Shown piece after piece: positions 1 through 64,000 of a stretch of 64,000 nucleotides of DNA. The stretch's first letter is position 1; every line of letters begins with the position of its first letter. The notes under the pieces are model-generated. The model had not been told where the DNA came from, searched no databases, and saw nothing but the letters and a program-made list of their open reading frames with translations. The translations under genes and the position numbers were made by a program. The stretch comes from Phytoactinopolyspora halotolerans (GTDB lineage Bacteria > Actinomycetota > Actinomycetes > Jiangellales > Jiangellaceae): assembly GCF_010550675.1 (NCBI RefSeq), contig NZ_JAAGOA010000008.1, positions 186,001-250,000 of the forward strand, written 5' to 3'.

Positions 1-1146
1 CTTGAAGCACAGAATGTGAATGCGACTTGCATAGTTTTCAGCAGTTACACCGTTGATGAATGGCCGGGTAAGTATTTCCACTAATCCGACCGAACCTGTT
101 GTCTGGTTAAGGGCGATGTCCGCGACCGATGTCACAAATTCGTCCGCCGGATCTGCATTCCTCACTGCTTCGATCGCGAGATGAACTAGCCCGGCAGTCT
201 TGGGGTGCCGACCGAGGGCAGTTAGGACGAGTTTTCGACCGTGAACGCCAAGATCCACGGCCGCCCTGGCTATGTACCACGCTTGCCGATCATCAGCCCC
301 CCAGCGGTCGAACATCCGCTGAAGAGCCGCAGCTAGTCCCGCTTGGTCGAGATCCTTTAGCGCGCCCACCGCTGCGAACACCGGCCAAGCAGCCTGGCTG
401 GTCGGCGGTTCTAGCACACCCGACTCGTCCAGCAAGCTGAACCAGGCAACCGTCTTGATCCTCGACAGGAAGCGTCGCAGGTGGTTGGGGCCAGCCACGA
501 GGGACAGAACGGTCGCCGCGTCGTCGTTGTCGGGACTGTCTAGATCGGCCAGCGCGTCAAGCTCACGGTGCCGAACCTCCGGTGGCAGGAATAGCTGGTG
601 CAGCACAGCCATGCAATCGATCCAAAGTTGCTGTGCCTCCTCAAAGGTCACCGCGCCATGGACAGCTCTGTCGCATCGATCAATCAGATCCTGGTAGGTG
701 CGGACGGGATCAGTACCACGCGTTAGCGGCTCGGCTCCAGTCCGGTTCACGATCACAGCGATCAACCTCTGTTGGTGGACTCTGTCCTGTTCATGGGTCA
801 GCGCCATGTCGTCGATCTTGGCAAGTAGATTGTCGAGGGCACTCTCCTCGTCCTCGCCGGGGAGTCCTCTGATCAATTCGAAACTATGCTTCGCATCCAC
901 CACCGCCCGAGACCGTGTCTTCCACGTCCCGATGCCGTCCACGTCTTGGGACTCCGGGATCGCCTTCATCGCCTCGCGCATGCAATAGCCGATCAGTGCG
1001 GCCTGCCGGGTCACGGAACCGGGCGGCATCGCCAGCAGCTGCCTCGCTGCATGCAGAAACTCAACAGCCCGCCTGCCGCGATCAAGAAACTCGATAACGA
1101 GGTGGTCAAACAACTCCTCATCCGGTTCGTCGGTGATCACAAGCAT
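1..1146 (-). CDS. Large unknown, mostly helical protein, C-terminus beyond window edge (partial)
   Basis: An uninterrupted minus-strand frame of at least 382 codons starts at ATG 1146 (MLVITDEPDEELFDHL) and runs off the left edge without a stop. The N-terminal ~200 residues are helical and acidic. They are followed by a segment around residues 220-260 (LRRFLSRIKTVAWFSLLDES) and then repeated short helices. This layout resembles the HEAT-like regions of large proteins that often accompany defence systems, but I cannot name the family. No good Shine-Dalgarno precedes the start, so the true start may be further upstream. It lies inside the mobile element, beside a decayed transposon. Whether it is intact cannot be judged from this window. 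Confidence 0.7.
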   Translation of the reverse strand, partial: MLVITDEPDEELFDHLVIEFLDRGRRAVEFLHAARQLLAMPPGSVTRQAALIGYCMREAMKAIPESQDVDGIGTWKTRSRAVVDAKHSFELIRGLPGEDEESALDNLLAKIDDMALTHEQDRVHQQRLIAVIVNRTGAEPLTRGTDPVRTYQDLIDRCDRAVHGAVTFEEAQQLWIDCMAVLHQLFLPPEVRHRELDALADLDSPDNDDAATVLSLVAGPNHLRRFLSRIKTVAWFSLLDESGVLEPPTSQAAWPVFAAVGALKDLDQAGLAAALQRMFDRWGADDRQAWYIARAAVDLGVHGRKLVLTALGRHPKTAGLVHLAIEAVRNADPADEFVTSVADIALNQTTGSVGLVEILTRPFINGVTAENYASRIHILCFK

Positions 1147-1199
1147 TGTGTACCACGTCGAAGCACTGAACAGTAGTTGCCGATGTGGAGTACGCGAGT

Positions 1200-1816
1200 T
1201 CACCATCGGCGAGCCATCCGGTCATCGGCAAAGGTGGATACCTCTCGACGCCACCCAGTTGCGATGCGCTGGTCGAGGGCGGCCAGCGCGCCGAGTTTCA
1301 TCCGCCGGCGCGGGGCGGGCTGTCCGACGAGCAGGGTGGCCGATGGCGATCCATTGTCGAGTTCGTGATTGGTCAGCATGCGCACGGTTTCCAGCTGTTT
1401 CCGGGAGAGCAGCTGGGCTTTGACGAGGACTGGGGACGCGGCCGCGTTCGGCGTATTCGATCGCGAGACGTCGGCGGCTTGAGCGACCAGGGCGGCGCTG
1501 GCGAAAGTGGAGTTGCCCGCCCAAGGCGGTGACCCACGGCGTGGTTGATTCCACGGGTGCCGATCATCGGGTTCTTCGGGATGTAGATGATCGAGTACCG
1601 GGAGGCATCCAGTGTGGACAGCGCCGCACGGACGGCGACCGTCTTGCAGGCGCCGACCTCCCCGGCGATGACGCCGATCAAGCGTTCGGTAACGCACCAG
1701 CCGGTCCGGGCGATGGCCTCGTTGTGCCCGGCATGGCGGTGCAGCATCGCCGGCACCTGATCCCGGGCGAACGGCGAGCGTGAGAATCCCCAGTACGAGT
1801 TCAAGTTCTCGATCAC
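1200..1816 (-). pseudogene. ExeA/TniB-like transposition ATPase, frameshifted
   Basis: The 5' part starts at ATG 1816 with the family's typical opening (MIENLNSYWGFSRSPFARDQ) and a P-loop region GVIAGEVGACKT, and stays homologous up to about base 1545 (PKNPMIGTRGINHAV). Homology then continues in another frame, ALVAQAADVSRSN, then QLLSRKQLETVRMLTNHEL and LVGQPAPRRRMKLGALAALD, up to a stop at 1200. The Walker B position usually reads LLVDEA but here reads VLVKA, so the acidic residues are lost. The usual C-terminus after DQRIAT is also missing. At least one frameshift plus a catalytic change make this a dead gene. Confidence 0.75.
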
Positions 1817-1904
1817 GCCGCCCTCCCGTCCGCGCCGCCGTCACCATCGCCGTCGATGTCACTGTCACGGCCATCGTCACTGTCGGTGTCGTGGCGGACG
1901 TCGT

Positions 1905-2362
1905 CTACCGTGTCCTCGCGTCGGCGGCGCGGCTGTCGCCGTCGTCGGCATCTGCGCTGTCGGTGAACGCCTCGAGCTGGTCGGGCATCTGCTCACCGCT
2001 GGCTGCGGTGTTCACGTGCGCGTGGGCGATGTTGTCGTCGGTGGTATCCGGCATTGCGTCGGTGTCGTCGCTGGTGAGCATGGCGTAGCGGATGCCGGCG
2101 GTGAGCGCTGCGTCATGGTCGGTGGCGATGAGCCCGCGTAGTCGATACCGGTCGGCTGGTGTCGCTGCCGCGAGGAGCCGGTATCGGGGTCGGGTTCCGA
2201 GCGAGCCTTGGGATGCGAGTGCCGGCAGATGCGGTGCGGAACCGCCAGCCCGCAACTGGTGCCGCGGGAGCGGACCTCAAGCCTGGTCAGATCGAACGGG
2301 TAAAACAGGAGCTGGGACGTCGCATCCACGCAACGCCTGATCAACATCGTCGCGCGTCTCAC
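1905..2362 (-). pseudogene. Mu-type (DDE) transposase, C-terminal fragment, frameshifted
   Basis: The fragment encodes the C-terminal domain of Mu/TniA-like transposases: FYPFDLTRLEVRSRGTSCGL, followed by AVPHRICRHSHPKARSEPD and TGIDY. The reading frame shifts near base 2137 and continues as GLIATDHDAALTAGIRYAML to a stop at 1905. The N-terminal HTH and the DDE catalytic core are absent, so the gene was truncated near base 2370. It lies directly upstream of its ATPase partner remnant. Confidence 0.7.
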
Positions 2363-2394
2363 TCCACTATGTCGGTCCGCGGTCCCGATAAGAC

Positions 2395-2447
2395 TTGCGT
2401 AATCTCGCGTCTCTTCATAATCTGAGAACTGTCAGATTTTTCAGATC
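2395..2447 (+). promoter_or_regulatory. Putative promoter and operator of the RHH-RAMA gene
   Basis: An inverted repeat AATCTGA (2419-2425) / TCAGATT (2432-2438) with a 6-bp spacer is followed by another TCAGAT at 2441-2446. A weak promoter (TTGCGT at 2395, CATAAT at 2416, 15-bp spacer) overlaps it. The site ends about 30 bp before the start codon. A repeated TCAGAT half-site at a promoter is the kind of site a ribbon-helix-helix protein would bind, so autoregulation is plausible. This is inference. Confidence 0.45.
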
Positions 2448-2476
2448 AGGGGAAGTTGAGAAGGCGAGGTCGCTGA

Positions 2477-2881
2477 ATGCGTCGCATCGAGATCGACGAT
2501 GACGTCTACGCCGAGCTAGAGCGGCACGTACAGGGTTTTGAGCGGCCTAACGACGTGTTGCGCCGCCTCCTGCTGAAGGTCGACACCCGGCCCCCGAGGA
2601 TCGATGGGGTGTCCGGCCGTAGGGGAAAGCTCATGCCGCTCATCGAAGCGGGCCTCATTAAGCCGGGCGAGAAGTTGCAGCACGAGCAAACCCGGAAGGG
2701 GAACGTGTACGAGGCGACGGTCGCTACGTCGGGGGAGATCGTCACGGTGAAGGGGACCTACCAGGCACCGTCGCCCGCGCTGGCCGCCTTGGTCGGCAGC
2801 CAGATCGACGGCTGGGCGAATTGGCTGCACGCGCCCTCGGGGAAGACGCTGCGACAGTTGCGCCTCAAGTTGGAGCAGTAG
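2477..2881 (+). CDS. Ribbon-helix-helix / RAMA-domain fusion protein
   Basis: 134 residues. Residues 1-33 (MRRIEIDDDVYAELERHV) look like the SeqA-type ribbon-helix-helix DNA-binding and dimerisation module. Residues ~50-134 match the RAMA domain, named for its association with restriction systems and adenine methylases: LIEAGLIKPGEKL, then SPALAAL and DGWANWLHAPSGKTL. RAMA domains are usually fused to nucleases or methylases and are predicted to read modified DNA. A stand-alone small DNA-binding fusion is unusual. An AGGCGAGG element upstream can serve as ribosome binding site. It lies alone between the transposon remnant and the conjugation-type block. Function is unproven; a reader of methylated DNA or a silencer is my inference. 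Confidence 0.75.
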   Translation: MRRIEIDDDVYAELERHVQGFERPNDVLRRLLLKVDTRPPRIDGVSGRRGKLMPLIEAGLIKPGEKLQHEQTRKGNVYEATVATSGEIVTVKGTYQAPSPALAALVGSQIDGWANWLHAPSGKTLRQLRLKLEQ

Positions 2882-3178
2882 AGCGGCTCTGGCACGGCGC
2901 ACTCGCACAGCGATCTCGCGCGTCAGGGGGGTGTGAACGGCCTCAACCGCCGCGATACGACAGGGTGCGCGGTAGCACGTCATCGTGGGCCAATAGGTGC
3001 AATGCCGTGACGTCGTGGCTAAATTGCATCAGCTCCCGCCGCCTTCTCCTAGACGCCAGGTCATTGGCAAACGCGGACAGGCCGCTGGAACCAGGGGACT
3101 TGCTGCCGTTGTCTGGGTCCGTCGGGCTGATGAGAAGTCGACATCTTCGATTAGTTGGAACCCACGGCCGTCAGCTGT
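2882..3178. other. Gene-free stretch
   Basis: I see no supportable gene. On the minus strand a start-less open stretch of about 75 codons ends at 2932 and contains the phrase RELMQFSHDVTALHLLAHDD. It could be the tail of a lost gene, but nothing recognisable supports that. No clear terminator or repeat was found. Confidence 0.4.
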
Positions 3179-4189
3179 TCAGGGCGTGACGCCATAGCCA
3201 GCAAACCAGTCCTCGGGATCGATCGCCGTGGCGGTGCCGTCAAGGATGGTCAAGTGCAGGTGGGGCCCGGTGGAGAGGCCTTCGTTGCCGACAGTGCCGA
3301 TCTGCTGCCCGGCGGCGATGGTGTCGCCGGCTGTGACGTCGGCAGAGGCCATGTGTCCGTACGAACTCGAGAATCCATCTGCATGGTCAACCTCAACCAA
3401 GTGTGGACCCGCCCAGGGCCGAAACCCCACAAACGTCACCTCGCCTCCCGCGACTGCTATCACCGGTGTGCCCGCGGACGCGGCGAAGTCGAGGCCGTCA
3501 TGCAGCTTCCATTCTCCGGTGATCGGGTGCTCCCGGAAGCCGAAGCGATCAGTGATCCGGTAATCGCCTTCGCGGATGGGCAGTGATGCCTCGCATCCCG
3601 TTCCGCCCTCTCCGGACAGCTGCGCCAACCAAGCCCGGGCGTCGTCCTCGAACTCGGCGTAGCGGTCTGGGAAGGCGCTGCGTTGCACGGCCTGAGCAGC
3701 ATCACCAATAGGCATGCTCTGCCACCCGGGAATGTCAAGCAGCCCGGGCGGTTCGCTTGCCCCGTTCGTGGCGTTGGGCCCGCCCGGTCCACCGAAGAAG
3801 GCCGCCGCCGAATAGGCCGGATCCATAAGCTGCGCGGGCGAGCCCCATCCTGCCGAGGGGCGCTGCTGAAACACGCCGAGCGAGTCGCGATCCCCGTACG
3901 GTAGGTTGCGCAGGCGCGACTCGACCGCGGCCGCGGCCAACGCTACGACCAGCCCACGTCGTTCGACACCGGCCTTCTGCCCCTCGGCGATGATGATCGA
4001 GGCGATGCGCGCCCGTTCGGCGTCCAACTCCGTCGTCGCTGCCGGCTCCATGGTGCACAACGAATGGTCCGGCTCGTCGTCGATGCGCTCATCGTCGAAG
4101 TCTTCGCCGAACACGACAGCGACACTGAGAGTGGCGGCGAAACCGAACGCCACCAGAGCCGACACGATCGCCGTTACTGCCTTACCCAT
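3179..4189 (-). CDS. Membrane-anchored cell-wall hydrolase: lysozyme-like domain plus M23 peptidase
   Basis: 336 residues. An N-terminal membrane segment (5-27) is followed by a lysozyme/transglycosylase-like region (58-190; Glu90 in AAAVESRLRN, then GVFQQRPSAGWG). The C-terminal LytM/M23 zinc peptidase domain (208-330) has HDGLDFA (His230, Asp234), YGH and HLHL (His310, His312). All zinc ligands expected for M23 are present. Such enzymes open peptidoglycan locally for conjugation machinery in Gram-positive elements. The gene directly abuts the next membrane-protein gene upstream (stop/start junction 4189/4190), so they are cotranscribed. No other core secretion genes are visible in the window, which limits the inference about its role. 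Confidence 0.85.
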   Translation of the reverse strand: MGKAVTAIVSALVAFGFAATLSVAVVFGEDFDDERIDDEPDHSLCTMEPAATTELDAERARIASIIIAEGQKAGVERRGLVVALAAAAVESRLRNLPYGDRDSLGVFQQRPSAGWGSPAQLMDPAYSAAAFFGGPGGPNATNGASEPPGLLDIPGWQSMPIGDAAQAVQRSAFPDRYAEFEDDARAWLAQLSGEGGTGCEASLPIREGDYRITDRFGFREHPITGEWKLHDGLDFAASAGTPVIAVAGGEVTFVGFRPWAGPHLVEVDHADGFSSSYGHMASADVTAGDTIAAGQQIGTVGNEGLSTGPHLHLTILDGTATAIDPEDWFAGYGVTP

Positions 4190-4879
4190 CTACGGTTGCC
4201 GATCAATGACGCGCAGCAAGCGACAACCGTCGAGCTGCTTGGCGCACCCGATGAGCATCTGTAGTGACGGACGCACCGTATGCGTCTGCGGCGTGCCGTC
4301 CTCGCCGATGTAGTGGATCAGCTGCCGACCTGTTACGAGCACCATCGTGGTGCTGAGGCCGGCGTGGGTCAGCTTGGCGTCCAGTTCGACGTCATCGGCT
4401 CCAACGGGCTCGGCCACATCGAAGGACGCCCATTGCTCGTGCGCCGCCATCCGTTCCCACGCGTCCGGGTCGGGAACCAATTCCACGATGCCGGCCAACG
4501 CCGGCTCAGCAGTGAAAGCTGCCCGGGCAGCCTCGGCGTCGTCGGCATTGGCGCCCACGCTGACCGACCACAACGCGTCAACATAGATGTCGCGCTCGTC
4601 GCGGTAGTCAATGCCGTAGACGACCTCGGCGATCCAGCGGCCCAACGCGGCCGGATCGTCGACGGGTGCAGGCTGGGCGGCCAGGTGCGACGTCGGCCCT
4701 TGGTCCGCCTCCTCTGGTGTCGCCACCACCGCCGCGCCGCCCGTCGGGTCCGGCGGCCGCCGTCGACGATCGCCGTTCGTGACCTGGTCATCCCCTGAGG
4801 TTCCCAGGTACAACAAGGCAGCGACCGCGAGCACAACAACGGCCGTCAATACGAGCACGGTCCTCCGCGTCTTCAACAT
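4190..4879 (-). CDS. Membrane-anchored hypothetical protein of the element
   Basis: 229 residues with one N-terminal transmembrane segment (about 8-27), a proline/acid-rich linker and an extracellular domain of about 150 residues (GRWIAEVVYGIDYRDERDIY). A single N-terminal helix with a small outer domain, placed directly before a wall hydrolase, resembles accessory components of Gram-positive conjugation channels. I do not recognise the family. It ends where the peptidase gene begins, so translation is probably coupled. Confidence 0.7.
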   Translation of the reverse strand: MLKTRRTVLVLTAVVVLAVAALLYLGTSGDDQVTNGDRRRRPPDPTGGAAVVATPEEADQGPTSHLAAQPAPVDDPAALGRWIAEVVYGIDYRDERDIYVDALWSVSVGANADDAEAARAAFTAEPALAGIVELVPDPDAWERMAAHEQWASFDVAEPVGADDVELDAKLTHAGLSTTMVLVTGRQLIHYIGEDGTPQTHTVRPSLQMLIGCAKQLDGCRLLRVIDRQP

Positions 4880-4886
4880 TGATACC

Positions 4887-6803
4887 TCACAATCCCGCTC
4901 GGCCTCTGCAGAGAAATGCCCGGGCCTCGCCGCTCGAGCTCGCGCGCGGTCTTAGCTGCTCTCGTAGCCTTGATGAGTCGTCCAGGTCTGCAGACCTTGT
5001 GCTACGGCTTGGAGACGATGGGCTAAACGCAAACGCGACGTCGTCATCCACGACGATCAGTGCGCCGTCCGGGGTGGCACCCGCTGGAACATGTGTCGCC
5101 TCCGGCACGACGTTCACGGTGCCGTGTTCGTCATAGACAACCACGATGCCGTCATCGCGGACGCCCCACACGTTCGGGCCGACATGCGAGAGCCACGTCG
5201 TGTCATCCTCGACTGGAGCGCTGTGGCTATCGAGTGGCAGCACGACAGGGCCGAGCGCCACGCTCGCGGGTCGGTCGCCGCTGGCGGCGGTCAGCTCAGC
5301 GTCCTCGACCTCGTTCCACGCGACACGCGCTGACGCGACGCGTCGCCCTGTCGTGGCGTCGTGCACGGCCACGACCGCCGTACCGTCGACGGCTACACCC
5401 TCCGGCTCGCCCCAGACGACGGTGACCGTGTCACCGGCCATACCCACCCAACGCCGAATCACCATCCCGCGCGGGCCGTCTAGCGACACCGACTCCGGCT
5501 TTCCGCCGTGCACGGGGTTCCGCCATAGCACCGGTCGGCCATCGGAGGACACCACGACGTCGTTGACGACACCCATCGCCGTGGCACCATCCGGGATCCC
5601 CACGCGGACCGACCCCGCGGCCGTCAGCACATTGGCGTCGCCGGTCTGGTTCGGGACGGACACGAGGACCTGCCCGCCAGCTTGGCTGATCCGCGCGCGC
5701 TCGTTGACGTCGAACACGAGCGGGTCGGGGCCGAATGCCGGGCCGCCGACCACAAGCTCTCCTCGGCGTTGCCACACGACCACGTCTGTGTCATCCCACC
5801 GGGTCACGACAGGCGAACCCGCACCCGTGCCAGCTTCGCTCGACCACACCACGGTCCCGGTCGCCGAATGCACGAGCTGTATCCGCCCGGCAGCGGTGTG
5901 CACGGCGAGCAGGCCGGACCGGGTGAGGGCCACACAGGTCTCCTCAGCCAGATCGACGCGCCATAACGCCCGTGGGTACCCCGGTAGCGACTCATCCGGT
6001 GGGCTTGTCGTGTCGGAGCCGAGGACCGTGGAGACGTGCTTCTGCGCCCGTGCGACGGTGGGCGGTTCCGCGGCGACCATTACGGCAGTGCATGCGAGCA
6101 GGACGAGCATCGCGCACGCCACCACCGGCGCAGCCCAGTCGTGGGAATCGTCGCGATGACCGCCTCCAGCGGTGACTGCCTCCCGGTAGGTCGCCTTCGG
6201 TAAGCGTAACGGCGACGACCCGACCCTTTCGTCGCCAGATGCATCGTTCTCGTCCGGCTCCTCCGACTTCGGCGCCACCAACGCCGTCGACCGCTCTTGT
6301 GAAGCATCGGCAGCCATAGATTGCGGGACGGCGTGCCCATCGGGTTTAGCAACATCCGCGCCGCCGGAGAGCGTTGCACCCGCCGGCGGCGGCCCGTCGA
6401 CGCTCGTGCGCGGCGGTTCCGCTGTGTGGCCGAGCCGTTCGTCCTCGTCAGCCTCGTCGTCGCGCGCCGCCCGGGGATACGACGTCGCGCCGTCGACCAT
6501 GTCGCGCGACGGCTTAGGGTGGACCACATCACGGTAGGCGCGCCCGTGCTCGTCGACCGTGTGGACATGCAACGGGCGGCCGGCCTCGGTCGCCAACTCG
6601 ACCAGGCGGGTCCACGCATCCGCACGGTCCACCACCAGCTCCTGGCCCCAGCCGGTCCCGTTGATCACGGCGGTGGCGTCGCCCAGTTCGTCCAAGGTGA
6701 TGACCGCGGTCACGTCCGGGCGATACGCCACCACCATGCCCCCGTTCTCGTGCACTAGCCGGTCATCTGTAGGGAGCCCCGCTGCCGCGCACGCCACCCG
6801 CAC
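4887..6803 (-). CDS. Membrane protein with extracellular PQQ-like beta-propeller
   Basis: Up to 638 residues. The N-terminal ~95 residues are a small globular domain (AVITLDELGDATAVINGTGW). An acidic, low-complexity linker (100-220) leads to one transmembrane segment (225-245) and then a beta-propeller of PQQ/quinoprotein-like repeats (about 280-620; GSVRVGIPDGATAMGVVNDV, GELVVGGPAF). The GTG start at 6803 overlaps the upstream gene by 49 bp. ATG 6737 is an alternative that would leave an 18-bp gap. The orientation places the propeller outside the cell. Its role, perhaps as a surface or channel component of the element, is inference from context. Confidence 0.7.
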   Translation of the reverse strand: MRVACAAAGLPTDDRLVHENGGMVVAYRPDVTAVITLDELGDATAVINGTGWGQELVVDRADAWTRLVELATEAGRPLHVHTVDEHGRAYRDVVHPKPSRDMVDGATSYPRAARDDEADEDERLGHTAEPPRTSVDGPPPAGATLSGGADVAKPDGHAVPQSMAADASQERSTALVAPKSEEPDENDASGDERVGSSPLRLPKATYREAVTAGGGHRDDSHDWAAPVVACAMLVLLACTAVMVAAEPPTVARAQKHVSTVLGSDTTSPPDESLPGYPRALWRVDLAEETCVALTRSGLLAVHTAAGRIQLVHSATGTVVWSSEAGTGAGSPVVTRWDDTDVVVWQRRGELVVGGPAFGPDPLVFDVNERARISQAGGQVLVSVPNQTGDANVLTAAGSVRVGIPDGATAMGVVNDVVVSSDGRPVLWRNPVHGGKPESVSLDGPRGMVIRRWVGMAGDTVTVVWGEPEGVAVDGTAVVAVHDATTGRRVASARVAWNEVEDAELTAASGDRPASVALGPVVLPLDSHSAPVEDDTTWLSHVGPNVWGVRDDGIVVVYDEHGTVNVVPEATHVPAGATPDGALIVVDDDVAFAFSPSSPSRSTRSADLDDSSRLREQLRPRASSSGEARAFLCRGRAGL

Positions 6804-7822
6804 CGTGAGCTTCGAATGTCTGCATGGCCCGGTGCCGCCGTGGGTGGCGCCATACGGCTATCGACGCCGCGGCGCCTGCCTGGCCGGCCGGGGTCATCGA
6901 GGCCTGTACCTGCTTGGTCATCTGTTAACGCCGTCGCGTACCACGGCCGTTGAGTAGCACTGCCGAACGGCTCGACGAACGCAGTCACTCGCGCAAAGGC
7001 TTCCTTACTCCACACACCGGCCCGGTCGCGCAGGTGCGAGCGATGCAACTCCAACCACGTCGAACTTGGCGGACCGCCGCGCCGCGTCCCGATCAACAAC
7101 GCGGCCAGGGCCCGCCGCTGCGCCGGCGATAGCCACTCCAGCTGCGGCGAGCGATACACCGTCGTGTGCGTGCGCGAACGTGACTCCGCTTTCGAGACAG
7201 AATCCACCACGGCGCTGATCGCTTCTGCCGTTTCCAACGGCGGAGCACCGGCCGCCACCAGCGCCGCGTGGACGCTGCGCAGCGCCTCATCCCAGTCGGC
7301 CATGCCCGCAGGCTCGCTCAACTGCAGCACCTGCTCGCTCACCGGGTCCATCACGGACCTGTCGCGAACCTCGGCGTCGAAGAACGCCATCTGCTCCGGG
7401 CTGACCCGCGCCGCCGTACGTAAGGACGCGGCGTGGCGAGCCCGCACGGCGGACTCACCAAGCTTTCGTGCATGCCTCGCCGAGGTGCATAGCTCCTCGG
7501 CCCGCACCTCAGTGCTGGCGTGCTGACGCATGCGCACATGGATCAGGCGCCACGGCGAGCGAGCACCCTTGACCATCTCAAGGTGTGTCGCGATGAACTC
7601 CCACGCCACGCCCACTAAATGCGTCGCCAAGTCCGCGTCGACCACATCCGACCGGCGCAAGGCCCACCGGTGCGACGCTTCACCTAACGCGTCCAGCAGG
7701 TGACGACCCAGTCGGCCATCCCAGCCACCGCCGGACACGATCTCGTCCAGTGCTTCGCGCAGCCCATCATCGGTACGGACATCAGGGCATGTGCAGCACG
7801 GCATGCTCGTACAACCGCGCAT
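6755..7822 (-). CDS. Helical hypothetical protein, first gene of the element's minus-strand operon
   Basis: 355 residues from ATG 7822, chosen because GAGGAGG lies 6 bp upstream; a longer GTG start at 7867 lacks such a site. The N-terminus is cysteine-rich (MRGCTSMPCCTCPD). The middle is helical and basic (ATHLVGVAWEFIATHLEMV), with a layout that recalls sigma-factor-like helical proteins common on actinobacterial elements, but I cannot assign a family. It heads the operon 7822-3179 and lies just behind the GTTACCG operator at 7947-7972, which suggests control by an element regulator. The last 60 residues are low in recognisable structure. Confidence 0.65.
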   Translation of the reverse strand: MRGCTSMPCCTCPDVRTDDGLREALDEIVSGGGWDGRLGRHLLDALGEASHRWALRRSDVVDADLATHLVGVAWEFIATHLEMVKGARSPWRLIHVRMRQHASTEVRAEELCTSARHARKLGESAVRARHAASLRTAARVSPEQMAFFDAEVRDRSVMDPVSEQVLQLSEPAGMADWDEALRSVHAALVAAGAPPLETAEAISAVVDSVSKAESRSRTHTTVYRSPQLEWLSPAQRRALAALLIGTRRGGPPSSTWLELHRSHLRDRAGVWSKEAFARVTAFVEPFGSATQRPWYATALTDDQAGTGLDDPGRPGRRRGVDSRMAPPTAAPGHADIRSSRCGWRARQRGSLQMTG

Positions 7823-7946
7823 GCTGAACCTCCTCGTGACGTTGCGCCGACCAAGCTCCAGAGCCACGCATCAAAACCAGCAGGGGCGGGGGCGCCGGAG
7901 CTCGATCACTTGATGAGGTCACAGCCAATCGGCCGAGGCTTCCGGG

Positions 7947-7972
7947 CCGGTTACCGCGACGGTTACCGGGCA
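7947..7972 (-). promoter_or_regulatory. GTTACCG double repeat, putative operator of the transfer-type operon
   Basis: Two direct copies of GGTTACCG (starting at 7949 and 7961) lie exactly 12 bp apart and are followed by GGCA. The site lies between the GntR gene and the operon starting at 7822. The same arrangement recurs at 10005-10030 upstream of the excisionase-like gene, in the same orientation relative to its gene. The shared phase and position suggest one regulator controls both operons. Confidence 0.55.
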
Positions 7973-7995
7973 CCGGAATCTCGCAAATAGCTAGC

Positions 7996-8268
7996 TCAGA
8001 CCTCGGACCTGGTGCTCGGATCGGAGCGGTACGGGAGGACGAAAGTGCCTCTCGCCTGAATCGTGGTCACCAGGCCACGCGCGCGCAGCTCCGCTGTGGC
8101 GCGGCGCACGGTGCCGATCGCAACGCCATGCTGCTCGGCCAGTGAGCGCTCATTGGGCAATCGGGTTCCCGGTGCGAGCTCCCCCTGCGCTATCAGGCGC
8201 GCAATGTGATCGGCCAACGCCAGGTACACATAGCCCAGTTGGTGCACATGTCGATCAAAGCGTTCCAT
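7996..8268 (-). CDS. Short GntR-family repressor (DNA-binding domain only)
   Basis: 90 residues from ATG 8268 (MERFDRHVHQLGYVYLALAD). It contains a complete winged-helix GntR domain: LADHIARLIAQGELAPGTRL, PNERSLAEQHGVAIGTVRRA, ELRARGLVTTIQARGTFV. The usual effector-binding domain (UTRA or FCD) is absent. Stand-alone GntR domains of this type are typical regulators of actinobacterial integrative elements and plasmids. The upstream gene ends 5 bp before this start. It is the best candidate to bind the GTTACCG repeats at 7947 and 10005, though the excisionase-like protein is an alternative. Confidence 0.85.
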   Translation of the reverse strand: MERFDRHVHQLGYVYLALADHIARLIAQGELAPGTRLPNERSLAEQHGVAIGTVRRATAELRARGLVTTIQARGTFVLPYRSDPSTRSEV

Positions 8269-8273
8269 CTCGA

Positions 8274-8579
8274 TCACCGCGCGTAGCGCCGCTTGGCATC
8301 GATCAACATGGACCCCAACCGCTCGGCCATGTCCCACGACATCACCGCACGCCCGTACACCTGATGACCCACGCGCAAGCCCAACGTGAGCGCGCAATAC
8401 GGACGCTCACCATCCGCCTCCGCCGTCACCGACGCGACATAGCTCGGCCCTGACGGGATGACGATCTCCCCGATGAACGCACAGTGCGGACCAGCGTGCC
8501 CAGGGTCGTAGTCATAGTCACACCAACGCGGGCATTTGCCCTCCACGCCTCGCGAGGCCTGATTGCCCTTGCTTCTCAC
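8274..8579 (-). CDS. Small DUF6907-like element protein
   Basis: 101 residues, GTG start at 8579 overlapping the preceding stop (GTGA). A cysteine pair and histidines near the N-terminus (CPRWCDYDYDPGHAGPHC) are followed by a small beta-rich part and a final helix (ERLGSMLIDAKRRY). This pattern matches the DUF6907-like proteins found beside GntR regulators on actinobacterial plasmids and integrative elements. The function is unknown. The Cys/His cluster could bind a metal. Confidence 0.6.
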   Translation of the reverse strand: MRSKGNQASRGVEGKCPRWCDYDYDPGHAGPHCAFIGEIVIPSGPSYVASVTAEADGERPYCALTLGLRVGHQVYGRAVMSWDMAERLGSMLIDAKRRYAR

Positions 8580-9115
8580 TGCTCGTCACCTCGATCGACG
8601 CCCGACGCCGAATGGGCAGCCTTCGCTTCTCGGCTAAGCTGTTGGGCACGCTGATGGGAGACTCCCAAGATCGTTCCAATGTCGCGAAGCGTGAGCCCTT
8701 GCCGCACCAGAATTCGCACAGTTGAACGCATGTGCTCTGCTGCGGAGCTGCTAGCAGACCTCGCTGCAGCGCGCAACGATCGCGCGCGGTCAAGATGGTC
8801 CATCGCCGCTGTGGAAACGACCGGTCGGATCTCGACAGACAGTTCAGATTCCGGCTTCCCTAGCGCCGCGGCGATGGTCTGCAGCTGTAGCTTGACGGCG
8901 TGATCCAGCCTGCGCGCTTTGGCGCTAGCGACTGGGTCTTCGCATCGGAGCAACCATAGTTTGCCGTCATTGACGGCCGTACAGACATACCGGTCCCGGA
9001 GCACCACCGGATCACCGGCGACTCGCCCATCTGGCAGGCTCCTCGCATCCTCGGGACGACACGGACGCACTCGCACCAGTGCCTCTGGCTCCGGTGCAGA
9101 TAGATTCGCTTTCAC
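8576..9115 (-). CDS. HTH regulator with C-terminal sigma-like helix-turn-helix
   Basis: 179 residues from GTG 9115, chosen because TTGGAGG lies 8 bp upstream. The N-terminal half is unassigned (VRVRPCRPEDARSLPDGRV). The C-terminal part holds an HTH of the sigma region-4 or transposase type (LTLRDIGTILGVSHQRAQQL). It is divergent from the HTH gene at 9297, and both face the two palindromes at 9208-9256. Its translation is coupled to the DUF6907-like gene. The position suggests an element-specific switch protein. Confidence 0.7.
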   Translation of the reverse strand: MKANLSAPEPEALVRVRPCRPEDARSLPDGRVAGDPVVLRDRYVCTAVNDGKLWLLRCEDPVASAKARRLDHAVKLQLQTIAAALGKPESELSVEIRPVVSTAAMDHLDRARSLRAAARSASSSAAEHMRSTVRILVRQGLTLRDIGTILGVSHQRAQQLSREAKAAHSASGVDRGDEQ

Positions 9116-9207
9116 GGCTCGGACCTCCAAGCAGGTTCGGGTCGAGGCCCCGGCCGGCGGTAGCGTCGCCGCGTCGGGGCCGCCTTGTGATGTCCATGGA
9201 CAGACGC

Positions 9208-9256
9208 TGTATTGCTGAACAATACACCCGGATGTATTGTGCGGCAATACATCCGG
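9208..9256. promoter_or_regulatory. Two perfect TGTATTG-N5-CAATACA palindromes in a divergent promoter
   Basis: Site 1: TGTATTG (9208-9214), 5-bp spacer, CAATACA (9220-9226). Site 2 has the same 7-bp core (9233-9239, 9245-9251), with arms extended to 12 bp (9228-9239 and 9245-9256). The centres are 25 bp apart, about two and a half helical turns. A further 12-bp palindrome, TGTCCATGGACA, lies at 9191-9202. They lie between two divergently transcribed HTH genes and are the obvious operators for one or both products. Confidence 0.7.
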
Positions 9257-9296
9257 ACGCGCCCAAGGACGCTTCAACCAGATACGCTCGTGCATT

Positions 9297-9569
9297 GTGG
9301 AGAAGCCGCTGGTCGACCTCGACCGAATAAGGGCAATTGAAGACCCCGCCGACCGCGCTGCGGCCATCGGCGAGATCCTCGTCGAAATGCCACGGGCGGC
9401 CAACGAGCTGCGCCTCATGCGACAGCAAGCGGTCCTAGAACTACGAGAAGCCGGCTGGTCCTACGCCCAAATCGCTTCCAAACTTGGCCTGCATCGCAAC
9501 CGAGTGCAGCAGATCGCTCAAGGCTTCACCAGCAAAGACCGACGGCACGCAACAGACAGCGACCTATGA
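9297..9569 (+). CDS. Small HTH protein divergent from the element regulator
   Basis: 90 residues from GTG 9297 (MEKPLVDLDRIRAIEDPADR). A helical N-terminal part is followed by a sigma region-4-like helix-turn-helix (LREAGWSYAQIASKLGLHRN, RVQQIAQGF). No clear ribosome binding site precedes the start, so a leaderless transcript is possible; an upstream ATG at 9237 lies inside the palindromes and is less likely. This HTH and that of the divergent gene at 9115 share the pattern LG-hydrophobic-S/H-R-QQ, so they may be distant relatives acting at the same operators. Confidence 0.7.
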   Translation: MEKPLVDLDRIRAIEDPADRAAAIGEILVEMPRAANELRLMRQQAVLELREAGWSYAQIASKLGLHRNRVQQIAQGFTSKDRRHATDSDL

Positions 9570-9605
9570 GCAGGCAACCTGCCGAACTCATTTCCAGGAC
9601 GTGAT

Positions 9606-9860
9606 CTAGAGAGCCTTGGCGGACGACACGTAGTCACCGGCATCCACCAGAGCCTGCAATTGCGTGGCGTCGTTCTCCATTGCTTCCAGGGCCTTGGCAG
9701 GCACGATCAGTCGGCCACGGATCCGCACTGCGGGAAACTCCCCATCCGAGATCGCCCTATACAGCGTCATGGGCGACATGCCAAACATCTGCGCCACCTC
9801 CGCGACCGAATACCAACGTCGCCGCTCGTCACCCACCTGGACAGGTAGCATTCTTCTCAC
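9606..9860 (-). CDS. xis: Excisionase-like helix-turn-helix protein
   Basis: 84 residues from GTG 9860; GGAGG lies 6 bp upstream. It has the MerR/excisionase-type winged helix: WYSVAEVAQMFGMSPMTLYR, then AISDGEFPAVRIRGRLIVPA. Such proteins direct excision or act as regulators in tRNA-integrating elements. The GTTACCG repeat pair lies about 150 bp upstream. No integrase gene follows in this window, so the name xis is tentative. Confidence 0.75.
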   Translation of the reverse strand: MRRMLPVQVGDERRRWYSVAEVAQMFGMSPMTLYRAISDGEFPAVRIRGRLIVPAKALEAMENDATQLQALVDAGDYVSSAKAL

Positions 9861-10322
9861 GACTCGCCTCCGTCCCTCCAATACGAGGACATCAGGGTCG
9901 CGGTACGGTCAGGCTCCGGACCCAGGCAGACTTGGCCTGGGCCGGTTGAGAGGAGCAACCGTTCCGTCGACCATGTCACCACGGAAGCACCTACGAGTTC
10001 CGCAACGGTTACCGGCAGAGTTACCGAGCACTCACGATTGCTTCCGAACGAACACGAATTGCTCCTACTGCGTTGGCACGACGGACTTGGACACTTGTAT
10101 CGATGGTCAAATCTTCGCGTCGGACTTGACCTGTACGGATGCATGGACTGTCGTCCCCGGAGTCCATATTCCAACGGGTAACCTATGAGCGCGGGGAGAG
10201 TCTGTCCGACCTGCTCGACGGGCGTGTTCAGCAAGGTTCGCGGCCGCGAACGCCGTACTCACCGACATATGAGCCGGTGGATTCAGGCTTAGTGATCGAG
10301 CACGGCTGGAGGGAAGAGCAAC
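9861..10322. other. Regulatory gap between the excisionase-like gene and the helicase
   Basis: I see no convincing gene in this 460-bp divergent gap. It holds the GTTACCG repeat pair (10005-10030), an inverted repeat ATGGACT (10143-10149) / AGTCCAT (10161-10167) with an 11-bp spacer, and a lone GGTAACC at 10177-10183. Promoters for both flanking genes must lie here. Confidence 0.5.
10005..10030 (-). promoter_or_regulatory. GTTACCG double repeat, putative operator of the excisionase-like gene
   Basis: GTTACCG occurs at 10008-10014 and again at 10020-10026, exactly 12 bp apart, followed by AGCA. This is the same design as 7947-7972, upstream of the other minus-strand operon of the element. The pairs agree in core, phase and orientation, but the spacer bases differ, which argues for protein binding rather than simple duplication. 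Confidence 0.55.
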
Positions 10323-13217
10323 ATGGACGCTGCCGCGCGCCAACTCCTCATCAAGCTGCTCGCGTCTTGGCGGGACTGGCCCGAGAAGCGGACGTGGTAT
10401 CTCGCCGAGCACATCCCGGACGTCATATCGACAGGACCGGAAGCCGGGCGCAACATCGAGGAACGTGTCAACCTCGGAGTTCTTCACAAGCACCTCGATC
10501 CCGAGGAATGGGAGGCGCTCGGACTCCTCCTGGTTCAAACCGACAAGCACGACCAAGGACCGATCGCTGAGTTCCGCGCGAAGGCCAACCGCGACCGCGC
10601 TCAGGTTCTCGCCGAAGAGCGGAAAGCGCGTGCTGCGGAGAACCGACGGCAACGCGACGCCGAACGCGAACGCATCGCGAGGGAACGCGCTGCCGAGAAG
10701 AAGCAGTTGATGGATCGCTTGCATGTCGAGATCGAACAGCGCTTCCTCGGCACGGCCGACTGGCTTCGGCACAACGACCCCGACCACCTCATCACCGAGG
10801 ACGAGTATCAGCGCGTGGTCGTCGATCACATCACCAAATGGTGCCGCACGACCCTGACTATGCCCAACGGCAAAGCATTCGTGCCTGACGCCGAGCAGGC
10901 ACTCGCCATCGCGACCTCAGGGCGGCACGCCCTGGTCGGTGCGCGCGCCGGCAGCGGCAAGACAGCGACCATGGTTGCCCGCTCTGTCTTTCTCATCCGC
11001 GCGTGCGGCGTCGATCCAAGCTCCATCCTCATGCTTGCGTTCAACGCGGCTGCCGCCGATGAAATGCGCCACCGGCTGGAGACGATGCTGCCGCAAGGCG
11101 GGATCCCGCATGTCATGACATTCCATGCGCTGGCTCACCGGATTGTCCACCCGTCCGAGAACCTGCTGTTCGATCAGTCCGAATCGATGCGAGCTCTCAG
11201 CAGGTACGTTCAGGACGTCCGTGACGAACTCATGCGCACGCCAGGCAAGGAAGAGTTGGTCCGCGACGTCATGCTTGCCTATTTCAGGCGCGACTGGAGC
11301 CGGATTCTCGAACGGGGCGACAATCTCTCGGCCGCAGACCAACTCGCGTACCGGCGCCACCTCCAGGACGAGAGCATCAAGGGAGACTTCGTCAAGTCTT
11401 ACGGCGAGAAGGTCATCGCGAACATTCTGTTCAGCAACGGCATCGCCGGTGACGGGCGCGGAGCCGAGTCCTATTACGGCTATGAACACGACGTGCGTTG
11501 GAACGGTCAGAACTACAAGCCCGATTTTTCCATCTACGACCAGAACAAGAAGCGCCGGATCGTCATCGAGTACTTCGGCCTTCAAGGAGACCCCGACTAC
11601 GACCAGCTGAGTCAGGCCAAGCGCGAGTTCTGGGCTGATAGGGACGAGGTGTTCCTGGAGTACTTCGCGAGCGACGTCGCGAAGCCAGACTTCGAGGAGA
11701 GGATGCTGGCCGACCTCCGCGCCGTGGGTGCTCCACTGCACCCGCTCAGCGATGAGGAGTTGTGGCACCGCATTAAGAAGCGCGCTCTCGACCGGTTCAC
11801 CGTCGCCACAACCACGATCATCGGCCGGGCACGGCAGCGCCGTTGGACGGGCAACGACCTTCGTCAGACGTGGTCCAGCCTGGGTATGGACGACCCCGAC
11901 CTCGACCGATTCATCGACCTTGGAGCCCAACTTCTCGATGCCTATGCTGCCAGCCTCGCGGCGGACGCGAAGGAAGACTTTTCCGGACTCATGTGGCGGG
12001 CTGTCGACGAGGTGAGAGCAGGCACCACGTCGTTCGGTCGTGGCGGCCGGGTCGACGGCGAACTGAGCACGCTGGAACACATCGTCGTCGACGAGTTCCA
12101 AGACTTCTCGCTGATGTTCTTCGAGCTCCTCGACGCTATCTTGCAGACAGCCCCCAAGTGTCGCGTCATGGCTGTGGGCGACGACTGGCAAGCCATCAAC
12201 GAGTTCGCCGGCTCCAGCACGGCCTACTTCAGTTCCTTCGAAGCCAAGTTCCAGGACGCGGCCCGACTCGCCCTCACGACCAACAGACGCTCCGCCCCCG
12301 CGATCGTCACGCTCGGCAACACCGTCATGCAGGGACGCGGCGCTCCCGCCCGGGCGGCCCGCACGGAGCCCGGCCACCTGCGCGAATTCACATTAGACAC
12401 GTTCGATCCGTCCCCGATCGAGGCCGCCGCATTCGGTGAACACGACCGCGAAGCCCCAGCGCTCCTCCGGCTGATCCAAGACCATCGCGCCGAAGGTCGC
12501 AATGTCGCCGTGCTCTCCCGCAAGCGGCGCGGAACATGGACCGGCAACCTCAACGAAGATCCACGGACCTTCTCGGAGTTCACCGCCTACGGCGCGTACC
12601 TCCAGAAGATCCTCGACATCGAGGAGCCAGAGGAACTCCGCTTCAGCTCGACTCACGGCTTCAAGGGCCAAGAGGCCGACGCGGTCATCCTCGTCGACGT
12701 CACTCAGCGGAACTATCCGCTGATCCATCCGACCTGGACCCTGTTCCAAGTGTTCGGCGACACCATCCAGACCTTGACCGAGGCCGAACGGAGGCTGTTC
12801 TACGTCGGAGTAAGCCGACCCCACATGCACCTCGACGTAGTCACCACCAATCTCGATCCTTCCGAGTTCTGGACCGAGGCACGAGGGTCAAATGCATTTA
12901 TCCAGGGCGACTGGGAATCGCTGCCCGAGGTGCGGGTGCCGGGCGCCGACGGACACGTCGAGATCCGCGTATACAACTCGTTGGTCGAGGACTTCGACAA
13001 GAGCAAGGAACTTCTCAAGCAAGACCGATTCCGTTTCCGCGGCGGAACCGCCAAGTACTGGTGGCGCCTCGTCCCGGCAGACGCTTGGGACAGTGAAGGG
13101 CTACTCCGGGCACCTTGGGCACAACACCCCGGCGTCCGGATCGAGGCATGGAGAGATAGTCAGCGTGACTTCGAGCATCGTGTTCCCGGTGGCCGACAAG
13201 CTTGGGGCCCGTTTTGA
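10323..13217 (+). CDS. SF1 (UvrD/Rep-like) helicase with inserted PD-(D/E)XK nuclease domain
   Basis: 964 residues. Residues 85-145 form a charged coiled coil. The helicase core has Walker A GARAGSGKT (206-214), Walker B DEFQDF (590-595) and motif III GDDWQAI (619-625), with motif VI near YVGVSRP. Between motifs Ia and II (about 360-440) there is a nuclease-like insert: SYGEKVIANILF, YKPDFSIY (Asp401), IVIEYFGL (Glu416). This is the pattern of helicases that carry a PD-(D/E)XK domain inside subdomain 1B. GGAGG lies 10 bp before the ATG. The gene stands alone near the right end of the mobile element, a common cargo position. An anti-phage or element-maintenance role is inference. Confidence 0.85.
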   Translation: MDAAARQLLIKLLASWRDWPEKRTWYLAEHIPDVISTGPEAGRNIEERVNLGVLHKHLDPEEWEALGLLLVQTDKHDQGPIAEFRAKANRDRAQVLAEERKARAAENRRQRDAERERIARERAAEKKQLMDRLHVEIEQRFLGTADWLRHNDPDHLITEDEYQRVVVDHITKWCRTTLTMPNGKAFVPDAEQALAIATSGRHALVGARAGSGKTATMVARSVFLIRACGVDPSSILMLAFNAAAADEMRHRLETMLPQGGIPHVMTFHALAHRIVHPSENLLFDQSESMRALSRYVQDVRDELMRTPGKEELVRDVMLAYFRRDWSRILERGDNLSAADQLAYRRHLQDESIKGDFVKSYGEKVIANILFSNGIAGDGRGAESYYGYEHDVRWNGQNYKPDFSIYDQNKKRRIVIEYFGLQGDPDYDQLSQAKREFWADRDEVFLEYFASDVAKPDFEERMLADLRAVGAPLHPLSDEELWHRIKKRALDRFTVATTTIIGRARQRRWTGNDLRQTWSSLGMDDPDLDRFIDLGAQLLDAYAASLAADAKEDFSGLMWRAVDEVRAGTTSFGRGGRVDGELSTLEHIVVDEFQDFSLMFFELLDAILQTAPKCRVMAVGDDWQAINEFAGSSTAYFSSFEAKFQDAARLALTTNRRSAPAIVTLGNTVMQGRGAPARAARTEPGHLREFTLDTFDPSPIEAAAFGEHDREAPALLRLIQDHRAEGRNVAVLSRKRRGTWTGNLNEDPRTFSEFTAYGAYLQKILDIEEPEELRFSSTHGFKGQEADAVILVDVTQRNYPLIHPTWTLFQVFGDTIQTLTEAERRLFYVGVSRPHMHLDVVTTNLDPSEFWTEARGSNAFIQGDWESLPEVRVPGADGHVEIRVYNSLVEDFDKSKELLKQDRFRFRGGTAKYWWRLVPADAWDSEGLLRAPWAQHPGVRIEAWRDSQRDFEHRVPGGRQAWGPF

Positions 13218-13683
13218 TCGACCGGCACGCAGACACGCGAGCCGCCGAAGCAAAGGCGAGGATTCGACCCGGCGCCAAACGGGCCAGACACTCACGCGCA
13301 TCGCGGGGGCAACCACCAGGTACCGCGGGCGGCGTCAGAACGCTGTTTCGCCAGTGCTGCAAGCAAGGATGGTCTGGACCACGCACCGACGGCAACTCTG
13401 TTATCATTTCCCGCCGGGGCTCGACCCGGGTCATGCGACACGCTCCCGTGCCCGCGGACGTCATAACATGGATGCTCGGCTGCGCGACCCGCGTACGCAC
13501 GCCTGCTCCCGCCGCGACTGTGATAGGACGCTGAGGCCGTGCGACCGTGATATAGGTCACAATAGCGCGTGGCACCATTCGTGGCACGAAACAGAGTTAA
13601 CAGGTGCGCTCAGCGGGCCGTCTTGTGGCTCGATTGTTCGTAAAGTTGCAGGTAGAGGCCATAGTTGACGTCGACTCATGCCC
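13218..13683. other. Gene-free right end of the element
   Basis: I see no supportable gene. GTGGCAC is repeated at 13569-13575 and 13581-13587, again exactly 12 bp apart, about 100 bp from the attachment site. Such repeats near an att core are typical arm sites for integrase or excisionase binding. Confidence 0.45.
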
Positions 13684-13725
13684 TCCTAAAGCGGGTGTCG
13701 TAGGTTCGAATCCTACCGAGGGCGC
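13684..13725 (+). other. Attachment site: 3' half of tRNA-Arg(CCU)
   Basis: The segment begins at the anticodon loop (CCTAAA, anticodon CCT at 13685-13687). It continues with the 3' anticodon stem, a variable loop, a perfect T-arm (GTAGG TTCGAAT CCTAC, 13700-13716) and the acceptor strand CGAGGGC. The upstream bases cannot form a D-arm or the matching acceptor strand, so this is not a complete tRNA gene. It is what remains at one end after integration into a tRNA-Arg gene. The intact tRNA should be at the other end of the element, outside this window. Confidence 0.8.
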
Positions 13726-13877
13726 AAACCCTATGGGCAACGTCACCCGAGTAGTCAGTCCACGTTGGCCGTAGCCCGGCCTGTGCGCTGCGATCGCTCC
13801 CACTCCCGCTAAGCACCGATGGGTGGCGCCTGGTCGTCTCCAGCTGAACCGATCCGCACCTGGGTAGACAGACGGGC

Positions 13878-14471
13878 GTGGTGGACAAGCTGGTGATCGA
13901 GATGCCGGCCGTGGTCGTGTTCGTCGGCGCGGCGGGTTCCGGCAAGACGACGCTGCGTCAGCGGCTCATCGAGGCAGGCGTGGCCCCCGAACAGATCGTC
14001 AGCCTGGACGAGCTGCGAGCAGAGGCTCGCCGCGACCGAGGACAGCCCGATCGGCCGCTGATGCACTTCAGCGCCGCAGCGGTTCGGCGCGCCACAGAAC
14101 GCGCACGCGGGCTCGTCGCACGCGGTGACGGTTACGTCGCGGACGCCACGCACCTCCGCCGCGTCGACCGACATGAGCATGTACGGCGCGCGCACGAACA
14201 TGGACTGCCGGCCATCTGTCTGCTGCTGCCCAACCTGCCTGTCGAGCTGCTCGCCGAGCGAAACGCCTCCCGGACGCCCGACGACCAGGTCCCCGTCGAG
14301 GCGCTGCGGCGGCATGTGCACCGCCGCTCGCTGATCGATTCAGCCGGGTTGTTCGCGGAGGGATTCGATCAGGTCCACGAGATCGTCGAGCCTCAGCGGG
14401 TAGAGGTCAACGTGCGAATTGCGCGCTCTCCCATCACGGCGACGAAGGGAGCCGCAGATGGACGACGGTGA
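13878..14471 (+). CDS. P-loop kinase-like ATPase
   Basis: 197 residues. Walker A is VGAAGSGKTTL near residue 16, followed by an AxxARG-rich helical region and DATHLRRVDRHEHVRRA. This layout matches small zeta-toxin or polynucleotide-kinase-like P-loop kinases that phosphorylate small molecules or nucleic-acid ends. Three starts are possible (GTG 13878, GTG 13881, ATG 13902). It is the first chromosomal gene past the attachment site. The substrate is unknown. Confidence 0.75.
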   Translation: MVDKLVIEMPAVVVFVGAAGSGKTTLRQRLIEAGVAPEQIVSLDELRAEARRDRGQPDRPLMHFSAAAVRRATERARGLVARGDGYVADATHLRRVDRHEHVRRAHEHGLPAICLLLPNLPVELLAERNASRTPDDQVPVEALRRHVHRRSLIDSAGLFAEGFDQVHEIVEPQRVEVNVRIARSPITATKGAADGRR

Positions 14472-14605
14472 CTCGGCCCGGAGACTGCATAAGCAGACCA
14501 GGTTGGAGGAGTCCCTGTGTTCGTTGTTCTGACGCCTAAGCGGGCGCCGACGGAATCGAATCGGTATCGACTAGGCTCCGAGAGGTAGCCCCGCACGGGG
14601 ACATT

Positions 14606-15877
14606 TTGGCATCCGGAGTGGGAGTGGCAGAGGCAGAGGTTCGGGTACCGGGATCCAAATCGGTCACGGCGAGAGCCCTGTTCCTGAGCGCGTGCGCCGA
14701 GGGAACTTCCTTACTCCGGCATCCGCTCCTATCCGATGACACCGAAGCCTTCGCGGCCGGGTTGGACTCTCTGGGGTACGGGATCGAACAGGAAGTGGCG
14801 GAGTGGCGCGTCGACGGGTCCTCCCTGGGTCCCCGCCTGGACTGGGCAAGGGTCCACTGCCGTGACGCTGGGACGGCCGCCCGGTTCCTGCCCGCGCTCG
14901 CTGCGTGCGGGCGCGGGACGTACGCCTTTGACGCGTCCGACCAGATGCGAGCCCGGCCCGTGCGGCCGGTGGTCCAGGCCTTAGAGGCCCTGGGCGCCAC
15001 GGTGCGCTACGACGGTGCTGAGGGTCACCTGCCCTTCGCCGTCGAGGCGTCGGGGCTGCGTGGCGGCCACATCACCATGGATGCAGGTGACTCCTCCCAG
15101 TTCCTGACCGCCGTACTGATGGCCGCACCGTTAACCGACCAGGGCGTAACGGTCGATGTGTCGCGGATTGTCTCCACGCCCTACGTGGAGATGACGCTTG
15201 CGATGATGCGACGTTTCGGCGGTGAGGCCGAGATCGAGGAGCAGCGGTACCGCGTGCCGAGCGGGTTCTACCAACCGCAGGACTACGAGATCGAACCGGA
15301 TGCCTCCACCAGCAGCTACTTTTTTGCCGCCGCCGCCCTTACCGGGCACACAATCACGGTGCCGGGGCTCGGTTCGTGTTCCCTCCAGGGTGATCTCAAC
15401 TTCGTGGAAGTCCTCGGGCAGATGGGCGCCGAGGTGAATATCGCCCAGGACCGGACTACGGTCACCGGCACCGGCAGCCTCGGCGGCATTGAGGTCAACA
15501 TGCGTGACATCTCCGACACCATGCCGACGCTGGCAGCCATCGCTCCTTTCGCTGACGGCCCGGTACGGATCACGGACGTCTACAACACGCGGCTGAAGGA
15601 ATGCGACCGGCTCGACGCCTGTGTGGAGAATCTTGAACGCCTCGGCGTGGCGGTACGTTCAGGCAGGGACTGGATCGAAATCCTGCCGGGCGTTCCGAAG
15701 GGCGGCGTGATCGCTTGCCGCCGTGACCACCGGATCGCCATGAGTTTCAGCGTCACCGGCCTGCGCTGCGAAGGCGTCGTGCTCGACGACCCGGGCTGTG
15801 TACGCAAAACGTTCCCCTCGTTCCACGAGGCTCTGGAACGGGTCCGAGCCGCCTGGGATGTGACTCCCGGGGATTGA
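14606..15877 (+). CDS. aroA: 3-phosphoshikimate 1-carboxyvinyltransferase (EPSP synthase)
   Basis: 423 residues, TTG start at 14606 with a nearby GGGG element. EPSP synthase condenses shikimate-3-phosphate with phosphoenolpyruvate in aromatic amino acid synthesis. Seen motifs: VPGSKSVTARALFLSACAEG (phosphate and S3P binding), CRDAGTAARFLPALAA (catalytic-loop region), DSSQFLTAVLMAAP, IEPDASTSSYFFAAAA, NTRLKECDR and DHRIAMSFSV near the C-terminus. No other shikimate genes are nearby, and the neighbours are a kinase and an APH-like gene. It may therefore be the sole aroA located apart from the pathway, or a second copy with a special role. Confidence 0.9.
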   Translation: MASGVGVAEAEVRVPGSKSVTARALFLSACAEGTSLLRHPLLSDDTEAFAAGLDSLGYGIEQEVAEWRVDGSSLGPRLDWARVHCRDAGTAARFLPALAACGRGTYAFDASDQMRARPVRPVVQALEALGATVRYDGAEGHLPFAVEASGLRGGHITMDAGDSSQFLTAVLMAAPLTDQGVTVDVSRIVSTPYVEMTLAMMRRFGGEAEIEEQRYRVPSGFYQPQDYEIEPDASTSSYFFAAAALTGHTITVPGLGSCSLQGDLNFVEVLGQMGAEVNIAQDRTTVTGTGSLGGIEVNMRDISDTMPTLAAIAPFADGPVRITDVYNTRLKECDRLDACVENLERLGVAVRSGRDWIEILPGVPKGGVIACRRDHRIAMSFSVTGLRCEGVVLDDPGCVRKTFPSFHEALERVRAAWDVTPGD

Positions 15878-15979
15878 ACGCTCACCCGTCGCCGGCACGC
15901 CGGGACATGCGGCTCGAATCGTCTCACGCCGCATGTCAACGGCGGCAGACTGTCCTGGTCACCGTCATACAGGGCTCCG

Positions 15980-16897
15980 TCAGCTCGTCAGGTGGCCGAT
16001 GAGCTCTCGACAGATCTCGGGGTCCGTCGTCAGCCCCACGCCCAGTGCCCAGAACAGGTACTCGATGGTCCGGACGAGTAGCCAGTCGAATGCCAGCGGT
16101 CTGTCCAGGCCCGCGAGGACACACAGCTGCCGGACCCGCTCGACCGAGTCCTCCGGACCGCGGTAGCGCCGCCAGATCAGCGGAGCGATCGCGTACTCGG
16201 GCGCACCGATGACTGGCTTGGGGTCGACGCACACCCAGTTCGCGTCCCAGTCCCGGATCACGTTCTCGTAGTGGAGGTCGTGGTTGACCAGCCGCAGCGG
16301 TTCGGCCTCCGAGCGCCGGTCGATTCGCCCGAGCGCAGCCTCGCCCGCGCGAATGGCGTGCGGCGACAGCGGATCGCCGAACTCGCGGTTACTCCTGGTC
16401 CAGCGCCGGGCGCTTGTCACCGCTTGGACGCGAGCATCCTCGTACACGGACGCCGACGACCGCTCGACGACGGGCGTGACGGCCAGCATCCGGCCGGCCG
16501 CGTCGATCGCCTCACCGATCGGCACGTCCGCGAGCGAAACACTGGCGTCCAGCCACTGCAGGAGAGCCGCTCCCAGCTCGACGTCGCGACGTTCGAGTCG
16601 CACCATCGCGCATCCGTCCCAGGCGAGCAGCCCAGCGGTCTCCCGGGAGAAGGCTGCCGACGGCACGGCCACCTTCAGGGCGAGCGACTCCGACCTGTGC
16701 GTTACCCGCCAGACGAGGGAAAGGTAGCCGTGGAGCGGCGTCAGGTCCGTGAGTTCAAGCTCCCAACGTGCACACAGCGACTCGAGTAGCGGCGCCAACT
16801 CGGCGAGCCACTTCCGTCCGACGGAGCCGTAAACGGACTCCAGCCCGGTCCTGAAGTGGTCGGACACGGCGTCCGCCGCGGTGTCGTAGGCACTCAT
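15980..16897 (-). CDS. Aminoglycoside/hydroxyurea-type antibiotic phosphotransferase family protein
   Basis: 305 residues with the protein-kinase-like fold of APH(6)/streptomycin-hydroxyurea kinases: an ATP-binding lysine in SLALKVAV, the catalytic loop NHDLHYENVIRDWD (HxDxxxxN) and the metal-binding region CVDPKPVIGAPEYAIAPLIW. Family members phosphorylate aminoglycosides or other hydroxylated small molecules, often conferring resistance. Stop at 15980, ATG at 16897. It is convergent with aroA. Whether it gives resistance cannot be told from the sequence. Confidence 0.85.
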   Translation of the reverse strand: MSAYDTAADAVSDHFRTGLESVYGSVGRKWLAELAPLLESLCARWELELTDLTPLHGYLSLVWRVTHRSESLALKVAVPSAAFSRETAGLLAWDGCAMVRLERRDVELGAALLQWLDASVSLADVPIGEAIDAAGRMLAVTPVVERSSASVYEDARVQAVTSARRWTRSNREFGDPLSPHAIRAGEAALGRIDRRSEAEPLRLVNHDLHYENVIRDWDANWVCVDPKPVIGAPEYAIAPLIWRRYRGPEDSVERVRQLCVLAGLDRPLAFDWLLVRTIEYLFWALGVGLTTDPEICRELIGHLTS

Positions 16898-16959
16898 TCC
16901 GACATCTCAGTTTCCAGTCCGCTCGAGTTCTTTGCCCAGCGCGGACGGACGAGCATGGC

Positions 16960-17137
16960 GCGTCCGAGCTACCGGGGCGAGCGCATCGCATGCTGGTCAG
17001 AGACCAAGCGATCGCTCCTACGTGGTAGCGAGTTCGGCATGCTGTCCCAGTTCGGCCAACTGATGGTACCCGGACTCGCCGTTGTCGAGAACGTCACGCT
17101 TCCCCTGATGCTCGGTGAGACCGTACGACGCCGATGA
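16960..17137 (+). pseudogene. Fragment of an ABC transporter ATPase
   Basis: An open stretch ending at 17137 encodes a segment typical of MacB/LolD-type ATPases just after the Walker A region: KRSLLRGSEFGMLSQFGQLM followed by LAVVENVTLPLMLGETVRRR (the Q-loop region with the ENVxLPL motif). The Walker A part before it and the signature and Walker B parts after it are missing. It is a short decayed piece between the APH-like gene and the VOC gene. Confidence 0.65.
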
Positions 17138-17181
17138 CATCCCAGAGTCTCGGTGAATGACACGTGCCTTATGGTGGACCG

Positions 17182-17616
17182 ATGGCGTCGGTCAGACACT
17201 TCCAGGTCACCTTCGACTGCGCAGAACCTGAGCGTGTTGCTCGTTTCTGGTGCGAGGTGTTGGGGTACGTCGTGCCGCCGCCACCGGACGGCTTCGCTAC
17301 CTGGGACGAGTTCAATCGCTCACTACCGCCAGAGGACCGGGGGTCATCGTTCGCCTGCGTCGACCCCACAGGCGTGGGCCCGCGACTGTACTTCCAGCGC
17401 GTTCCCGAAGGTAAGGTCGTCAAGAACCGGGTGCATCTCGACGTGCGGGCCGGCGCGGGGCTCGTGGGCGAGGAGCGCCTCGCCACACTCGAGACCGAGT
17501 GTGCACGACTCATGGCGCTCGGCGCGACACACGTGCTGACCCAATACGCCGATGAGCACAACGAGTCGTGCATCACGATGCAGGACATCGAGGGCAACGA
17601 GTTCTGTCTCGACTGA
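17182..17616 (+). CDS. VOC-family (glyoxalase-like) protein
   Basis: 144 residues from ATG 17182, with GGTGGA just upstream; a GTG at 17164 is an alternative. It has the glyoxalase/bleomycin-resistance fold pattern of actinobacterial Glyoxalase_6 proteins: HFQVTFDCAEPERVARFWCE, a central LYFQRVPEGKVVKNRVHLDV and the C-terminal DIEGNEFCLD. Substrates of this subgroup are mostly unknown. Confidence 0.85.
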   Translation: MASVRHFQVTFDCAEPERVARFWCEVLGYVVPPPPDGFATWDEFNRSLPPEDRGSSFACVDPTGVGPRLYFQRVPEGKVVKNRVHLDVRAGAGLVGEERLATLETECARLMALGATHVLTQYADEHNESCITMQDIEGNEFCLD

Positions 17617-17682
17617 GGTGCCGTGAACGCACCTAGCGGGTGACCTGGCCGCTCACCCTGAAACGACGCAAGGCGCTCCACC

Positions 17683-17712
17683 GTGCCTTGCTGTGCCTTG
17701 CTGTGCCTTGCC
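17683..17712. repeat. Three tandem copies of a 10-bp unit (GTGCCTTGCT)
   Basis: Units at 17683, 17693 and 17703, the third ending in C instead of T. They lie in the 297-bp gap between the VOC gene and the MFS operon, which otherwise holds only the palindromic operator. Probably slippage-generated. No function is evident. Confidence 0.7.
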
Positions 17713-17830
17713 GCGACACGCCTAGCAGGCAACAGCGTCGTTCTCCCATGTCGCCGCGCGACGGACAGTCCGTCGACGCTTCGAGTACATCCCAGTCCGT
17801 TTCGACGGTCAACGCCGCATGCCATGGAAA

Positions 17831-17863
17831 TTGTACGATAGTTCAAGTTGAACTATCGTACAA
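17831..17863 (+). promoter_or_regulatory. 33-bp perfect palindrome, operator of the MFS/tetR operon
   Basis: Arms TTGTACGATAGTTCAA (17831-17846) and TTGAACTATCGTACAA (17848-17863) are perfect inverted copies with one base between them. The site lies 50 bp before the MFS start codon. The downstream TetR-family gene is the expected binder, giving classic autorepressed drug-efflux control. The AT-rich palindrome stands out in the GC-rich surroundings. Confidence 0.75.
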
Positions 17864-17913
17864 CTAACCCTTGACCGGGCCCGCCCGGTACCTCGAGTCC
17901 ATTGGAGACGCTG

Positions 17914-19431
17914 ATGACCACCGCCACCGCTGAGCGGGCCGGCACGCACGCATGGCTCGGCCTCGCCGTACTGGCGCTGCCGACCGCACTACTGGGCCTG
18001 GACGTGACGCTGCTCCACCTCGCCCTGCCCACTCTTGCCGCCGACGTGCGCCCGACCAGCACCCAGGCGTTATGGATCATCGATATCTACGGCTTCCTGA
18101 TCGCCGGATTACTCATCACCATGGGCTCCCTCGGCGACCGCATCGGCCGCCGGCGGCTGCTCATGATCGGTACCGCCGCATTCTGCGCAGCCTCCGTGTG
18201 GGCGGCGTACTCCTCCACTCCGGAGATGCTCATCGCCGCCCGTGCCGCGCTCGGAGTCGCCGGAGCCACACTGATGCCGTCCACACTCGCCTTGATCGGC
18301 AACATGTTCCGCGACAGCCGGCAGCGCGCCCTCGCGATCGGCGTCTGGGCCACGATGTTCGCCGCGGGTATGGCCATGGGCCCGCTCGTCGGCGGTCTCC
18401 TGCTCGACCGCTTCTGGTGGGGTTCGGCGTTTCTGGTGGCCGTACCGGTCACCGGTGTGTTGCTCATCGCCGCGCCACTTGTGCTGCCGGAGTACCGGAG
18501 CTCCCACCATGGCCCGATCGACCTGCTCAGCGTGGCGCTGTCGCTGGCCGCGGTCCTGCCCCTCGTCTACGCCGTGAAGCACGCAACCACGCATGGCTTC
18601 GACACGCAGACGACCGCCACGGTGCTGATCGGAACGACGTGCTCGGCGCTGTTCGTCCGCCGCCAACTCCGGCTGGAATCTCCGCTGCTGGACATGCGAC
18701 TGTTCGCCGATCGCGCCTTCAGCGCCGCGTTGAGCATCCTGCTATTCGGGCTGGTGGGCGTCGGCGGCCTGATGCTCCTGGTGACTCAGTATCTGCAGTT
18801 GGTCGAAGGGCTGGCTCCGTTGCAGGCGGGTGCCTGGATGGGGCTGCCCGCGCTGGCCATGCTTGCCGCCGCCATCGGTGGTCCGCTCGCCGCGCGCCGC
18901 ATCCGACCCGGCGTGGTCATGGGTTTCACGCTCCTGCTCTCGGTCGGCGGATACGCGCTGCTGTCCCAACTCGACCCGGGAGCGGTCGGCGTCGCCGTCG
19001 CCGGTTTCGCTCTCGTGTACCTCGGGCTCGGCGCGATCGCCGCGCTCGGCACCGACCTCGTCGTCGGCGCCACGCCGCCGAGCCGCGCCGGCTCAGCCGC
19101 CGCGATGTCGGAGACGGTGCAGGAGCTCGGCATCGCCGTCGGTATCGCCACGCTCGGCAGCGCGGCCAGCGCGGTGTACCGGTCGCAGATGTCCGGGACG
19201 ACGATCCCAGACGGCGTACCCGGCGACGTCGCGCACGCAACCGAAGACAGCCTGTCCGCCGCGATATCCGTTCAGCACCACCTGCCGACCGATGTTGTGC
19301 AGGCCGCGACGGAGGCGTTCACTGCGGGCTTGAACGTGGCGGCCGCCCTCGCCGGGACCGTGATCGTCGCCGTCGCCGCCGTCGCCGTGGTGGCACTGCG
19401 CCGGATCCCACCCGCCGGTCCGCAGCCGTGA
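17914..19431 (+). CDS. MFS drug-efflux transporter (DHA2, 14 transmembrane segments)
   Basis: 505 residues from ATG 17914; GGAGA lies 5 bp upstream. It resembles QacA/SmvA-type proton-driven multidrug exporters: motif D1-like region LDVTLLHLALPTLAADV, motif A GSLGDRIGRRRLLMIG, motif C-like GMAMGPLVGGLLLD, and many hydrophobic helices to the C-terminus. It precedes a TetR gene by about 60 bp and follows the 33-bp palindrome, so it is probably induced by its substrates. Confidence 0.9.
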   Translation: MTTATAERAGTHAWLGLAVLALPTALLGLDVTLLHLALPTLAADVRPTSTQALWIIDIYGFLIAGLLITMGSLGDRIGRRRLLMIGTAAFCAASVWAAYSSTPEMLIAARAALGVAGATLMPSTLALIGNMFRDSRQRALAIGVWATMFAAGMAMGPLVGGLLLDRFWWGSAFLVAVPVTGVLLIAAPLVLPEYRSSHHGPIDLLSVALSLAAVLPLVYAVKHATTHGFDTQTTATVLIGTTCSALFVRRQLRLESPLLDMRLFADRAFSAALSILLFGLVGVGGLMLLVTQYLQLVEGLAPLQAGAWMGLPALAMLAAAIGGPLAARRIRPGVVMGFTLLLSVGGYALLSQLDPGAVGVAVAGFALVYLGLGAIAALGTDLVVGATPPSRAGSAAAMSETVQELGIAVGIATLGSAASAVYRSQMSGTTIPDGVPGDVAHATEDSLSAAISVQHHLPTDVVQAATEAFTAGLNVAAALAGTVIVAVAAVAVVALRRIPPAGPQP

Positions 19432-19493
19432 CCTCTGATCTGGCCTCGCCGGCCGCCCTTGCCGTTAGGCTCGCGGTGAGGAGGAGGGACACC

Positions 19494-20129
19494 GTGCCGA
19501 ACCACACCGCGCAGCCCGAGCAGGGCTCGGTCACCGACGGCAGGCGCGCACGCGGCCTGCGTCGTCGCGCCGAGATCATCGACGCCACGTTGCGGGTGGT
19601 GGAGCGCGACGGGACCGCCGGCGTCACGCACCGGACCGTCGCCAAGGAGGCCGGTGTCCCCACCAGCTTGAGCACGTATTACTTCGCCACGCTGGACGAC
19701 CTTCTGGTCGCCGCGCTCTCCAGCGTCTCAGACCAGTACACCGCGCAGCTGCGGAAGATCATCGAGGCCGACGGCGACGAAGTCCTCGCGCTTGCCCGGC
19801 TGATCGTGGAGTCTGCCAGCGGCGGACGCAAGCGTGCGCTGGCCGAGCGCGAGCTGTCCACGCTGGCGGCCCGGCGGCCGGCGTTGCGTCCGGTGGCCAT
19901 CCGCTGGCGGGAAACCGTGGCCGAGCTGGCCCGCCACCACACGTCCGACGCTCGTGCCGTGCAGGCGTTCGTGGCGGCCGCCGATGGAATGTGCACGGCC
20001 ATCCTGCTCGACGACGCCGAGCCGGACGTCGCCACCGTAGAGGCGGTGCTACGGGGTGCGCTCCGCATCTCGCCCGAGTCGGCGAACCGACAGCGCGACG
20101 ACACTGAGCCGAGCTCGCGTCGGCAGTAG
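19494..20129 (+). CDS. TetR-family repressor of the MFS pump
   Basis: 211 residues from GTG 19494, with GAGGAGGGA just upstream. The N-terminal HTH is RRAEIIDATLRVVERDGTAG, then VTHRTVAKEAGVPTSLSTYY, followed by a helical ligand-binding domain. It is probably cotranscribed with the MFS gene and binds the palindrome at 17831. Its 3' end contains the first copy of a 34-bp direct repeat that recurs at 21789 behind the inserted ATPase gene, so the last residues may not be the ancestral ones. Confidence 0.85.
   Translation: MPNHTAQPEQGSVTDGRRARGLRRRAEIIDATLRVVERDGTAGVTHRTVAKEAGVPTSLSTYYFATLDDLLVAALSSVSDQYTAQLRKIIEADGDEVLALARLIVESASGGRKRALAERELSTLAARRPALRPVAIRWRETVAELARHHTSDARAVQAFVAAADGMCTAILLDDAEPDVATVEAVLRGALRISPESANRQRDDTEPSSRRQ
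20045..20078 (+). repeat. 34-bp direct repeat, left copy (inside tetR)
   Basis: Begins GGTGCTACGGGGTGCGCTCC and ends GCCCGAG. It is identical to 21789-21822. Similarity continues weakly for ~15 more bases (CGGCGA, CC, CAGCG). Between the two copies lies only the AAA-ATPase gene with its promoter region, about 1.7 kb. Confidence 0.9.
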
Positions 20130-20225
20130 TTGCATTCATGCACGTTGCATAGAGGCGAGTTCACCTCCCGCCTCCGGCGGGATACACCTCCGAATCTCGC
20201 ATGCCGCAACCGTGTCCGGTACCAT

Positions 20226-20251
20226 GTTAGCCGTGTTGCAATTAGGCTAAC
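20226..20251 (+). promoter_or_regulatory. Inverted repeat before the ATPase gene
   Basis: GTTAGCC (20226-20232) and GGCTAAC (20245-20251) flank a central TTGCAA palindrome (20236-20241). The ribosome binding site GGGAG follows directly. It could be an operator or a leader hairpin covering the start region. Confidence 0.45.
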
Positions 20252-20264
20252 GGGAGCCAGGCTA

Positions 20265-21749
20265 GTGACCGCATTTGAGAAGCCGGGAGCGATCTTCGAT
20301 CGCCGAGCCGAATGGGATGACCTGGTTCGTTTTGTCAGAGACGAAGCGCCTGGGCTCAAGCTTGGCATTGTCCGAGGACGCCGCCGACACGGCAAGTCGT
20401 TTCTTCTGGAGCATCTATGCCGAGCCGCCGGGGGTGTGTACACGCTGGCGGTTCGGCAGAGCAGAGTCATGGCGCTGGACCGGTTCGCACGTTCGCTGTC
20501 AGACGCTCTCGGTTTCAACGTCGGGCGATTCGAGAACTGGGTTGACGCCCTCGACACCGCGGTAGATGTCCTCGTGCGCACGTCGAACGGCCATGTACCG
20601 ATCCTGGTCTTGGACGAGTTCCCTTACCTGGCCGCACACTCCGAAGAGCTTCCAAGCGTGATTCAGGCACTCTACGACCGGCGCGGTCCGTCAACGGGAC
20701 ACCCGGCGTTCAAGCTCATCCTCTGCGGATCCGCGCTGTCAGTGATGTCCACCTTGATCGCCGGTGACCAGGCGTTGTTCGGCAGGGCGGTTCTTGACCT
20801 TCGCGTCGGTCCGTTTCGCCACCGAGACTCAGCGGCGTACTGGAGCGCCGACCCGGAAACGGCGTTCCTCATCGACGCTACCGTCGGCGGCGCACCGGGG
20901 TACCGCGACATCATCGGCGAATCCCCCGGTGCGAGCGACGAGGAGTTCTTCACGTGGTTGGAACGGAGTATCCTCAACCCGTCTCACGTTCTCTTCACCG
21001 AACCGGACTACATCCTGGCCGAGGATCCGAGGATCAGCGATCGAGCCATCTACCACGCGATATGGGAAACCGTGTCAAACGGCGCCACCACACCGACGAA
21101 GATCGGCGCGATCATCGGAATGGATGCGAAATCGCTCACGTACCATCTCGGCATCATGCGAAGCGCCGGCTTCATCCACCACGACCTCGACATTCTGCTG
21201 CAACGACGCCCGGTGATCACCGTCGCAGATCCCACGGTGCGCTTCCACAACCTGATCGTCCGGCCCAACCTCGCCGACCTCGAGATGCGGAATGCCGAGA
21301 TCGCATGGGCCCGGGCAGCTCCTACCTTCTCGGCCCAGATACTCGGACCGCACTTCGAACACCTGGCACGCGAGTGGACTACCTGGCACGCCAGAGAGGC
21401 CGGTCTCGACAACATCGGACATGTCGGCACCACCGTCGTCGCCTGTCGTCAACACCATGGCCACGTGGTAGACGTCGTCGCGCTGGACCGAAGTTCCATG
21501 CCCCGGACGAAGGGCGCACGAATCACACTGCTGGGCGAAGCCAAGGCGACCAGCAAGGTCCGCAACCTCCACGACCTGAACCGCCTGGAACACATCCGCG
21601 ACATACTCACCGATCAAGGCTGGAACGCCGCCGACGCCGAGCTGGCGATCTTCTCACGTAGCGGCTTCGCCGACGATGTACCTCGCGACGTCGACGGAAT
21701 CCACCTGCTCGACCTCGCCGACATCTACGGAGTGACTACGAGGTCATAG
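20265..21749 (+). CDS. AAA ATPase with C-terminal PD-(D/E)XK nuclease-like domain (archaeal ATPase/DUF234 type)
   Basis: 494 residues from GTG 20265, with GGGAG 8 bp upstream. P-loop GRRRHGKS (38-45) and Walker B LVLDEFPYL (115-122) belong to the archaeal-type ATPase family. A winged helix sits in the middle (TPTKIGAIIGMDAKSLTYHL). The C-terminal part carries the DUF234-like nuclease pattern, HVVDVVAL then ITLLGEAKAT (D...ExK) and ELAIFSRSGF. Such proteins are widespread, often mobile, and of unproven function. The gene is enclosed by a 34-bp direct repeat, a sign of recent insertion between tetR and the flippase-like gene. Confidence 0.85.
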   Translation: MTAFEKPGAIFDRRAEWDDLVRFVRDEAPGLKLGIVRGRRRHGKSFLLEHLCRAAGGVYTLAVRQSRVMALDRFARSLSDALGFNVGRFENWVDALDTAVDVLVRTSNGHVPILVLDEFPYLAAHSEELPSVIQALYDRRGPSTGHPAFKLILCGSALSVMSTLIAGDQALFGRAVLDLRVGPFRHRDSAAYWSADPETAFLIDATVGGAPGYRDIIGESPGASDEEFFTWLERSILNPSHVLFTEPDYILAEDPRISDRAIYHAIWETVSNGATTPTKIGAIIGMDAKSLTYHLGIMRSAGFIHHDLDILLQRRPVITVADPTVRFHNLIVRPNLADLEMRNAEIAWARAAPTFSAQILGPHFEHLAREWTTWHAREAGLDNIGHVGTTVVACRQHHGHVVDVVALDRSSMPRTKGARITLLGEAKATSKVRNLHDLNRLEHIRDILTDQGWNAADAELAIFSRSGFADDVPRDVDGIHLLDLADIYGVTTRS

Positions 21750-21788
21750 TCCGGCGACATCCGACCTCGGTATCAGCTGATCCCCCAA

Positions 21789-21822
21789 GGTGCTACGGGG
21801 TGCGCTCCGCATCTCGCCCGAG
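21789..21822 (+). repeat. 34-bp direct repeat, right copy
   Basis: Identical to 20045-20078 in tetR. Its left border is sharp: the preceding bases are unrelated to the tetR sequence. The stop codon of the minus-strand flippase-like gene (21793) lies inside this copy. Confidence 0.9.
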
Positions 21823-22713
21823 GCGGCGAGCCACCAGCGTCGCGATCCCGGCGCTCGCCAGATCGACGACGATGAAGACCACCCGCGCGGTGACCGCGAC
21901 CGCCGCCGCCACGCCGGCTGAGCTGAGGCTGGTCGCCGCCGCCACGAAAACCGCCTCACGGACGCCGACGCCTCCCGGGGCCGGCACCACCAGCAGACCC
22001 ACCACCCAGGACAGTACGGTCGCGAACAACAGGTTCAGCAGCTCCGGCTCGGACGGATCGATAGCGAGCGCGACCATCCACGTCGCTCCGCCGATCGCCA
22101 GCCACGCCGGGGCGTGCAGACCCACCAGTCCCATGGAGACACCCCACGACGGCACCGGGATGCCCAGGTCGCGGCCGGACACCCGGCGCAGCAGCCGGAG
22201 TACGGCTGCGACCACGCGCGGGTGCAGCGCCAGGATCCCCACCGGAAGCAAGGCGGCCACCGGCCGCCACGCCACCCCGTCGCCACCGGCCGCCCCAGCA
22301 ACCAGCGCGAGCACCACGATCAGGATGGCCGCCAGGTAGGTCACGCCGATGGACAGCACCGTGCTGCCATACGCCACGCTCCCGGCGACGCCACCGCGCC
22401 GGGCCATCTCGCCCCGGCCGACCACGGGCCAGATTCCACCCGGCACATACTTGCCCAGCTGACCCACGTAGTAGCGGTAGAGCGTGTCGACATACCGACG
22501 ACGGGCCCCGAGGATGGCCAGGCAGCGCCGCCAGCCCAATCCGATCAGCAGCATCCCGCCCGCACCCACCACCGGAGCGGCCGCGATCAGGGCGGGATCG
22601 GCGTCCCCGATCGCGTCCCGGACGTCGTCCCAGCTGTTGACCAACTCCCGGACGACGAAGACGACGCCGGCGACGGCGACGATCAACCCCACCCAACGGG
22701 TGACAGACCTCAT
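21793..22713 (-). CDS. Flippase-like membrane protein (LPG-synthase transmembrane family)
   Basis: 306 residues with about eight hydrophobic helices. It has the YbhN/AglD pattern: TLYRYYVGQLGKYVPGGIWP, a central LHAPAWLAIGGATW, and LLVVPAPGGVGVREAVFVAA near the C-terminus. The family contains lipid-linked-sugar or lysyl-phosphatidylglycerol flippase domains. It lies 14 bp behind the F420-hydrogenase-beta-like gene in one operon, so it probably serves surface-glycan assembly. Its last codons overlap the right 34-bp repeat. Confidence 0.85.
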   Translation of the reverse strand: MRSVTRWVGLIVAVAGVVFVVRELVNSWDDVRDAIGDADPALIAAAPVVGAGGMLLIGLGWRRCLAILGARRRYVDTLYRYYVGQLGKYVPGGIWPVVGRGEMARRGGVAGSVAYGSTVLSIGVTYLAAILIVVLALVAGAAGGDGVAWRPVAALLPVGILALHPRVVAAVLRLLRRVSGRDLGIPVPSWGVSMGLVGLHAPAWLAIGGATWMVALAIDPSEPELLNLLFATVLSWVVGLLVVPAPGGVGVREAVFVAAATSLSSAGVAAAVAVTARVVFIVVDLASAGIATLVARRLGRDAERTP

Positions 22714-22727
22714 GCGGCGCCGTTCCT

Positions 22728-24083
22728 TCAGCGGAAGACCGACGTCGTCTCCCGGGTCGCCGCCGCGGCGGCATCCCGGTCCCGTCCGCGGCCCAGCACC
22801 CGGTGAGTGAACCAGTCCCAGTAGCGCCCGACGTACCGGCCCAGCTCCTTGGTCGCCTTACGCCAGAACAGGTACCGGTAGCGGCGGGCACGCTGCAGCT
22901 CCAGCTTGCGCTGCAGCTCCTCGTGGAACGCCGCCACCTCGCGCCGAGCGACCGGCTGCGCGGCCGGCTTGTTCGGCCCGTCCATCTTGGGCCGGTGCAG
23001 GCCGAGCTCGTCCAGGTAGTCGGCGTAGGCGTAGGCGAAGTTGCCGAAGGCGATCCGGGGTTTCTGCGACTCCCGGATCTCGTTGACCGTCACCTCGCTG
23101 AAGATCACCCGGCCCCGGTCGGCGAGCCGTCGCACCAGCGCGTCGCTCTCCTCCCGGCGGTTGATCACCAGGCTGATCCCGGTCTTGGTGCCGAGCGTAC
23201 TGGCCAGCCAGGCGTCACCGACGACGATGTCGGCCAGGAAGTTGGCATGGTTGATGCACAGATGGCAGCGCGGCGTGTTGAAGCTGCGGTCGAACGCGAC
23301 CTGGTAGCCGAAATCGAGCCGGCGGCTGGTGGTGTGCTCGTGGCCGTCGTCGGTGAAGATCCGCAGCTTTCCGATCGGCCCATCGCCGCGGTAGGAGATG
23401 TCCACGATGCGGTCCGGATCCACCCCCTTGTACTCGCAGATCGCCCGGATCGAGTGCCAGTTGTACTGCCAGCCGCAGAGCAATCCGACACTGGTGTGGA
23501 TCCGGCTGCGCAGGTGCGGCTCGCGGGTGAAGATGTAGGTGTAGATGCCTTCCAACTCGCACGGGATGCCGGCGATCACGTACCGGCCGTCGTTCTCCCG
23601 GAGCAGTTCGAGCACCCGGTGTTTGGGCAGGTTGTGGTAGATCGATCCCGGCAGCCCGTCGACCTCGTCCGGGCTGGTGATGAGGCCCGGCTCGAAGTTC
23701 AGCCCGTCCACGTGCTGCAGCACGATCGCGCCGTCGACGTCGTCCCGGGCCAGCAGGTCGCAGAGGATCTCCTTGATCATCCCGCCCGAGCTGGCCTTCA
23801 GGTTCCGCTCCGCATCGGTGCTCTGCGCCAGCATGACGCTGTGCACGACCCCGTACGGGCTCTGCTCGGCTCCCGGGAAGAGCAACTCCTGGAGCCGCTC
23901 GAAGTCGACCTCGACGGCCGGACAGACATCCGCAGCGGCCTGGTTTCCCGCGTGGCTCGGCTCGAACATCTGCTTCTCCGGATGGAGCCGGAGCTCGATC
24001 GACGGGTCGGCCAGCACACAGGCACCGCACGCGATGCACAGGTCGTTGTCCAAGACACCGCGCAGGTCCGCAGGTCGGGTCAT
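22728..24083 (-). CDS. F420-hydrogenase/dehydrogenase beta-subunit-like iron-sulfur protein
   Basis: 451 residues. The N-terminus has a ferredoxin-like CIACGAC motif. It is followed by FrhB/FdhB N- and C-terminal domains: NLKASSGGMIKEILCDLL, YVIAGIPCELEGIYTYIF, RCHLCINHANFLADIVVGDAW. Members of this family in polysaccharide clusters often sit next to pyruvyl transferases, as here (the divergent gene at 24223). The redox reaction is unknown; flavin or F420 binding is expected from the family. Confidence 0.85.
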   Translation of the reverse strand: MTRPADLRGVLDNDLCIACGACVLADPSIELRLHPEKQMFEPSHAGNQAAADVCPAVEVDFERLQELLFPGAEQSPYGVVHSVMLAQSTDAERNLKASSGGMIKEILCDLLARDDVDGAIVLQHVDGLNFEPGLITSPDEVDGLPGSIYHNLPKHRVLELLRENDGRYVIAGIPCELEGIYTYIFTREPHLRSRIHTSVGLLCGWQYNWHSIRAICEYKGVDPDRIVDISYRGDGPIGKLRIFTDDGHEHTTSRRLDFGYQVAFDRSFNTPRCHLCINHANFLADIVVGDAWLASTLGTKTGISLVINRREESDALVRRLADRGRVIFSEVTVNEIRESQKPRIAFGNFAYAYADYLDELGLHRPKMDGPNKPAAQPVARREVAAFHEELQRKLELQRARRYRYLFWRKATKELGRYVGRYWDWFTHRVLGRGRDRDAAAAATRETTSVFR

Positions 24084-24222
24084 GGTCGCTCCATCGTGTC
24101 ATTCACACCCTGCACGTCTCGGGGCCAACTATCGCACCTCGCCGCAGGCACCATACGCTTGCCCTGCACCGACCCGGCCGACGGATGGCGGGGAACACGC
24201 TCCGGCGAAGGGAACGCACCGG

Positions 24223-25560
24223 ATGAGCAGGTACGCGGTGATCGGCGGAACCCTGTGGGGGAACCGAGGGGCGGAGGCCATGGTCGCCACCACCATCGGT
24301 CGCGTACGCGAACGCGACCCCGGAGCCTCGTTCCTGATCATGTCGTACTTTCCGGAGCGGGACCGGGAGTTGTTGACCAGCACCGCAGATCCGACCGCGC
24401 CGGACGACGACGCCGGCCGGCCCGCCCCGGACCGTCCGGAGATCCGGGTCGTCGACGCCCGACCCAAGGACACCGTGGTGCAGTGGGTCTTCGCCGTACT
24501 GGTGCGGATGGCCGCACTGCTCAGACTCAGGTTGCCGGACGCGGTGCTGCCCGAGTCGGTGCGGGCGTTACGGCGCTGCCGCGCGCTGTTCGACGTCTCG
24601 GGAATCTCGTTTCACGACGGCCGGCTGGCTGTGGTGGCGTACAACCTGATGTGCCTGTGGCCGGCGATGCTGCTCAAGGTGCCGGTGATCCGGCTCTCCC
24701 AGGCCATGGGGCCGTTCCGGCATCCGCTGAACCGGCTGCCCGCCCGGGCGATGACGAAACGCGCAGCGCACACCTTCGCCCGCGGCCGGCACTCCGCCGA
24801 GCACCTCCGCGGGCTCGGCGTTCCCGACGACCGGTGGAGCGTGGCCGCCGACGTGGCGTTCGCCTACCGCGCCTCGGACAGCTTGACCCGCGAGAACGAC
24901 GAACGGGTGGACGAGCTGGCGGCCCGCCTCGACCGGATCCGCGCCGGCGGCACCGACGTCGTCGCCGTCGTCCCCAGCTCCCTCGTCATGCAGAAGATGA
25001 ACACCGACGGCACCGACTACTGCGCGCTGCTGGAGCATCTCCTCAGCCACCTCACCGCGGCCGGGCGGCACGTTCTGGTGCTGCCCAACGCCACGCGGGC
25101 AGGAACGGACCAGCTGCGCAACAACGACATCGCCGTGATCACGCAGCTGCGCGAACGGATCGCCGCCGACCCGGCCGGGATCGATCCGCAGGCGGTCAGC
25201 TACGTCGACTTCGACCTGAACACGGCATCGATCCGGCGACTCGTCGAGCCGTGCACACTCCTCGTCACCTCGCGGTTCCACGCGATGGTCGCCGGCCTGG
25301 CCCTCTGCGTACCCACGCTCGTCATGGGATGGAGCCACAAGTACGAGGAAATCCTGGAGATGTTCGGCTGCGACGAGCACGCCGTCGACTTCTCCGCCGC
25401 CGAGGCGCACCTGTTGCCGATGACCGACCGCATGCTGGCCGACCACGAGGCCATCCGGGAGCGCATCCAGAAGGCGCTTCCAGACGTTACCGCATCGGCG
25501 GAGTCACAGTTCGATCTCCTCGAACGTCTTGATCACTCTTCCGTAACCTCATCCGGTTAG
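24223..25560 (+). CDS. Polysaccharide pyruvyl transferase family protein
   Basis: 445 residues from ATG 24223 (MSRYAVIGGTLWGNRGAEAM), with GAAGGGA upstream. The GNRGAEAM motif near the N-terminus and the C-terminal SRFHAMVAGLALCVPTLVMG region are hallmarks of CsaB/WcaK-type enzymes, which attach pyruvate ketals to sugars from phosphoenolpyruvate. The adjacent divergent FrhB-like protein is a frequent partner. The acceptor glycan is unknown. Confidence 0.88.
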   Translation: MSRYAVIGGTLWGNRGAEAMVATTIGRVRERDPGASFLIMSYFPERDRELLTSTADPTAPDDDAGRPAPDRPEIRVVDARPKDTVVQWVFAVLVRMAALLRLRLPDAVLPESVRALRRCRALFDVSGISFHDGRLAVVAYNLMCLWPAMLLKVPVIRLSQAMGPFRHPLNRLPARAMTKRAAHTFARGRHSAEHLRGLGVPDDRWSVAADVAFAYRASDSLTRENDERVDELAARLDRIRAGGTDVVAVVPSSLVMQKMNTDGTDYCALLEHLLSHLTAAGRHVLVLPNATRAGTDQLRNNDIAVITQLRERIAADPAGIDPQAVSYVDFDLNTASIRRLVEPCTLLVTSRFHAMVAGLALCVPTLVMGWSHKYEEILEMFGCDEHAVDFSAAEAHLLPMTDRMLADHEAIRERIQKALPDVTASAESQFDLLERLDHSSVTSSG

Positions 25561-25595
25561 CATCCCCACGTGCCTACTGCCCGGGGTGACTCCGC

Positions 25596-27482
25596 GTGGT
25601 GACACGTGCGCCCGAGTCCTCCCCGCGAACGTGGGTCACCCGGCACGGCGGGTGGTCCGCTCTGGTGCCGATCTTCTGGCGGCTGTTACGCCGGCGGTTT
25701 CGCGGGCGGCGGGCGGTGGGCGTCGTCGCCGTTCTGCTGTTCACGGTGACCGCCGGGCAGGCCCTGGTCGGTGCGACCCAGATCGGCATCTCCAACGACG
25801 AACCGATCCACCAGCAGCGGATGGATCAATGGCTGGACACCGGGTGGTACCTGCCCCCGGAGTTCTTCGGCGACGACGGCTCGATCCGGCCGGATGTCGA
25901 GGCCGGCCGGCTGCACGCATACGGCGCCGCGTTCTCCGCCTTCGGCCACGTCGTCGCCGCGACGGCCGGCGTCGAGCAATGGGGCGATACCGACCACAGC
26001 GCGTCCGCGTATACCGCACGTGGCATCTCCGTGGCCGTGCTGGGCATCGCCGCGGCGCTGGCGGTCGGTTACACCCTGCGGGTGGTGACGGGGCGATGGC
26101 TGGTGGGCGCGTGGGCTGCGGCCGCCACGTTCGCGATGCCGCTGTGGACCGGCTACAGCATGTTCGCGGTCAAGGACGTGCCGGCGGCCGCGGGATGGAC
26201 CTTCGTCACCGCAGGCCTCGTCGTCGCGCTCTATCGGCCGGTGTCCGGCGGACCGGCCCCGGCAGAGACCGGCTCCCCGAGGTTCGGCAGCCGTCCGGTG
26301 GCGGTCGGGCTGCTCTGCTTCGCCGGTGTGTGGTTCTCCTTCGGCACCCGGACGGCGCTGTGGATTCCGCTGGCCGGCACCGTGTTCATCTTCGCCGTGC
26401 TCGTCGCGTGCAGCCCGGGACGGATCCGCACGGCGGTCAACGTGAAGGCCGCCGCCGCGGGACTGCTCGCCGGCGTCGTCGCGGTGACGGCGCTGCACTA
26501 TCGCAACGCCGCGCACCCGGTGGAGTGGTTGTTCGCGTCGGTGCGCACCTCGGGCGACTTCGACTGGACCGGCTCGACGCTCACGGCGGGTCGGCTGGTC
26601 TCCGAGAAGCCACCCTGGTGGTACCTACCGGCGTGGACGGCGAGCTCGGTCCCGCTGCTGCTCGGCCTGCTGGCAGCGATCGGCACTGTGGTCACGATCG
26701 CACGCGTGACGCGCCGCCGCACATCGGGACGGCCCAGTCTCCTGCGGGAACGGCTGGGCCGCCCGGGTACCGGGATGGTGCTGTGGGTGGTGCAGGCGCT
26801 GGCGTTGCCGATCATGGCCACCGCGATGTCTACGACGATGTACGCCGGCCTGCGCCAACACCTGTACATCCTTCCCGCGGCCGCGGCTCTGGCGGCGCTC
26901 GGCGCGCATGTCCTCATGCAGCGATACCACGACGGATGGCAGCGCTCGGCTGTGTTGGTGCTGCTCGTCGCCGCCATCGCGGTGCCCGCGCTGGAGCAGA
27001 CGCGGCTGTTCCCGTACAACTTCGTCTACAAGAACCCCCTGGCCGGCCCGGTCGATGGCCGCTGGGAGGCGGACATGCACTGGGTCTCGGGACGAGAGGC
27101 GCTCGCTCGCGTGCCGGCCGGGCAGTCCGCCTGGTGCTACACCGAGGCGACCGTCGATATCTCCGGGGACCTGGTCGAGCCGACGGTCGAGCACTGTGCC
27201 GGTAACCCGAAGGTCGACGTGTTCCTGCCCGAGCAGGGTACGGCCGTGACCACCGAGCAGCCGCCTGACGACGGCCCCGGCATCCACGACACCACCCCGG
27301 ACGGTTCCGGCGTGGTCGAGGCCGATACACCGCGTGACGTGTGGGTGATCGCCCGCAAATACCGGGGCAGCCCACCGGCCGGTGGTTGTATGGAGCACGA
27401 CAACGTCACCCGGCCGCTGCGCGGCGAGGACGTGGTCATCTCCTACGTGCTCAGGTGTGACGCGTCCGTGTTCAACCGCTGA
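25596..27482 (+). CDS. GT39-type membrane glycosyltransferase (polyprenyl-phosphate sugar donor)
   Basis: 628 residues from GTG 25596. About ten hydrophobic helices follow a first extracytoplasmic loop with the acidic pair ISNDEPIHQQRMDQWL, the location of the catalytic Asp/Glu in PMT/ArnT-type enzymes. The C-terminus is a soluble extracellular domain (AWCYTEATVDISGDLVEP). It starts 35 bp after the pyruvyl transferase gene and probably forms an operon with it. It should move a sugar from a lipid carrier to a surface acceptor. Confidence 0.75.
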   Translation: MVTRAPESSPRTWVTRHGGWSALVPIFWRLLRRRFRGRRAVGVVAVLLFTVTAGQALVGATQIGISNDEPIHQQRMDQWLDTGWYLPPEFFGDDGSIRPDVEAGRLHAYGAAFSAFGHVVAATAGVEQWGDTDHSASAYTARGISVAVLGIAAALAVGYTLRVVTGRWLVGAWAAAATFAMPLWTGYSMFAVKDVPAAAGWTFVTAGLVVALYRPVSGGPAPAETGSPRFGSRPVAVGLLCFAGVWFSFGTRTALWIPLAGTVFIFAVLVACSPGRIRTAVNVKAAAAGLLAGVVAVTALHYRNAAHPVEWLFASVRTSGDFDWTGSTLTAGRLVSEKPPWWYLPAWTASSVPLLLGLLAAIGTVVTIARVTRRRTSGRPSLLRERLGRPGTGMVLWVVQALALPIMATAMSTTMYAGLRQHLYILPAAAALAALGAHVLMQRYHDGWQRSAVLVLLVAAIAVPALEQTRLFPYNFVYKNPLAGPVDGRWEADMHWVSGREALARVPAGQSAWCYTEATVDISGDLVEPTVEHCAGNPKVDVFLPEQGTAVTTEQPPDDGPGIHDTTPDGSGVVEADTPRDVWVIARKYRGSPPAGGCMEHDNVTRPLRGEDVVISYVLRCDASVFNR

Positions 27483-27518
27483 CGATGTCCGTGTGGCCGG
27501 GCTTCCCTGTGGCCGGGC

Positions 27519-28127
27519 TCAGGTGGACCAGAGCTGGTAGCGCCCGCCGTTGCAGTTGATGGCGCGGATTCCGTACCGGTTGCTGTGATCCAGGCACTTG
27601 CGCGTCTTGGCGTTGATCAACCTGCCCGTGTCCGGGTAGACCGTGAAGTCCGAGTCGATCCACTCTTGGTACGTCCCTCCGTTGCACCGTATCGCACGGA
27701 GCCCGTACCGGTTACTGTGATCCAGACATTTCTTCGTCTGGTAGTTCTTCAGCACGACCCGGTTCGGGTTGGATGCTTTCAGCGGAATCCAGACCTGGTA
27801 GAGCCCGCTGTTGCAGCGGATCGCGCGCACGCCGTACCGGTTGCTGTGGTCCAGGCACTTGTTGGTCTGGACATTCCGGTAAATGTAGCCGTAGACGGCC
27901 TGGTTCGCGGTCTGCACCTTGACGCGTTCCATGCCGGATAGGTCGATGCCGGCCGTGTCCGCGGCAACGTCGGCAATGTCCCGGTTCACCGCGCCGGTCG
28001 GGTTCGGCGCAGCAGCACCCTCAGCCGATGCCTGTCCGGGCACGGCGACGACCGTCGCGGCCGTCATCGCGAGCAGCCCTGCCAGCGTGCCGAGACGTCG
28101 GCGGAGTGTCGTCCTACCAGTCTTCAT
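27519..28127 (-). CDS. Secreted ricin-type beta-trefoil lectin
   Basis: 202 residues from ATG 28127 with AGGGAGA upstream. A signal peptide (basic start, hydrophobic core LAGLLAMTAATVVAVPG, cleavage after QASA) leads to three near-identical repeats of ~45 residues. Each has KCLDHSNRYGxRAIxCN, ending in QxW or ExW, together one beta-trefoil of the ricin B type. There is no catalytic domain. It lies within the glycan cluster, so binding of the cell's own surface polymer or a host glycan is plausible. The high identity among repeats suggests recent internal duplication. Confidence 0.85.
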   Translation of the reverse strand: MKTGRTTLRRRLGTLAGLLAMTAATVVAVPGQASAEGAAAPNPTGAVNRDIADVAADTAGIDLSGMERVKVQTANQAVYGYIYRNVQTNKCLDHSNRYGVRAIRCNSGLYQVWIPLKASNPNRVVLKNYQTKKCLDHSNRYGLRAIRCNGGTYQEWIDSDFTVYPDTGRLINAKTRKCLDHSNRYGIRAINCNGGRYQLWST

Positions 28128-28345
28128 CGCGGTTCTCCCTCGTGCATTACGGCGATTGATGGACTCGACGCGCTGATCGGGCACCGAGCCGTCAGCGAGT
28201 CCATCAGTGTCCGCTTTCACGAGTCCTTCACCGGTCTGTCACGAACCACCGCTCCGGCCAGCGCTTCTTGAGCGCCAGTTGCGCAGATCGGCCCGCGATC
28301 GGACGTCATACGCAACCAGCACTCAAGAAGCGCGGCACGAAAAGC

Positions 28346-30085
28346 TCAGTACGAACTCGCGCCCGGATGGATGTCGTAGACGATGAAGCCACGCCCGGCC
28401 CGGTCCAGCTGCGGATGGTGGACGTCGTAATCCGCTTCGAGCTGCTCGAGCGCGTTCGGGAAGTCGCCGGTCACCAGGTGCGGGAACAGGACGATGAGTC
28501 GGTCGTAACCGGCGATCAGGTCCTCGTCGTCGCGCAGCACCGGATGCGTCCCGTCGCCGCCGCGCTCGTCGTCGATCGCGAGCACGTCATGGACGCGGAC
28601 GTCGTCGCTGTACCGCTCGAAATAGAAATTCGCCATGGAACCACGCCGATGCGACGCTTCCAGCACGATGTAGTCGTTCTCCTCGTCGTCCCGGATCACG
28701 TCGACGATCCGCTTCACGTTTCCCCGCCAGTCGGCCTTGGGCTCGGTGGCGGCGGCGTGCGTGCCCGGGATGACGAACGCCAGGATCGCGAGGATCAACG
28801 CTGCCGTGGTCACACCGGACGGTAGCTCGCCGCCCCGGACGCGGCGCCACGCCGCTGCGGCCAGCCGTCCGGCTTCGTCCACTGTCAACACCAGCAGCGG
28901 CGCCAACGGCACCACGCAGTACAGGAAGTAGCGCATGTTGTAGCGCTCCACGCCGGCCAGCGAGAACACCGTATAGACGAGCACCAGCGGCAGCACCAGC
29001 CAGGCCACCAGGTAGACGACGGCCCACGCGCGCCGCCGGGCATCGGTCAGCGCGCCCCGCCGCGCGATGCCGGCCAGGGCCCGGACCAGCACCAGGGCGA
29101 CGCAGGCCAGGCTGAGCCACCACACCGGCCGCGGTGCGTCGATGTTGGGCGTGACGACCTGGTCGACCAGGAGGTCGTCGACCCCCTGCACCCGGTCGTC
29201 GACCGCGTAGTCCTCGCTGCGGCGGTTGAAGTCGTCGAGCAGTACCCGTCCCCATACGGCCGCGGCGATGACGCCCTGCAGGACGTAACCGCCCACCAGC
29301 ACCGCTCCGCTGCGCAGCCGTTCGCCTCGATCGGAGTCGACCAGCACGAACGCCATCGCGACGACCGCTTGCGCGGCCCAGAAGAAGAGGTTGTAGTAGT
29401 GCGTCAGCAGCAACGCCACATTGGTCAGGGTGAACAGCGCTGAGTTCACCGACCACACCCGCCAGGACCGGCCCCAGCCGGATGCGTCGGCCCGGTGCCC
29501 CGTTCGCACGGTGCGGAACAGCAGGTAGGACGAGAGCGTGGCCAGCAGAACCGTCTGCGCGTAGGAGCGGGTCTCGAGGGCGTAGTACAGCGGAAGGTAC
29601 ATCAACGCGAACGTGACGGCCGAGGCCAGTGCCATACGCCGGGAGAAGATGTCCCGCAGCATCAGATAGAGGACGAGCGTGGCCAGGGTGACGTAGAGGT
29701 TGGACAGCGAACGGGTCGCGACCTCGGAATCGGAGAACAGCTCCATCCAGTGGTAGAGCACGAACTGGTACAGCGGAGGGTGCACCGAGTTCTCGGCCAG
29801 GTTCTGTATCGCCGCGACCGCGCCGTCGTTCCAGCGTCCGTAGACCGCCACCGAATACAACTCGTCCACCCAGTACGAGTTTCGGTCCGCCAGCAGCCAG
29901 CGCCCGACGAACGACGCGACCAGCAGCGTCACCAGCAACGCCTCGTCGTGCAGCCATGCCCGGGCCCGCCGCCCGACACCCCCGATGCGGGTTCGCCGCG
30001 CCGCTGCCGCCGCCGCTGCCGGCGCTGGAGCCGCGTCCGCTGACGCGGACCCCGTGCGAGAGGTCCGCATGCTGGTCGCCGTCAC
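28346..30085 (-). CDS. Second GT39/ArnT-like membrane glycosyltransferase
   Basis: 579 residues. The early loop SYWVDELYSVAVYGRW carries the conserved DE of polyprenyl-phosphate-dependent sugar transferases. Next comes SVHPPLYQFVLYHWMELF (HPPLYQ motif), then about eleven transmembrane helices. The C-terminal soluble part includes DDEENDYIVLEASHRRG. It overlaps the GT2 gene upstream by 4 bp, so the GT2 product (polyprenyl-phosphate glycosyl synthase type) probably makes its donor. Confidence 0.85.
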   Translation of the reverse strand: MTATSMRTSRTGSASADAAPAPAAAAAAARRTRIGGVGRRARAWLHDEALLVTLLVASFVGRWLLADRNSYWVDELYSVAVYGRWNDGAVAAIQNLAENSVHPPLYQFVLYHWMELFSDSEVATRSLSNLYVTLATLVLYLMLRDIFSRRMALASAVTFALMYLPLYYALETRSYAQTVLLATLSSYLLFRTVRTGHRADASGWGRSWRVWSVNSALFTLTNVALLLTHYYNLFFWAAQAVVAMAFVLVDSDRGERLRSGAVLVGGYVLQGVIAAAVWGRVLLDDFNRRSEDYAVDDRVQGVDDLLVDQVVTPNIDAPRPVWWLSLACVALVLVRALAGIARRGALTDARRRAWAVVYLVAWLVLPLVLVYTVFSLAGVERYNMRYFLYCVVPLAPLLVLTVDEAGRLAAAAWRRVRGGELPSGVTTAALILAILAFVIPGTHAAATEPKADWRGNVKRIVDVIRDDEENDYIVLEASHRRGSMANFYFERYSDDVRVHDVLAIDDERGGDGTHPVLRDDEDLIAGYDRLIVLFPHLVTGDFPNALEQLEADYDVHHPQLDRAGRGFIVYDIHPGASSY

Positions 30086-31239
30086 GACACCGCCGGAGCG
30101 GTCCCATCCGGCTCTGCGCCGGACGGAGTGGTGAGTGTCGATGCGTGCACGCCGTCGGTAGCGGGAGCGTCCTCGCTGGGCTGACCGGCACCGTCAGGCT
30201 GAGAGCCGGCCGGTGGATCCGCCACTTCGGCGACGTACCGGAGCGGATCTTCCCGGGACACCTCACGGTTGGTGATCATCTCCGCCAGCAGGCCGAGACT
30301 GATCAGCTGCATCGCCAGCAGCATCAGCAGGACCCCGAGAATCAGCAGCGGCCGGTCACCGATGGCCTGATCGGTGAAGAGCCAGAGCGCGCTGAGATAG
30401 GCCAGGATGCCGAACCCGGCGAGTCCCATGACCACGCCGACGCCTCCGAACAGATGCGCCGGCCGGTGTGTGTAGCGGGTGAGGCTCAGAATGGTCAGCA
30501 GGTCCAAGCCGCCTCTGGCGTACCGCTCGAAGCCGAACTTGGAGTGCCCGTGCTGCCGCGGACGGTGGTTCACGGGTTGCTCGACCACCCGGAACCCCTG
30601 CGCGTGGCTGATCGCGGCGAAATACCGGTGCATCTCGCCGTATAGCGGGGTCCTGGCGAACACCTCCCGCCGGGCCACCTTGAGCCCACAGTTGTGGTCG
30701 TGCAGCTTGAGGCCGGTCACCATGCCGGTGACCCGGTTGAAGACCTTGGACGGCAGCCGCTTTCCGAGCGGATCGCGCCGGTTGGCCTTGTGCCCGGCCA
30801 CCAGATCCACCGGGCCGGCGAGCCGTGCGATCATCCCGGGGATCTCCGCCGGGTCGTCCTGCAGGTCCCCGTCGAGGGTGACGATCACGCGCCCGGTGGA
30901 GGCCGCGAACCCGGCGGCGAGCGCGGAGGACTTGCCGAAGTTGCGCCGCAGTCGCAGCCCACGGATCCGCGAGTCACGGGTGCTCAGCCGCAGTATCTCC
31001 TCCCAGGAGCCGTCCGAGCTGCCGTCGTCGACGAAGATGACCTCCCACGCCTCGCCCGCGACATCATCCGCCGGTCGCGCATCGAGTGTCCTCGCGATCT
31101 CGTCGGTGAGCTGCTCCAACGACGCGACTTCGTCCTTGACCGGCACCAGAACCGAGATGTCGACGGGTGCAGCAAGCTCGGCGGTGGCACGGTCCACGGT
31201 GATATCCGTACGTGTCTCGGCGGAGTTGGTCGGTGCCAT
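30082..31239 (-). CDS. GT2 polyprenyl-phosphate glycosyltransferase (DPM1/GtrB-like)
   Basis: 385 residues. The cytoplasmic GT-A domain shows ISVLVPVKDEVASLEQL, EVIFVDDGSSDGSWEEIL, GLRLRRNFGKSSALAAGF and the metal-binding VTLDGDLQDDPAEIP. Two C-terminal transmembrane helices and a disordered tail follow. Such enzymes load a sugar onto undecaprenyl phosphate. The stop overlaps the start of the GT39 gene, which should use the product. Confidence 0.9.
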   Translation of the reverse strand: MAPTNSAETRTDITVDRATAELAAPVDISVLVPVKDEVASLEQLTDEIARTLDARPADDVAGEAWEVIFVDDGSSDGSWEEILRLSTRDSRIRGLRLRRNFGKSSALAAGFAASTGRVIVTLDGDLQDDPAEIPGMIARLAGPVDLVAGHKANRRDPLGKRLPSKVFNRVTGMVTGLKLHDHNCGLKVARREVFARTPLYGEMHRYFAAISHAQGFRVVEQPVNHRPRQHGHSKFGFERYARGGLDLLTILSLTRYTHRPAHLFGGVGVVMGLAGFGILAYLSALWLFTDQAIGDRPLLILGVLLMLLAMQLISLGLLAEMITNREVSREDPLRYVAEVADPPAGSQPDGAGQPSEDAPATDGVHASTLTTPSGAEPDGTAPAVS

Positions 31240-31475
31240 ACAGAGTCCTCATTCGCTTCGCAGGCTACGTACCCTCGTGCGGCCGGCCACCGACAGCCTA
31301 ACGGTCCGGCGTGCCCACCTCAGCGGCAGGCCGCAACCGGTCTCACCCGCGGGCGCGGGCGACGGCATCGGCGGCGGTTGCCGTTCTAAGCAGGCAGCAT
31401 GACGGTTCGGTGTACGCCGCGCAAGAGGCGGTCGACACTTCGGGATACACATTCGGCGTGCGCCACAATGGGCCC

Positions 31476-33761
31476 GTGCACTCTCCCGCCCAGCATCCGG
31501 AGCCACAGCCGGAGCCTCAGCCGGAGGACGCCACCGGCGCCCGACGGCCGGCCGAACGTGGCGCCCAGCTGGACGCGGTGCTGGAGCGGATCACCTACGC
31601 CAACGAGGAGACCGGCTACACGGTGGCCCGGGTCTCCACCGAACGCGGCGGAGACAACCTGCTGACCGTGGTCGGCGCGCTGCTCGGCGCGCAACCCGGC
31701 GAGTCGTTGCGATTGACCGGACGGTGGACGTCGCATCCCCAGTACGGCAAGCAGTTCGAGGTGTGGAACTACACCACCGTGCTGCCCGCCACCGTCCAGG
31801 GCATCCAGCGTTACCTGGGATCCGGCCTGATCAAGGGCATCGGCCCGGTCATGGCCGAGCGGATCGTCGACCAGTTCGGGGTCGAGACGCTGGACATCAT
31901 CGAGAAGACGCCGGAACGTCTAGTGGAGGTCGACGGCCTCGGCCCGAAACGCACCACACTGATCACCGCTGCCTGGGAGGAGCAGCGCGCGATCAAAGAG
32001 GTCATGGTGTTCCTGCAGAGCGTCGGCGTGACCACGTCGATCTCGGTCAAGATCTACCGGCAGTACGGCGACGCCGCGATCTCCGTGGTGCGCGAGGACC
32101 CGTACCGGCTCGCCGCCGACGTGTGGGGCATCGGCTTCAAGACCGCCGACACCATCGCGCAGGCGGTCGGCATCCCGCACGACGCGCCGCAGCGGCTACG
32201 CGCCGGTCTGCAATACACGCTGAGCGAAGCCGCCGACGACGGCCACTGCTACCTGCCCGAGGACAAGTTGATCCAGGGTGCGGAGAAGATCCTCGGCGTA
32301 CCGGCCGAGCCGATCGCGGCGGCGCTGGGCGAGCTCGTCGCCGAGGAAGGCGTCGTGCGCGAGACACTGCCGGATCCGGTCCTGGGCGAGGTGTCCGCGG
32401 TCTATCTGGTGCCGTTCCATCGAGCCGAGCAGTCCCTCGCCGACGGGTTGCGGACGCTGCTGAACGCGGGTGTGGACCGGCTCGCCGCGTTCAGCGGCGT
32501 CGACTGGTCGAAGGCGTTCGATTGGCTGCACCGCCGCACCGGCGTCGAGCTGGCGCCCGAACAGGCGGACGCGGTCACGCTTGCCCTGACCGAGAAGGTC
32601 GCCGTGCTCACGGGCGGTCCCGGGTGCGGGAAAAGCTTCACCGTGCGCTCGATCGTCGAGCTGGCCCGGGCGAAGCGCGCCAAGATCACCTTGGTGGCGC
32701 CGACCGGACGAGCGGCGAAGCGGCTCTCCGAACTGACCGGCCACGAGGCGGCGACCATCCACCGGCTGCTCCAACTGCGCCCTGGCGGCGAGGCCGCGTT
32801 CGACCGGGACAACCCGATCGACGCGGACCTCATCGTCGTCGACGAGACCTCGATGGTGGACACCATCTTGGCGAACCGGCTGATCAAGGCGGTCGCGCCG
32901 GGGACACACCTGCTACTCGTCGGCGACGTCGATCAGTTGCCCAGCGTCGGCGCTGGGGAAGTACTGCGGGACATCCTCGCCGCCGAGTCGATCCCGAGGG
33001 TGCGCCTGACCCAGATCTTCCGCCAGGCCAAGGAGTCCGGCGTCATCACCAATGCGCACCGGATCAACGCCGGAGAACGCCCCGAGCTCAGCGGATATGA
33101 CGACTTCTTCTGGTTCGGCTGCGAGGACACCGAGGAGGCGGCGAAGCTTCTTGTCGACGTGGTCACGCGCCGGATCCCGCGGAAGTTCGGCCTTGACCCG
33201 CGCCGCGACGTCCAAGTGCTGGCGCCGATGCACCGCGGCCCGGCCGGCGCCGGCAACCTCAACGAGCAACTGCAGCAGGAACTCACGCCGGCCCGGGACG
33301 GAGCCCCCGAGCGACGACACGGTGGACGCGTGTTCCGGGTCGGCGACAAGGTCACCCAGATCCGCAACAACTACGACAAGGGCACCGCAGGCGTCTTCAA
33401 CGGCACCGTCGGCGTGGTCACCGCGATCTCACTCGAGCAGCAGACACTCACTGTGCTGACGGACGAGGACGAGAGCGTCGACTATGACTTCGCCGAGCTC
33501 GACGAGCTGCAGCACGCCTACGCGATGACGATCCACCGCTCCCAGGGCAGCGAGTATCCGGCCGTGGTAATCCCGCTGACCACCAGCGCCTGGGTGATGT
33601 TGCAGCGCAACCTGCTCTATACCGCCGTCACCCGGGCGTCCAAGCTGGTGGTCCTGGTCGGTTCGCGGCGTGCGCTGGCCGTGGCCGTCCGCACGGTCAG
33701 CGCCGGACGTCGCCACACCGGCCTGACGCACCGCCTCCAGCTGGGGATGCCTCGTCCGTGA
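31476..33761 (+). CDS. recD2: RecD2-type SF1B DNA helicase
   Basis: 761 residues from GTG 31476. The frame is open further upstream to 31311, but those 55 residues look unstructured, so the start is uncertain. N-terminal OB-like region (ERITYANEETGYTVARVSTE) and helix-hairpin-helix repeats (GIGPVMAERIVDQFG, VDGLGPKRTTLI) precede the helicase core: Walker A GGPGCGKSFT, Walker B IVVDETSMVD, GDVDQLPSVGAGEVL, and the C-terminal UvrD_C_2-like MTIHRSQGSEYPAVVIPL with YTAVTRA. These are the hallmarks of RecD2 5'-3' helicases without RecBC. Confidence 0.9.
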   Translation: MHSPAQHPEPQPEPQPEDATGARRPAERGAQLDAVLERITYANEETGYTVARVSTERGGDNLLTVVGALLGAQPGESLRLTGRWTSHPQYGKQFEVWNYTTVLPATVQGIQRYLGSGLIKGIGPVMAERIVDQFGVETLDIIEKTPERLVEVDGLGPKRTTLITAAWEEQRAIKEVMVFLQSVGVTTSISVKIYRQYGDAAISVVREDPYRLAADVWGIGFKTADTIAQAVGIPHDAPQRLRAGLQYTLSEAADDGHCYLPEDKLIQGAEKILGVPAEPIAAALGELVAEEGVVRETLPDPVLGEVSAVYLVPFHRAEQSLADGLRTLLNAGVDRLAAFSGVDWSKAFDWLHRRTGVELAPEQADAVTLALTEKVAVLTGGPGCGKSFTVRSIVELARAKRAKITLVAPTGRAAKRLSELTGHEAATIHRLLQLRPGGEAAFDRDNPIDADLIVVDETSMVDTILANRLIKAVAPGTHLLLVGDVDQLPSVGAGEVLRDILAAESIPRVRLTQIFRQAKESGVITNAHRINAGERPELSGYDDFFWFGCEDTEEAAKLLVDVVTRRIPRKFGLDPRRDVQVLAPMHRGPAGAGNLNEQLQQELTPARDGAPERRHGGRVFRVGDKVTQIRNNYDKGTAGVFNGTVGVVTAISLEQQTLTVLTDEDESVDYDFAELDELQHAYAMTIHRSQGSEYPAVVIPLTTSAWVMLQRNLLYTAVTRASKLVVLVGSRRALAVAVRTVSAGRRHTGLTHRLQLGMPRP

Positions 33762-33771
33762 CGCCGGGTCG

Positions 33772-35043
33772 TCACCATCTGGGACAGATGTACTCGTAGT
33801 CGGGCCGGAGACGTCGCATGTAGCCGGTGTCGTCGCGGGTGCGGATCTCGGTGGCGAGATATGTCTCGTGCATGCGGGCAAGACGGTCGGCATCCAGTTC
33901 GACGCCCAGGCCCGGCCGGTCGCACACGGCGATGGCTCCGCCCCGGATGGTCAGGTGAGCAGTGTCGACGACGTCGTCGTCCTCCCGCTTCCACGGCCAG
34001 TGCGTATCGAGGGCGTAGTCGATGTTCTGGACGGCCGCGCCGAGGTGTACCATGCCCGCCAGGCTGATGCCGAGATGGCTGTTCGAGTGCATCGACACGC
34101 CGATGCCGAACACCCGGCACAACGACGCCAAGTGCATCGACGCCAGGAACCCGCCCCAATAGTGCTGGTCGGCGAGGATGATCTGCACCGCTGCCTGCCG
34201 GATCGCCTCCGGGATGTGCCCGTTCTCCACCACGCACATGTTCGTCGCCAGCGGCACCGAGGTCTGCGCGGCGACCTGCGCCATGGCGCCGGTACCAGGG
34301 ACGGGGTCCTCGAGGTACTCCAGAACCGGCCCGAGACGCCGCGCGATACGGGTGCCGGTCTCCACCGTCCACGCGCCGTTCGGATCGATGCGCAGCGGGT
34401 GGTCGGGGAACGCCGCGTGCAGCGCCTCCACAGCGGCCGCCTCGTCGTCGGGTGGGAAGACGCCACCCTTCAGCTTGAGCGACCGGAACCCGTACATCTC
34501 GACCATCCGCCGCGCCTGCGCCACGATCTCGTCCGGCTTGAGGGCCGCTCCCCACGCGTCCGGCTCGGCGCCGGGATGGGCGGCCCACTTGTAGAACAGG
34601 TAGGCGCTGAAGTCCACGGTGTCCCGGTGCTTTCCGCCGAGCAGTGCCCAGACGGGTTCCCCGATGATCTTTCCTTGCAGGTCATAGAACGCGGAGTCGA
34701 AGGGCGCCACCACGGAACCGAGCATCTTGCCCGTCAGGGCCGTCCCGGTCGGATCGGCATGTGCGGCCGCGTTCCGTCCGGCGAGCGCGTCGCCGATCAC
34801 GGCCCAAAGCCGCCCCACGTCGTACGGAGATGCCCCGACAACCGCCTCCGCTGCGCGCTCGAGCATGCTCAGGTGGGCCGCATCGCCGTACGTCTCGCCC
34901 AGCCCCACCAGCCCCGAGCTCGTGTGGACCTGGACGACGGCACGCAGCGCACACGGCTCATGCACCCCGACCGAGTTGAGCAACGGCGGGTCGGCGAAGG
35001 CCACCGGGGTGATCTCCACCCGTTCGACAGTGTGCGAGCGCAT
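33772..35043 (-). CDS. gudD: Glucarate dehydratase-like enzyme (enolase superfamily)
   Basis: 423 residues from ATG 35043; an alternative ATG at 35079 overlaps the permease stop. Enolase-superfamily dehydratases remove water from aldaric acids. Seen: ITPVAFADPPLLNSVGVHEP (GudD-type N-terminus), RSLKLKGGVF (KxK), the metal ligands in LRIDPNGAW and LEDPVPG, ATNMCVVENG, and GVSMHSNSHLG with the catalytic His. The neighbours are a sugar ABC transporter and, across the divergent promoter, a 5-dehydro-4-deoxyglucarate dehydratase. Together they form a consistent glucarate/galactarate pathway. Confidence 0.88.
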   Translation of the reverse strand: MRSHTVERVEITPVAFADPPLLNSVGVHEPCALRAVVQVHTSSGLVGLGETYGDAAHLSMLERAAEAVVGASPYDVGRLWAVIGDALAGRNAAAHADPTGTALTGKMLGSVVAPFDSAFYDLQGKIIGEPVWALLGGKHRDTVDFSAYLFYKWAAHPGAEPDAWGAALKPDEIVAQARRMVEMYGFRSLKLKGGVFPPDDEAAAVEALHAAFPDHPLRIDPNGAWTVETGTRIARRLGPVLEYLEDPVPGTGAMAQVAAQTSVPLATNMCVVENGHIPEAIRQAAVQIILADQHYWGGFLASMHLASLCRVFGIGVSMHSNSHLGISLAGMVHLGAAVQNIDYALDTHWPWKREDDDVVDTAHLTIRGGAIAVCDRPGLGVELDADRLARMHETYLATEIRTRDDTGYMRRLRPDYEYICPRW

Positions 35044-35075
35044 GGTTCGGTCCAACCTCTCTGGTGCGTGTCCGT

Positions 35076-35972
35076 TCATCCTTTGACGGCTCCGGAGGAC
35101 AGGCCACGCATGAACGATCTCTGGAAGCACAGGAACGCGATCACAGCAGGGAGCAACGCAAGCGTGGCGGCCACGAGCACGACGCCGAGCCCGACCTCGG
35201 GGTCGGCCCGCAGCGTCCGCAGCGCCAACGGCAGCGTGAACATCGACGAGTCCGACGCCACCAGAAGCGGCAGCAGGTACTGGTCCCAGATCATGTTGAA
35301 GCCGAAGACACCGATGACCCCGAGCGCCGGCGTACAGGTCGGCAGGACCACAAAGAGGAACGTGCGGATCTCTCCGGCGCCGTCGATCTTGGCGGCTTCT
35401 TCCAGTTCGGCCGGCACCTCCTTCATGAACTCGGTCATGACGAGGATGGAGAAACCCCACGCCACGATCGGCACGATCATCCCCGGCAGGGTGTTGATCA
35501 GATTGAACCCGAGGAAGGGCACGTCGGCCAGGACCTGGGAGAGCGGAATCGCGAGGATCTCCTCCGGCAGCATCATCGTGCTCAGGACCAGCAGCATCGC
35601 GATCGCGCTGCCCCGGAACCTCTTGCGGGCCAGCGCGTGCGCCGCGAAGACCGACACGATCATCTGAAAGACCAGGCCGAAGCCGACGACGATCAGGGAG
35701 TTGGCGAGGTAGCGGAGGACACCGCGGTCGAAGGCGGCGCTGAAGCTTGCCAGGCTCGGATCGGCGGGGATGATGCTCAACTGCGACGGGTCTCGAGAGC
35801 CGGAGAACGCGCCCGCGACGACGGCGACGAGCGGACCGGCGAACACCACGATGATGATCGCCCACACCGCGTAATTGAGCGCCCTGATCCACGGCCGGCT
35901 GCTGGTGCCGAGCCCCAGCGCCGAATCGAGGCCGTCGCCGCCGTTCACGCCCGCTCGCCGCACTCGACTCAT
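35076..35972 (-). CDS. Sugar-acid ABC transporter permease (MalG type)
   Basis: 298 residues with six transmembrane segments and the EAA-type loop MKEVPAELEEAAKIDGAGEI. It overlaps the MalF-type permease by 4 bp and the dehydratase's alternative start. With the neighbouring permease and binding protein it forms a CUT1-family importer. The ATPase is not encoded here and is probably a shared MsiK-type protein elsewhere, as is usual in actinomycetes. Confidence 0.92.
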   Translation of the reverse strand: MSRVRRAGVNGGDGLDSALGLGTSSRPWIRALNYAVWAIIIVVFAGPLVAVVAGAFSGSRDPSQLSIIPADPSLASFSAAFDRGVLRYLANSLIVVGFGLVFQMIVSVFAAHALARKRFRGSAIAMLLVLSTMMLPEEILAIPLSQVLADVPFLGFNLINTLPGMIVPIVAWGFSILVMTEFMKEVPAELEEAAKIDGAGEIRTFLFVVLPTCTPALGVIGVFGFNMIWDQYLLPLLVASDSSMFTLPLALRTLRADPEVGLGVVLVAATLALLPAVIAFLCFQRSFMRGLSSGAVKG

Positions 35973-36946
35973 CGGTCTCTCCTCCTGGCGAACTGGACGA
36001 GCAGCGTCAACAACACCGTCGCGACGAACAACACCACCGATCCCGCGGCCGCCACTCCCAGATCGCCCCGCTCGAAGCCGAGCTTGTAGATCAGCGTCAT
36101 GACCACCTCGGACGAGCCGTTGGGGCCGCCGTTGGTGAGGAGGTACACCTCGGTGAACACGCGCATTCCGCGGATCGCCGCCAGCGTCAGCAGGATGACG
36201 ATCACGGGCCGGAGCGCTGGGATGGTCACGTATCGGATCCGCTGCAGTATCCCGGCGCCGTCGAGCGCGGCGGCCTCATAGAGCGACCGGTCCACGCTGA
36301 CCAGCCCGGCCACGATGATGATCATGTCGTAGGGCGCGCCCCGCCAGATACCCACGATCATCACCGACCACAGGGACGTGTCCGGGGAGTTGATCCACTG
36401 CGAGGGGTCCAACGTCACCCAGCCGATGATCTGGTTGGCGAGACCATCGGACGTCGGATGGTACATGATGCGCCAGACCTCGGCGATCACGGCCATCGGT
36501 GCGACGACCGGAAGGAATGCGGCCGACCGCACGAACCACAGCCGCTTCGCCTGGCCCTCGAGCAGGAGAGCGAGGGTGAAACCGAGAAACATCGAACCCG
36601 CGGTCTGCCCGACGGCGAGTATCGACGTGTGCCAGACGGCGCTCTGGAAGTCCGGGCTGCCGACCAACGTCTCGTAGTTGGCCGTCCCCACCCACTGGTT
36701 CCCGAGGAAGGGCTGGACGTCCTGGAAGCTCATGACCAGCGCCTGGCCCATGGGGATGAACTTGAACAGCAGGAACAGGATCAGCGCCGGGGCCAGGAAC
36801 AGCCACGGAACCCAGACGGGACCATGCCGCCTGGCCCGGCGCATCCAGCGCGCCCGGCTGGTCCGGCGCCCGACGGACCCGGGCGCCCCTGGCGCCCCGG
36901 GCGCCTCGGGAGTCCCGGCCCGCGCCGTCAGGGTTGTCTCGGTCAT
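35969..36946 (-). CDS. Sugar-acid ABC transporter permease (MalF type)
   Basis: 325 residues. A proline/glycine-rich cytoplasmic N-terminus (GTPEAPGAPGAPGSVGRR) precedes six transmembrane helices and the EAA loop VDRSLYEAAALDGAGILQRI. The gene overlaps the binding-protein stop (36943) and the MalG start (35972) by 4 bp each, so the operon is translationally coupled. Confidence 0.92.
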   Translation of the reverse strand: MTETTLTARAGTPEAPGAPGAPGSVGRRTSRARWMRRARRHGPVWVPWLFLAPALILFLLFKFIPMGQALVMSFQDVQPFLGNQWVGTANYETLVGSPDFQSAVWHTSILAVGQTAGSMFLGFTLALLLEGQAKRLWFVRSAAFLPVVAPMAVIAEVWRIMYHPTSDGLANQIIGWVTLDPSQWINSPDTSLWSVMIVGIWRGAPYDMIIIVAGLVSVDRSLYEAAALDGAGILQRIRYVTIPALRPVIVILLTLAAIRGMRVFTEVYLLTNGGPNGSSEVVMTLIYKLGFERGDLGVAAAGSVVLFVATVLLTLLVQFARRRDR

Positions 36947-38274
36947 TCCGCGAGGACTCCCTGCGCGTCGAGCTCGCTGGTGAACTCCTCATCCAGTTGC
37001 TCCATCGCCGTCTCAGCGTCGAGGCTGCAATCGCTGATGAGGGCGTTCAGCGTCTCGGCGGAGGCCTGCAGGAACGGAGCCCAGTTCGGGACGACAGGAA
37101 CGTAGCGGCCGTTCTCGTCGTAGAGGTCTTGGAACAGCTGCCAGCGATCGTCCTCGCGCACGTCGGACATCACGATGTCCTGGTTCACCGGAATGCGCAC
37201 CAGACCTCCCTCCTCGTCGCCGGCCATCGCGACGGTCTGCCCCTCGACCGATATGGCCCACTCCGCGAACGTGTCCTGCGCGTCTTCATTCGCGCTGCCC
37301 GCCATCAGATACACGTTGTTGCCCTCGGCGAGGGTGGTCAGGCCCGCCGGGCCCGGCGGCGGCGCGAACACCTCGACGACGTCGGCACCTGGATCGATGT
37401 CGAAGCTCGCCAGCTCGTATGGTGCGACCAGGTACGATCCGGCACCGTCGGTCTGGAACAGTTCCTTGGTGTTGGTGGTGTCCTGACTTCCGGCCCCTGG
37501 CTGCATCACGTCGTGCTCGCACGCCAGGTTGCGGATCCACTCCGCCGCCTCGATCGATCCGGGCGTAGCGACGGCGGAGGAGAACGTCCCGTCGCCGTGC
37601 TCCGTGAAGTACTCGCCACCACCGGACCAGTAGAACGTCGACGTGTTCCACGAGATGTAGCCGCGCTTCGTCGTCCCCGGCACGGCGATCCCGGCGACGT
37701 CCGCACCGGTGCCGGTGGGGTCTCCGTCGACGTAGGCCTTCCACAGCTCGATGAGCTCGTCCCAGGTCGTCGGGATGTCGGCTCCGACGTTCTCGCGCCA
37801 ATCAGCCCGGTTGAACAGGGCGACGGTGTGGGCCGTGAACGGCACGCCGTAATACTCGCCGTCGACGGCCTTGGCCGCGTCCCACGCGCGCTCGGCGACG
37901 CGGTCGGATCCCTCGATGGCGGCGGGATCGATCTGACGGAGCAGGCCCTGCGACTGCATGTTGCCGAGCTGAGCGGTGTCGTTGATCACGACGTCCGGGA
38001 GGTCTCCCTGCGCGGCACGCTGCTGCAGCTTGGTCTCGAAGTCTTCGAGTACCGAAGTGAACTCCACCTCGACTCCGGTCGCTTCGGTGAAGGCGTCGGC
38101 CATGTCCTGCCCGATCATGTCGGACGGGCTTCCCGGGGCCTTCCGCTGCCAGATCTCCAGCGTCTGGGAGTCGGGGTCGTTCTGCTCGGCCGAGTCTCCG
38201 CCGCCCTCTGAACACGCGGCAAGGGTGACGGCTGCGACGGCGATCGCGGCCATCAGTTCCGATGTCTTCATCAT
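36943..38274 (-). CDS. Lipoprotein solute-binding protein of the sugar-acid ABC transporter
   Basis: About 443 residues. Three consecutive ATGs (38277, 38274, 38271) follow GAAGGAG; the middle one has the best spacing. The signal sequence ends in the lipobox LAAC (AVAAVTLAACSEGG). The mature part is a family-1 extracellular binding protein (EIWQRKAPGSPSDMIGQDMA, TFAEWAISVEGQTVAMAG). Tyrosine/tryptophan-rich stretches such as GYISWNTSTFYWSGGGEYF are usual in sugar-binding pockets. The ligand is inferred from the enzymes to be an aldaric acid or a precursor. Confidence 0.9.
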   Translation of the reverse strand: MMKTSELMAAIAVAAVTLAACSEGGGDSAEQNDPDSQTLEIWQRKAPGSPSDMIGQDMADAFTEATGVEVEFTSVLEDFETKLQQRAAQGDLPDVVINDTAQLGNMQSQGLLRQIDPAAIEGSDRVAERAWDAAKAVDGEYYGVPFTAHTVALFNRADWRENVGADIPTTWDELIELWKAYVDGDPTGTGADVAGIAVPGTTKRGYISWNTSTFYWSGGGEYFTEHGDGTFSSAVATPGSIEAAEWIRNLACEHDVMQPGAGSQDTTNTKELFQTDGAGSYLVAPYELASFDIDPGADVVEVFAPPPGPAGLTTLAEGNNVYLMAGSANEDAQDTFAEWAISVEGQTVAMAGDEEGGLVRIPVNQDIVMSDVREDDRWQLFQDLYDENGRYVPVVPNWAPFLQASAETLNALISDCSLDAETAMEQLDEEFTSELDAQGVLAE

Positions 38275-38483
38275 CATGAGCTCCTTCGTCCATGGTTCGA
38301 AACGTGACCGACCGAGCGTCTCCGGCGCCTGATGGTTCGCCAGCCCTATGGCACGCAAGACGATAGAAGCCCTTGTCGATGCTTGTCTAAACCAAATATC
38401 GCATGGAATGATGCACTCTCGGTATCACCGGGCTCCCTGAGCTACGCACCGCGGGAGCCATCGGCCGACGTCCGGGAGGCGGC

Positions 38484-39359
38484 ATGTTCACGCTGGACCA
38501 GGTCCGCGGCTTCATCGCGGTCGCGGAGGAAGGTCACTTCGGGCGCGCGGCGGAGCGTCTCAACATGACCCAGCCGCCGTTGAGCCGGCAGATCCAGAAA
38601 CTGGAGAAGGCCGTAGGAACCGTCCTGCTCGAGCGAGACAACCGCAAGGTCGAGCTGACCCCCGCCGGCGCGGCATTCCTGGCGGAGGCCAAGCGGCTCG
38701 TGGCCGCCTCGGAACGGGCGCCGGACGCCGCGCGCCGCATCGCCGCCGGCATGGCGGGCCAGCTACGCATCGGCTTCACGGCGACATCGAGCTTTGCGCT
38801 GCTGGGCCCGCTTCTCGGCAGGATCACCGCCGAACTGCCCGACGTCGATATCGAACTCCACGAGATGGTCACATCCCAGCAGGTGGAGGGTCTGCAGAAC
38901 GGCGACCTCGACCTCGGGCTCGCCCGGCCGCCGTTCGACATGAACATGTTCGACTCCCATCCACTGCTCGCCGAGAGCCTCGACCTCGCCGTGCAGCAGG
39001 GCCATGATCTTGATGTCCGCGACGGCGGAATATCGGCGGACATGCTCCGGAACGTCCCGCTGATCATGTATTCGCCCACCGACGCCCGCTACTTCTACGA
39101 CCTTGCCGTTCGGCTCGTCCCGTTCGAGCACCGGAACGTCGTCCACACGGTCAACCAGATCCTGACCGCCGTCGCCCTGGTCGCCGCGGGCCGAGGCGTG
39201 GCCTTCGTGCCTCGTTCCGCGCGCCTGCTCGGCATCGACGGCGTGTCGTATGTCCCCATCGACGGGCTCGCGGACAACGTCGTCGAGATCCACGCCGTCT
39301 GGATCCGCGACGCGCGCAACCCGGCACTCGCCCGGGTCGTCCACATGATCCGAACCTGA
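38484..39359 (+). CDS. LysR-family regulator of the sugar-acid operon
   Basis: 291 residues. N-terminal HTH: LDQVRGFIAVAEEGHFGRAA, ERLNMTQPPLSRQIQKLEKA. The C-terminal effector domain begins LRIGFTATSSFALLGPLLGR. It is divergent from the transporter-dehydratase operon and upstream of the aldolase-type gene, the usual position of a LysR activator responding to the substrate. The start is the ATG at 38484, just after GGGAGGC. Confidence 0.9.
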   Translation: MFTLDQVRGFIAVAEEGHFGRAAERLNMTQPPLSRQIQKLEKAVGTVLLERDNRKVELTPAGAAFLAEAKRLVAASERAPDAARRIAAGMAGQLRIGFTATSSFALLGPLLGRITAELPDVDIELHEMVTSQQVEGLQNGDLDLGLARPPFDMNMFDSHPLLAESLDLAVQQGHDLDVRDGGISADMLRNVPLIMYSPTDARYFYDLAVRLVPFEHRNVVHTVNQILTAVALVAAGRGVAFVPRSARLLGIDGVSYVPIDGLADNVVEIHAVWIRDARNPALARVVHMIRT

Positions 39360-39378
39360 CGAGACGTGATGCTCGAGG

Positions 39379-39390
39379 TGCATTGATGCA
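39379..39390 (+). promoter_or_regulatory. Small inverted repeat before the dehydratase gene
   Basis: TGCAT (39379-39383), TG, ATGCA (39386-39390) lies about 100 bp before the start at 39489. A related GATGCA sequence occurs in the divergent promoter region near 38409. It could be a LysR-bound half-site pair. The support is weak. Confidence 0.3.
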
Positions 39391-39488
39391 TACCACAATG
39401 GGCTTGGACAGGCATCGACGCGGCTCCCTACGGTGGTCCCGGCAACGATCCACTGCCGGTCCAGCACACGACGCGAAGGAAAAGACCT

Positions 39489-40439
39489 GTGGCATCTCAC
39501 AGTCCCGTCGAACTTGCCGCGCTGCTCAAAGATGGCCTGCTCTCGTTTCCGGCGACGGCGTTCCGCCCTGACTTCGAGTTCGATGAGGATGCCTATCGTC
39601 AGCACATCGACTGGCAGTCTCGCGGCGGCGTCGGCGGCCTGTTCGCGGCCGGCGGTACCGGCGAAGGGTTCAGCCTGACCCCTGATGAGACGGCACGCGT
39701 CGTCCGCGTCGCCGTCGAGGAAGCCGGTGCCCGGATTCCCGTGCTCGGCTCGGCCGGCGGATCCACCAGCCAAGCCGTCACGAACGCACAATCGGCCGAG
39801 GCGGCAGGGGCGGACGGCGTGTTGTTGCTCCCGCCCTATCTCACGGAGTGTGACCAAGACGGGCTGCTCGCGCACGCGTCGGCCGTGTGTTCGGCGACCG
39901 GCATCGGCATCATCCTCTACAACCGCGCCAACGCCGTCTACTCGGCCGAGACCGTCGCCGCCCTGGCGGAGGCGCACCCCAATCTCATCGGCTTCAAGGA
40001 CGCGGTCGGCGACATCGAGCACCTGACTCGCGTCTACGCCACGAACGGTGACCGATTGTTCTACCTCGGTGGCCTGCCCACCGCCGAGACATTCGCGCTG
40101 CCGCTGGTACAGCTCGGGATGAGCACGTACTCGTCGGCGATGTACAACTTCCTCCCGGATTTCGCCCTGGAGTTCTACCAGGATGTCCGGCGGCAGGACA
40201 GGGCCGCGGTCACCGAGAAGCTCAACCGGTTCGTCCTGCCATACCTGGAGATTCGCGACCGGGTGAAGGGCTACGGCGTCTCGATCGTGAAGGCGGGCCT
40301 GCGCGTCGTCGGCCGTGACCTCGGGCCGGTCCGTCCGCCCCTGCAGAACCTCAGCAAGGAGGACGAGTCCGACTTGGCGGACCTGATCGACGCCGCTGGG
40401 GTCCGTCGCACGTCGACGACGACGCGAGAGCGCGCCTGA
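39489..40439 (+). CDS. kdgD: 5-dehydro-4-deoxyglucarate dehydratase
   Basis: 316 residues, GTG start at 39489 with GAAGGAAAAG upstream. It belongs to the DapA/NAL class I aldolase superfamily: AAGGTGEGFSL (carboxylate binding), ILYNRANAVY (Tyr proton relay) and the Schiff-base lysine in LIGFKDAVGD. The enzyme dehydrates and decarboxylates 5-dehydro-4-deoxyglucarate to 2-oxoglutarate semialdehyde, the step after glucarate dehydratase. The C-terminal GYGVSIVKAGLRVVGRDLGP is typical of this subfamily. The following semialdehyde dehydrogenase is not in the window. Confidence 0.9.
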   Translation: MASHSPVELAALLKDGLLSFPATAFRPDFEFDEDAYRQHIDWQSRGGVGGLFAAGGTGEGFSLTPDETARVVRVAVEEAGARIPVLGSAGGSTSQAVTNAQSAEAAGADGVLLLPPYLTECDQDGLLAHASAVCSATGIGIILYNRANAVYSAETVAALAEAHPNLIGFKDAVGDIEHLTRVYATNGDRLFYLGGLPTAETFALPLVQLGMSTYSSAMYNFLPDFALEFYQDVRRQDRAAVTEKLNRFVLPYLEIRDRVKGYGVSIVKAGLRVVGRDLGPVRPPLQNLSKEDESDLADLIDAAGVRRTSTTTRERA

Positions 40440-40486
40440 CCGTCAGGCACCTGGCGCAGGTCTCGCCGTACGACGGGGGACCGAGC

Positions 40487-41050
40487 TCACGTCACCAGCA
40501 GCCGCTCGACCCGGGACAGCATCTCCTCGACGTTGGCCTCGGCGGTCGCCTCCCTGGCCTCCGCAAGGCTGAGCCAGCGCAGCGGCGCATCGGGCTTCTC
40601 CGGGCGCGCGTCGTCCGGCGCCGAGGTCGCCAGCACGAAGCGGAGATCGGCGTGCTCGTGCGCGGGCTCGTACTCATTCGCCGGAACCTGCACGATCACC
40701 AGCTGAACGAGCGACGCATCCGGCCACGGCGTCAAGTCGGTGAGGCCGGTCTCCTCCCGCCCTTCGCGCAGCGCGATCTGCAGCGGATCGTGCTCCCCGG
40801 GGTCTCCGTGCCCGCCGACCTGGAGCCATGCCTGCTGCCGCTGGTGCCAGCGCAAGAGCACCCGCTTGGACTCCGGGTGCACGATCATCGCCGAGGCCGT
40901 GCAATGCAGCGGCGTCGTCCGGAGCCACGGGTCCGCCTCGCGGTCCACCATGGCGCGGGTCCGGTCGAGATCGGCCGCCTCACGTGCATCGTTCGGCCGG
41001 TATCCGGACAACAGGTCAGCAAGGATTCGTCGATCTCCACGCGCACACAC
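40487..41050 (-). CDS. NUDIX hydrolase
   Basis: 187 residues, GTG start at 41050. The Nudix box GGHGDPGEHDPLQIALREGR followed by EETGL is complete. The domain begins after a helical N-terminal ~45 residues. The core begins TPLHCTASAMIVHPESKRVL, and the substrate could be a nucleotide or a sugar nucleotide. It is isolated between the sugar-acid and phenylacetate clusters. Confidence 0.9.
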   Translation of the reverse strand: MCARGDRRILADLLSGYRPNDAREAADLDRTRAMVDREADPWLRTTPLHCTASAMIVHPESKRVLLRWHQRQQAWLQVGGHGDPGEHDPLQIALREGREETGLTDLTPWPDASLVQLVIVQVPANEYEPAHEHADLRFVLATSAPDDARPEKPDAPLRWLSLAEAREATAEANVEEMLSRVERLLVT

Positions 41051-41077
41051 AGCCTATGCGGCTCGCCCGCTGGGTGA

Positions 41078-41252
41078 TCACGCGTATGCGGCGACGACGT
41101 CCGCAGCGTTCCAGACCACGTCCACCCGGCTACGTTCGACGTGGGAGTCGATCCCGTTCGCGGACACGACCACGAGGCCGGTTCGATCGCAGTGCCGCCA
41201 GGTACAGCCGGAGGTTGCCGTCGGCCACGCGGTAGAGGCAGATGTAGATCCC
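41078..41252 (-). pseudogene. Remnant of an archaeal-ATPase/DUF234-type gene
   Basis: On the minus strand one frame reads YRVADGNLRLYLAALRS, the conserved central motif of these ATPases (YxIADxxLRFYL). A second frame, ending in a stop at 41078, reads GLVVVSANGIDSHVE then VDVVWNAADVVAAYA, like the C-terminal end of the same family. The two pieces are fused by an internal deletion with a frameshift near 41180. The N-terminal P-loop part is gone. A related intact gene stands at 20265-21749. Confidence 0.55.
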
Positions 41253-41288
41253 ATCTACGTAAATTCTATCTACGTAGGTAGTACCTAC
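41244..41288. repeat. AT-rich cluster of overlapping palindromes
   Basis: GTAGAT-CCC-ATCTAC (41244-41258), CTACGTAG (41270-41277) and GTAGGTA-G-TACCTAC (41274-41288) occur within 45 bp, with CTACGTA repeated twice. This is much less GC-rich than the surroundings. It lies where the lost N-terminal part of the ATPase remnant would join and may be its former junction or an operator for paaE-side transcription. Confidence 0.6.
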
Positions 41289-41332
41289 ATAAACGCTGCT
41301 GCGGATGAGCCTGCGCAGAGGCTGGATTCATG

Positions 41333-42415
41333 TCAGGCGTCGTAGTCGACGGTGATCTTCTCGGTGCGGGGCAGTGACTGGCAGGTGAGGACGAACCCGG
41401 CGTCGATCTCGGACCCCTCTAACGCGAAGTTGCGTCGCATCGCGACCTCGCCTTCGGTCACCTTGGCCCGGCACGTGCCGCACACCCCGCCCTTGCAGGA
41501 GAACGGCAGGTCGGGCCGGACCCGCTGCGCGCCGTCCAGCACGGGCGTATCGGCCGCGAGGTGCACGGTCGTGGTCTTGCCGTCCAGCACGATCGTGACC
41601 TCGCTGGTGGCACCCTCGGGAGCGGCCTCCTCATGGTGGACGGGCGGCGGGGGGACGTCGTCGACGTAGAACAGCTCGTGGTGGATCCGCTCCCCCGGCA
41701 CGCCTCGTCGCTTGAGCAGGTCTTCGGCGCCGGTGATCATCTGATACGGGCCGCACAGCCACCAGTGATCCACCCGCCCGGCGTCGACCAGCACGTCCAG
41801 CAGCGCGTCCAGCTTCGCTGGATCCAGCCGTCCGGTGAACAGTTCGACGTCCCGCGGCTCCCGGGAAAGAACGTGCACCAGCTGGAACCGCGCGGCGTAC
41901 CTATCCTTCAGATCGGCCAGTTCGTCGGCGAACATCACCGTATCGGTGCGGCGGTTGCCGTAGAGCAGCGTGACTGTGGCGTCGGGGTTGGCGAGCACCG
42001 TCGCGACGATCGACAGCACCGGCGTGATCCCGGAACCGGCGGCGACCAGCACGTGGTGGCCGGGCCGATCGGCATCGGGTGTGAAGGCGCCGGTCGGAGT
42101 GCCCACCTCCAGCTCGTCCCCAGGCCGGACGTCGCGCACCAACCAGGTGGAGAACAGACCATCCGGCACCGCACGCACGCCGATCCGCGGTGGTGCCCCT
42201 TCAGGGGCACAGACGGAGTAGGAACGACGTTCGTCACGTCCATCCACCCGGCGGCGCACCGTCAACGACTGGCCGGCGCGGAAGGCGTACTCGTCGGCTA
42301 GGTCCGCCGGCACATGGAAGGTCACCGCCGCAGCGTCGTCACAGAGTCGGTCGACGCGGCTCACCCGCAGTGGGTGAAATCTCCCACGTAGGCGCGCTTT
42401 TCCGTCGGTGGCCAC
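41333..42415 (-). CDS. paaE: Phenylacetyl-CoA epoxidase reductase subunit PaaE
   Basis: 360 residues, GTG start with AAGGAGATC upstream. The N-terminal FAD- and NADPH-binding reductase domain shows DERRSYSVCAP and AAGSGITPVLSIV. The C-terminal plant-type 2Fe-2S domain shows FSCKGGVCGTCRAKV and a distal Cys in VLTCQS. PaaE passes NADPH electrons to the di-iron PaaAC oxygenase that epoxidises phenylacetyl-CoA. It is the last gene of the operon paaZABCDE, directly abutting paaD. Confidence 0.93.
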   Translation of the reverse strand: MATDGKARLRGRFHPLRVSRVDRLCDDAAAVTFHVPADLADEYAFRAGQSLTVRRRVDGRDERRSYSVCAPEGAPPRIGVRAVPDGLFSTWLVRDVRPGDELEVGTPTGAFTPDADRPGHHVLVAAGSGITPVLSIVATVLANPDATVTLLYGNRRTDTVMFADELADLKDRYAARFQLVHVLSREPRDVELFTGRLDPAKLDALLDVLVDAGRVDHWWLCGPYQMITGAEDLLKRRGVPGERIHHELFYVDDVPPPPVHHEEAAPEGATSEVTIVLDGKTTTVHLAADTPVLDGAQRVRPDLPFSCKGGVCGTCRAKVTEGEVAMRRNFALEGSEIDAGFVLTCQSLPRTEKITVDYDA

Positions 42416-43000
42416 TTAGATCTCCTTGACGTGCTCGAACGGCTCCTGACACGAGCGGCACCGACGCAGCGCCTTGCAGGCGGTCGCGCTGAACCGCGAC
42501 ACCTCCTCCGTCTCGGCTGACCCGCACCACGGGCACGTCACACCTACGCCGACCTCGGACACCCGGATCGCGCCCGTCACCTCGGCATTGTCGCGGCCGA
42601 CCGACTCTGCATGCGCGTGCACCGGTCGCCGTGTCGCCAGAGTCAGCGGGATCGGGCCCGTCGGTCGTCTCGGGGCGGCGCCGGGCGGGGCGATGCCGTG
42701 CTCGGCCAGCTTGCGCCGGCCGTCGTCGCTGATCCAGTCGGTGCTCCACGGCGGATGCAACGCGACCCGCACCTCGACGTCGTCGTATCCGGCGCGATTC
42801 AGCGCGTGTACGAGATCGTCACGCATGGTGTCCATCGCCGGGCAGCCGGTATACGTCGGCGTGATCGACACGACGACGCGTCCGTCCCGCTCCTCGACAT
42901 CGCGAAGAACGCCCAGGTCGGCGAGGGTGAGCATGGGCAGCTCCGGATCGGTCACGGTCTCCGCGACCGCCCGGGCGCGCGTCATGGTCGGCACAGGCAT
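42416..43000 (-). CDS. paaD: Phenylacetate-CoA oxygenase assembly protein PaaD
   Basis: 194 residues from ATG 43000; GGAGGGGG lies 7 bp upstream. The N-terminal MIP18/SufT-like domain (VTDPELPMLTLADLGVLRDV, TYTGCPAMDTMRDDL) is implicated in iron-sulfur cluster assembly. The C-terminal zinc-ribbon-like cysteines (TCPWCGSAETEEVS, CRSCQEPF) are typical of PaaD. Its start overlaps the paaC stop. Confidence 0.92.
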   Translation of the reverse strand: MPVPTMTRARAVAETVTDPELPMLTLADLGVLRDVEERDGRVVVSITPTYTGCPAMDTMRDDLVHALNRAGYDDVEVRVALHPPWSTDWISDDGRRKLAEHGIAPPGAAPRRPTGPIPLTLATRRPVHAHAESVGRDNAEVTGAIRVSEVGVGVTCPWCGSAETEEVSRFSATACKALRRCRSCQEPFEHVKEI

Positions 43001-43959
43001 CACCAGACCCCCTCCGGGTGCGCGCGGGCGACGCTCTGCATCTCGGCAAGGAGGAATCCCATCGCCTCGGTGTGCACCCCGTCCCGGCCGGTGCGCCCCG
43101 CGATGCCCGGCGTGGCGGCTAGGTCCGGGCGCCGGAGCGTCGATGCCTTGAGCACGTGGACGAGCACGTCGTCGAACTCCGTGCGCAGCGTCGACGGATC
43201 GACCGCCACCGCCGCCGAGTCAGGGGCACCTCCGGCCGCAAGACGCTCCTCCACGGGGTGCGCGACGAACAGCTCGTCGACGTACGGCCACACAGCGTCG
43301 AGTCCGGCCTGCATCCGCTGGTGCGACTCGTCCGTGCCGTCGCCGAGCCGCACCGTCCATTGCGCGGCGTAGTCGCGGTGGTACGTGACCTCCTTGACCC
43401 CCTTGGCCGCGATGGCGGACAACACCGGATCTGTGGACTCCGTGAGCCGGTTCAGCAGCGCCAGGCGCCAGGTCGAGAAGACCAGCAGCCGTGCGGTGAG
43501 TTCACCGAAGTCGCCGTTCTCCAGTTCGGCCAGCCGGACGTTGCGGTACTCGTGCTCGTCGCGGAAGAACGCGTAATGATCCTCCCAGGCACGACCATCC
43601 GGTGGCGCATCCTCGGCAACACGTCCACCGTCGATACCGTCGGCGCCCGCACGCGCGGCTCCAGCCCGGGACAACAGCAGACGGGCCTGGCCGAGCAGGT
43701 CCAGGCCGATATTGGCGACCGCGACCTCCTCTTCGAGCTCGGGCAACCGCGTGCACCATTGCTGCAGGCGGTGCGACATGATGAGCGCGTCGTCGCCGAG
43801 CATGAGGCAATAGGCGGCCAGGTCGGCACCGTCGACGTCTGGCGGCAGCGAGGTATCCACGCCGGCGAGCGGGTTCTCGAACCCGGTGCCGAAGGCCCAG
43901 CGCGCGTCGGAGTCGGCGTCGATGATCGCTTCATACGCGTTGTCGAACACGGCGGTCAT
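43000..43959 (-). CDS. paaC: Phenylacetyl-CoA epoxidase structural subunit PaaC
   Basis: 319 residues. A ferritin-like fold protein that scaffolds PaaA: LAAYCLMLGDDALIMSHRLQ, ELEEEVAVANIGLDLLGQAR, VKEVTYHRDYAAQWTVRLGD. The family lacks a full di-iron site. The start ATG follows GGGGGTGAC. Residues ~110-130 contain a slightly longer loop (AARAGADGIDGGRVAEDAPP) than I would expect. Confidence 0.93.
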   Translation of the reverse strand: MTAVFDNAYEAIIDADSDARWAFGTGFENPLAGVDTSLPPDVDGADLAAYCLMLGDDALIMSHRLQQWCTRLPELEEEVAVANIGLDLLGQARLLLSRAGAARAGADGIDGGRVAEDAPPDGRAWEDHYAFFRDEHEYRNVRLAELENGDFGELTARLLVFSTWRLALLNRLTESTDPVLSAIAAKGVKEVTYHRDYAAQWTVRLGDGTDESHQRMQAGLDAVWPYVDELFVAHPVEERLAAGGAPDSAAVAVDPSTLRTEFDDVLVHVLKASTLRRPDLAATPGIAGRTGRDGVHTEAMGFLLAEMQSVARAHPEGVW

Positions 43960-43997
43960 GTCACCCCCTTCTGGCTCGCCGATCCGGTACCGCTTTT

Positions 43998-44013
43998 GGC
44001 CCCTGTGGGGGCC
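43998..44013 (-). terminator. GC-rich hairpin in the paaB-paaC gap
   Basis: GGCCCC-TGTG-GGGGCC forms a 6-bp stem with a 4-base loop in the 105-bp gap between paaB and paaC, the only sizeable gap in the operon. There is no U-tract, so it is more likely an mRNA processing or attenuation hairpin than a full terminator. Confidence 0.35.
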
Positions 44014-44064
44014 GCTTCCGGTACATGATCTTGATCGTGTGCCCAGTCATCGCTCCGCCACCGC

Positions 44065-44355
44065 CTACATGTGCGGGACGTTGTCGGGAATGTCATAGAA
44101 CGTCGGATGCCGGTACACCTTGTCGGCCGACGGCGCGAAGAACGGATCCTTCTCATCCGGGCTCGACGCGGTGATGTCCGCCGACTTCACGACCCAGATG
44201 CTCACGCCCTCGTTACGCCGGGTGAACAGGTCGCGCGCCCGGCGTAGCGCCATCTCGCCGTCCGCAGCGTGCAACGAACCCACGTGCACGTGGTTCAGGC
44301 CGCGCTTGCTGCGCACGAACACCTCGTACAGGGGCCACTCACCCTGCGCGCACAT
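44065..44355 (-). CDS. paaB: Phenylacetyl-CoA epoxidase subunit PaaB
   Basis: 96 residues from ATG 44355, chosen because GGAAGGG lies 9 bp upstream and because it gives the family's usual length; the frame is open to 44385. Core: WPLYEVFVRSKRGLNHVHVG, SLHAADGEMALRRARDLF. PaaB is a small structural part of the PaaABC(D)E multicomponent oxygenase. It follows paaA closely. Confidence 0.93.
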   Translation of the reverse strand: MCAQGEWPLYEVFVRSKRGLNHVHVGSLHAADGEMALRRARDLFTRRNEGVSIWVVKSADITASSPDEKDPFFAPSADKVYRHPTFYDIPDNVPHM

Positions 44356-44400
44356 CTCATCCATCCCTTCCCGGAGCATGATCATCGAGTCTTACCGGTG

Positions 44401-45381
44401 TCATAGCCCCTGCGATCCTCGATGATCATGGGAGGTGTCGCTGTGTTTGGCGGCGTAGGCCGTGGCGGCCCCGCGGACCCACGCGCCGTCGTCGTGTGCG
44501 CGGCGTCGCTGAGCCACCCGCTGGGCGTTGCACGGCCCGTCGCCGGAGACGACACGTTTGAACTCGTCCCAGTCGATCTCGCCGAAGTCGTAGTGCCCGC
44601 GCTCGGGATTCCACGCCAGTTCGGGATCCGGCAACGTGACGCCGAGCGCTTCGGCCTGCGGCACGGTCATGTCCACGAACCGCTGCCGCAGCTCGTCGTT
44701 GGTGTGTCGCTTCACCTTCCACGCCATGGACTGCGCCGTGTTCGGCGAATCGTGATCGGGCGGGCCGAACATCATCAGCGACGGCCACCACCACCGGTCG
44801 GTCGCGTCCTGCACCATCCGGCGCTGCGCCTCGGTGCCGCGCCGCATCATCGTCATCAGCAGCTCGTAGCCCTGGCGCTGGTGGAACGACTCCTCCTTGC
44901 AGATACGCACCATCCCCCGCGCGTACGGGCCGTACGAGCTGCGGCACAGCGGAACCTGGTTGCAGATCGCCGCACCGTCCACCAGCCAGCCGATCACGCC
45001 GACGTCGGCGAAGCTCAGCGTCGGATAGTTGAAGATCGACGAGTACTTCTGCCGGCCCTCGATCAGTTTCCGCGTCAGGTCGGCCCGGTCGGCGCCCAGC
45101 GTCTCCGCAGCCGAGTACAGGTACAGGCCGTGGCCGGCCTCGTCCTGCACCTTGGCCAGCAGGATCGCCTTGCGTCGCAGCGACGGAGCACGTGTGATCC
45201 AGTTGCCCTCCGGCTGCATGCCGATGATCTCCGAGTGCGCGTGCTGCGCCACCTGCCGGATCAGCGTCTTGCGATAGCCCTCAGGCATCCAATCCCGCGG
45301 CTCGATCCGCTGATCACGGTCGATCGTGCGCTGGAAGTGCTCCTCCAGCTCCGGCGTCGCTGCTTCCGTGTCAGCCGTCAT
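44401..45381 (-). CDS. paaA: Phenylacetyl-CoA epoxidase catalytic subunit PaaA
   Basis: 326 residues. The di-iron carboxylate site is seen in [15 protein letters not shown] and [20 protein letters not shown] (ExxH), with further ligands around [17 protein letters not shown]. PaaA epoxidises the aromatic ring of phenylacetyl-CoA with oxygen. Its start overlaps the paaZ stop by 11 bp. Confidence 0.95.
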
Positions 45382-47422
45382 CGGAATTCCCCACTTCCCC
45401 CTTGGCGACGAGGGTGAGGACGTCGTAGGTCGCCACCGGCTCGCCGTCCTGGTTCGTCACGTCCGCGTCCCAGCGCACCTCGCCATAGTCCGCGTCGACA
45501 CGGGGCGTGATCTGCTTCGCCGTCAGCGTCACGGTCAGCTCGTCGCCCGGATTGACCGGCGTCAGGAAGCGCAGATTCTCCAGCCCGTAGTTCGCCAGCA
45601 CCGGGCCGGGAGCGGGATCGACGAAGAGGCCGGCCGCGAGCGACACCACCAGATACCCATGAGCGACGATGCCCTCGAAGAACGGATTCGCCGCCGCGGC
45701 CGCCTCGTCGGTGTGCGCGTAGAACCGGTCCCCAGTGAACTCGGCGAAATGATCGATATCCTCGCGGGTCACCGTGCGCGGGCCGGCGACGACGGTGTCG
45801 CCCACCCGCAACTCGGCCAGCGACTTGCGGAACGGGTGTACGGACTCGTCGGCCCGCGGCGCACCCGTCACCCACCGGTTGGTGACGCCGGCCAGCACCT
45901 TCGGCGACGCCTGGACCGCGGTGCGCTGCATGTGTTGGAACACGCCGCGCATGCCGCCCATCTCCTCGCCACCCCCGGCGCGGCCGGGGCCGCCGTGCAC
46001 CAGGGTCGGCAGCGGCGAGCCGTGTCCGGTCGACTCCTTGGCGTTCTCCGCGTCCAGCACCAGCACGCGTCCGTGCCACGGCGCGACCCCGACCACCACG
46101 TCGCGGGCGAAGTCGGCGTCCCCGGTCACCACCGAGCCGACAAGGCTGCCGGCACCCCGCGCCGCCAGCTCCACCACCTCTGGCGTCGACGTATACGGGA
46201 GCAGTGTGGAGACGGGCCCGAACGCCTCCACCTGATGCGGTTCGGCCCGATCCACGTCGTCGGCGCGGAGCAGGACGGGCGAGACGAACGCGCCGCGCTC
46301 GGCGTCGGCGTCCACCAGGTCCACCCGCTCCGGATCCCCGAACACCACGTGTGCGGCGTCCGTCAGCGCCTTCAGCGACCGCCGCACCTCCTCGCGCTGC
46401 TCCAGGCTCGCCAATGCGCCCATTCGCACGTCCGGGTTCCTCGGATCACCGACCGCGACCTTGGCCAGCCGGTCCGTCGCGGCCTCGGCGACGTCGTCGA
46501 GGCGTTCGGCTGGGACGAACGCGCGCCGGATGGCGGTGCATTTCTGGCCCGCCTTCACGGTCATCTCGGTGACGAGCTGCTTGACGAAGAGGTCGAACTC
46601 GGTGGTTCCTGGCACGGCGTCCGGCCCGAGCACGGAGAGGTTGAGCGAGTCGGCCTCGGCGTTGAACCGGACCGCGTTGCGGACGACGGCGGGATGGGTG
46701 CGCAGCCGCTGTGCCGTCGACGCGGACCCGGTGAACGACACCAGGTCCTGATCGGTGAGATGGTCGAGAAGGTCGCCGGCGCTGCCACAGACCAGCTGCA
46801 CCGATCCCTCGGGCAGCAGCCCCGACTCGACGATCAGCTCGACCAGGCGCTGGGTCAGGTATGCGGTCTGGCTCGCGGGCTTGATCAGGGTGGCGACCCC
46901 GGCCAGGAACGCCGGCGCCAGCTTCTCCAACGGTCCCCACACGGGGAAGTTGAACGCGTTGATCTGGACGGCCACGCCGCGCGCCGGTGTCAGGATGTGC
47001 TGACCGACGAACGTGCCACCCTTACCCAAGGGCTCGACCGACCCCTCGACGTAGACGGTGTCGTTCGGCAGCTCGCGCCGGCCCTTGCTGCCGTACGAGA
47101 AGAGCACGCCGATGCCGCCGTCCACATCGAACCTGGCGTCGTAGAGCGTGGCTCCGGAGCGGTGCGAGAGCGCGTAGAGCTCGTCCCGGTGCTCGCGGAG
47201 ATGGACTGCGAGGTGCTTGAGCATCAGCGCCCGCTCGTGGAAGGTCAGCCCTCGTGTGGCCGGTCCGCCCACCTGCCGGCCGTATTCCAGCACCGCGGCC
47301 ATGTCGATGCCGGCCGAGGAGATGCGCGCCACTTCGTCTCCGGTCACCGCATCGTGCAACGGTGCACCCTCCTGCACGGGCGCACGCCACTCGCCCCCGA
47401 CGTAGCTCGGCAGTACGGTCAT
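45371..47422 (-). CDS. paaZ: Bifunctional oxepin-CoA hydrolase / aldehyde dehydrogenase PaaZ
   Basis: 683 residues from ATG 47422, which has AAGGAGG 7 bp upstream. The N-terminal aldehyde dehydrogenase domain has Glu256 in FNAEADSLN and Cys295 in [11 protein letters not shown], the same positions as in the E. coli enzyme. The C-terminal MaoC-like hydratase domain begins [20 protein letters not shown] and opens the oxepin ring. PaaZ makes 3-oxo-5,6-dehydrosuberyl-CoA. First gene of the minus-strand operon. Confidence 0.95.
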
Positions 47423-47470
47423 CGGCCGACCTCCTTGTCGCTCGTCCCTTGCCATGGTAGCGAATTACCA

Positions 47471-47484
47471 ACCGAACGTTCAGG
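47471..47484 (+). promoter_or_regulatory. TetR-type (PaaR) operator in the paaZ/paaG divergent promoter
   Basis: ACCGAACGTTCAGG, nearly palindromic around GAACGTTC, lies between the divergent starts at 47422 and 47506. It matches the site at 51255-51268 (ACCG-N6-CGGT) in the other divergent promoter of the cluster. The cluster's own TetR gene at 53102 is the likely binder, with phenylacetyl-CoA as the expected inducer in this family. Confidence 0.6.
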
Positions 47485-47505
47485 AAGTGATGCTAACGTA
47501 CGGCC

Positions 47506-48309
47506 ATGGTGAACGGAAGCGCTGATGAATCGGTCCTTCTGACCCGGGACGGGGCGGTCGCAACGGTCACGCTGAACCGCCCGGACCGTGGCAACGGGCT
47601 GACCAACCGGATGAAAGACGCGCTCAGAGAGGCGCTGCAGGAGACCGCCGAAGACGCCGCCATCCGCGCCGTGGTGCTCACCGGCGCGGGCCGCTCATTC
47701 TGCGTCGGACAGGACCTGGTCGAGCATGCCGAGGCACTCGAGCACGACCTGTCCACTGCACTGGCCACGGTGGAACGGCACTACAACCCGATCGTCACCT
47801 CGTTGACCACCATGGCCAAGCCCGTCATCGCCGCGATCAACGGCGCCTGTGTCGGAGCCGGCCTGGGCTTCGCCCTGGCCTGCGACGTCCGGATCGCCTC
47901 GGACGCGGCCAAGTTCGGCACCGCTTTCACCGGCATCGGGCTGACCTGCGACTCCGGACTCTCCGCGACGCTGGCGCGCGCCGTCGGCACCGCACGAGCG
48001 AGCGAACTCATCATGTTGAATGAGACGTTCACCGCTGCGGAAGCCCATGAGTGGGGGCTGGTAGGCCGCGTCGTCCCGTCTGACGAGCTCACCCACGCCA
48101 CCACGGAACTCGCGACACGGCTCGCGGCCGGTCCGACGCTGGCGTACGCGGAGGCCAAGCGGGCGATCACGGGGGCCTGGCCGGCTCCACTCGGCGACGT
48201 ACTGAAGGCGGAGGCCGCCGCGCAGAACCGGCTCGGGCTCACCCGCGATCACCGCAACGCCGTGCAGGCATTCCTGGCCAAGGAGAAGCCCACCTTCACC
48301 GGCGAATAG
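47506..48309 (+). CDS. paaG: Enoyl-CoA hydratase/isomerase of the phenylacetate pathway (PaaG-like)
   Basis: 267 residues. Crotonase fold: VATVTLNRPDRGNGLTNRMK, LTGAGRSFCVGQDLVEH (oxyanion loop), NGACVGAGLGFALACDVRIA. The helix GLTCDSGLSATLARAVG carries an Asp at the position used by PaaG isomerases, so epoxyphenylacetyl-CoA isomerisation to the oxepin is the best call. No separate paaF-like hydratase is present in the cluster, so it could also cover the later hydration step. Confidence 0.85.
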   Translation: MVNGSADESVLLTRDGAVATVTLNRPDRGNGLTNRMKDALREALQETAEDAAIRAVVLTGAGRSFCVGQDLVEHAEALEHDLSTALATVERHYNPIVTSLTTMAKPVIAAINGACVGAGLGFALACDVRIASDAAKFGTAFTGIGLTCDSGLSATLARAVGTARASELIMLNETFTAAEAHEWGLVGRVVPSDELTHATTELATRLAAGPTLAYAEAKRAITGAWPAPLGDVLKAEAAAQNRLGLTRDHRNAVQAFLAKEKPTFTGE

Positions 48310-48335
48310 CGCAGTCCGCGGCGCGCTCGAAGCGA

Positions 48336-48941
48336 TCAGCTCCGCGACGCGAACCACGGTTCGCGCAGGTCGAGATAGCGGATGTCCTCGATCAACGCCG
48401 TCTCCTCGTCGAGGAGGCGGCGCGCTTCCTCTCCGAGTTCCTTGCGCTCGCCTTCCCGCGCCTCCGCCTCGCTGGTGAAGGCCACGGTCTCGGTCACGAT
48501 GCCCTCGTCGTCGATGGCGACGGTCGCGCCGATGATCTCCGGGCGCTCACGCGCAAGGACGGACGCCGACTCTTCGGTCAAGGCGAACAGCCGGTCGCGG
48601 TCGCGCACCCTTCCTTGCAGCACCTGGACGAATCCTGCCTGGTCCGAGCCGCCCTCGAGCAGCGTTGCGACATCCGTGCAGTCACGGAACGTCACCTCGC
48701 TGTCGAAGGACCGTGCAGCCTCCCGCCACCACGCGTCCTGCTCCGGCCGCTGGCTGTTGTGCCGTGCGGCTTCTTCCGATTCGAAGCGGACCACTCCGAC
48801 GAACAATCCGTCGTCGGTGATGCCGTAGGTCGCGCCGAGCCAGCCGTCCGCGCCTGGGGCCAGTTCTTCCCGCCACGCGTCCATCGCTGCTCGCAATGCT
48901 TGCTCGGAACCCACGCGACCTTCGATGACTTGGACGTACAT
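48336..48941 (-). CDS. Dimeric alpha-beta-barrel-like protein with duplicated domain
   Basis: 201 residues from ATG 48941; the open frame extends upstream, but similarity to a monooxygenase-like fold begins here (MYVQVIEGRVGSEQALRAAM). A second copy follows about 100 residues later (FVQVLQGRVRDRDRLFALTE). Each half has the ferredoxin-like pattern VGVVRFESEEAARHNSQRPE / ETVAFTSEAEAREGERK. Both halves thus form an intramolecular dimer. It sits within the paa cluster, but no known Paa protein matches. Function unknown. Confidence 0.75.
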   Translation of the reverse strand: MYVQVIEGRVGSEQALRAAMDAWREELAPGADGWLGATYGITDDGLFVGVVRFESEEAARHNSQRPEQDAWWREAARSFDSEVTFRDCTDVATLLEGGSDQAGFVQVLQGRVRDRDRLFALTEESASVLARERPEIIGATVAIDDEGIVTETVAFTSEAEAREGERKELGEEARRLLDEETALIEDIRYLDLREPWFASRS

Positions 48942-49101
48942 GACGACCCCCTCGAAGCCGTCCCTGGACCCCCCGACGACGCCCGCGAAGGGACGGCGAT
49001 GCGATTCAGGGTACGCCTGCGACACACACCGGTCGAGACTTCGCCGGTAGCATCGCACGCTCGGCACGATCCCGAGAGCGCTCCGGGGCATACGGAGACG
49101 T

Positions 49102-49983
49102 TCAGTCCCAGTGGTAGAAGCCGTGCCCGGCCTTCTTACCCAGCTCGCCTCGCGCCACCTTGTCGCGGAGCAGTTGCGGCGGAGCGAACCGCTCACCGAG
49201 CTTCACGTGCAGGTATTCCGCGACCGCGAGCCGCACGTCCAGGCCCACCAGATCGGTCAACCGCAGCGGCCCCATCGGATGCCGGTAGCCCAGCTCCATG
49301 GCGTGGTCGATCGCCGCGGCGTCGGCCACGCCCTCCTCCAGCATCCGGATCGCTTCCAGACCGAGCGTGACGCCCAGCCGGCTGGTGGCGAATCCGGGCG
49401 AATCCCGCACCACGACGTCGGTCTTGCCGAGGGAGCGCACCCACTGTACCGCGAGATCGCGCACGTCGTCCCTGGTCTGCCTGGCACACACGATCTCGAC
49501 CAGCTTGGACGCGGGCACCGGGTTGAAGAAATGCAAACCGAGAAATCGCTCCGGCAGCTCCAGAGCGCTCCCTAGTTCGGCTATCGAGAGCGAACTCGTG
49601 TTGCTGGCCAGGACCGCACCCGCCGGCAGCGCCTTCTCCGCGGCAGCGAGGATCGCCACCTTCAACTCCGGTTTCTCCGGCACCGCCTCCACGACGAGCT
49701 GCACGGTGGATGGGATCCCGTCGATCTGCGTGATCAGGTGGATGCGCTGCATCACCGCCTCCGCCGGTACCGGCAGTTTGCCTCGCTCGGCCGTGCGTGC
49801 CAGCCCCGCGGCGATCCGGTCGCGGGCCGCCTCCGCCGCCGCTCCGTCGCTCTCGACGACCGTGACCTCGGCGCCTACGGTCGCGTAGACCTGCGCGATT
49901 CCCGCCCCCATGGTGCCGCCGCCGATCACCGCCACCCGTTCCAGAACTGTCATGTGCGCCGCACCGTCCCCCTCCACCGTCAC
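49102..49983 (-). CDS. paaH: 3-hydroxyacyl-CoA dehydrogenase PaaH
   Basis: 293 residues; GTG 49983 overlaps the thiolase stop, and ATG 49953 is an alternative start. NAD-binding [20 protein letters not shown]; catalytic region [34 protein letters not shown] (His), and the C-terminal domain [16 protein letters not shown]. It should oxidise 3-hydroxyadipyl-CoA to 3-oxoadipyl-CoA. The C-terminus [15 protein letters not shown] is typical. Operon with the thiolase. Confidence 0.93.
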
Positions 49984-51200
49984 ACCGCCTCGATCAGCAG
50001 CGATACACCCTGGCCGACGCCGACGCAGAGCGTGGCCAGTCCGCGCCGGGCGCGCTCACGCTCCATCCGACCTAGCAGCGTCACCAGGATCCGCGCCCCC
50101 GAGCAGCCGAGCGGATGCCCGAGGGCGATCGCCCCACCGTCCGCGTTGACCCGCTCCTCGTCCAGTTTGAGCCGCCGGATCACGGCCAGGCTCTGCGCGG
50201 CGAACGCCTCGTTCAGTTCGACCGCATCCACGTCGTCCGCCGTCAGACCGTGGCGCGCGAGCAGCTTCTGCGTCGCCGGCACCGGCCCCAGACCCATCAG
50301 ATGAGGAGCGACGCCCGCCGACGCCGCCCCCACCACCCGCGCCCGCGGCGTCAGGCCGTGCCGCCGGACGGCGTCCTCTCCCGCCAGCACCAACGCCGCC
50401 GCACCGTCGGCGAGCGACGACGACGAACCTGCGGTGACGATGCCGCCGTCGCGGAAGACCGGGCGCAGCCGGGCGAGCTTCTCCGCCGTGGTGTCCCGGC
50501 GCGGCCCCTCGTCGACGCTGACCGCGCCGTCCTTGACCGGGACCGGCACCATCTCGGACTCGAATCGGCCGGCGTCGGTCGCGGCGACGGCGCGCTGGTG
50601 GCTGCGCAGCGCGAACTCGTCGCACTCGGCTCTGCCGATCCCGTCGAGGGCGGCGACCTCCTCCGCCGTCTCGCCCATCGAGAGGGTGATCTTCCGCGTG
50701 TCCGGCCCGGACGATGGCGGGACCGTTCCGTCGTGCTCGGCGAAGCGCGGGTTGGTGAACCGCCATCCCAGCGACGTGTCGCTGACCTCGCCCGGCCGGG
50801 CCCATGGCGTGCCGGGTTTGGCCATCACCCACGGCGCCCGCGTCATCGATTCGACGCCGCCGGCGACGACGACGTCCGCCTCGCCGGTCCGGATGCTCTG
50901 CGCGGCGGAGGCGACCGCCGTGAGCCCGCTGGCACACAACCGGTTCACGGTGTAGCCGGGGGTCTCGTCCGGGAGTCCGCCTAGCAGGACCGCCATCCGC
51001 GCCACGTTGCGGTTGTCCTCGCCCGCCTGGTTCGCCGCACCGAGGATGACCTCGTCCAGCGCGTCACCGGGAACGCCCGCACGTTCGACGACGGCGCCAA
51101 CGGTCAGCGCCGCGAGATCGTCCGGCCGCACGCCGGCCAACGCTCCGCCATACCGCCCCTGCGGCGTACGGAGACCATCGATGATGAACACCTCGGACAC
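49980..51200 (-). CDS. paaJ: 3-oxoadipyl-CoA / 3-oxo-5,6-dehydrosuberyl-CoA thiolase
   Basis: 406 residues, GTG start with GGGAGGCGCC upstream. Thiolase motifs: nucleophilic Cys in [69 protein letters not shown] and the C-terminal [13 protein letters not shown] (second Cys). The length and the context with paaH identify it as the beta-ketoadipyl-CoA thiolase that yields succinyl-CoA and acetyl-CoA. Confidence 0.93.
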
Positions 51201-51254
51201 GGCGCCTCCCTTGACATCATCGCGTGCCCTGCTTTACTTGTCGACACATTATTA

Positions 51255-51268
51255 ACCGTCCATTCGGT
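51255..51268 (+). promoter_or_regulatory. TetR-type (PaaR) operator between the thiolase and paaI
   Basis: ACCGTCCATTCGGT within a longer imperfect palindrome (TTATTA ... CAGTAA) lies in the 93-bp divergent region between 51200 and 51294. It has the same ACCG-N6-(C/A)GG layout as 47471-47484. The two sites together cover all four paa transcription units. Confidence 0.65.
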
Positions 51269-51293
51269 CAGTAAGCAAGGCTGGAGGGAGCCA

Positions 51294-51731
51294 GTGCCGC
51301 CATCGGCCGAAGACCATCGAAACCCCGCCCGGACGATGTTCGACGCGGACTATGCCTCGCAGTCCCTCGGCATCGAACTGGTCGACGTCGGCGCCGGTAC
51401 GGCGACCACCACCATGACCGTCACCAAGACGATGGTGAACGGGCACGACATCGCCCACGGCGGTTACCTGTTCCTCCTGGCGGACACGGCGTTCGCCTGC
51501 GCCTGCAACAGCTACGGGCCGACGACGGTCGCCGCCGGTGCGGAGGTGTCGTTCGTGGCGTCCGCCCGCCTCGACGACCGGCTGACCGCCGTCGCCGGCG
51601 AACGCACCCGCTACGGCCGCAACGGCATCTACGACGTGACGGTCTACCGGGACACTCCGAGCGGACGAGAGGTCGTCCTCGAATTCCGCGGACGGAGCCG
51701 CACCATCCAGCGAGAAGGTGGATCAGCATGA
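51294..51731 (+). CDS. paaI: Hotdog thioesterase PaaI
   Basis: 145 residues, GTG start with GGAGGGAG upstream. Hotdog-fold: MVNGHDIAHGGYLFLLADTA (HGG motif), FACACNSYGPTTVAAGAEVS, LTAVAGERTRYGRNGIYDV. PaaI hydrolyses dead-end hydroxyphenylacetyl-CoA-type esters and frees CoA. It overlaps paaK by 4 bp. Confidence 0.92.
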   Translation: MPPSAEDHRNPARTMFDADYASQSLGIELVDVGAGTATTTMTVTKTMVNGHDIAHGGYLFLLADTAFACACNSYGPTTVAAGAEVSFVASARLDDRLTAVAGERTRYGRNGIYDVTVYRDTPSGREVVLEFRGRSRTIQREGGSA

Positions 51732-53065
51732 CGATCGCGCACGACGGCGTGCCCTCGAGCCGGCCGACCACGACCTCGACGGATCTGGACACGGCCGAAC
51801 GGCTGAGCATCGACGAGCTGCGCGCGCTGCAACTCGAACGGCTGCAATGGACGCTGCGCCACGCGTATGAGCACGTGCCGCACTACCGGCGCGCGTTCGA
51901 CGCGGCCGGGGTGCATCCGAGCGACTGCTCGACCCTCGACGACCTCGCCCGGTTCCCGTACACCACCAAGGACGATCTGCGGGAGAATTACCCGTTCGGG
52001 ATGTTCGCGGTACCCCGGGAACAGGTCAGCCGGATCCACGCATCGAGCGGCACGACCGGCCGGCCGACCGTCGTCGGGTACACCGCCGCGGACCTCGAGA
52101 CGTGGGCGAGCGTCGTCGCACGGTCCATCCGCGCCGCCGGCGGAAGACCCGGGGACATCGTGCACGTCGCCTACGGCTATGGCCTGTTCACCGGCGGGCT
52201 CGGCGCGCACTACGGCGCCGAGAAGCTGGGCTGCACCGTCGTACCCGCGTCCGGAGGCATGACCACTCGGCAGGTGCAGCTGATCAACGACTTCACGCCG
52301 ACGATCATCATGCTCACCCCGAGTTACATGCTCACCTTGCTGGACGAGTTCGAGCGGCAGGGGCTGGACCCGCGGGCGTCGTCGCTCAAGGTCGGCATCT
52401 TCGGCGCGGAGCCATGGACCGAGGCCATGCGGGAGGAGATCGAGGCGCGCGCCGGCATCGACGCGGTGGACATCTACGGGCTCTCCGAGGTGATCGGGCC
52501 CGGCGTCTCGCAGGAGTGCATGGAGACCAAGGACGGCCTGCACATCTGGGAGGACCACTTCTATCCGGAGATCGTCGACCCGCTCCGCGACACCGTGCGC
52601 GCCGACGGCGAGGAGGGCGAGCTGGTCTTCACATCACTGACCAAGCAGGCGATGCCGATCGTCCGCTACCGGACCCGCGACCTCACCCGGCTGCTGCCCG
52701 GCACCGCCCGGCCGGCATTCCGCCGCATGGAGAAGGTCACCGGCCGCAGCGACGACATGATCATCGTGCGGGGCGTGAACCTCTTCCCCACACAGATCGA
52801 GGAGATCGTGCTGCGTACGGGCGGCCTGACGCCGCATTTCCAGCTCCAGCTCACCCGCGCGGGACGGATGGACCGGCTGACCGTACAGGTCGAGGCCGAG
52901 CCGGACGCATCCGGCGAACGACGGGCCGCCGCGGCCGCTGACGTCGTCCGCGCGGTCAAGGACGGCATCGGCGTCAGCGTGGAGGTGGACGTCGTCGATC
53001 CGGAGACCCTGGAACGTTCGATGGGCAAGTTGCGGCGCATCAAAGACCTGCGCCGCGCGGACTGA
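51728..53065 (+). CDS. paaK: Phenylacetate-CoA ligase
   Basis: 445 residues. ANL-family: P-loop-like ASSGTTGRPTVVGYT, VHVAYGYGLFTGGLGAHYGA, GIFGAEPWTEAMREEIEARA, DIYGLSEVIGPGVSQECMET, and the C-terminal MIIVRGVNLFPTQIEEI. It activates phenylacetate with ATP and CoA, the first step of the pathway. Coupled to paaI and followed by the regulator. Confidence 0.95.
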   Translation: MTIAHDGVPSSRPTTTSTDLDTAERLSIDELRALQLERLQWTLRHAYEHVPHYRRAFDAAGVHPSDCSTLDDLARFPYTTKDDLRENYPFGMFAVPREQVSRIHASSGTTGRPTVVGYTAADLETWASVVARSIRAAGGRPGDIVHVAYGYGLFTGGLGAHYGAEKLGCTVVPASGGMTTRQVQLINDFTPTIIMLTPSYMLTLLDEFERQGLDPRASSLKVGIFGAEPWTEAMREEIEARAGIDAVDIYGLSEVIGPGVSQECMETKDGLHIWEDHFYPEIVDPLRDTVRADGEEGELVFTSLTKQAMPIVRYRTRDLTRLLPGTARPAFRRMEKVTGRSDDMIIVRGVNLFPTQIEEIVLRTGGLTPHFQLQLTRAGRMDRLTVQVEAEPDASGERRAAAAADVVRAVKDGIGVSVEVDVVDPETLERSMGKLRRIKDLRRAD

Positions 53066-53101
53066 GGCGAAACGCCCGACTCGATGGGGATACTGGTGAC
53101 C

Positions 53102-53722
53102 ATGCCCACTGCACAGCCGCCCACCAAAGCCGTCCGCCGGGGCCGGCCTGGATACGACCTGGAGTCGCTGCTTCAGGTCGCGACGAGATTGTTCAACGAA
53201 CGCGGCTACGACGGCACCAGCATGGAGGACCTCTCCCGCAAGCTCGGCATCACCAAATCGGCCATCTACCACCACGTACCGAGCAAGCAGGAGCTCTTGC
53301 GGCTCGCCGTCGATCGGGCGCTCGACGGCCTGTTCGAGGTGGCGGACCAGGTGGAGGCGATGCCCGGGCGGGCGATCGACCGGCTCGAGCACCTGGTGCG
53401 TGGCAGCGTCGGCGTGCTCGTCGACCGGCTCCCGTACGTGACGCTGCTGCTGCGGGTACGCGGCAACACCAAGGTGGAGCGGGACGCGTTGGCACGTCGC
53501 CGGGAGTTCGATCGATTCGTCGCGGAACTGGTCAAGCAGGCTGAGACGGAGGGCGACATCCGGCCCGACATCGATCCGAACGTCACCGCACGGCTGCTGT
53601 TCGGGCTCGTCAACTCGCTGATTGAATGGTACCGCCCGAGCCGGGGGACGGACGGAGCCGAACTGGCCGATGCGGTCTGCAAGATCACCTTCGACGGTAT
53701 GCGAGTCCGAAATGGTCGCTGA
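53102..53722 (+). CDS. paaR: TetR-family regulator of the phenylacetate cluster
   Basis: 206 residues from ATG 53102. HTH: LLQVATRLFNERGYDGTSME, DLSRKLGITKSAIYHHVPSK, followed by a helical ligand domain with ARLLFGLVNSLIEWYRP. It lies directly behind paaK in the same direction and is the likely binder of the ACCG-N6-CGGT sites at 47471 and 51255. This arrangement is known for PaaR-type repressors in actinobacteria. Confidence 0.88.
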   Translation: MPTAQPPTKAVRRGRPGYDLESLLQVATRLFNERGYDGTSMEDLSRKLGITKSAIYHHVPSKQELLRLAVDRALDGLFEVADQVEAMPGRAIDRLEHLVRGSVGVLVDRLPYVTLLLRVRGNTKVERDALARRREFDRFVAELVKQAETEGDIRPDIDPNVTARLLFGLVNSLIEWYRPSRGTDGAELADAVCKITFDGMRVRNGR

Positions 53723-54563
53723 CACGCTCACCTTCGACGCCGCCGACGGAACGCGCCTGGCCTACCGCCGCATCGGTACGGGGAAGCCACTGGTCTGCAT
53801 TCCCGGCGGGCCCATGTTGCCCTCGGCTGAGCTCGCCGATCTGGGTGGCTTGTCCGCGTATCGGACGTTGATACTGCTGGACCTGCGCGGCACCGGGGAT
53901 TCGGCGGCGCCGGCGGACCCGTCGACGTATCGGTGCGACCGGCTCGTCGACGACGTTGAAGCGCTACGCACGCACCTGGCATTGGACCGCATCGATCTGC
54001 TCGCGCACTCCGCCGGTGCCTCGTTGGCGCTCCTCTATGCCACCCGATACCCCGAACGGATCGACCACCTGGCCCTGATCACACCCAGCGCACGGCCGGT
54101 CCGGCTGGAGATCTCCGACGACGATCGCCGGCAGGTCGCCGAGCTGCGCCGCGACGAGGCCTGGTTCCCCGACGCTTACGCCGCACTCGAACGGATCCAG
54201 TCCGGAAGCGCCACCGAGACGGACTGGAGCGCGATCATGCCGTTCACGTACGGCAGCTGGGACCAGGTAGCCCAGGCACACGCGGCGCGAGCAGACGAAC
54301 AGCGGAACGTGGAGGCGGCCGGCATCTACTACTCGGACGGCGCCCTCGACCCGGAGTCCACCACGGCGTCCCTCGCGGACCTCCAGGCGCCCGTCTTGGT
54401 TGTCGCGGGCGAGTATGACGTCGCGCTCCCGGCGCACCGTGCCGCCGACTACGCCCGTCTATTCGCCCATGCCGACGTCGCCGTCCTGCCGCAGGCAGGC
54501 CACCAGCCCTGGCTCGACGACCCGGGACGGTTCGCGCAGACCGTGAACGCCTTTCTCGACTGA
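53712..54563 (+). CDS. Alpha/beta hydrolase
   Basis: 283 residues from ATG 53712, overlapping the end of paaR by 11 bp. Features: PLVCIPGGPMLPSAELADLG (oxyanion hole), LLDLRGTGDSAAP, nucleophile elbow LLAHSAGASLALLYATRYP, and the catalytic acid and His in VVAGEYDVALPAHR and QAGHQPWLDDPGRF. It resembles proline-iminopeptidase-like hydrolases. No clear link to phenylacetate is visible; translation may be coupled to paaR. Confidence 0.88.
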   Translation: MVADTLTFDAADGTRLAYRRIGTGKPLVCIPGGPMLPSAELADLGGLSAYRTLILLDLRGTGDSAAPADPSTYRCDRLVDDVEALRTHLALDRIDLLAHSAGASLALLYATRYPERIDHLALITPSARPVRLEISDDDRRQVAELRRDEAWFPDAYAALERIQSGSATETDWSAIMPFTYGSWDQVAQAHAARADEQRNVEAAGIYYSDGALDPESTTASLADLQAPVLVVAGEYDVALPAHRAADYARLFAHADVAVLPQAGHQPWLDDPGRFAQTVNAFLD

Positions 54564-54643
54564 GGCGGACGCAGCGCGTGATCGGCCGACCGTATGGCTC
54601 GTAGACTGCGAATATACGCCCGCGTACGGGAGGACTTGGACCC

Positions 54644-55807
54644 ATGCCCAGCGCTGTGATCATCGACGCCGTCCGCACCGCCTCCGGCAAGGGCAAACCG
54701 GACGGTGCGCTTTCCGAGGTCCATCCGGTCGAGCTGCTGGCGACGACGCTGCGCGCGCTGCTCTCCCGCAACGACGTCGACCCGGCCGTCGTCGACGACG
54801 TGATCGCCGGCTGCGTCTCGCAATCCGGCGAGCAGTCGATCAACATCGGCCGCAACGCACTGCTGGCGGCAGGGCTCCCGGAGTCGGTGCCGGCCACCAC
54901 CATCGATCGGCAATGCGGCTCCAGCCAGCAAGCCGTCCACTTCGCGGCTCAGGGCGTGCTGGCCGGCGCATACGAGGCGGTGATCGCCTGCGGCGTGGAG
55001 TCGATGAGCCGGGTGCCGATGTTCAGCAACACCCAGGGCAAGGATCCGTACGCCCCACTCGCCGAGCGCTACCCGGAGGGCCTGGTCCCGCAGGGAATCA
55101 GCGCCGAACTGATCGCTGCCCGCTGGAAGCTCAGCCGGGAGGAGCTGGATGCCTTCGCCGCGCTCTCGCACGAGCGCGCGGCTGCCGCGACGAGAAGCGG
55201 CGCGTTCGAGGGCCAGATCGTTCCGGTCGGCGAGCACACCGTCGACGAGACGATCCGGCCGACGACCACCCCCGAAGGCCTGGCGGGTCTGAACCCGTCC
55301 TTCTCCGATCCTGCCCTGGCCGAGCGGTTCCCGGAGATCACCTGGTCGATCACGCCGGGCAACGCGTCCCCGCTGACCGACGGCGCCTCCGCCGTGCTGA
55401 TCATGGACGAAGACCGGGCCGCGACTCTGGGCCTGCGGCCACGCGCGCGGTTCCACTCCTTCACCGTCACCGGCAGCGATCCCTTGATGATGCTCACCGG
55501 GATCATGCCTGCCACCGAGAAGATCCTGGCCCGCTCCGGCCTCGGCATCGGTGATCTCGACGCGTACGAGGTCAACGAGGCATTCGCCCCCGTGCCGCTC
55601 GCGTGGTTGCGCGAGTTCGACGCCGATCCGGAGCGGCTCAACCCCAACGGTGGCGCGATCGCCCTCGGGCATCCGCTCGGCGCGTCCGGGACCAAGCTGC
55701 TGACGACGCTGGTCAACCACCTGGAAGCCACCGGCGGCCGCTACGGGTTGCAGACGATGTGCGAAGGCGGCGGGATGGCGAACGCCCTGATCATCGAACG
55801 CCTGTAG
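54644..55807 (+). CDS. Acetyl-CoA C-acyltransferase (FadA-type thiolase)
   Basis: 387 residues, ATG with GGGAGG upstream. Motifs: DRQCGSSQQAVHFAAQGVL (nucleophilic Cys), [52 protein letters not shown], and the C-terminal MCEGGGMANALIIERL. It is a second thiolase distinct from paaJ and more like fatty-acid or steroid beta-oxidation enzymes. It lies outside the visible PaaR operators. Confidence 0.92.
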   Translation: MPSAVIIDAVRTASGKGKPDGALSEVHPVELLATTLRALLSRNDVDPAVVDDVIAGCVSQSGEQSINIGRNALLAAGLPESVPATTIDRQCGSSQQAVHFAAQGVLAGAYEAVIACGVESMSRVPMFSNTQGKDPYAPLAERYPEGLVPQGISAELIAARWKLSREELDAFAALSHERAAAATRSGAFEGQIVPVGEHTVDETIRPTTTPEGLAGLNPSFSDPALAERFPEITWSITPGNASPLTDGASAVLIMDEDRAATLGLRPRARFHSFTVTGSDPLMMLTGIMPATEKILARSGLGIGDLDAYEVNEAFAPVPLAWLREFDADPERLNPNGGAIALGHPLGASGTKLLTTLVNHLEATGGRYGLQTMCEGGGMANALIIERL

Positions 55808-55892
55808 GCACGGCATGGCGGGTCGCCCTCGCCATAGAGCGAACTCCGGCCCACCTGATGTGATGGACCCTGAGTGCGCCGACTGTCAGTTG

Positions 55893-56954
55893 CTATTCTC
55901 CGCTCTGTCGCTCCGCTCGCCGAAGACCCCGGGTGACCATAAATTCCACTGCACGGTTCATATTGATCGGAACCACGGACTTTCCGGGATGCATGTTGGG
56001 CCACACCCGCACCAACTCATCAACGAATCCCTGACCCACATCGTCGATGCCGGTGAAGTCGACCTCAACTATTTCGAAATCAGACTCTAGCCCGTCAAGA
56101 AGGCGTCTCGCCTCACTCCGCGACACAAACATCGTTCCCAACTCAAAGAGACGCACGGTCGTACGCGTGCGCACAAATTCCGAGTCGTCGGTGAATTGGC
56201 GGAACACATCGCCAATGACCCGCTCTGTATGTGGGTCAAGCTGACAGACAACTGCCGTCCCCGCAGCAACCGGGGCAGCACCCAAAGCCATGTCATCGCG
56301 CAGGTTATCGACCGTCCAGCGGATACCAGATGACGTGATGCGAAAGAGATCGACGACCTTAGAAGTAAAGAATATGCCTTCGCCCGTATGCCGCGCTGGG
56401 TCGGTGGTTCGTTTCCCCTTGGATAACTCCTGAATCGCCTCAAAGTCGCTCGCAAGATGTAACCCACTGCGAAGTCTCTGAAACGCCCCGATGCCATCGT
56501 CACGCATCTCGAAGCACCAAAGGTCCTCGCTTACCCACCAGCGAATCTCTACTACTCGGCCGCTGGAGTGGTCGATCGCATTGTTTAGCATTTCCATGAA
56601 GGCATATGCGGCTATCTTGCCCGCTGGACTGGCGCTATCGAGTTCCAGATTCTTGCATATATCTCGCCACACCTCATGCTCTTCCAAGCCTTCCAAGGCA
56701 AGCTCTTGGCGCCAGTCAGCAGGGCGTCCAGGCGTCACGGCCGCGGCGGTGCGGCTCCCGAGGGCACGGCGTGCAACCGCTGCTCTGACTTCCGCCAAGT
56801 CGAAGAGGCGATGCCCACCGGTGGTTCGCGACGAAGGGATCTCTCCAGAGTCAGCCAACTGCCGAATCCGGCTTGGTGAGAGCCCCAGCTCACGCGCCAC
56901 ATCTGAGACGCGCACGAGCCGCACCACATCGCTCTTCCCTACGTCTTCCATCAT
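55893..56954 (-). CDS. HTH - GHKL ATPase - STAS-like (DUF4325) fusion regulator
   Basis: 353 residues. N-terminal MerR/excisionase-type HTH (14-60; RVSDVARELGLSPSRIRQLA, GGHRLFDLAEVR). A GHKL ATPase domain (95-240) has N-box EMLNNAIDHS (121-130), G1 DDGIG (152-156) and HTGEGI (189-194). A C-terminal STAS-like DUF4325 domain (262-345) has FEIVEVDFTGIDDVGQGFVD. No phospho-acceptor His domain is seen, so it is not a classical sensor kinase. One protein thus joins DNA binding, an anti-sigma-like ATPase and an anti-anti-sigma-like module. The start codon faces a CTACA-N7-TGTAG repeat. Lower GC and different codon use than the neighbouring paa genes suggest separate acquisition. Confidence 0.85.
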   Translation of the reverse strand: MMEDVGKSDVVRLVRVSDVARELGLSPSRIRQLADSGEIPSSRTTGGHRLFDLAEVRAAVARRALGSRTAAAVTPGRPADWRQELALEGLEEHEVWRDICKNLELDSASPAGKIAAYAFMEMLNNAIDHSSGRVVEIRWWVSEDLWCFEMRDDGIGAFQRLRSGLHLASDFEAIQELSKGKRTTDPARHTGEGIFFTSKVVDLFRITSSGIRWTVDNLRDDMALGAAPVAAGTAVVCQLDPHTERVIGDVFRQFTDDSEFVRTRTTVRLFELGTMFVSRSEARRLLDGLESDFEIVEVDFTGIDDVGQGFVDELVRVWPNMHPGKSVVPINMNRAVEFMVTRGLRRAERQSGE

Positions 56955-56963
56955 CCGACAGAG

Positions 56964-57018
56964 AACCTACACCTCGAGTGGAATTTCTTTTACCGGCAAA
57001 CCTACACCTCCCCTGTAG
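56964..57018 (-). promoter_or_regulatory. Operator-like repeats upstream of the HTH-GHKL-STAS gene
   Basis: AACCTACACCTC occurs twice as a direct repeat, 35 bp apart (56964-56975 and 56999-57010). The second copy also forms the inverted repeat CTACA (57002-57006), N7, TGTAG (57014-57018). The first copy is 10 bp before the start codon. A MerR-like HTH usually binds such an inverted repeat in its own promoter. Confidence 0.6.
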
Positions 57019-57166
57019 TTTATGCGCACTCTGCAGGCAAGGTTCACGGGATCGCGGTCGTGTTCGTCACCACACGTGGGTGTATACGCTTCGGCCCCCT
57101 CTCACCCATCGACAGACGACATGGCACGCTGGACCTGCACGACGAGGATTGGAAGGGCTCGCCCAG

Positions 57167-58069
57167 ATGGTGCCGTGGCAAGGCATTCTCGTGTTCGCGC
57201 TGCTCGGTGTCGCCTGCACGGCGGGCGCCGGATACCGGCTGCACAAGGAACGGATCCTGCGCAGCCGCGGCGCGCGCACACTGGCGGTCGTGGTGGCCCA
57301 CGATGAGCACTACGGGGTCTCCGGCGGCGGCATCACCGCGCGGAACCGCTCCGGCGACCCTGGCACGCCGACGCGCAGGCCGTGGGCGGTGTCGACCGGG
57401 GATCCCCACCTCGTCTCCGCTCCGATCGTCGAGTTCACGACGGTGGATGGGCGGACGGTGCGCGCACGCTCCCGAGTGAGTTCGAACACCAGCGTCGCGG
57501 TACCCGGCCGGGTGATGACGGTCTACTACGACCCGGACGACCCGGAGGACGTCGCGATCGTCGGTCACGGCCGCGGCGTCCTCCGGGTGTTCGCGCTCAT
57601 CGGCGTCCTCCTGCTCATCACGACAGGGTTGCTGCTGGTGGTCTCCGAGGACACGCTGAACACCGCGGTCCCGGTCGCGGTGCCGCTCATTCTCGGCAGC
57701 GTGTTCTTCAGCATCGGAGCCTACGGCGTCGGCCGGGTGTGGGCGCTGCGTCGGCGGGGGACCGTCACCGAGGGGACCGTCGTCGGTGAGACCACCACGA
57801 GCACCCGTGAAGGGCTGACTCTACGGCATCCCGTGGTGCGGTTTCGGACCACCACCGGCCACGACATCGAGACAGCATCCGAACGCGGCACGCTGCGGCG
57901 ACGTGCGCAGCCGGGCCAGTCCATCCGGCTCCGCTACCACCCCGACGATCCGTACCGCGTGCTGCTCGTCGGCGACGGCGCCCGGCCGCTGTTCTGGATC
58001 TTCGCCCTCGTAGGCCTGACCGTCCTCACCGCCACGGTCACCATCGCCACGTTCATACTCACCCGCTAA
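57167..58069 (+). CDS. Tandem DUF3592 membrane protein
   Basis: 300 residues from ATG 57167, with GGAAGGG upstream. Two DUF3592 units, each a small beta domain with a YYDPDDPEDV or YHPDDPYRV motif, are joined by transmembrane helices (about 5-22, 140-160, 175-195, 278-298). Such proteins are widespread in actinobacteria and of unknown function. It converges with the SARP gene across two palindromic elements. Confidence 0.8.
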   Translation: MVPWQGILVFALLGVACTAGAGYRLHKERILRSRGARTLAVVVAHDEHYGVSGGGITARNRSGDPGTPTRRPWAVSTGDPHLVSAPIVEFTTVDGRTVRARSRVSSNTSVAVPGRVMTVYYDPDDPEDVAIVGHGRGVLRVFALIGVLLLITTGLLLVVSEDTLNTAVPVAVPLILGSVFFSIGAYGVGRVWALRRRGTVTEGTVVGETTTSTREGLTLRHPVVRFRTTTGHDIETASERGTLRRRAQPGQSIRLRYHPDDPYRVLLVGDGARPLFWIFALVGLTVLTATVTIATFILTR

Positions 58070-58086
58070 CCCCACCCCACACCCGC

Positions 58087-58180
58087 CCTAAATGATCATG
58101 TGAAGTGGGTTTTCTCGTGCCGTACCAGGTCTGCAGACATGGGGGTGCTGGAGAAAACCCACTTCACATGATCATTTAGG
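58087..58180. repeat. Palindromic element 1: 30-bp perfect inverted repeat, 34-base loop
   Basis: Left arm 58087-58116 starts CCTAAATGATCATGTGAAGT and right arm 58151-58180 ends CATGATCATTTAGG. The arms are perfect inverted copies of 30 bp. The loop is 34 bases. Both ends carry the CCTAAAT/ATTTAGG border. It lies between convergent genes (58069 and 58310), so it may also act as a bidirectional terminator. The design resembles a MITE or REP-type element. Confidence 0.85.
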
Positions 58181-58185
58181 TGACG

Positions 58186-58284
58186 GTCGTGCGGACAGCG
58201 ACTCGCCGGCGCTTCCGCCCCAAGCTCAAGGGCGGCCCAGCGGCCCCCCAAATGTCCGCGAACCGTGGTCGCTGTCCGCACGAC
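58186..58284. repeat. Palindromic element 2: 17-bp perfect inverted repeat with inner hairpin
   Basis: Arms GTCGTGCGGACAGCGAC (58186-58202) and its perfect inverse (58268-58284) enclose 65 bp. An inner hairpin CCGCCC (58215-58220) / GGGCGG (58230-58235) sits within. It begins only 5 bp after element 1 and shares no sequence with it. Two unrelated palindromic elements stacked in one convergent gap is striking. Confidence 0.8.
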
Positions 58285-58309
58285 ACGTTCATCGTGCCCG
58301 GCGCCGCTT

Positions 58310-61300
58310 TCATCCCACTTTGTTGGTGCTTTCGGCGAGTTTGAGCCGCAGATCCTCTGCCTCCGGAGCTTGCAGACTCCGGAAGATGTCGTACGCCTGT
58401 CGCCAGTGCTCGGCCGCGTCCTCAAGGTCGCCGCGGCGCGCGCAGATCTCCCCGAGTCCGGCCCGGGCACGTGCCTCCTCGTGCCTGATCCCTACATCGC
58501 CGGCGACCGCCAGCGCCTCCCGGTGAGCACGCTCGCCCTCGGCGACCTCACCCGCGGCCACGTGGACCTCCGCCAGGCCGTTCAGCGCCCGCGCCTCCAG
58601 ATCGTGATCCCCGGTGGTCCGGGCGGATACCAACGCCTCCTGGTGATGTCGCGCAGCCTGAATGACGTCGCCGAGCTGCAGATACACCGCGCCGAGATGG
58701 TCCAGCACGTAGGCACGCACGTTGTGGATGCCGCTGTCCCGCGAGAGCGTCAGCACCCGGTGGGCGTACTCGATCGCCTCCTGCAAACGTCCGGCGTCCC
58801 GGCAGACCTTGACCAGGTTGACCAGGGCATGCGCCTGCCCGGGCCGGTTGCCGCTCTCCTCGGCGATGGTGAGCGCCTGTTCCAAACACTCGAACGCCTC
58901 CGCCCGGCGGCCCTGTCGGCGGTAATTGAAGGCGAGATTGCACAGCGGCTTGACCTCGAGCGGACGGCAACCGGCGGCCCGGAACAGCTCCAGTGAGCGC
59001 TGCAGGTGTTCCACCGCCTCGTCGACCCGGCCGACGATGTGTTCGACGCCTGCCAGGTCATTGAGGATTCCGGCCTGAAGTTTGGTGTTGCCCAGCTCGG
59101 TATGGAGCGCGAGCGCCCGCTCCAGGTACTCGGTGGCTTCGTCGTAGCGGTCCATCCGGTGGCTGACCAGCCCGACGGCGCGCAACGCGATCCCCTCGCC
59201 GGTACGATCGTTCCGCCGACGGGCCTCCTCCAGCGCGGTCGTGTGCAGCCGTCGCGAATCGTCGAGGAAGGAGCCCAGGTCGAGGAACCGCCACAAGATC
59301 GCCGAGATATCCGTGGCGTATTCGCCCAGCCCCATCTCGACTGCCCGGTCGGCGAGGGTCACCAGATTGGGCCGTTCCGTTTCGAGCCAGCGCACGGCGG
59401 ATTCGTAACTGTCCAGGTTCGGTGCCGTCGCCACGCTGGGCGCGAACCCGGGACGGATCTCCGCCTCCTGCGGGGCGAAGATCTCCATCGCCCGCCATGC
59501 GGTGTAGACGTAGTAGTCGAACAGCCGAGCCAACGCGGACCGTCGTTCCTCTTCCCCCTCGGTGGTCACAGCCAACTCGGCCGCGTACACCCGGAGCAGG
59601 TCGTGCAGCCGGTACCGGCCGTCCGTCGTCTCGTCCACCAGGTGGGCACGCGCGAGCGTCGCAATCGACTGCTGAGCCGCATGGATACTCGGGTGTCCCA
59701 TGAGAGCGGTCAGCGCGTAGAGATCGATGTCGTGTCCGGGGTGCAGGCCGCAGGACCTGAACATCAGCGCCGCATCGTCGTCCAGCTGGCGGTAGGACCA
59801 CGAGAACACCGCCCGCATCGACGTCTGCTCGTCACCGCCCGCGTCGAGCAGGTCGAGCCGGGGTTCGGCCTGCTCGAGCTCGGCGACGAGGTCCGCCGCC
59901 CGGGTACCGGGCCGCTCCCGGATACGTTCCGCGGCGATACGCAACGCCAGTGGCAACCGGGCACAATGCTCGATCAATCGGGTGGTCGTGGCCGCGTCCA
60001 CATCACGCGCCCGGCCCATCAAGCCGTCGACGAGGCCCTGTGCCTCACCGACGGTCATCCGGTCCAGGCCCACCCGGTGTGCGCCTTCCCGCACCACCAG
60101 GCCGCTCAACGCGTCTCTGCTGGTCACCACGACGAAGCACGACGAGGCGCCGGGAAGCAGCGGGCGCACGTGTTCCACGGTCGCGGCATTGTCCAGGACG
60201 ATCAGCACGCGGCGCTGATCGAGCAACGACCGCAACCGCGCCGCGCGCTCGTCCACATCCTGCGGAATCGCCGCGCCCTCGACCCCGAAAGCACGCAGAA
60301 AGCCGGCCAGCACGTCGAACGACGGGATCGGCTGGCCCGGGCCGTACCCACGAAGGTCCACGTAGAGCTGACCGTCGGGAAACCGATCCTTGATCTCGTG
60401 CGCCCACCGCACGGCCAGCGCGGTCTTGCCGACGCCGGCCGTTCCTGCGATGACCGCGATCCGAGCGCCATCGTTGTCCTGCAGCAGCCGGTCCAACTCC
60501 GCCAGCTCGGCATCTCGGCCGACGAAGCCGGAGACATTGTGCGGGAGTTGGGCGGGGACCGTCCGCGGCGGTACCCGTACCGCCTCGCCGATCGGCTCGC
60601 CCGCCAGAATCTGTCGCTCCAGAGCATGCAGTTCGGGGCCAGGTTCCAGACCGAGCTCCTCGACGAGCATCTCCCGGGCCGTGCGGTACACGGCAAGCGC
60701 GTCGGCCTGCCGCCCGCCCTTGTAGAGCGCCGTCATCAGCAGTGCCTGCAGCCGCTCCCGCAACGGGTGCTGCCTGGCCAGTTCAGTGAGTTTGCCGACG
60801 GCAGACGCGTGCCGGCCACAGGCGATCTCGGCGGCGTAGAGCTCTTCCATCGCCACCATGCGCAATTCCTGAAGCCGATCCGCCTCGCCGGTGAGTTCAT
60901 GGAAGTCGACGCCTTGGTACGGCGTGCCCCGCCACATATCCAGCGCCTTACGGATCAACGACGTGCACCGTTCCGGCTCCGCCGTCGCGACCTCGATCGC
61001 CTCGGTGACCAGCGACTCGAACCGCTCCGCATCCAGCTCACCCGGGAGCACCGTCAACCGGTAGCCGCCCGGATCGAACACGACTCGCTCCGGCTCCCCC
61101 AGCGTCTGCCGCAAGCGGTGCACATGCAGTTGCAGCCTCTGCAGCGCGCGATCGTCGGGCTCTCCGCCCCACAACGCGTTGGACAGGAGGTCGATCGAGG
61201 CCGGGCGGTTCGCGTGCAGCAGCAGCATGCTGACGAGCACACGCTGCATCTGCCCGCTCAACGCCGCCTCCTGGCCGTCGCGGAGAATCCGCACCGGACC

Positions 61301-61318
61301 GAGGACCTCGAACTCCAT
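58310..61318 (-). CDS. AfsR-like SARP regulator with NB-ARC ATPase and TPR repeats
   Basis: 1002 residues. Residues 1-95 form an OmpR-like winged helix (MEFEVLGPVRILRDGQEAAL). The bacterial transcriptional activation domain spans about 97-240. The NB-ARC ATPase starts near 265 (FVGRDAELAEL) with Walker A GTAGVGKTA (292-300) and Walker B VLIVLDNA. The C-terminal ~350 residues are TPR repeats (EYLERALALHTELGNTKLQA). AfsR-type SARPs activate secondary-metabolism or stress genes. No biosynthetic cluster is visible here, so the target is unknown. LysE is the divergent neighbour. Confidence 0.92.
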   Translation of the reverse strand: MEFEVLGPVRILRDGQEAALSGQMQRVLVSMLLLHANRPASIDLLSNALWGGEPDDRALQRLQLHVHRLRQTLGEPERVVFDPGGYRLTVLPGELDAERFESLVTEAIEVATAEPERCTSLIRKALDMWRGTPYQGVDFHELTGEADRLQELRMVAMEELYAAEIACGRHASAVGKLTELARQHPLRERLQALLMTALYKGGRQADALAVYRTAREMLVEELGLEPGPELHALERQILAGEPIGEAVRVPPRTVPAQLPHNVSGFVGRDAELAELDRLLQDNDGARIAVIAGTAGVGKTALAVRWAHEIKDRFPDGQLYVDLRGYGPGQPIPSFDVLAGFLRAFGVEGAAIPQDVDERAARLRSLLDQRRVLIVLDNAATVEHVRPLLPGASSCFVVVTSRDALSGLVVREGAHRVGLDRMTVGEAQGLVDGLMGRARDVDAATTTRLIEHCARLPLALRIAAERIRERPGTRAADLVAELEQAEPRLDLLDAGGDEQTSMRAVFSWSYRQLDDDAALMFRSCGLHPGHDIDLYALTALMGHPSIHAAQQSIATLARAHLVDETTDGRYRLHDLLRVYAAELAVTTEGEEERRSALARLFDYYVYTAWRAMEIFAPQEAEIRPGFAPSVATAPNLDSYESAVRWLETERPNLVTLADRAVEMGLGEYATDISAILWRFLDLGSFLDDSRRLHTTALEEARRRNDRTGEGIALRAVGLVSHRMDRYDEATEYLERALALHTELGNTKLQAGILNDLAGVEHIVGRVDEAVEHLQRSLELFRAAGCRPLEVKPLCNLAFNYRRQGRRAEAFECLEQALTIAEESGNRPGQAHALVNLVKVCRDAGRLQEAIEYAHRVLTLSRDSGIHNVRAYVLDHLGAVYLQLGDVIQAARHHQEALVSARTTGDHDLEARALNGLAEVHVAAGEVAEGERAHREALAVAGDVGIRHEEARARAGLGEICARRGDLEDAAEHWRQAYDIFRSLQAPEAEDLRLKLAESTNKVG

Positions 61319-61592
61319 ATCAACACCAGACTCGTCGAACTAGGGACAGCACAGATCTACGCGGACCACGGCCGGTTCGCTCACCGGTCCTCGCTCCACC
61401 GGCGACCTGGGTGATCGATCGGCAGCCGCGCGTTCTCACCATCGTTCACCCGAAGCCATGGTAAGTGCCGGATATGGGAACGATCATCCGTTAGCGCACA
61501 ATGCCACGACGTCCGCTCGTGCGGCCCGACGACGTCTTCGCAGGCCACGCGCGCCGCATAGCGCCCGGAAAGCGCGCCGAAAGTGCTGGACA

Positions 61593-62240
61593 ATGCCGAT
61601 CGGCCAGATTGATACGGTGCCGACCACCGACAGATGGCTCGTCTTCCTCGGCTCCGCGATCGTCTTCGCGGTGACTCCGGGGCCGGCGATGCTCTACGTG
61701 CTCGCCCGAAGTCTGCACGGCGGACTGCGGGACGGCGTGTTGTCGGCGGTGGGCAACAGCGTGGGGACCATGATCCATGTACTGGCTGCGGCCGTCGGTC
61801 TCGCTACACTGCTCGCTGCGTCGCCGGTGCTCTTCGCCGCCGTGAAGTTCCTCGGCGCCGGCTATCTCGCCGTGCTGGGCATCCTCGCCATCCGCAACCG
61901 GCGGCAGGGCCATCACTCCGATGCATCCGCCGGCGCGACCACTACGCGTTCGCCGGTGCTGCAGGGGGTGGTCGTCGAGACGCTCAACCCCAAGACGGCG
62001 CTGTACTTCATGGCCCTGTTGCCGCATTTCGTCGCTTCCGGGTCGGCTTCCCCCGCGGCGGCGTTCTGCCTGCTGGGTCTGATCGTCGTGGCGATCGCCC
62101 TCACCACCGACGTCGTCGTCGCATGTGCCGCCAGCCGCCTGCACGAGCGGCTGGCCGCCGACGCGCGGTGGCAGGTGTGTCAACGGACCGGCAGCGGCGT
62201 CGTGATGATCGGCCTGGGCACGTTCGTCGCCGTCACCTGA
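61593..62240 (+). CDS. LysE-family amino-acid exporter
   Basis: 215 residues from ATG 61593. Six hydrophobic helices with the LysE/RhtB pattern: FAVTPGPAMLYVLARSLHGG, GNSVGTMIHVLAAAVGLATL, KFLGAGYLAVLGILAIRNRR, VVETLNPKTALYFMALLPHF. It probably exports an amino acid or related compound. It is divergent from the SARP gene, with about 270 bp between them. Confidence 0.9.
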   Translation: MPIGQIDTVPTTDRWLVFLGSAIVFAVTPGPAMLYVLARSLHGGLRDGVLSAVGNSVGTMIHVLAAAVGLATLLAASPVLFAAVKFLGAGYLAVLGILAIRNRRQGHHSDASAGATTTRSPVLQGVVVETLNPKTALYFMALLPHFVASGSASPAAAFCLLGLIVVAIALTTDVVVACAASRLHERLAADARWQVCQRTGSGVVMIGLGTFVAVT

Positions 62241-62268
62241 CCGCCGCGGAGCACACGCGAGGCTGTCG

Positions 62269-62357
62269 CGGATACTCCGCCGTACGACGTCACGGACACT
62301 CCGCCGTACGACGTCACGGACACTCCGCCGTACGACGTCACGGATGCTCCACCGTGC
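62269..62357. repeat. Tandem 24-bp repeat, three full copies plus a partial one
   Basis: Units at 62269, 62293 and 62317, each containing CTCCGCCGTACGACGTCA, with a diverged partial unit from 62341. The partial unit lies over the last codons and stop of the minus-strand oxidoreductase (stop at 62338), so the array looks like duplication of that gene's terminal segment into the convergent gap. Confidence 0.85.
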
Positions 62358-63708
62358 CGCGCGTGCGCGACCGCTCCGCGGCGAACGCTACCCAGTGGCT
62401 CTCCAGACTCTCCTCCAACGAGGTCGGCGCGGCTTCGAACTCCTCGCCGTCCCGCCACCGCCGGACCCGCTGGGTGAAGTCAGCCATGAGGCCAGCGTCC
62501 CCGCCGCCATGGCCGGCGAACGCCTCGGAGACCTCCTCGACGTCGCTGCCCGCCTGCGGATCCACCTGGAGTGTGCCGGTGGCCGGCGACGACGCCAGAC
62601 CGGCCACGTTCGGCGGCGTGTCCACAAACGAGATCGTCTCGATCCGTCCGGTGCGCGCGTCGCCGTTGATCTGCCCGTGGCTCCCCATCAGGGTGATGGT
62701 CCGCGTGTTGTGCTGAGTGAACGCGGAGACGACGACGGACGCCGTCACGCCGTTGGCGAACCGCAGCGCGGTGGTCTGGTGGTCCACGACGTCGTTGTCC
62801 ATCCGGTAGACGCAGCGCCCGTAGTCGGTCGTCTCCAGCGCCCGGCGACGCCCCTCCGGCGAGGTGTCGTTGGTGATAGCGGTGACCGGCGGCCCGTCGA
62901 TGGAGGCGAGTTGCTCGATGTAGAACCGCTCGGCGTTGTACGGACAGGTGTCCGCCACCGCGCAGCCGTCGATGCACCGTTCAGTCGAGCCGGCCGGGGC
63001 GTGCTCGCGGCGGAAATGCCGACGCTCGCCGAACGAGGCGACCGACACGCACGGTTCGCCCACCAGCCAGCGCAGCATGTCCAGATCGTGGCAGGCCTTG
63101 GCGAGCAGCATCGGGCTGGAGTCTTCGGTGCGATGCCAATTGCCGCGCACGTAGCTGTGCGCGAAGTGCCAGTAGGCGATGTTCTCCAGGTGCTGAATGC
63201 CCTGCAGCTCGCCGATGCGGCCCTCGTCGAGGACGCGGCGGAGCGCGGCGTAGAACGGGGCATAACGCATGACGTGGGAGACGGTGATGGCTCCCGGCCG
63301 CGCCTTGGCGGCCTCCGCCAGCCGTTCCAGATCCTCCGGGGTGGGCGCGACCGGCTTCTCCAGCAGGACGTAGTAGCCGAGTTCCAGCGCACGGATGGTC
63401 GGATCGACGTGCTCCCGGTCCGGGGTGGCCACCACCACGGCATCCCATGGTCCCGGTTCGGCGAGCGCGGCCGTCCAGTCGGTGAATCGGCGCGACTCCG
63501 GTATGCCGTGCGCCTCGCCCACCCGGGTGCGCCGCTCGACGTCGGGATCCGCGATGGCGACGACGCGCGCCTGGTCCGGATGCTCGAGGCACCATCCCGC
63601 GTAGGCGTGCCCGCCCCGGCCACCGGCGCCGAGCACGAGCAGCCGGATGGGGGCACCCTTCGGTTGGCCGGCCGCGGTAGCGTCCCCGGCCGAGCTGGAA
63701 TTCGACAT
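62338..63708 (-). CDS. Gfo/Idh/MocA-family oxidoreductase
   Basis: 456 residues. N-terminal Rossmann fold (IRLLVLGAGGRGGHAYAGWC), the family motif LLEKPVAPTPEDLERLAEAA with catalytic-region Lys, and a C-terminal dehydrogenase domain with VVGHDLDMLRWLVGEP-like KACHDLDMLRWLVGEP. A cysteine-rich loop CIDGCAVADTCPY is unusual and occurs in some long members. It is followed upstream by a sugar ABC permease gene 2 bp away, so it probably oxidises a sugar derivative imported by that transporter. Confidence 0.88.
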   Translation of the reverse strand: MSNSSSAGDATAAGQPKGAPIRLLVLGAGGRGGHAYAGWCLEHPDQARVVAIADPDVERRTRVGEAHGIPESRRFTDWTAALAEPGPWDAVVVATPDREHVDPTIRALELGYYVLLEKPVAPTPEDLERLAEAAKARPGAITVSHVMRYAPFYAALRRVLDEGRIGELQGIQHLENIAYWHFAHSYVRGNWHRTEDSSPMLLAKACHDLDMLRWLVGEPCVSVASFGERRHFRREHAPAGSTERCIDGCAVADTCPYNAERFYIEQLASIDGPPVTAITNDTSPEGRRRALETTDYGRCVYRMDNDVVDHQTTALRFANGVTASVVVSAFTQHNTRTITLMGSHGQINGDARTGRIETISFVDTPPNVAGLASSPATGTLQVDPQAGSDVEEVSEAFAGHGGGDAGLMADFTQRVRRWRDGEEFEAAPTSLEESLESHWVAFAAERSRTRGTVEHP

Positions 63709-63710
63709 GA

Positions 63711-64000
63711 TTATCCTTTCTCTGCGCCTGCGGTCAGCCCTTCGACCAGCAGCCGTTCAGCAACGAAGAACAGCGCGATGACCGGCAGCGTCAGCAACAC
63801 CGACCCCGCCATCAGCACCGTCTCCGAGACGCTGATGTCGTCGAGCTGCGCCAGCCCGAGCGACACGGTCCAGTTGTCCCGCCGTTCCAGCAGGAACAGC
63901 AGCGCGAACAGGTACTCGTTCCAGGCGATCATGAACACGTACAGCGACGTGGCCGCGATCGACGGCATCGCCAGCGGCAGCACGATCCGGGTGATCACCT
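63711..64000 (-). CDS. Sugar ABC transporter permease (MalG type), C-terminal part, cut by window edge
   Basis: The last ~96 residues of a CUT1-family permease: IVLPLAMPSIAATSLYVFMI, AWNEYLFALLFL, ending with the typical C-terminus LLVEGLTAGAEKG. The 5' part lies beyond base 64000. It is cotranscribed with the Gfo/Idh/MocA oxidoreductase. Confidence 0.9.
   Translation of the reverse strand, partial: VITRIVLPLAMPSIAATSLYVFMIAWNEYLFALLFLLERRDNWTVSLGLAQLDDISVSETVLMAGSVLLTLPVIALFFVAERLLVEGLTAGAEKG

Follow-up and report, generated by a model that had tools for sequence, protein, structure and literature searches.

What a protein might do with a DNA-binding head, an ATPase and a STAS-like domain in one chain, and whether it controls its own promoter, is the question raised by this locus. 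The window, a stretch of 64,000 nucleotides from Phytoactinopolyspora halotolerans, carries an intact ORF of 353 amino acids at 55893..56954 on the minus strand, for which a GTG at codon 10 or 11, found by eye behind AGGGAAG, is a possible alternative start. The protein consists of three domains, all encoded on the minus strand: an HTH domain of the MerR/excisionase type with a BldC-like fold (residues 12-63, 56766..56921), a SpoIIAB-like GHKL ATPase domain placed by the model and its structural match (residues 79-243, 56226..56720; 77-243 in the structural comparison), and a STAS-like DUF4325 domain placed by Pfam and the model (residues 262-352, 55899..56171). The Pfam score of DUF4325 (PF14213) is 45.4 bits over residues 282-336, well past the cut-off of 23, and residues 15-63 pass both HTH_17 (34.4 bits, cut-off 27) and MerR (31.1 bits, cut-off 28.2). 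The head also passes TIGR01764 (29.2 bits, cut-off 28.8) and falls outside the BldC subfamily as defined by the NCBIfam model NF033787 (24.3 bits, cut-off 77). A PADLOC mad1 match of the protein covers the HTH alone and was discarded.

The full-length AlphaFold2 model, built from 28 sequences, recovered the three domains (mean pLDDT 86.9, pTM 0.74), a check for which the original prediction had asked. The modelled head resembles BldC (6amk_A, TMt 0.84 over 50 columns). For the ATPase domain, the best structural match is SpoIIAB (1til_E, Z 15.0, rmsd 2.3, 134 residues aligned), followed by RsbV/RsbW entries (chain 6m36_G, Z 12.8); the fold is clear in the model despite a HATPase_c_2 score slightly below the Pfam cut-off (25.1 bits over residues 117-210, cut-off 27.4). 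Modelled alone, the C-terminal domain reached a pLDDT of 82.1 and, among the matches listed, met mostly STAS domains, with middling Z scores that are all below 8 (SpoIIAA 1h4y, Z 6.9, rmsd 3.2, 82 residues). Between the HTH and the ATPase the model places a low-confidence linker (residues 65-76) and neither a His-acceptor (DHp) nor a sensor domain, and Pfam finds no DHp there either. The fusion of a MerR/BldC-like HTH, a GHKL ATPase and a DUF4325 STAS-like domain in one chain thus holds in sequence and model, and with it the earlier claims of a STAS-like C-terminus and of a missing His phospho-acceptor and sensor.

Comparison of 49 family rows, near-copies included, revealed a strictly kept nucleotide site. 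The N box EMLNNAIDHS (residues 121-130, 56565..56594, minus strand) has E121, N124, N125 and H129 in all 49 rows, and the G1 box DDGIG (residues 152-156, 56487..56501, minus strand) has D152, G154 and G156 in every row, so that the two boxes, originally described as intact, show none of the non-conservation in homologues that would have told against the switch. A further family motif, KGKxTT...HTGEGIFFTS (residues 179-198, 56361..56420, minus strand), is in our reading the ATP-lid region; its G180, T183, H189, G191 and G193 are unvarying and its K179 is kept in 48 rows. G232, T233, S278 and R279 are likewise found in 49/49, and residue 280 is Ser in 48 rows and Thr in one. The invariant residues of the ATP site argue for nucleotide use by the protein.

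Analysis of the STAS-like domain gave a different result for its acceptor. The loop VGQGF (residues 306-310, 56025..56039, minus strand) has Gln308-Gly309 where other DUF4325 proteins have Ser, and the Ser/Thr that stands at the start of the second helix in phosphorylatable STAS domains of the SpoIIAA, CapS and VapS type is absent. Positions 307-309 read G-Q-[GA] in nearly all family rows and lack Ser/Thr in 47/49, so that the control by phosphorylation of the STAS-like part that had been predicted is unsupported. Two viral-contig members, L119 and L126, retain Ser309 (GHSF and GPSF) and may be intermediates between a phospho-switch and the Ser-less forms. Outside the fused family, Ser309 is present in 13 of 14 DUF4325 places, that is, PF14213 matches of the phylum scan belonging to no fused member; these include L109, thought to be a chance match, and amount to fewer independent cases because L104, L105, L107, L110 and L111 look like close kin. 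A profile of five standalone DUF4325 proteins matches the solved Escherichia VapS (9z7o, E 7.8e-4), which makes DUF4325 the VapS-type domain or a near relation of it. In this alignment A-S-P-F of VapS lies against [TA]-x-S-F, which puts the VapS Ser at position 308 of the window protein, adjoining 309. This residue, Ser 66 of the crystal chain, would be Ser48 of the paper if the chain carries 18 extra N-terminal residues. PMC13373217 reports that the S48E form of VapS fails to counteract VapC toxicity and that S48A abolishes phage protection. The STAS-like domain of the window protein looks, by its sequence, like a VapS-type domain without the acceptor, and we infer that the Ser was lost in the fused family rather than gained elsewhere. 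Thr/Ser followed by Arg at 278-279 occurs in 9 of the 12 outside DUF4325 sequences that cover the place (counted by eye on the alignment), and so seems to be a trait of the domain at large and not a new acceptor. A Ser-less GQAF loop is also found in a viral-contig frame of 91 amino acids (L199:3983-4258) that holds a STAS-like domain only.

The 49 rows of the GHKL-DUF4325 fusion, with a mostly HTH-like N-terminal part, come from Actinomycetota, Chloroflexi and viral contigs, so an architecture unique to its own genome was rejected. A core profile search found full-length orthologues (E < 1e-100) in 7 of 393 genomes of the class, the own genome included. PF14213 matches occur in 29 of 396 genomes of the phylum, 15 of the 29 places being the fused family (own member and one fragment included), and the fused family is present in 4 of 400 genomes of the phylum to which a Chloroflexi MAG belongs. 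Relatives lie in 30 IMG/VR viral contigs (28 distinct and two more, one of the two being the STAS-like-only frame of L199). Two proteins tried, P0001 and L067, had no match in 50,697 phage and 72,556 plasmid records, and a DNA search for L067 in E. coli genomes found none. Among the first 35 aligned members, window included, matches at E <= 0.01 comprise DUF4325 in all 35, HATPase_c in 32, MerR in 8 and the winged HTH_24 in 19. When 16 further members were scanned singly, 10 matched an HTH or transcription-regulator model at the same threshold (L207 MerR, L121 the Xre-type HTH_31, the rest winged or similar, several of them below the Pfam cut-off), and six gave no HTH match (L114, L115, L119, L124, L127 and L206), L119 lacking its N-terminal part as called. 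The family head is thus usually, not provably always, an HTH by sequence. On the tree of the 49 cores, the eight actinobacterial MerR rows cluster among other-headed rows with support of 80/84, which is not strong. The head label changes 3 times on this tree against an average of 9.4 for shuffled labels, rows that are neither MerR nor L121 being pooled into one group. These changes suggest that the head has been exchanged while the GHKL-STAS core was kept.

A thiolase-like gene (54644-55807; the name comes from inspection by eye and from its relatives) runs toward the window gene in convergent orientation, and a DUF3592 gene (57167-58069) is transcribed divergently from it. A stretch of 2374 bp (55808..58181) has no counterpart in the same-genus genome G002, where 236 bp separate the thiolase from a BTAD regulator. 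The GC content inside the ORF is 54-63% in windows, against ~69-73% in the neighbours, and the gene is absent in the four other genomes of the genus that were searched. It was probably acquired horizontally, transfer being the simplest reading; G002 may also have lost something at this site, since relatives of the DUF3592 gene, which lies within the 2374 bp, are found in G001 and G005. A 94-bp near-palindrome (58087-58180, fold of -62.4 kcal/mol with RNA parameters) marks the right-hand end of the stretch that G002 lacks; it is a highly repeated REP- or MITE-like element whose 27-bp arm matches 82 forward and 82 reverse places in the 7.3-Mb genome at <= 3 mismatches (reversed control, 0), many of the matches listed being paired in inverted orientation at a distance of 61 bp. 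Further on, at 58186-58202 and 58268-58284, the 17-bp arms GTCGTGCGGACAGCGAC form a perfect inverted repeat with 65 bp between them.

The architecture search that the original prediction had proposed yielded relatives, forming the 49 rows, and no recurrent neighbour gene. No partner gene recurs: the commonest neighbour type, recombinases named by eye, stands at 4 of 50 loci, for some of which the flank is just 1.5 kb. No Pfam family occurs in more than 3 of the 104 neighbours of the 22 non-viral loci, a set that amounts to about half of the 213 neighbour ORFs, with viral-contig and some short ones left out. PADLOC matches are scattered through the same 104 neighbours (mad2 methyltransferase 3; mREase_II, SoFic, PDC, TIR and Vsr one each), and a defence island is unsupported. 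By eye, positions in viral contigs vary: beside an integrase or recombinase, before a terminase, or among tail or lysis genes.

Analysis of the DNA upstream of the 353-aa ORF revealed two exact copies of AACCTACACCTC at 56964 and 56999, 35 bp apart. A direct repeat of at least 12 arose in 0 of 2000 shuffles of 80 bp, in 0.05% for 100 bp and in 0.15% for the 212 bp of upstream DNA. The repeat extends to 23 nt at 78% identity, giving a proximal operator-like copy at 56964..56986 (minus strand, gene strand AAATTCCACTCGAGGTGTAGGTT) and a distal copy at 56999..57021 (minus strand, gene strand AAACTACAGGGGAGGTGTAGGTT), so that the feature truly ends at 57021. The paired form GTGTAGRTT-N10-40-GTGTAGRTT occurs at one place in the 7.3-Mb genome, the window gene's own promoter, and at 0 mismatches no other gene in that genome carries it. 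The inverted repeat CTACA-N7-TGTAG (57002-57018), which lies within the distal copy, was rejected as a signal of its own: one 5-bp inverted repeat is seen against 0.45 expected in 80 bp and 0.71 in 100 bp, and two against 2.04 in 212 bp. The upstream sites originally pointed out therefore stand beyond chance as a AACCTACACCTC repeat (0-0.15% of shuffles) and at chance level as CTACA-N7-TGTAG alone. A simple scan found no sigma-70-type promoter upstream of the gene, and an RNA element there was rejected, with no Rfam match in 55500-57500.

Comparison with the orthologues gave a looser picture. The upstream DNA of L064 holds a perfect dyad with 10-bp arms, AAACCTAACA-N7-TGTTAGGTTT, in the geometry of CTACA-N7-TGTAG. 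The 7-bp-spacer dyad is not borne out as a clade-wide rule: of the nine MerR-type members, L064 and L002 alone pass the shuffle test at that spacing, the window is not among them, and the arms in L002 are an unrelated word. The closest relative of the window protein, L031, has TAGGTTT twice upstream, 31 bp apart; L065 has CAA[A/T]ACCTCACTA at 31 bp, its spacing being 30/31 bp, and L064 has TAAA[C/T]CTAACAGT at 53 bp. The window-type word GTGTAGGTT is weakly conserved in its own clade (single-locus P 0.04-0.9 in 8 orthologues), and the spacings of the window (35 bp), L031 (31 bp) and L065 (30/31 bp) include none at 21-22 bp. Judged by sequence, the predicted operator has good support in the window and the strongest support across the whole family, but weak support in the window's clade, because the word is weakly shared there and the spacing differs.

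For the family, upstream regions were compared with 179 control regions that precede other long ORFs of these loci; dinucleotide shuffles of each region served as its background, at three thresholds. Removal of near-copies (L084, L088, L078, L118, L125 and L115) kept 43 of the 49, and L119 was also removed, leaving 42, because its called ORF lacks the N-terminal part, so that the DNA before it could belong to the coding sequence; L112 and L120, for which there is no upstream DNA, stand outside the 49, and L099 is a fragment cut off by the end of its contig. At the middle threshold, direct repeats at 21/22 bp occur in 10/42 family and 7/179 control regions (P 1.6e-4), and repeats at multiples of 21.6 bp, two helical turns, in 16/42 against 16/179 (P 1.4e-5), which supports autoregulation. 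Over the three thresholds P ranges from 1.6e-4 to 3e-4 for 21/22 bp and from 1.4e-5 to 3e-4 for all multiples; inclusion of L119 gives 11/43 and 17/43, with P 5e-6 in place of 1.4e-5 for the multiples. AT-rich regions alone show 10/21 against 8/80 (P 3e-4). Shifting the offset of the series gave 17/42 for a start at 21 and 1-12/42 elsewhere, the 12 belonging to the neighbouring offset 22, which has lags in common with 21; controls ranged from 9 to 31 of 179, with 15 at offset 21. The pattern was first noticed in early members and tested afterwards, and among the rows fetched later 3 of 5 show it (P 0.008; 0.04 at a looser threshold). In 26/42 family upstream regions there are no repeats at multiples of 21.6 bp. 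Members with non-MerR heads carry another word, GTTKACAA-like, with spacings that cluster at 21/22, 43/44 and 65 bp. Such sites number 48 against 14.4 expected in 40 non-MerR rows and 36 against 31.8 in the 179 control regions, a count that includes near-copies and uses a word picked from the same data. L205 and L206 have three GTTKACAA-like copies ~21-22 bp apart directly before the start. The word resembles a -35 box, and its TTGACA/TTTACA core could be partly promoter.

We propose a solitary single-chain autoregulator, a reading to which we give an even chance, in which the HTH holds its own promoter and the packing of the GHKL and STAS-like parts is set by nucleotide in a protein without the usual phospho-site. 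Its basis in sequence and models is the three domains, the conserved ATPase motifs, the missing acceptor and the repeats found upstream in the window and in part of the family; autoregulation is suggested by the combination of an HTH with repeats in front of the gene that encodes it, both here and in some of the relatives. The HTH would bind the repeated sites at 56964-57021 and repress the promoter, and the SpoIIAB-like domain would bind ATP. The STAS-like domain, whose counterpart in relatives is a phosphorylatable docking partner, would act as a partner that is always attached and that can receive no phosphate at the usual position. The nucleotide state, perhaps together with a signal, might then alter GHKL/STAS-like packing within or between chains, and the altered packing would change how the HTHs pair on the repeats. 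The self-controlling switch foreseen earlier is thus kept in its operator-like repeated sites and in the phased repeats of the family, and given up in its phosphorylation step; an ATP switch without STAS phosphorylation is plausible. More tentatively, and with some doubt, the whole family may be a fused kinase-substrate pair that lost the substrate Ser, an autorepressor run by ATP occupancy on tandem sites two helical turns apart, spread by mobile DNA with exchangeable HTH heads.

Several other explanations meet the same evidence. The GHKL domain might act in trans, as a kinase or sequestering factor, on a sigma factor of the host or on a STAS protein encoded at another locus, with the fused STAS-like part as built-in inhibitor and the HTH controlling only its own gene. 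We regard this as unlikely: the closeness to the anti-sigma kinase SpoIIAB and then to RsbV/RsbW entries, the lack of a recurrent neighbour gene and a paired site found in the genome solely at the own promoter all suit it, yet no partner was identified, and most members keep an HTH-like N-terminal part, which differs in type from one to another. That the gene is instead a prophage or island accessory, for exclusion, defence or lysogeny control, with GHKL-STAS as the effector and the HTH silencing it, seems improbable. Relatives in 30 IMG/VR contigs at variable places, the patchy distribution, low GC and absence at the same site in G002 point that way, as does the defence link of VapKSC and CapKS in the text available of PMC13373217; against it stand the lack of any match for the two proteins tried in 50,697 phage and 72,556 plasmid records and PADLOC matches that are no more than scattered in the set of 104 neighbours from the 22 non-viral loci.

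We give slightly less weight still to a phospho-switch in which the GHKL domain transfers phosphate to S278 or S280 of the STAS-like part, in place of the usual residue, and so releases the DNA; use of such a different residue is the one form in which the phosphorylation predicted earlier could hold. The intact N box, S278 in 49/49 rows, S280 in 48/49 with one Thr, and Ser309 retained in L119 and L126 would fit, but the usual place lacks Ser/Thr in 47/49 rows and has Ser in 13/14 outside places, and the Thr/Ser-Arg at 278-279 in 9/12 outside sequences looks general to the domain. The known phospho-step is also hard to reconcile with a STAS-like partner that sits in the same chain and has no acceptor Ser. 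Least probable of all, by a small margin, is that the repeats before the gene belong to a promoter or arose by chance, the DNA targets of the protein lying elsewhere: TTGACA/TTTACA does resemble a -35 box and 26/42 rows lack phased repeats, but the enrichment is phase-specific against controls and recurs in a small hold-out, and the window holds an exact 12-base repeat.

In textbook accounts, GHKL-STAS switches are phospho-relays that control sigma factors. The SpoIIAB-SpoIIAA and RsbW-RsbV pairs have their GHKL and STAS folds in common with the window protein and, as described in PMC13373217, differ from it in being separate proteins with an acceptor Ser and no DNA-binding domain. BldC of Streptomyces shares the HTH fold and the direct-repeat sites, although, according to PMC5859096, it has 68 residues and no other domain, against three domains here. 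Adjacent genes with the same two domains form the pairs L091, L096, L101 and L106, each a GHKL-type protein of 284-330 aa with a DUF4325 protein of 96-122 aa that has Ser309, like VapK-VapS. The GHKL call in L096 and L106 is profile-based, the Pfam match being weak or lacking; Pfam finds no HTH in the four pairs, the DUF4325 partners of L096 and L106 being outside the scan. By eye, no VapC-like gene stands beside these pairs in the ORF lists, and L101 has an integrase-like ORF. L100 joins GHKL and DUF4325, the window protein's two domains, in one frame.

The closest characterised system is CapK-CapS, as described in the accessible part of PMC13373217 (EMBO J 2026), by which GHKL-STAS switches also control immune operons. 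There, GHKL, STAS and HTH parts are joined in the regulators CapK (HTH-STAS-GHKL) and CapS (STAS-wHTH); the STAS-HTH protein represses its own promoter and is released when the GHKL kinase phosphorylates it and the dimer dissociates. Immune operons follow in 348/443 cases, activation is by ssDNA, and CapK responds to DNA damage. The likeness lies in a GHKL kinase domain, a STAS domain and an HTH in transcription control. Judged by that part of the paper, CapK-CapS consists of two adjacent genes with phosphorylation at CapS Ser54 and a downstream immune operon, whereas the window protein is one chain in the order HTH-GHKL-STAS without an acceptor, and the ORF list and Pfam recognise no immune operon beside its gene. 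From VapK-VapS-VapC of the same source, VapS resembles DUF4325, being the profile's solved match, but it stands alone as an antitoxin that needs its Ser48 and has no HTH, and the window gene has neither VapC nor the Ser.

The single-chain switch had been put forward as new. In the literature searched, mostly without subscription journals, no description of the single-chain form was found, DUF4325 appears in two papers, in tables that give no function, and a search for GHKL, STAS, helix-turn-helix and fused returned, in the texts available, CapK-CapS and a jumbo-phage survey with the terms unrelated. The fusion nevertheless recurs in other genomes and viral contigs, and joined GHKL, STAS and HTH parts are known from CapK-CapS. 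A Ser-less family that keeps the ATPase and its docking partner in one chain would show that a GHKL-STAS pair works without phosphotransfer, and DUF4325 gains a concrete reading as the VapS-type acceptor domain, degenerate in the fused family. Set beside the two-gene systems, the window protein represents a genuine variant, scattered in its occurrence, of the GHKL-STAS kind of regulator, with everything in a single chain.
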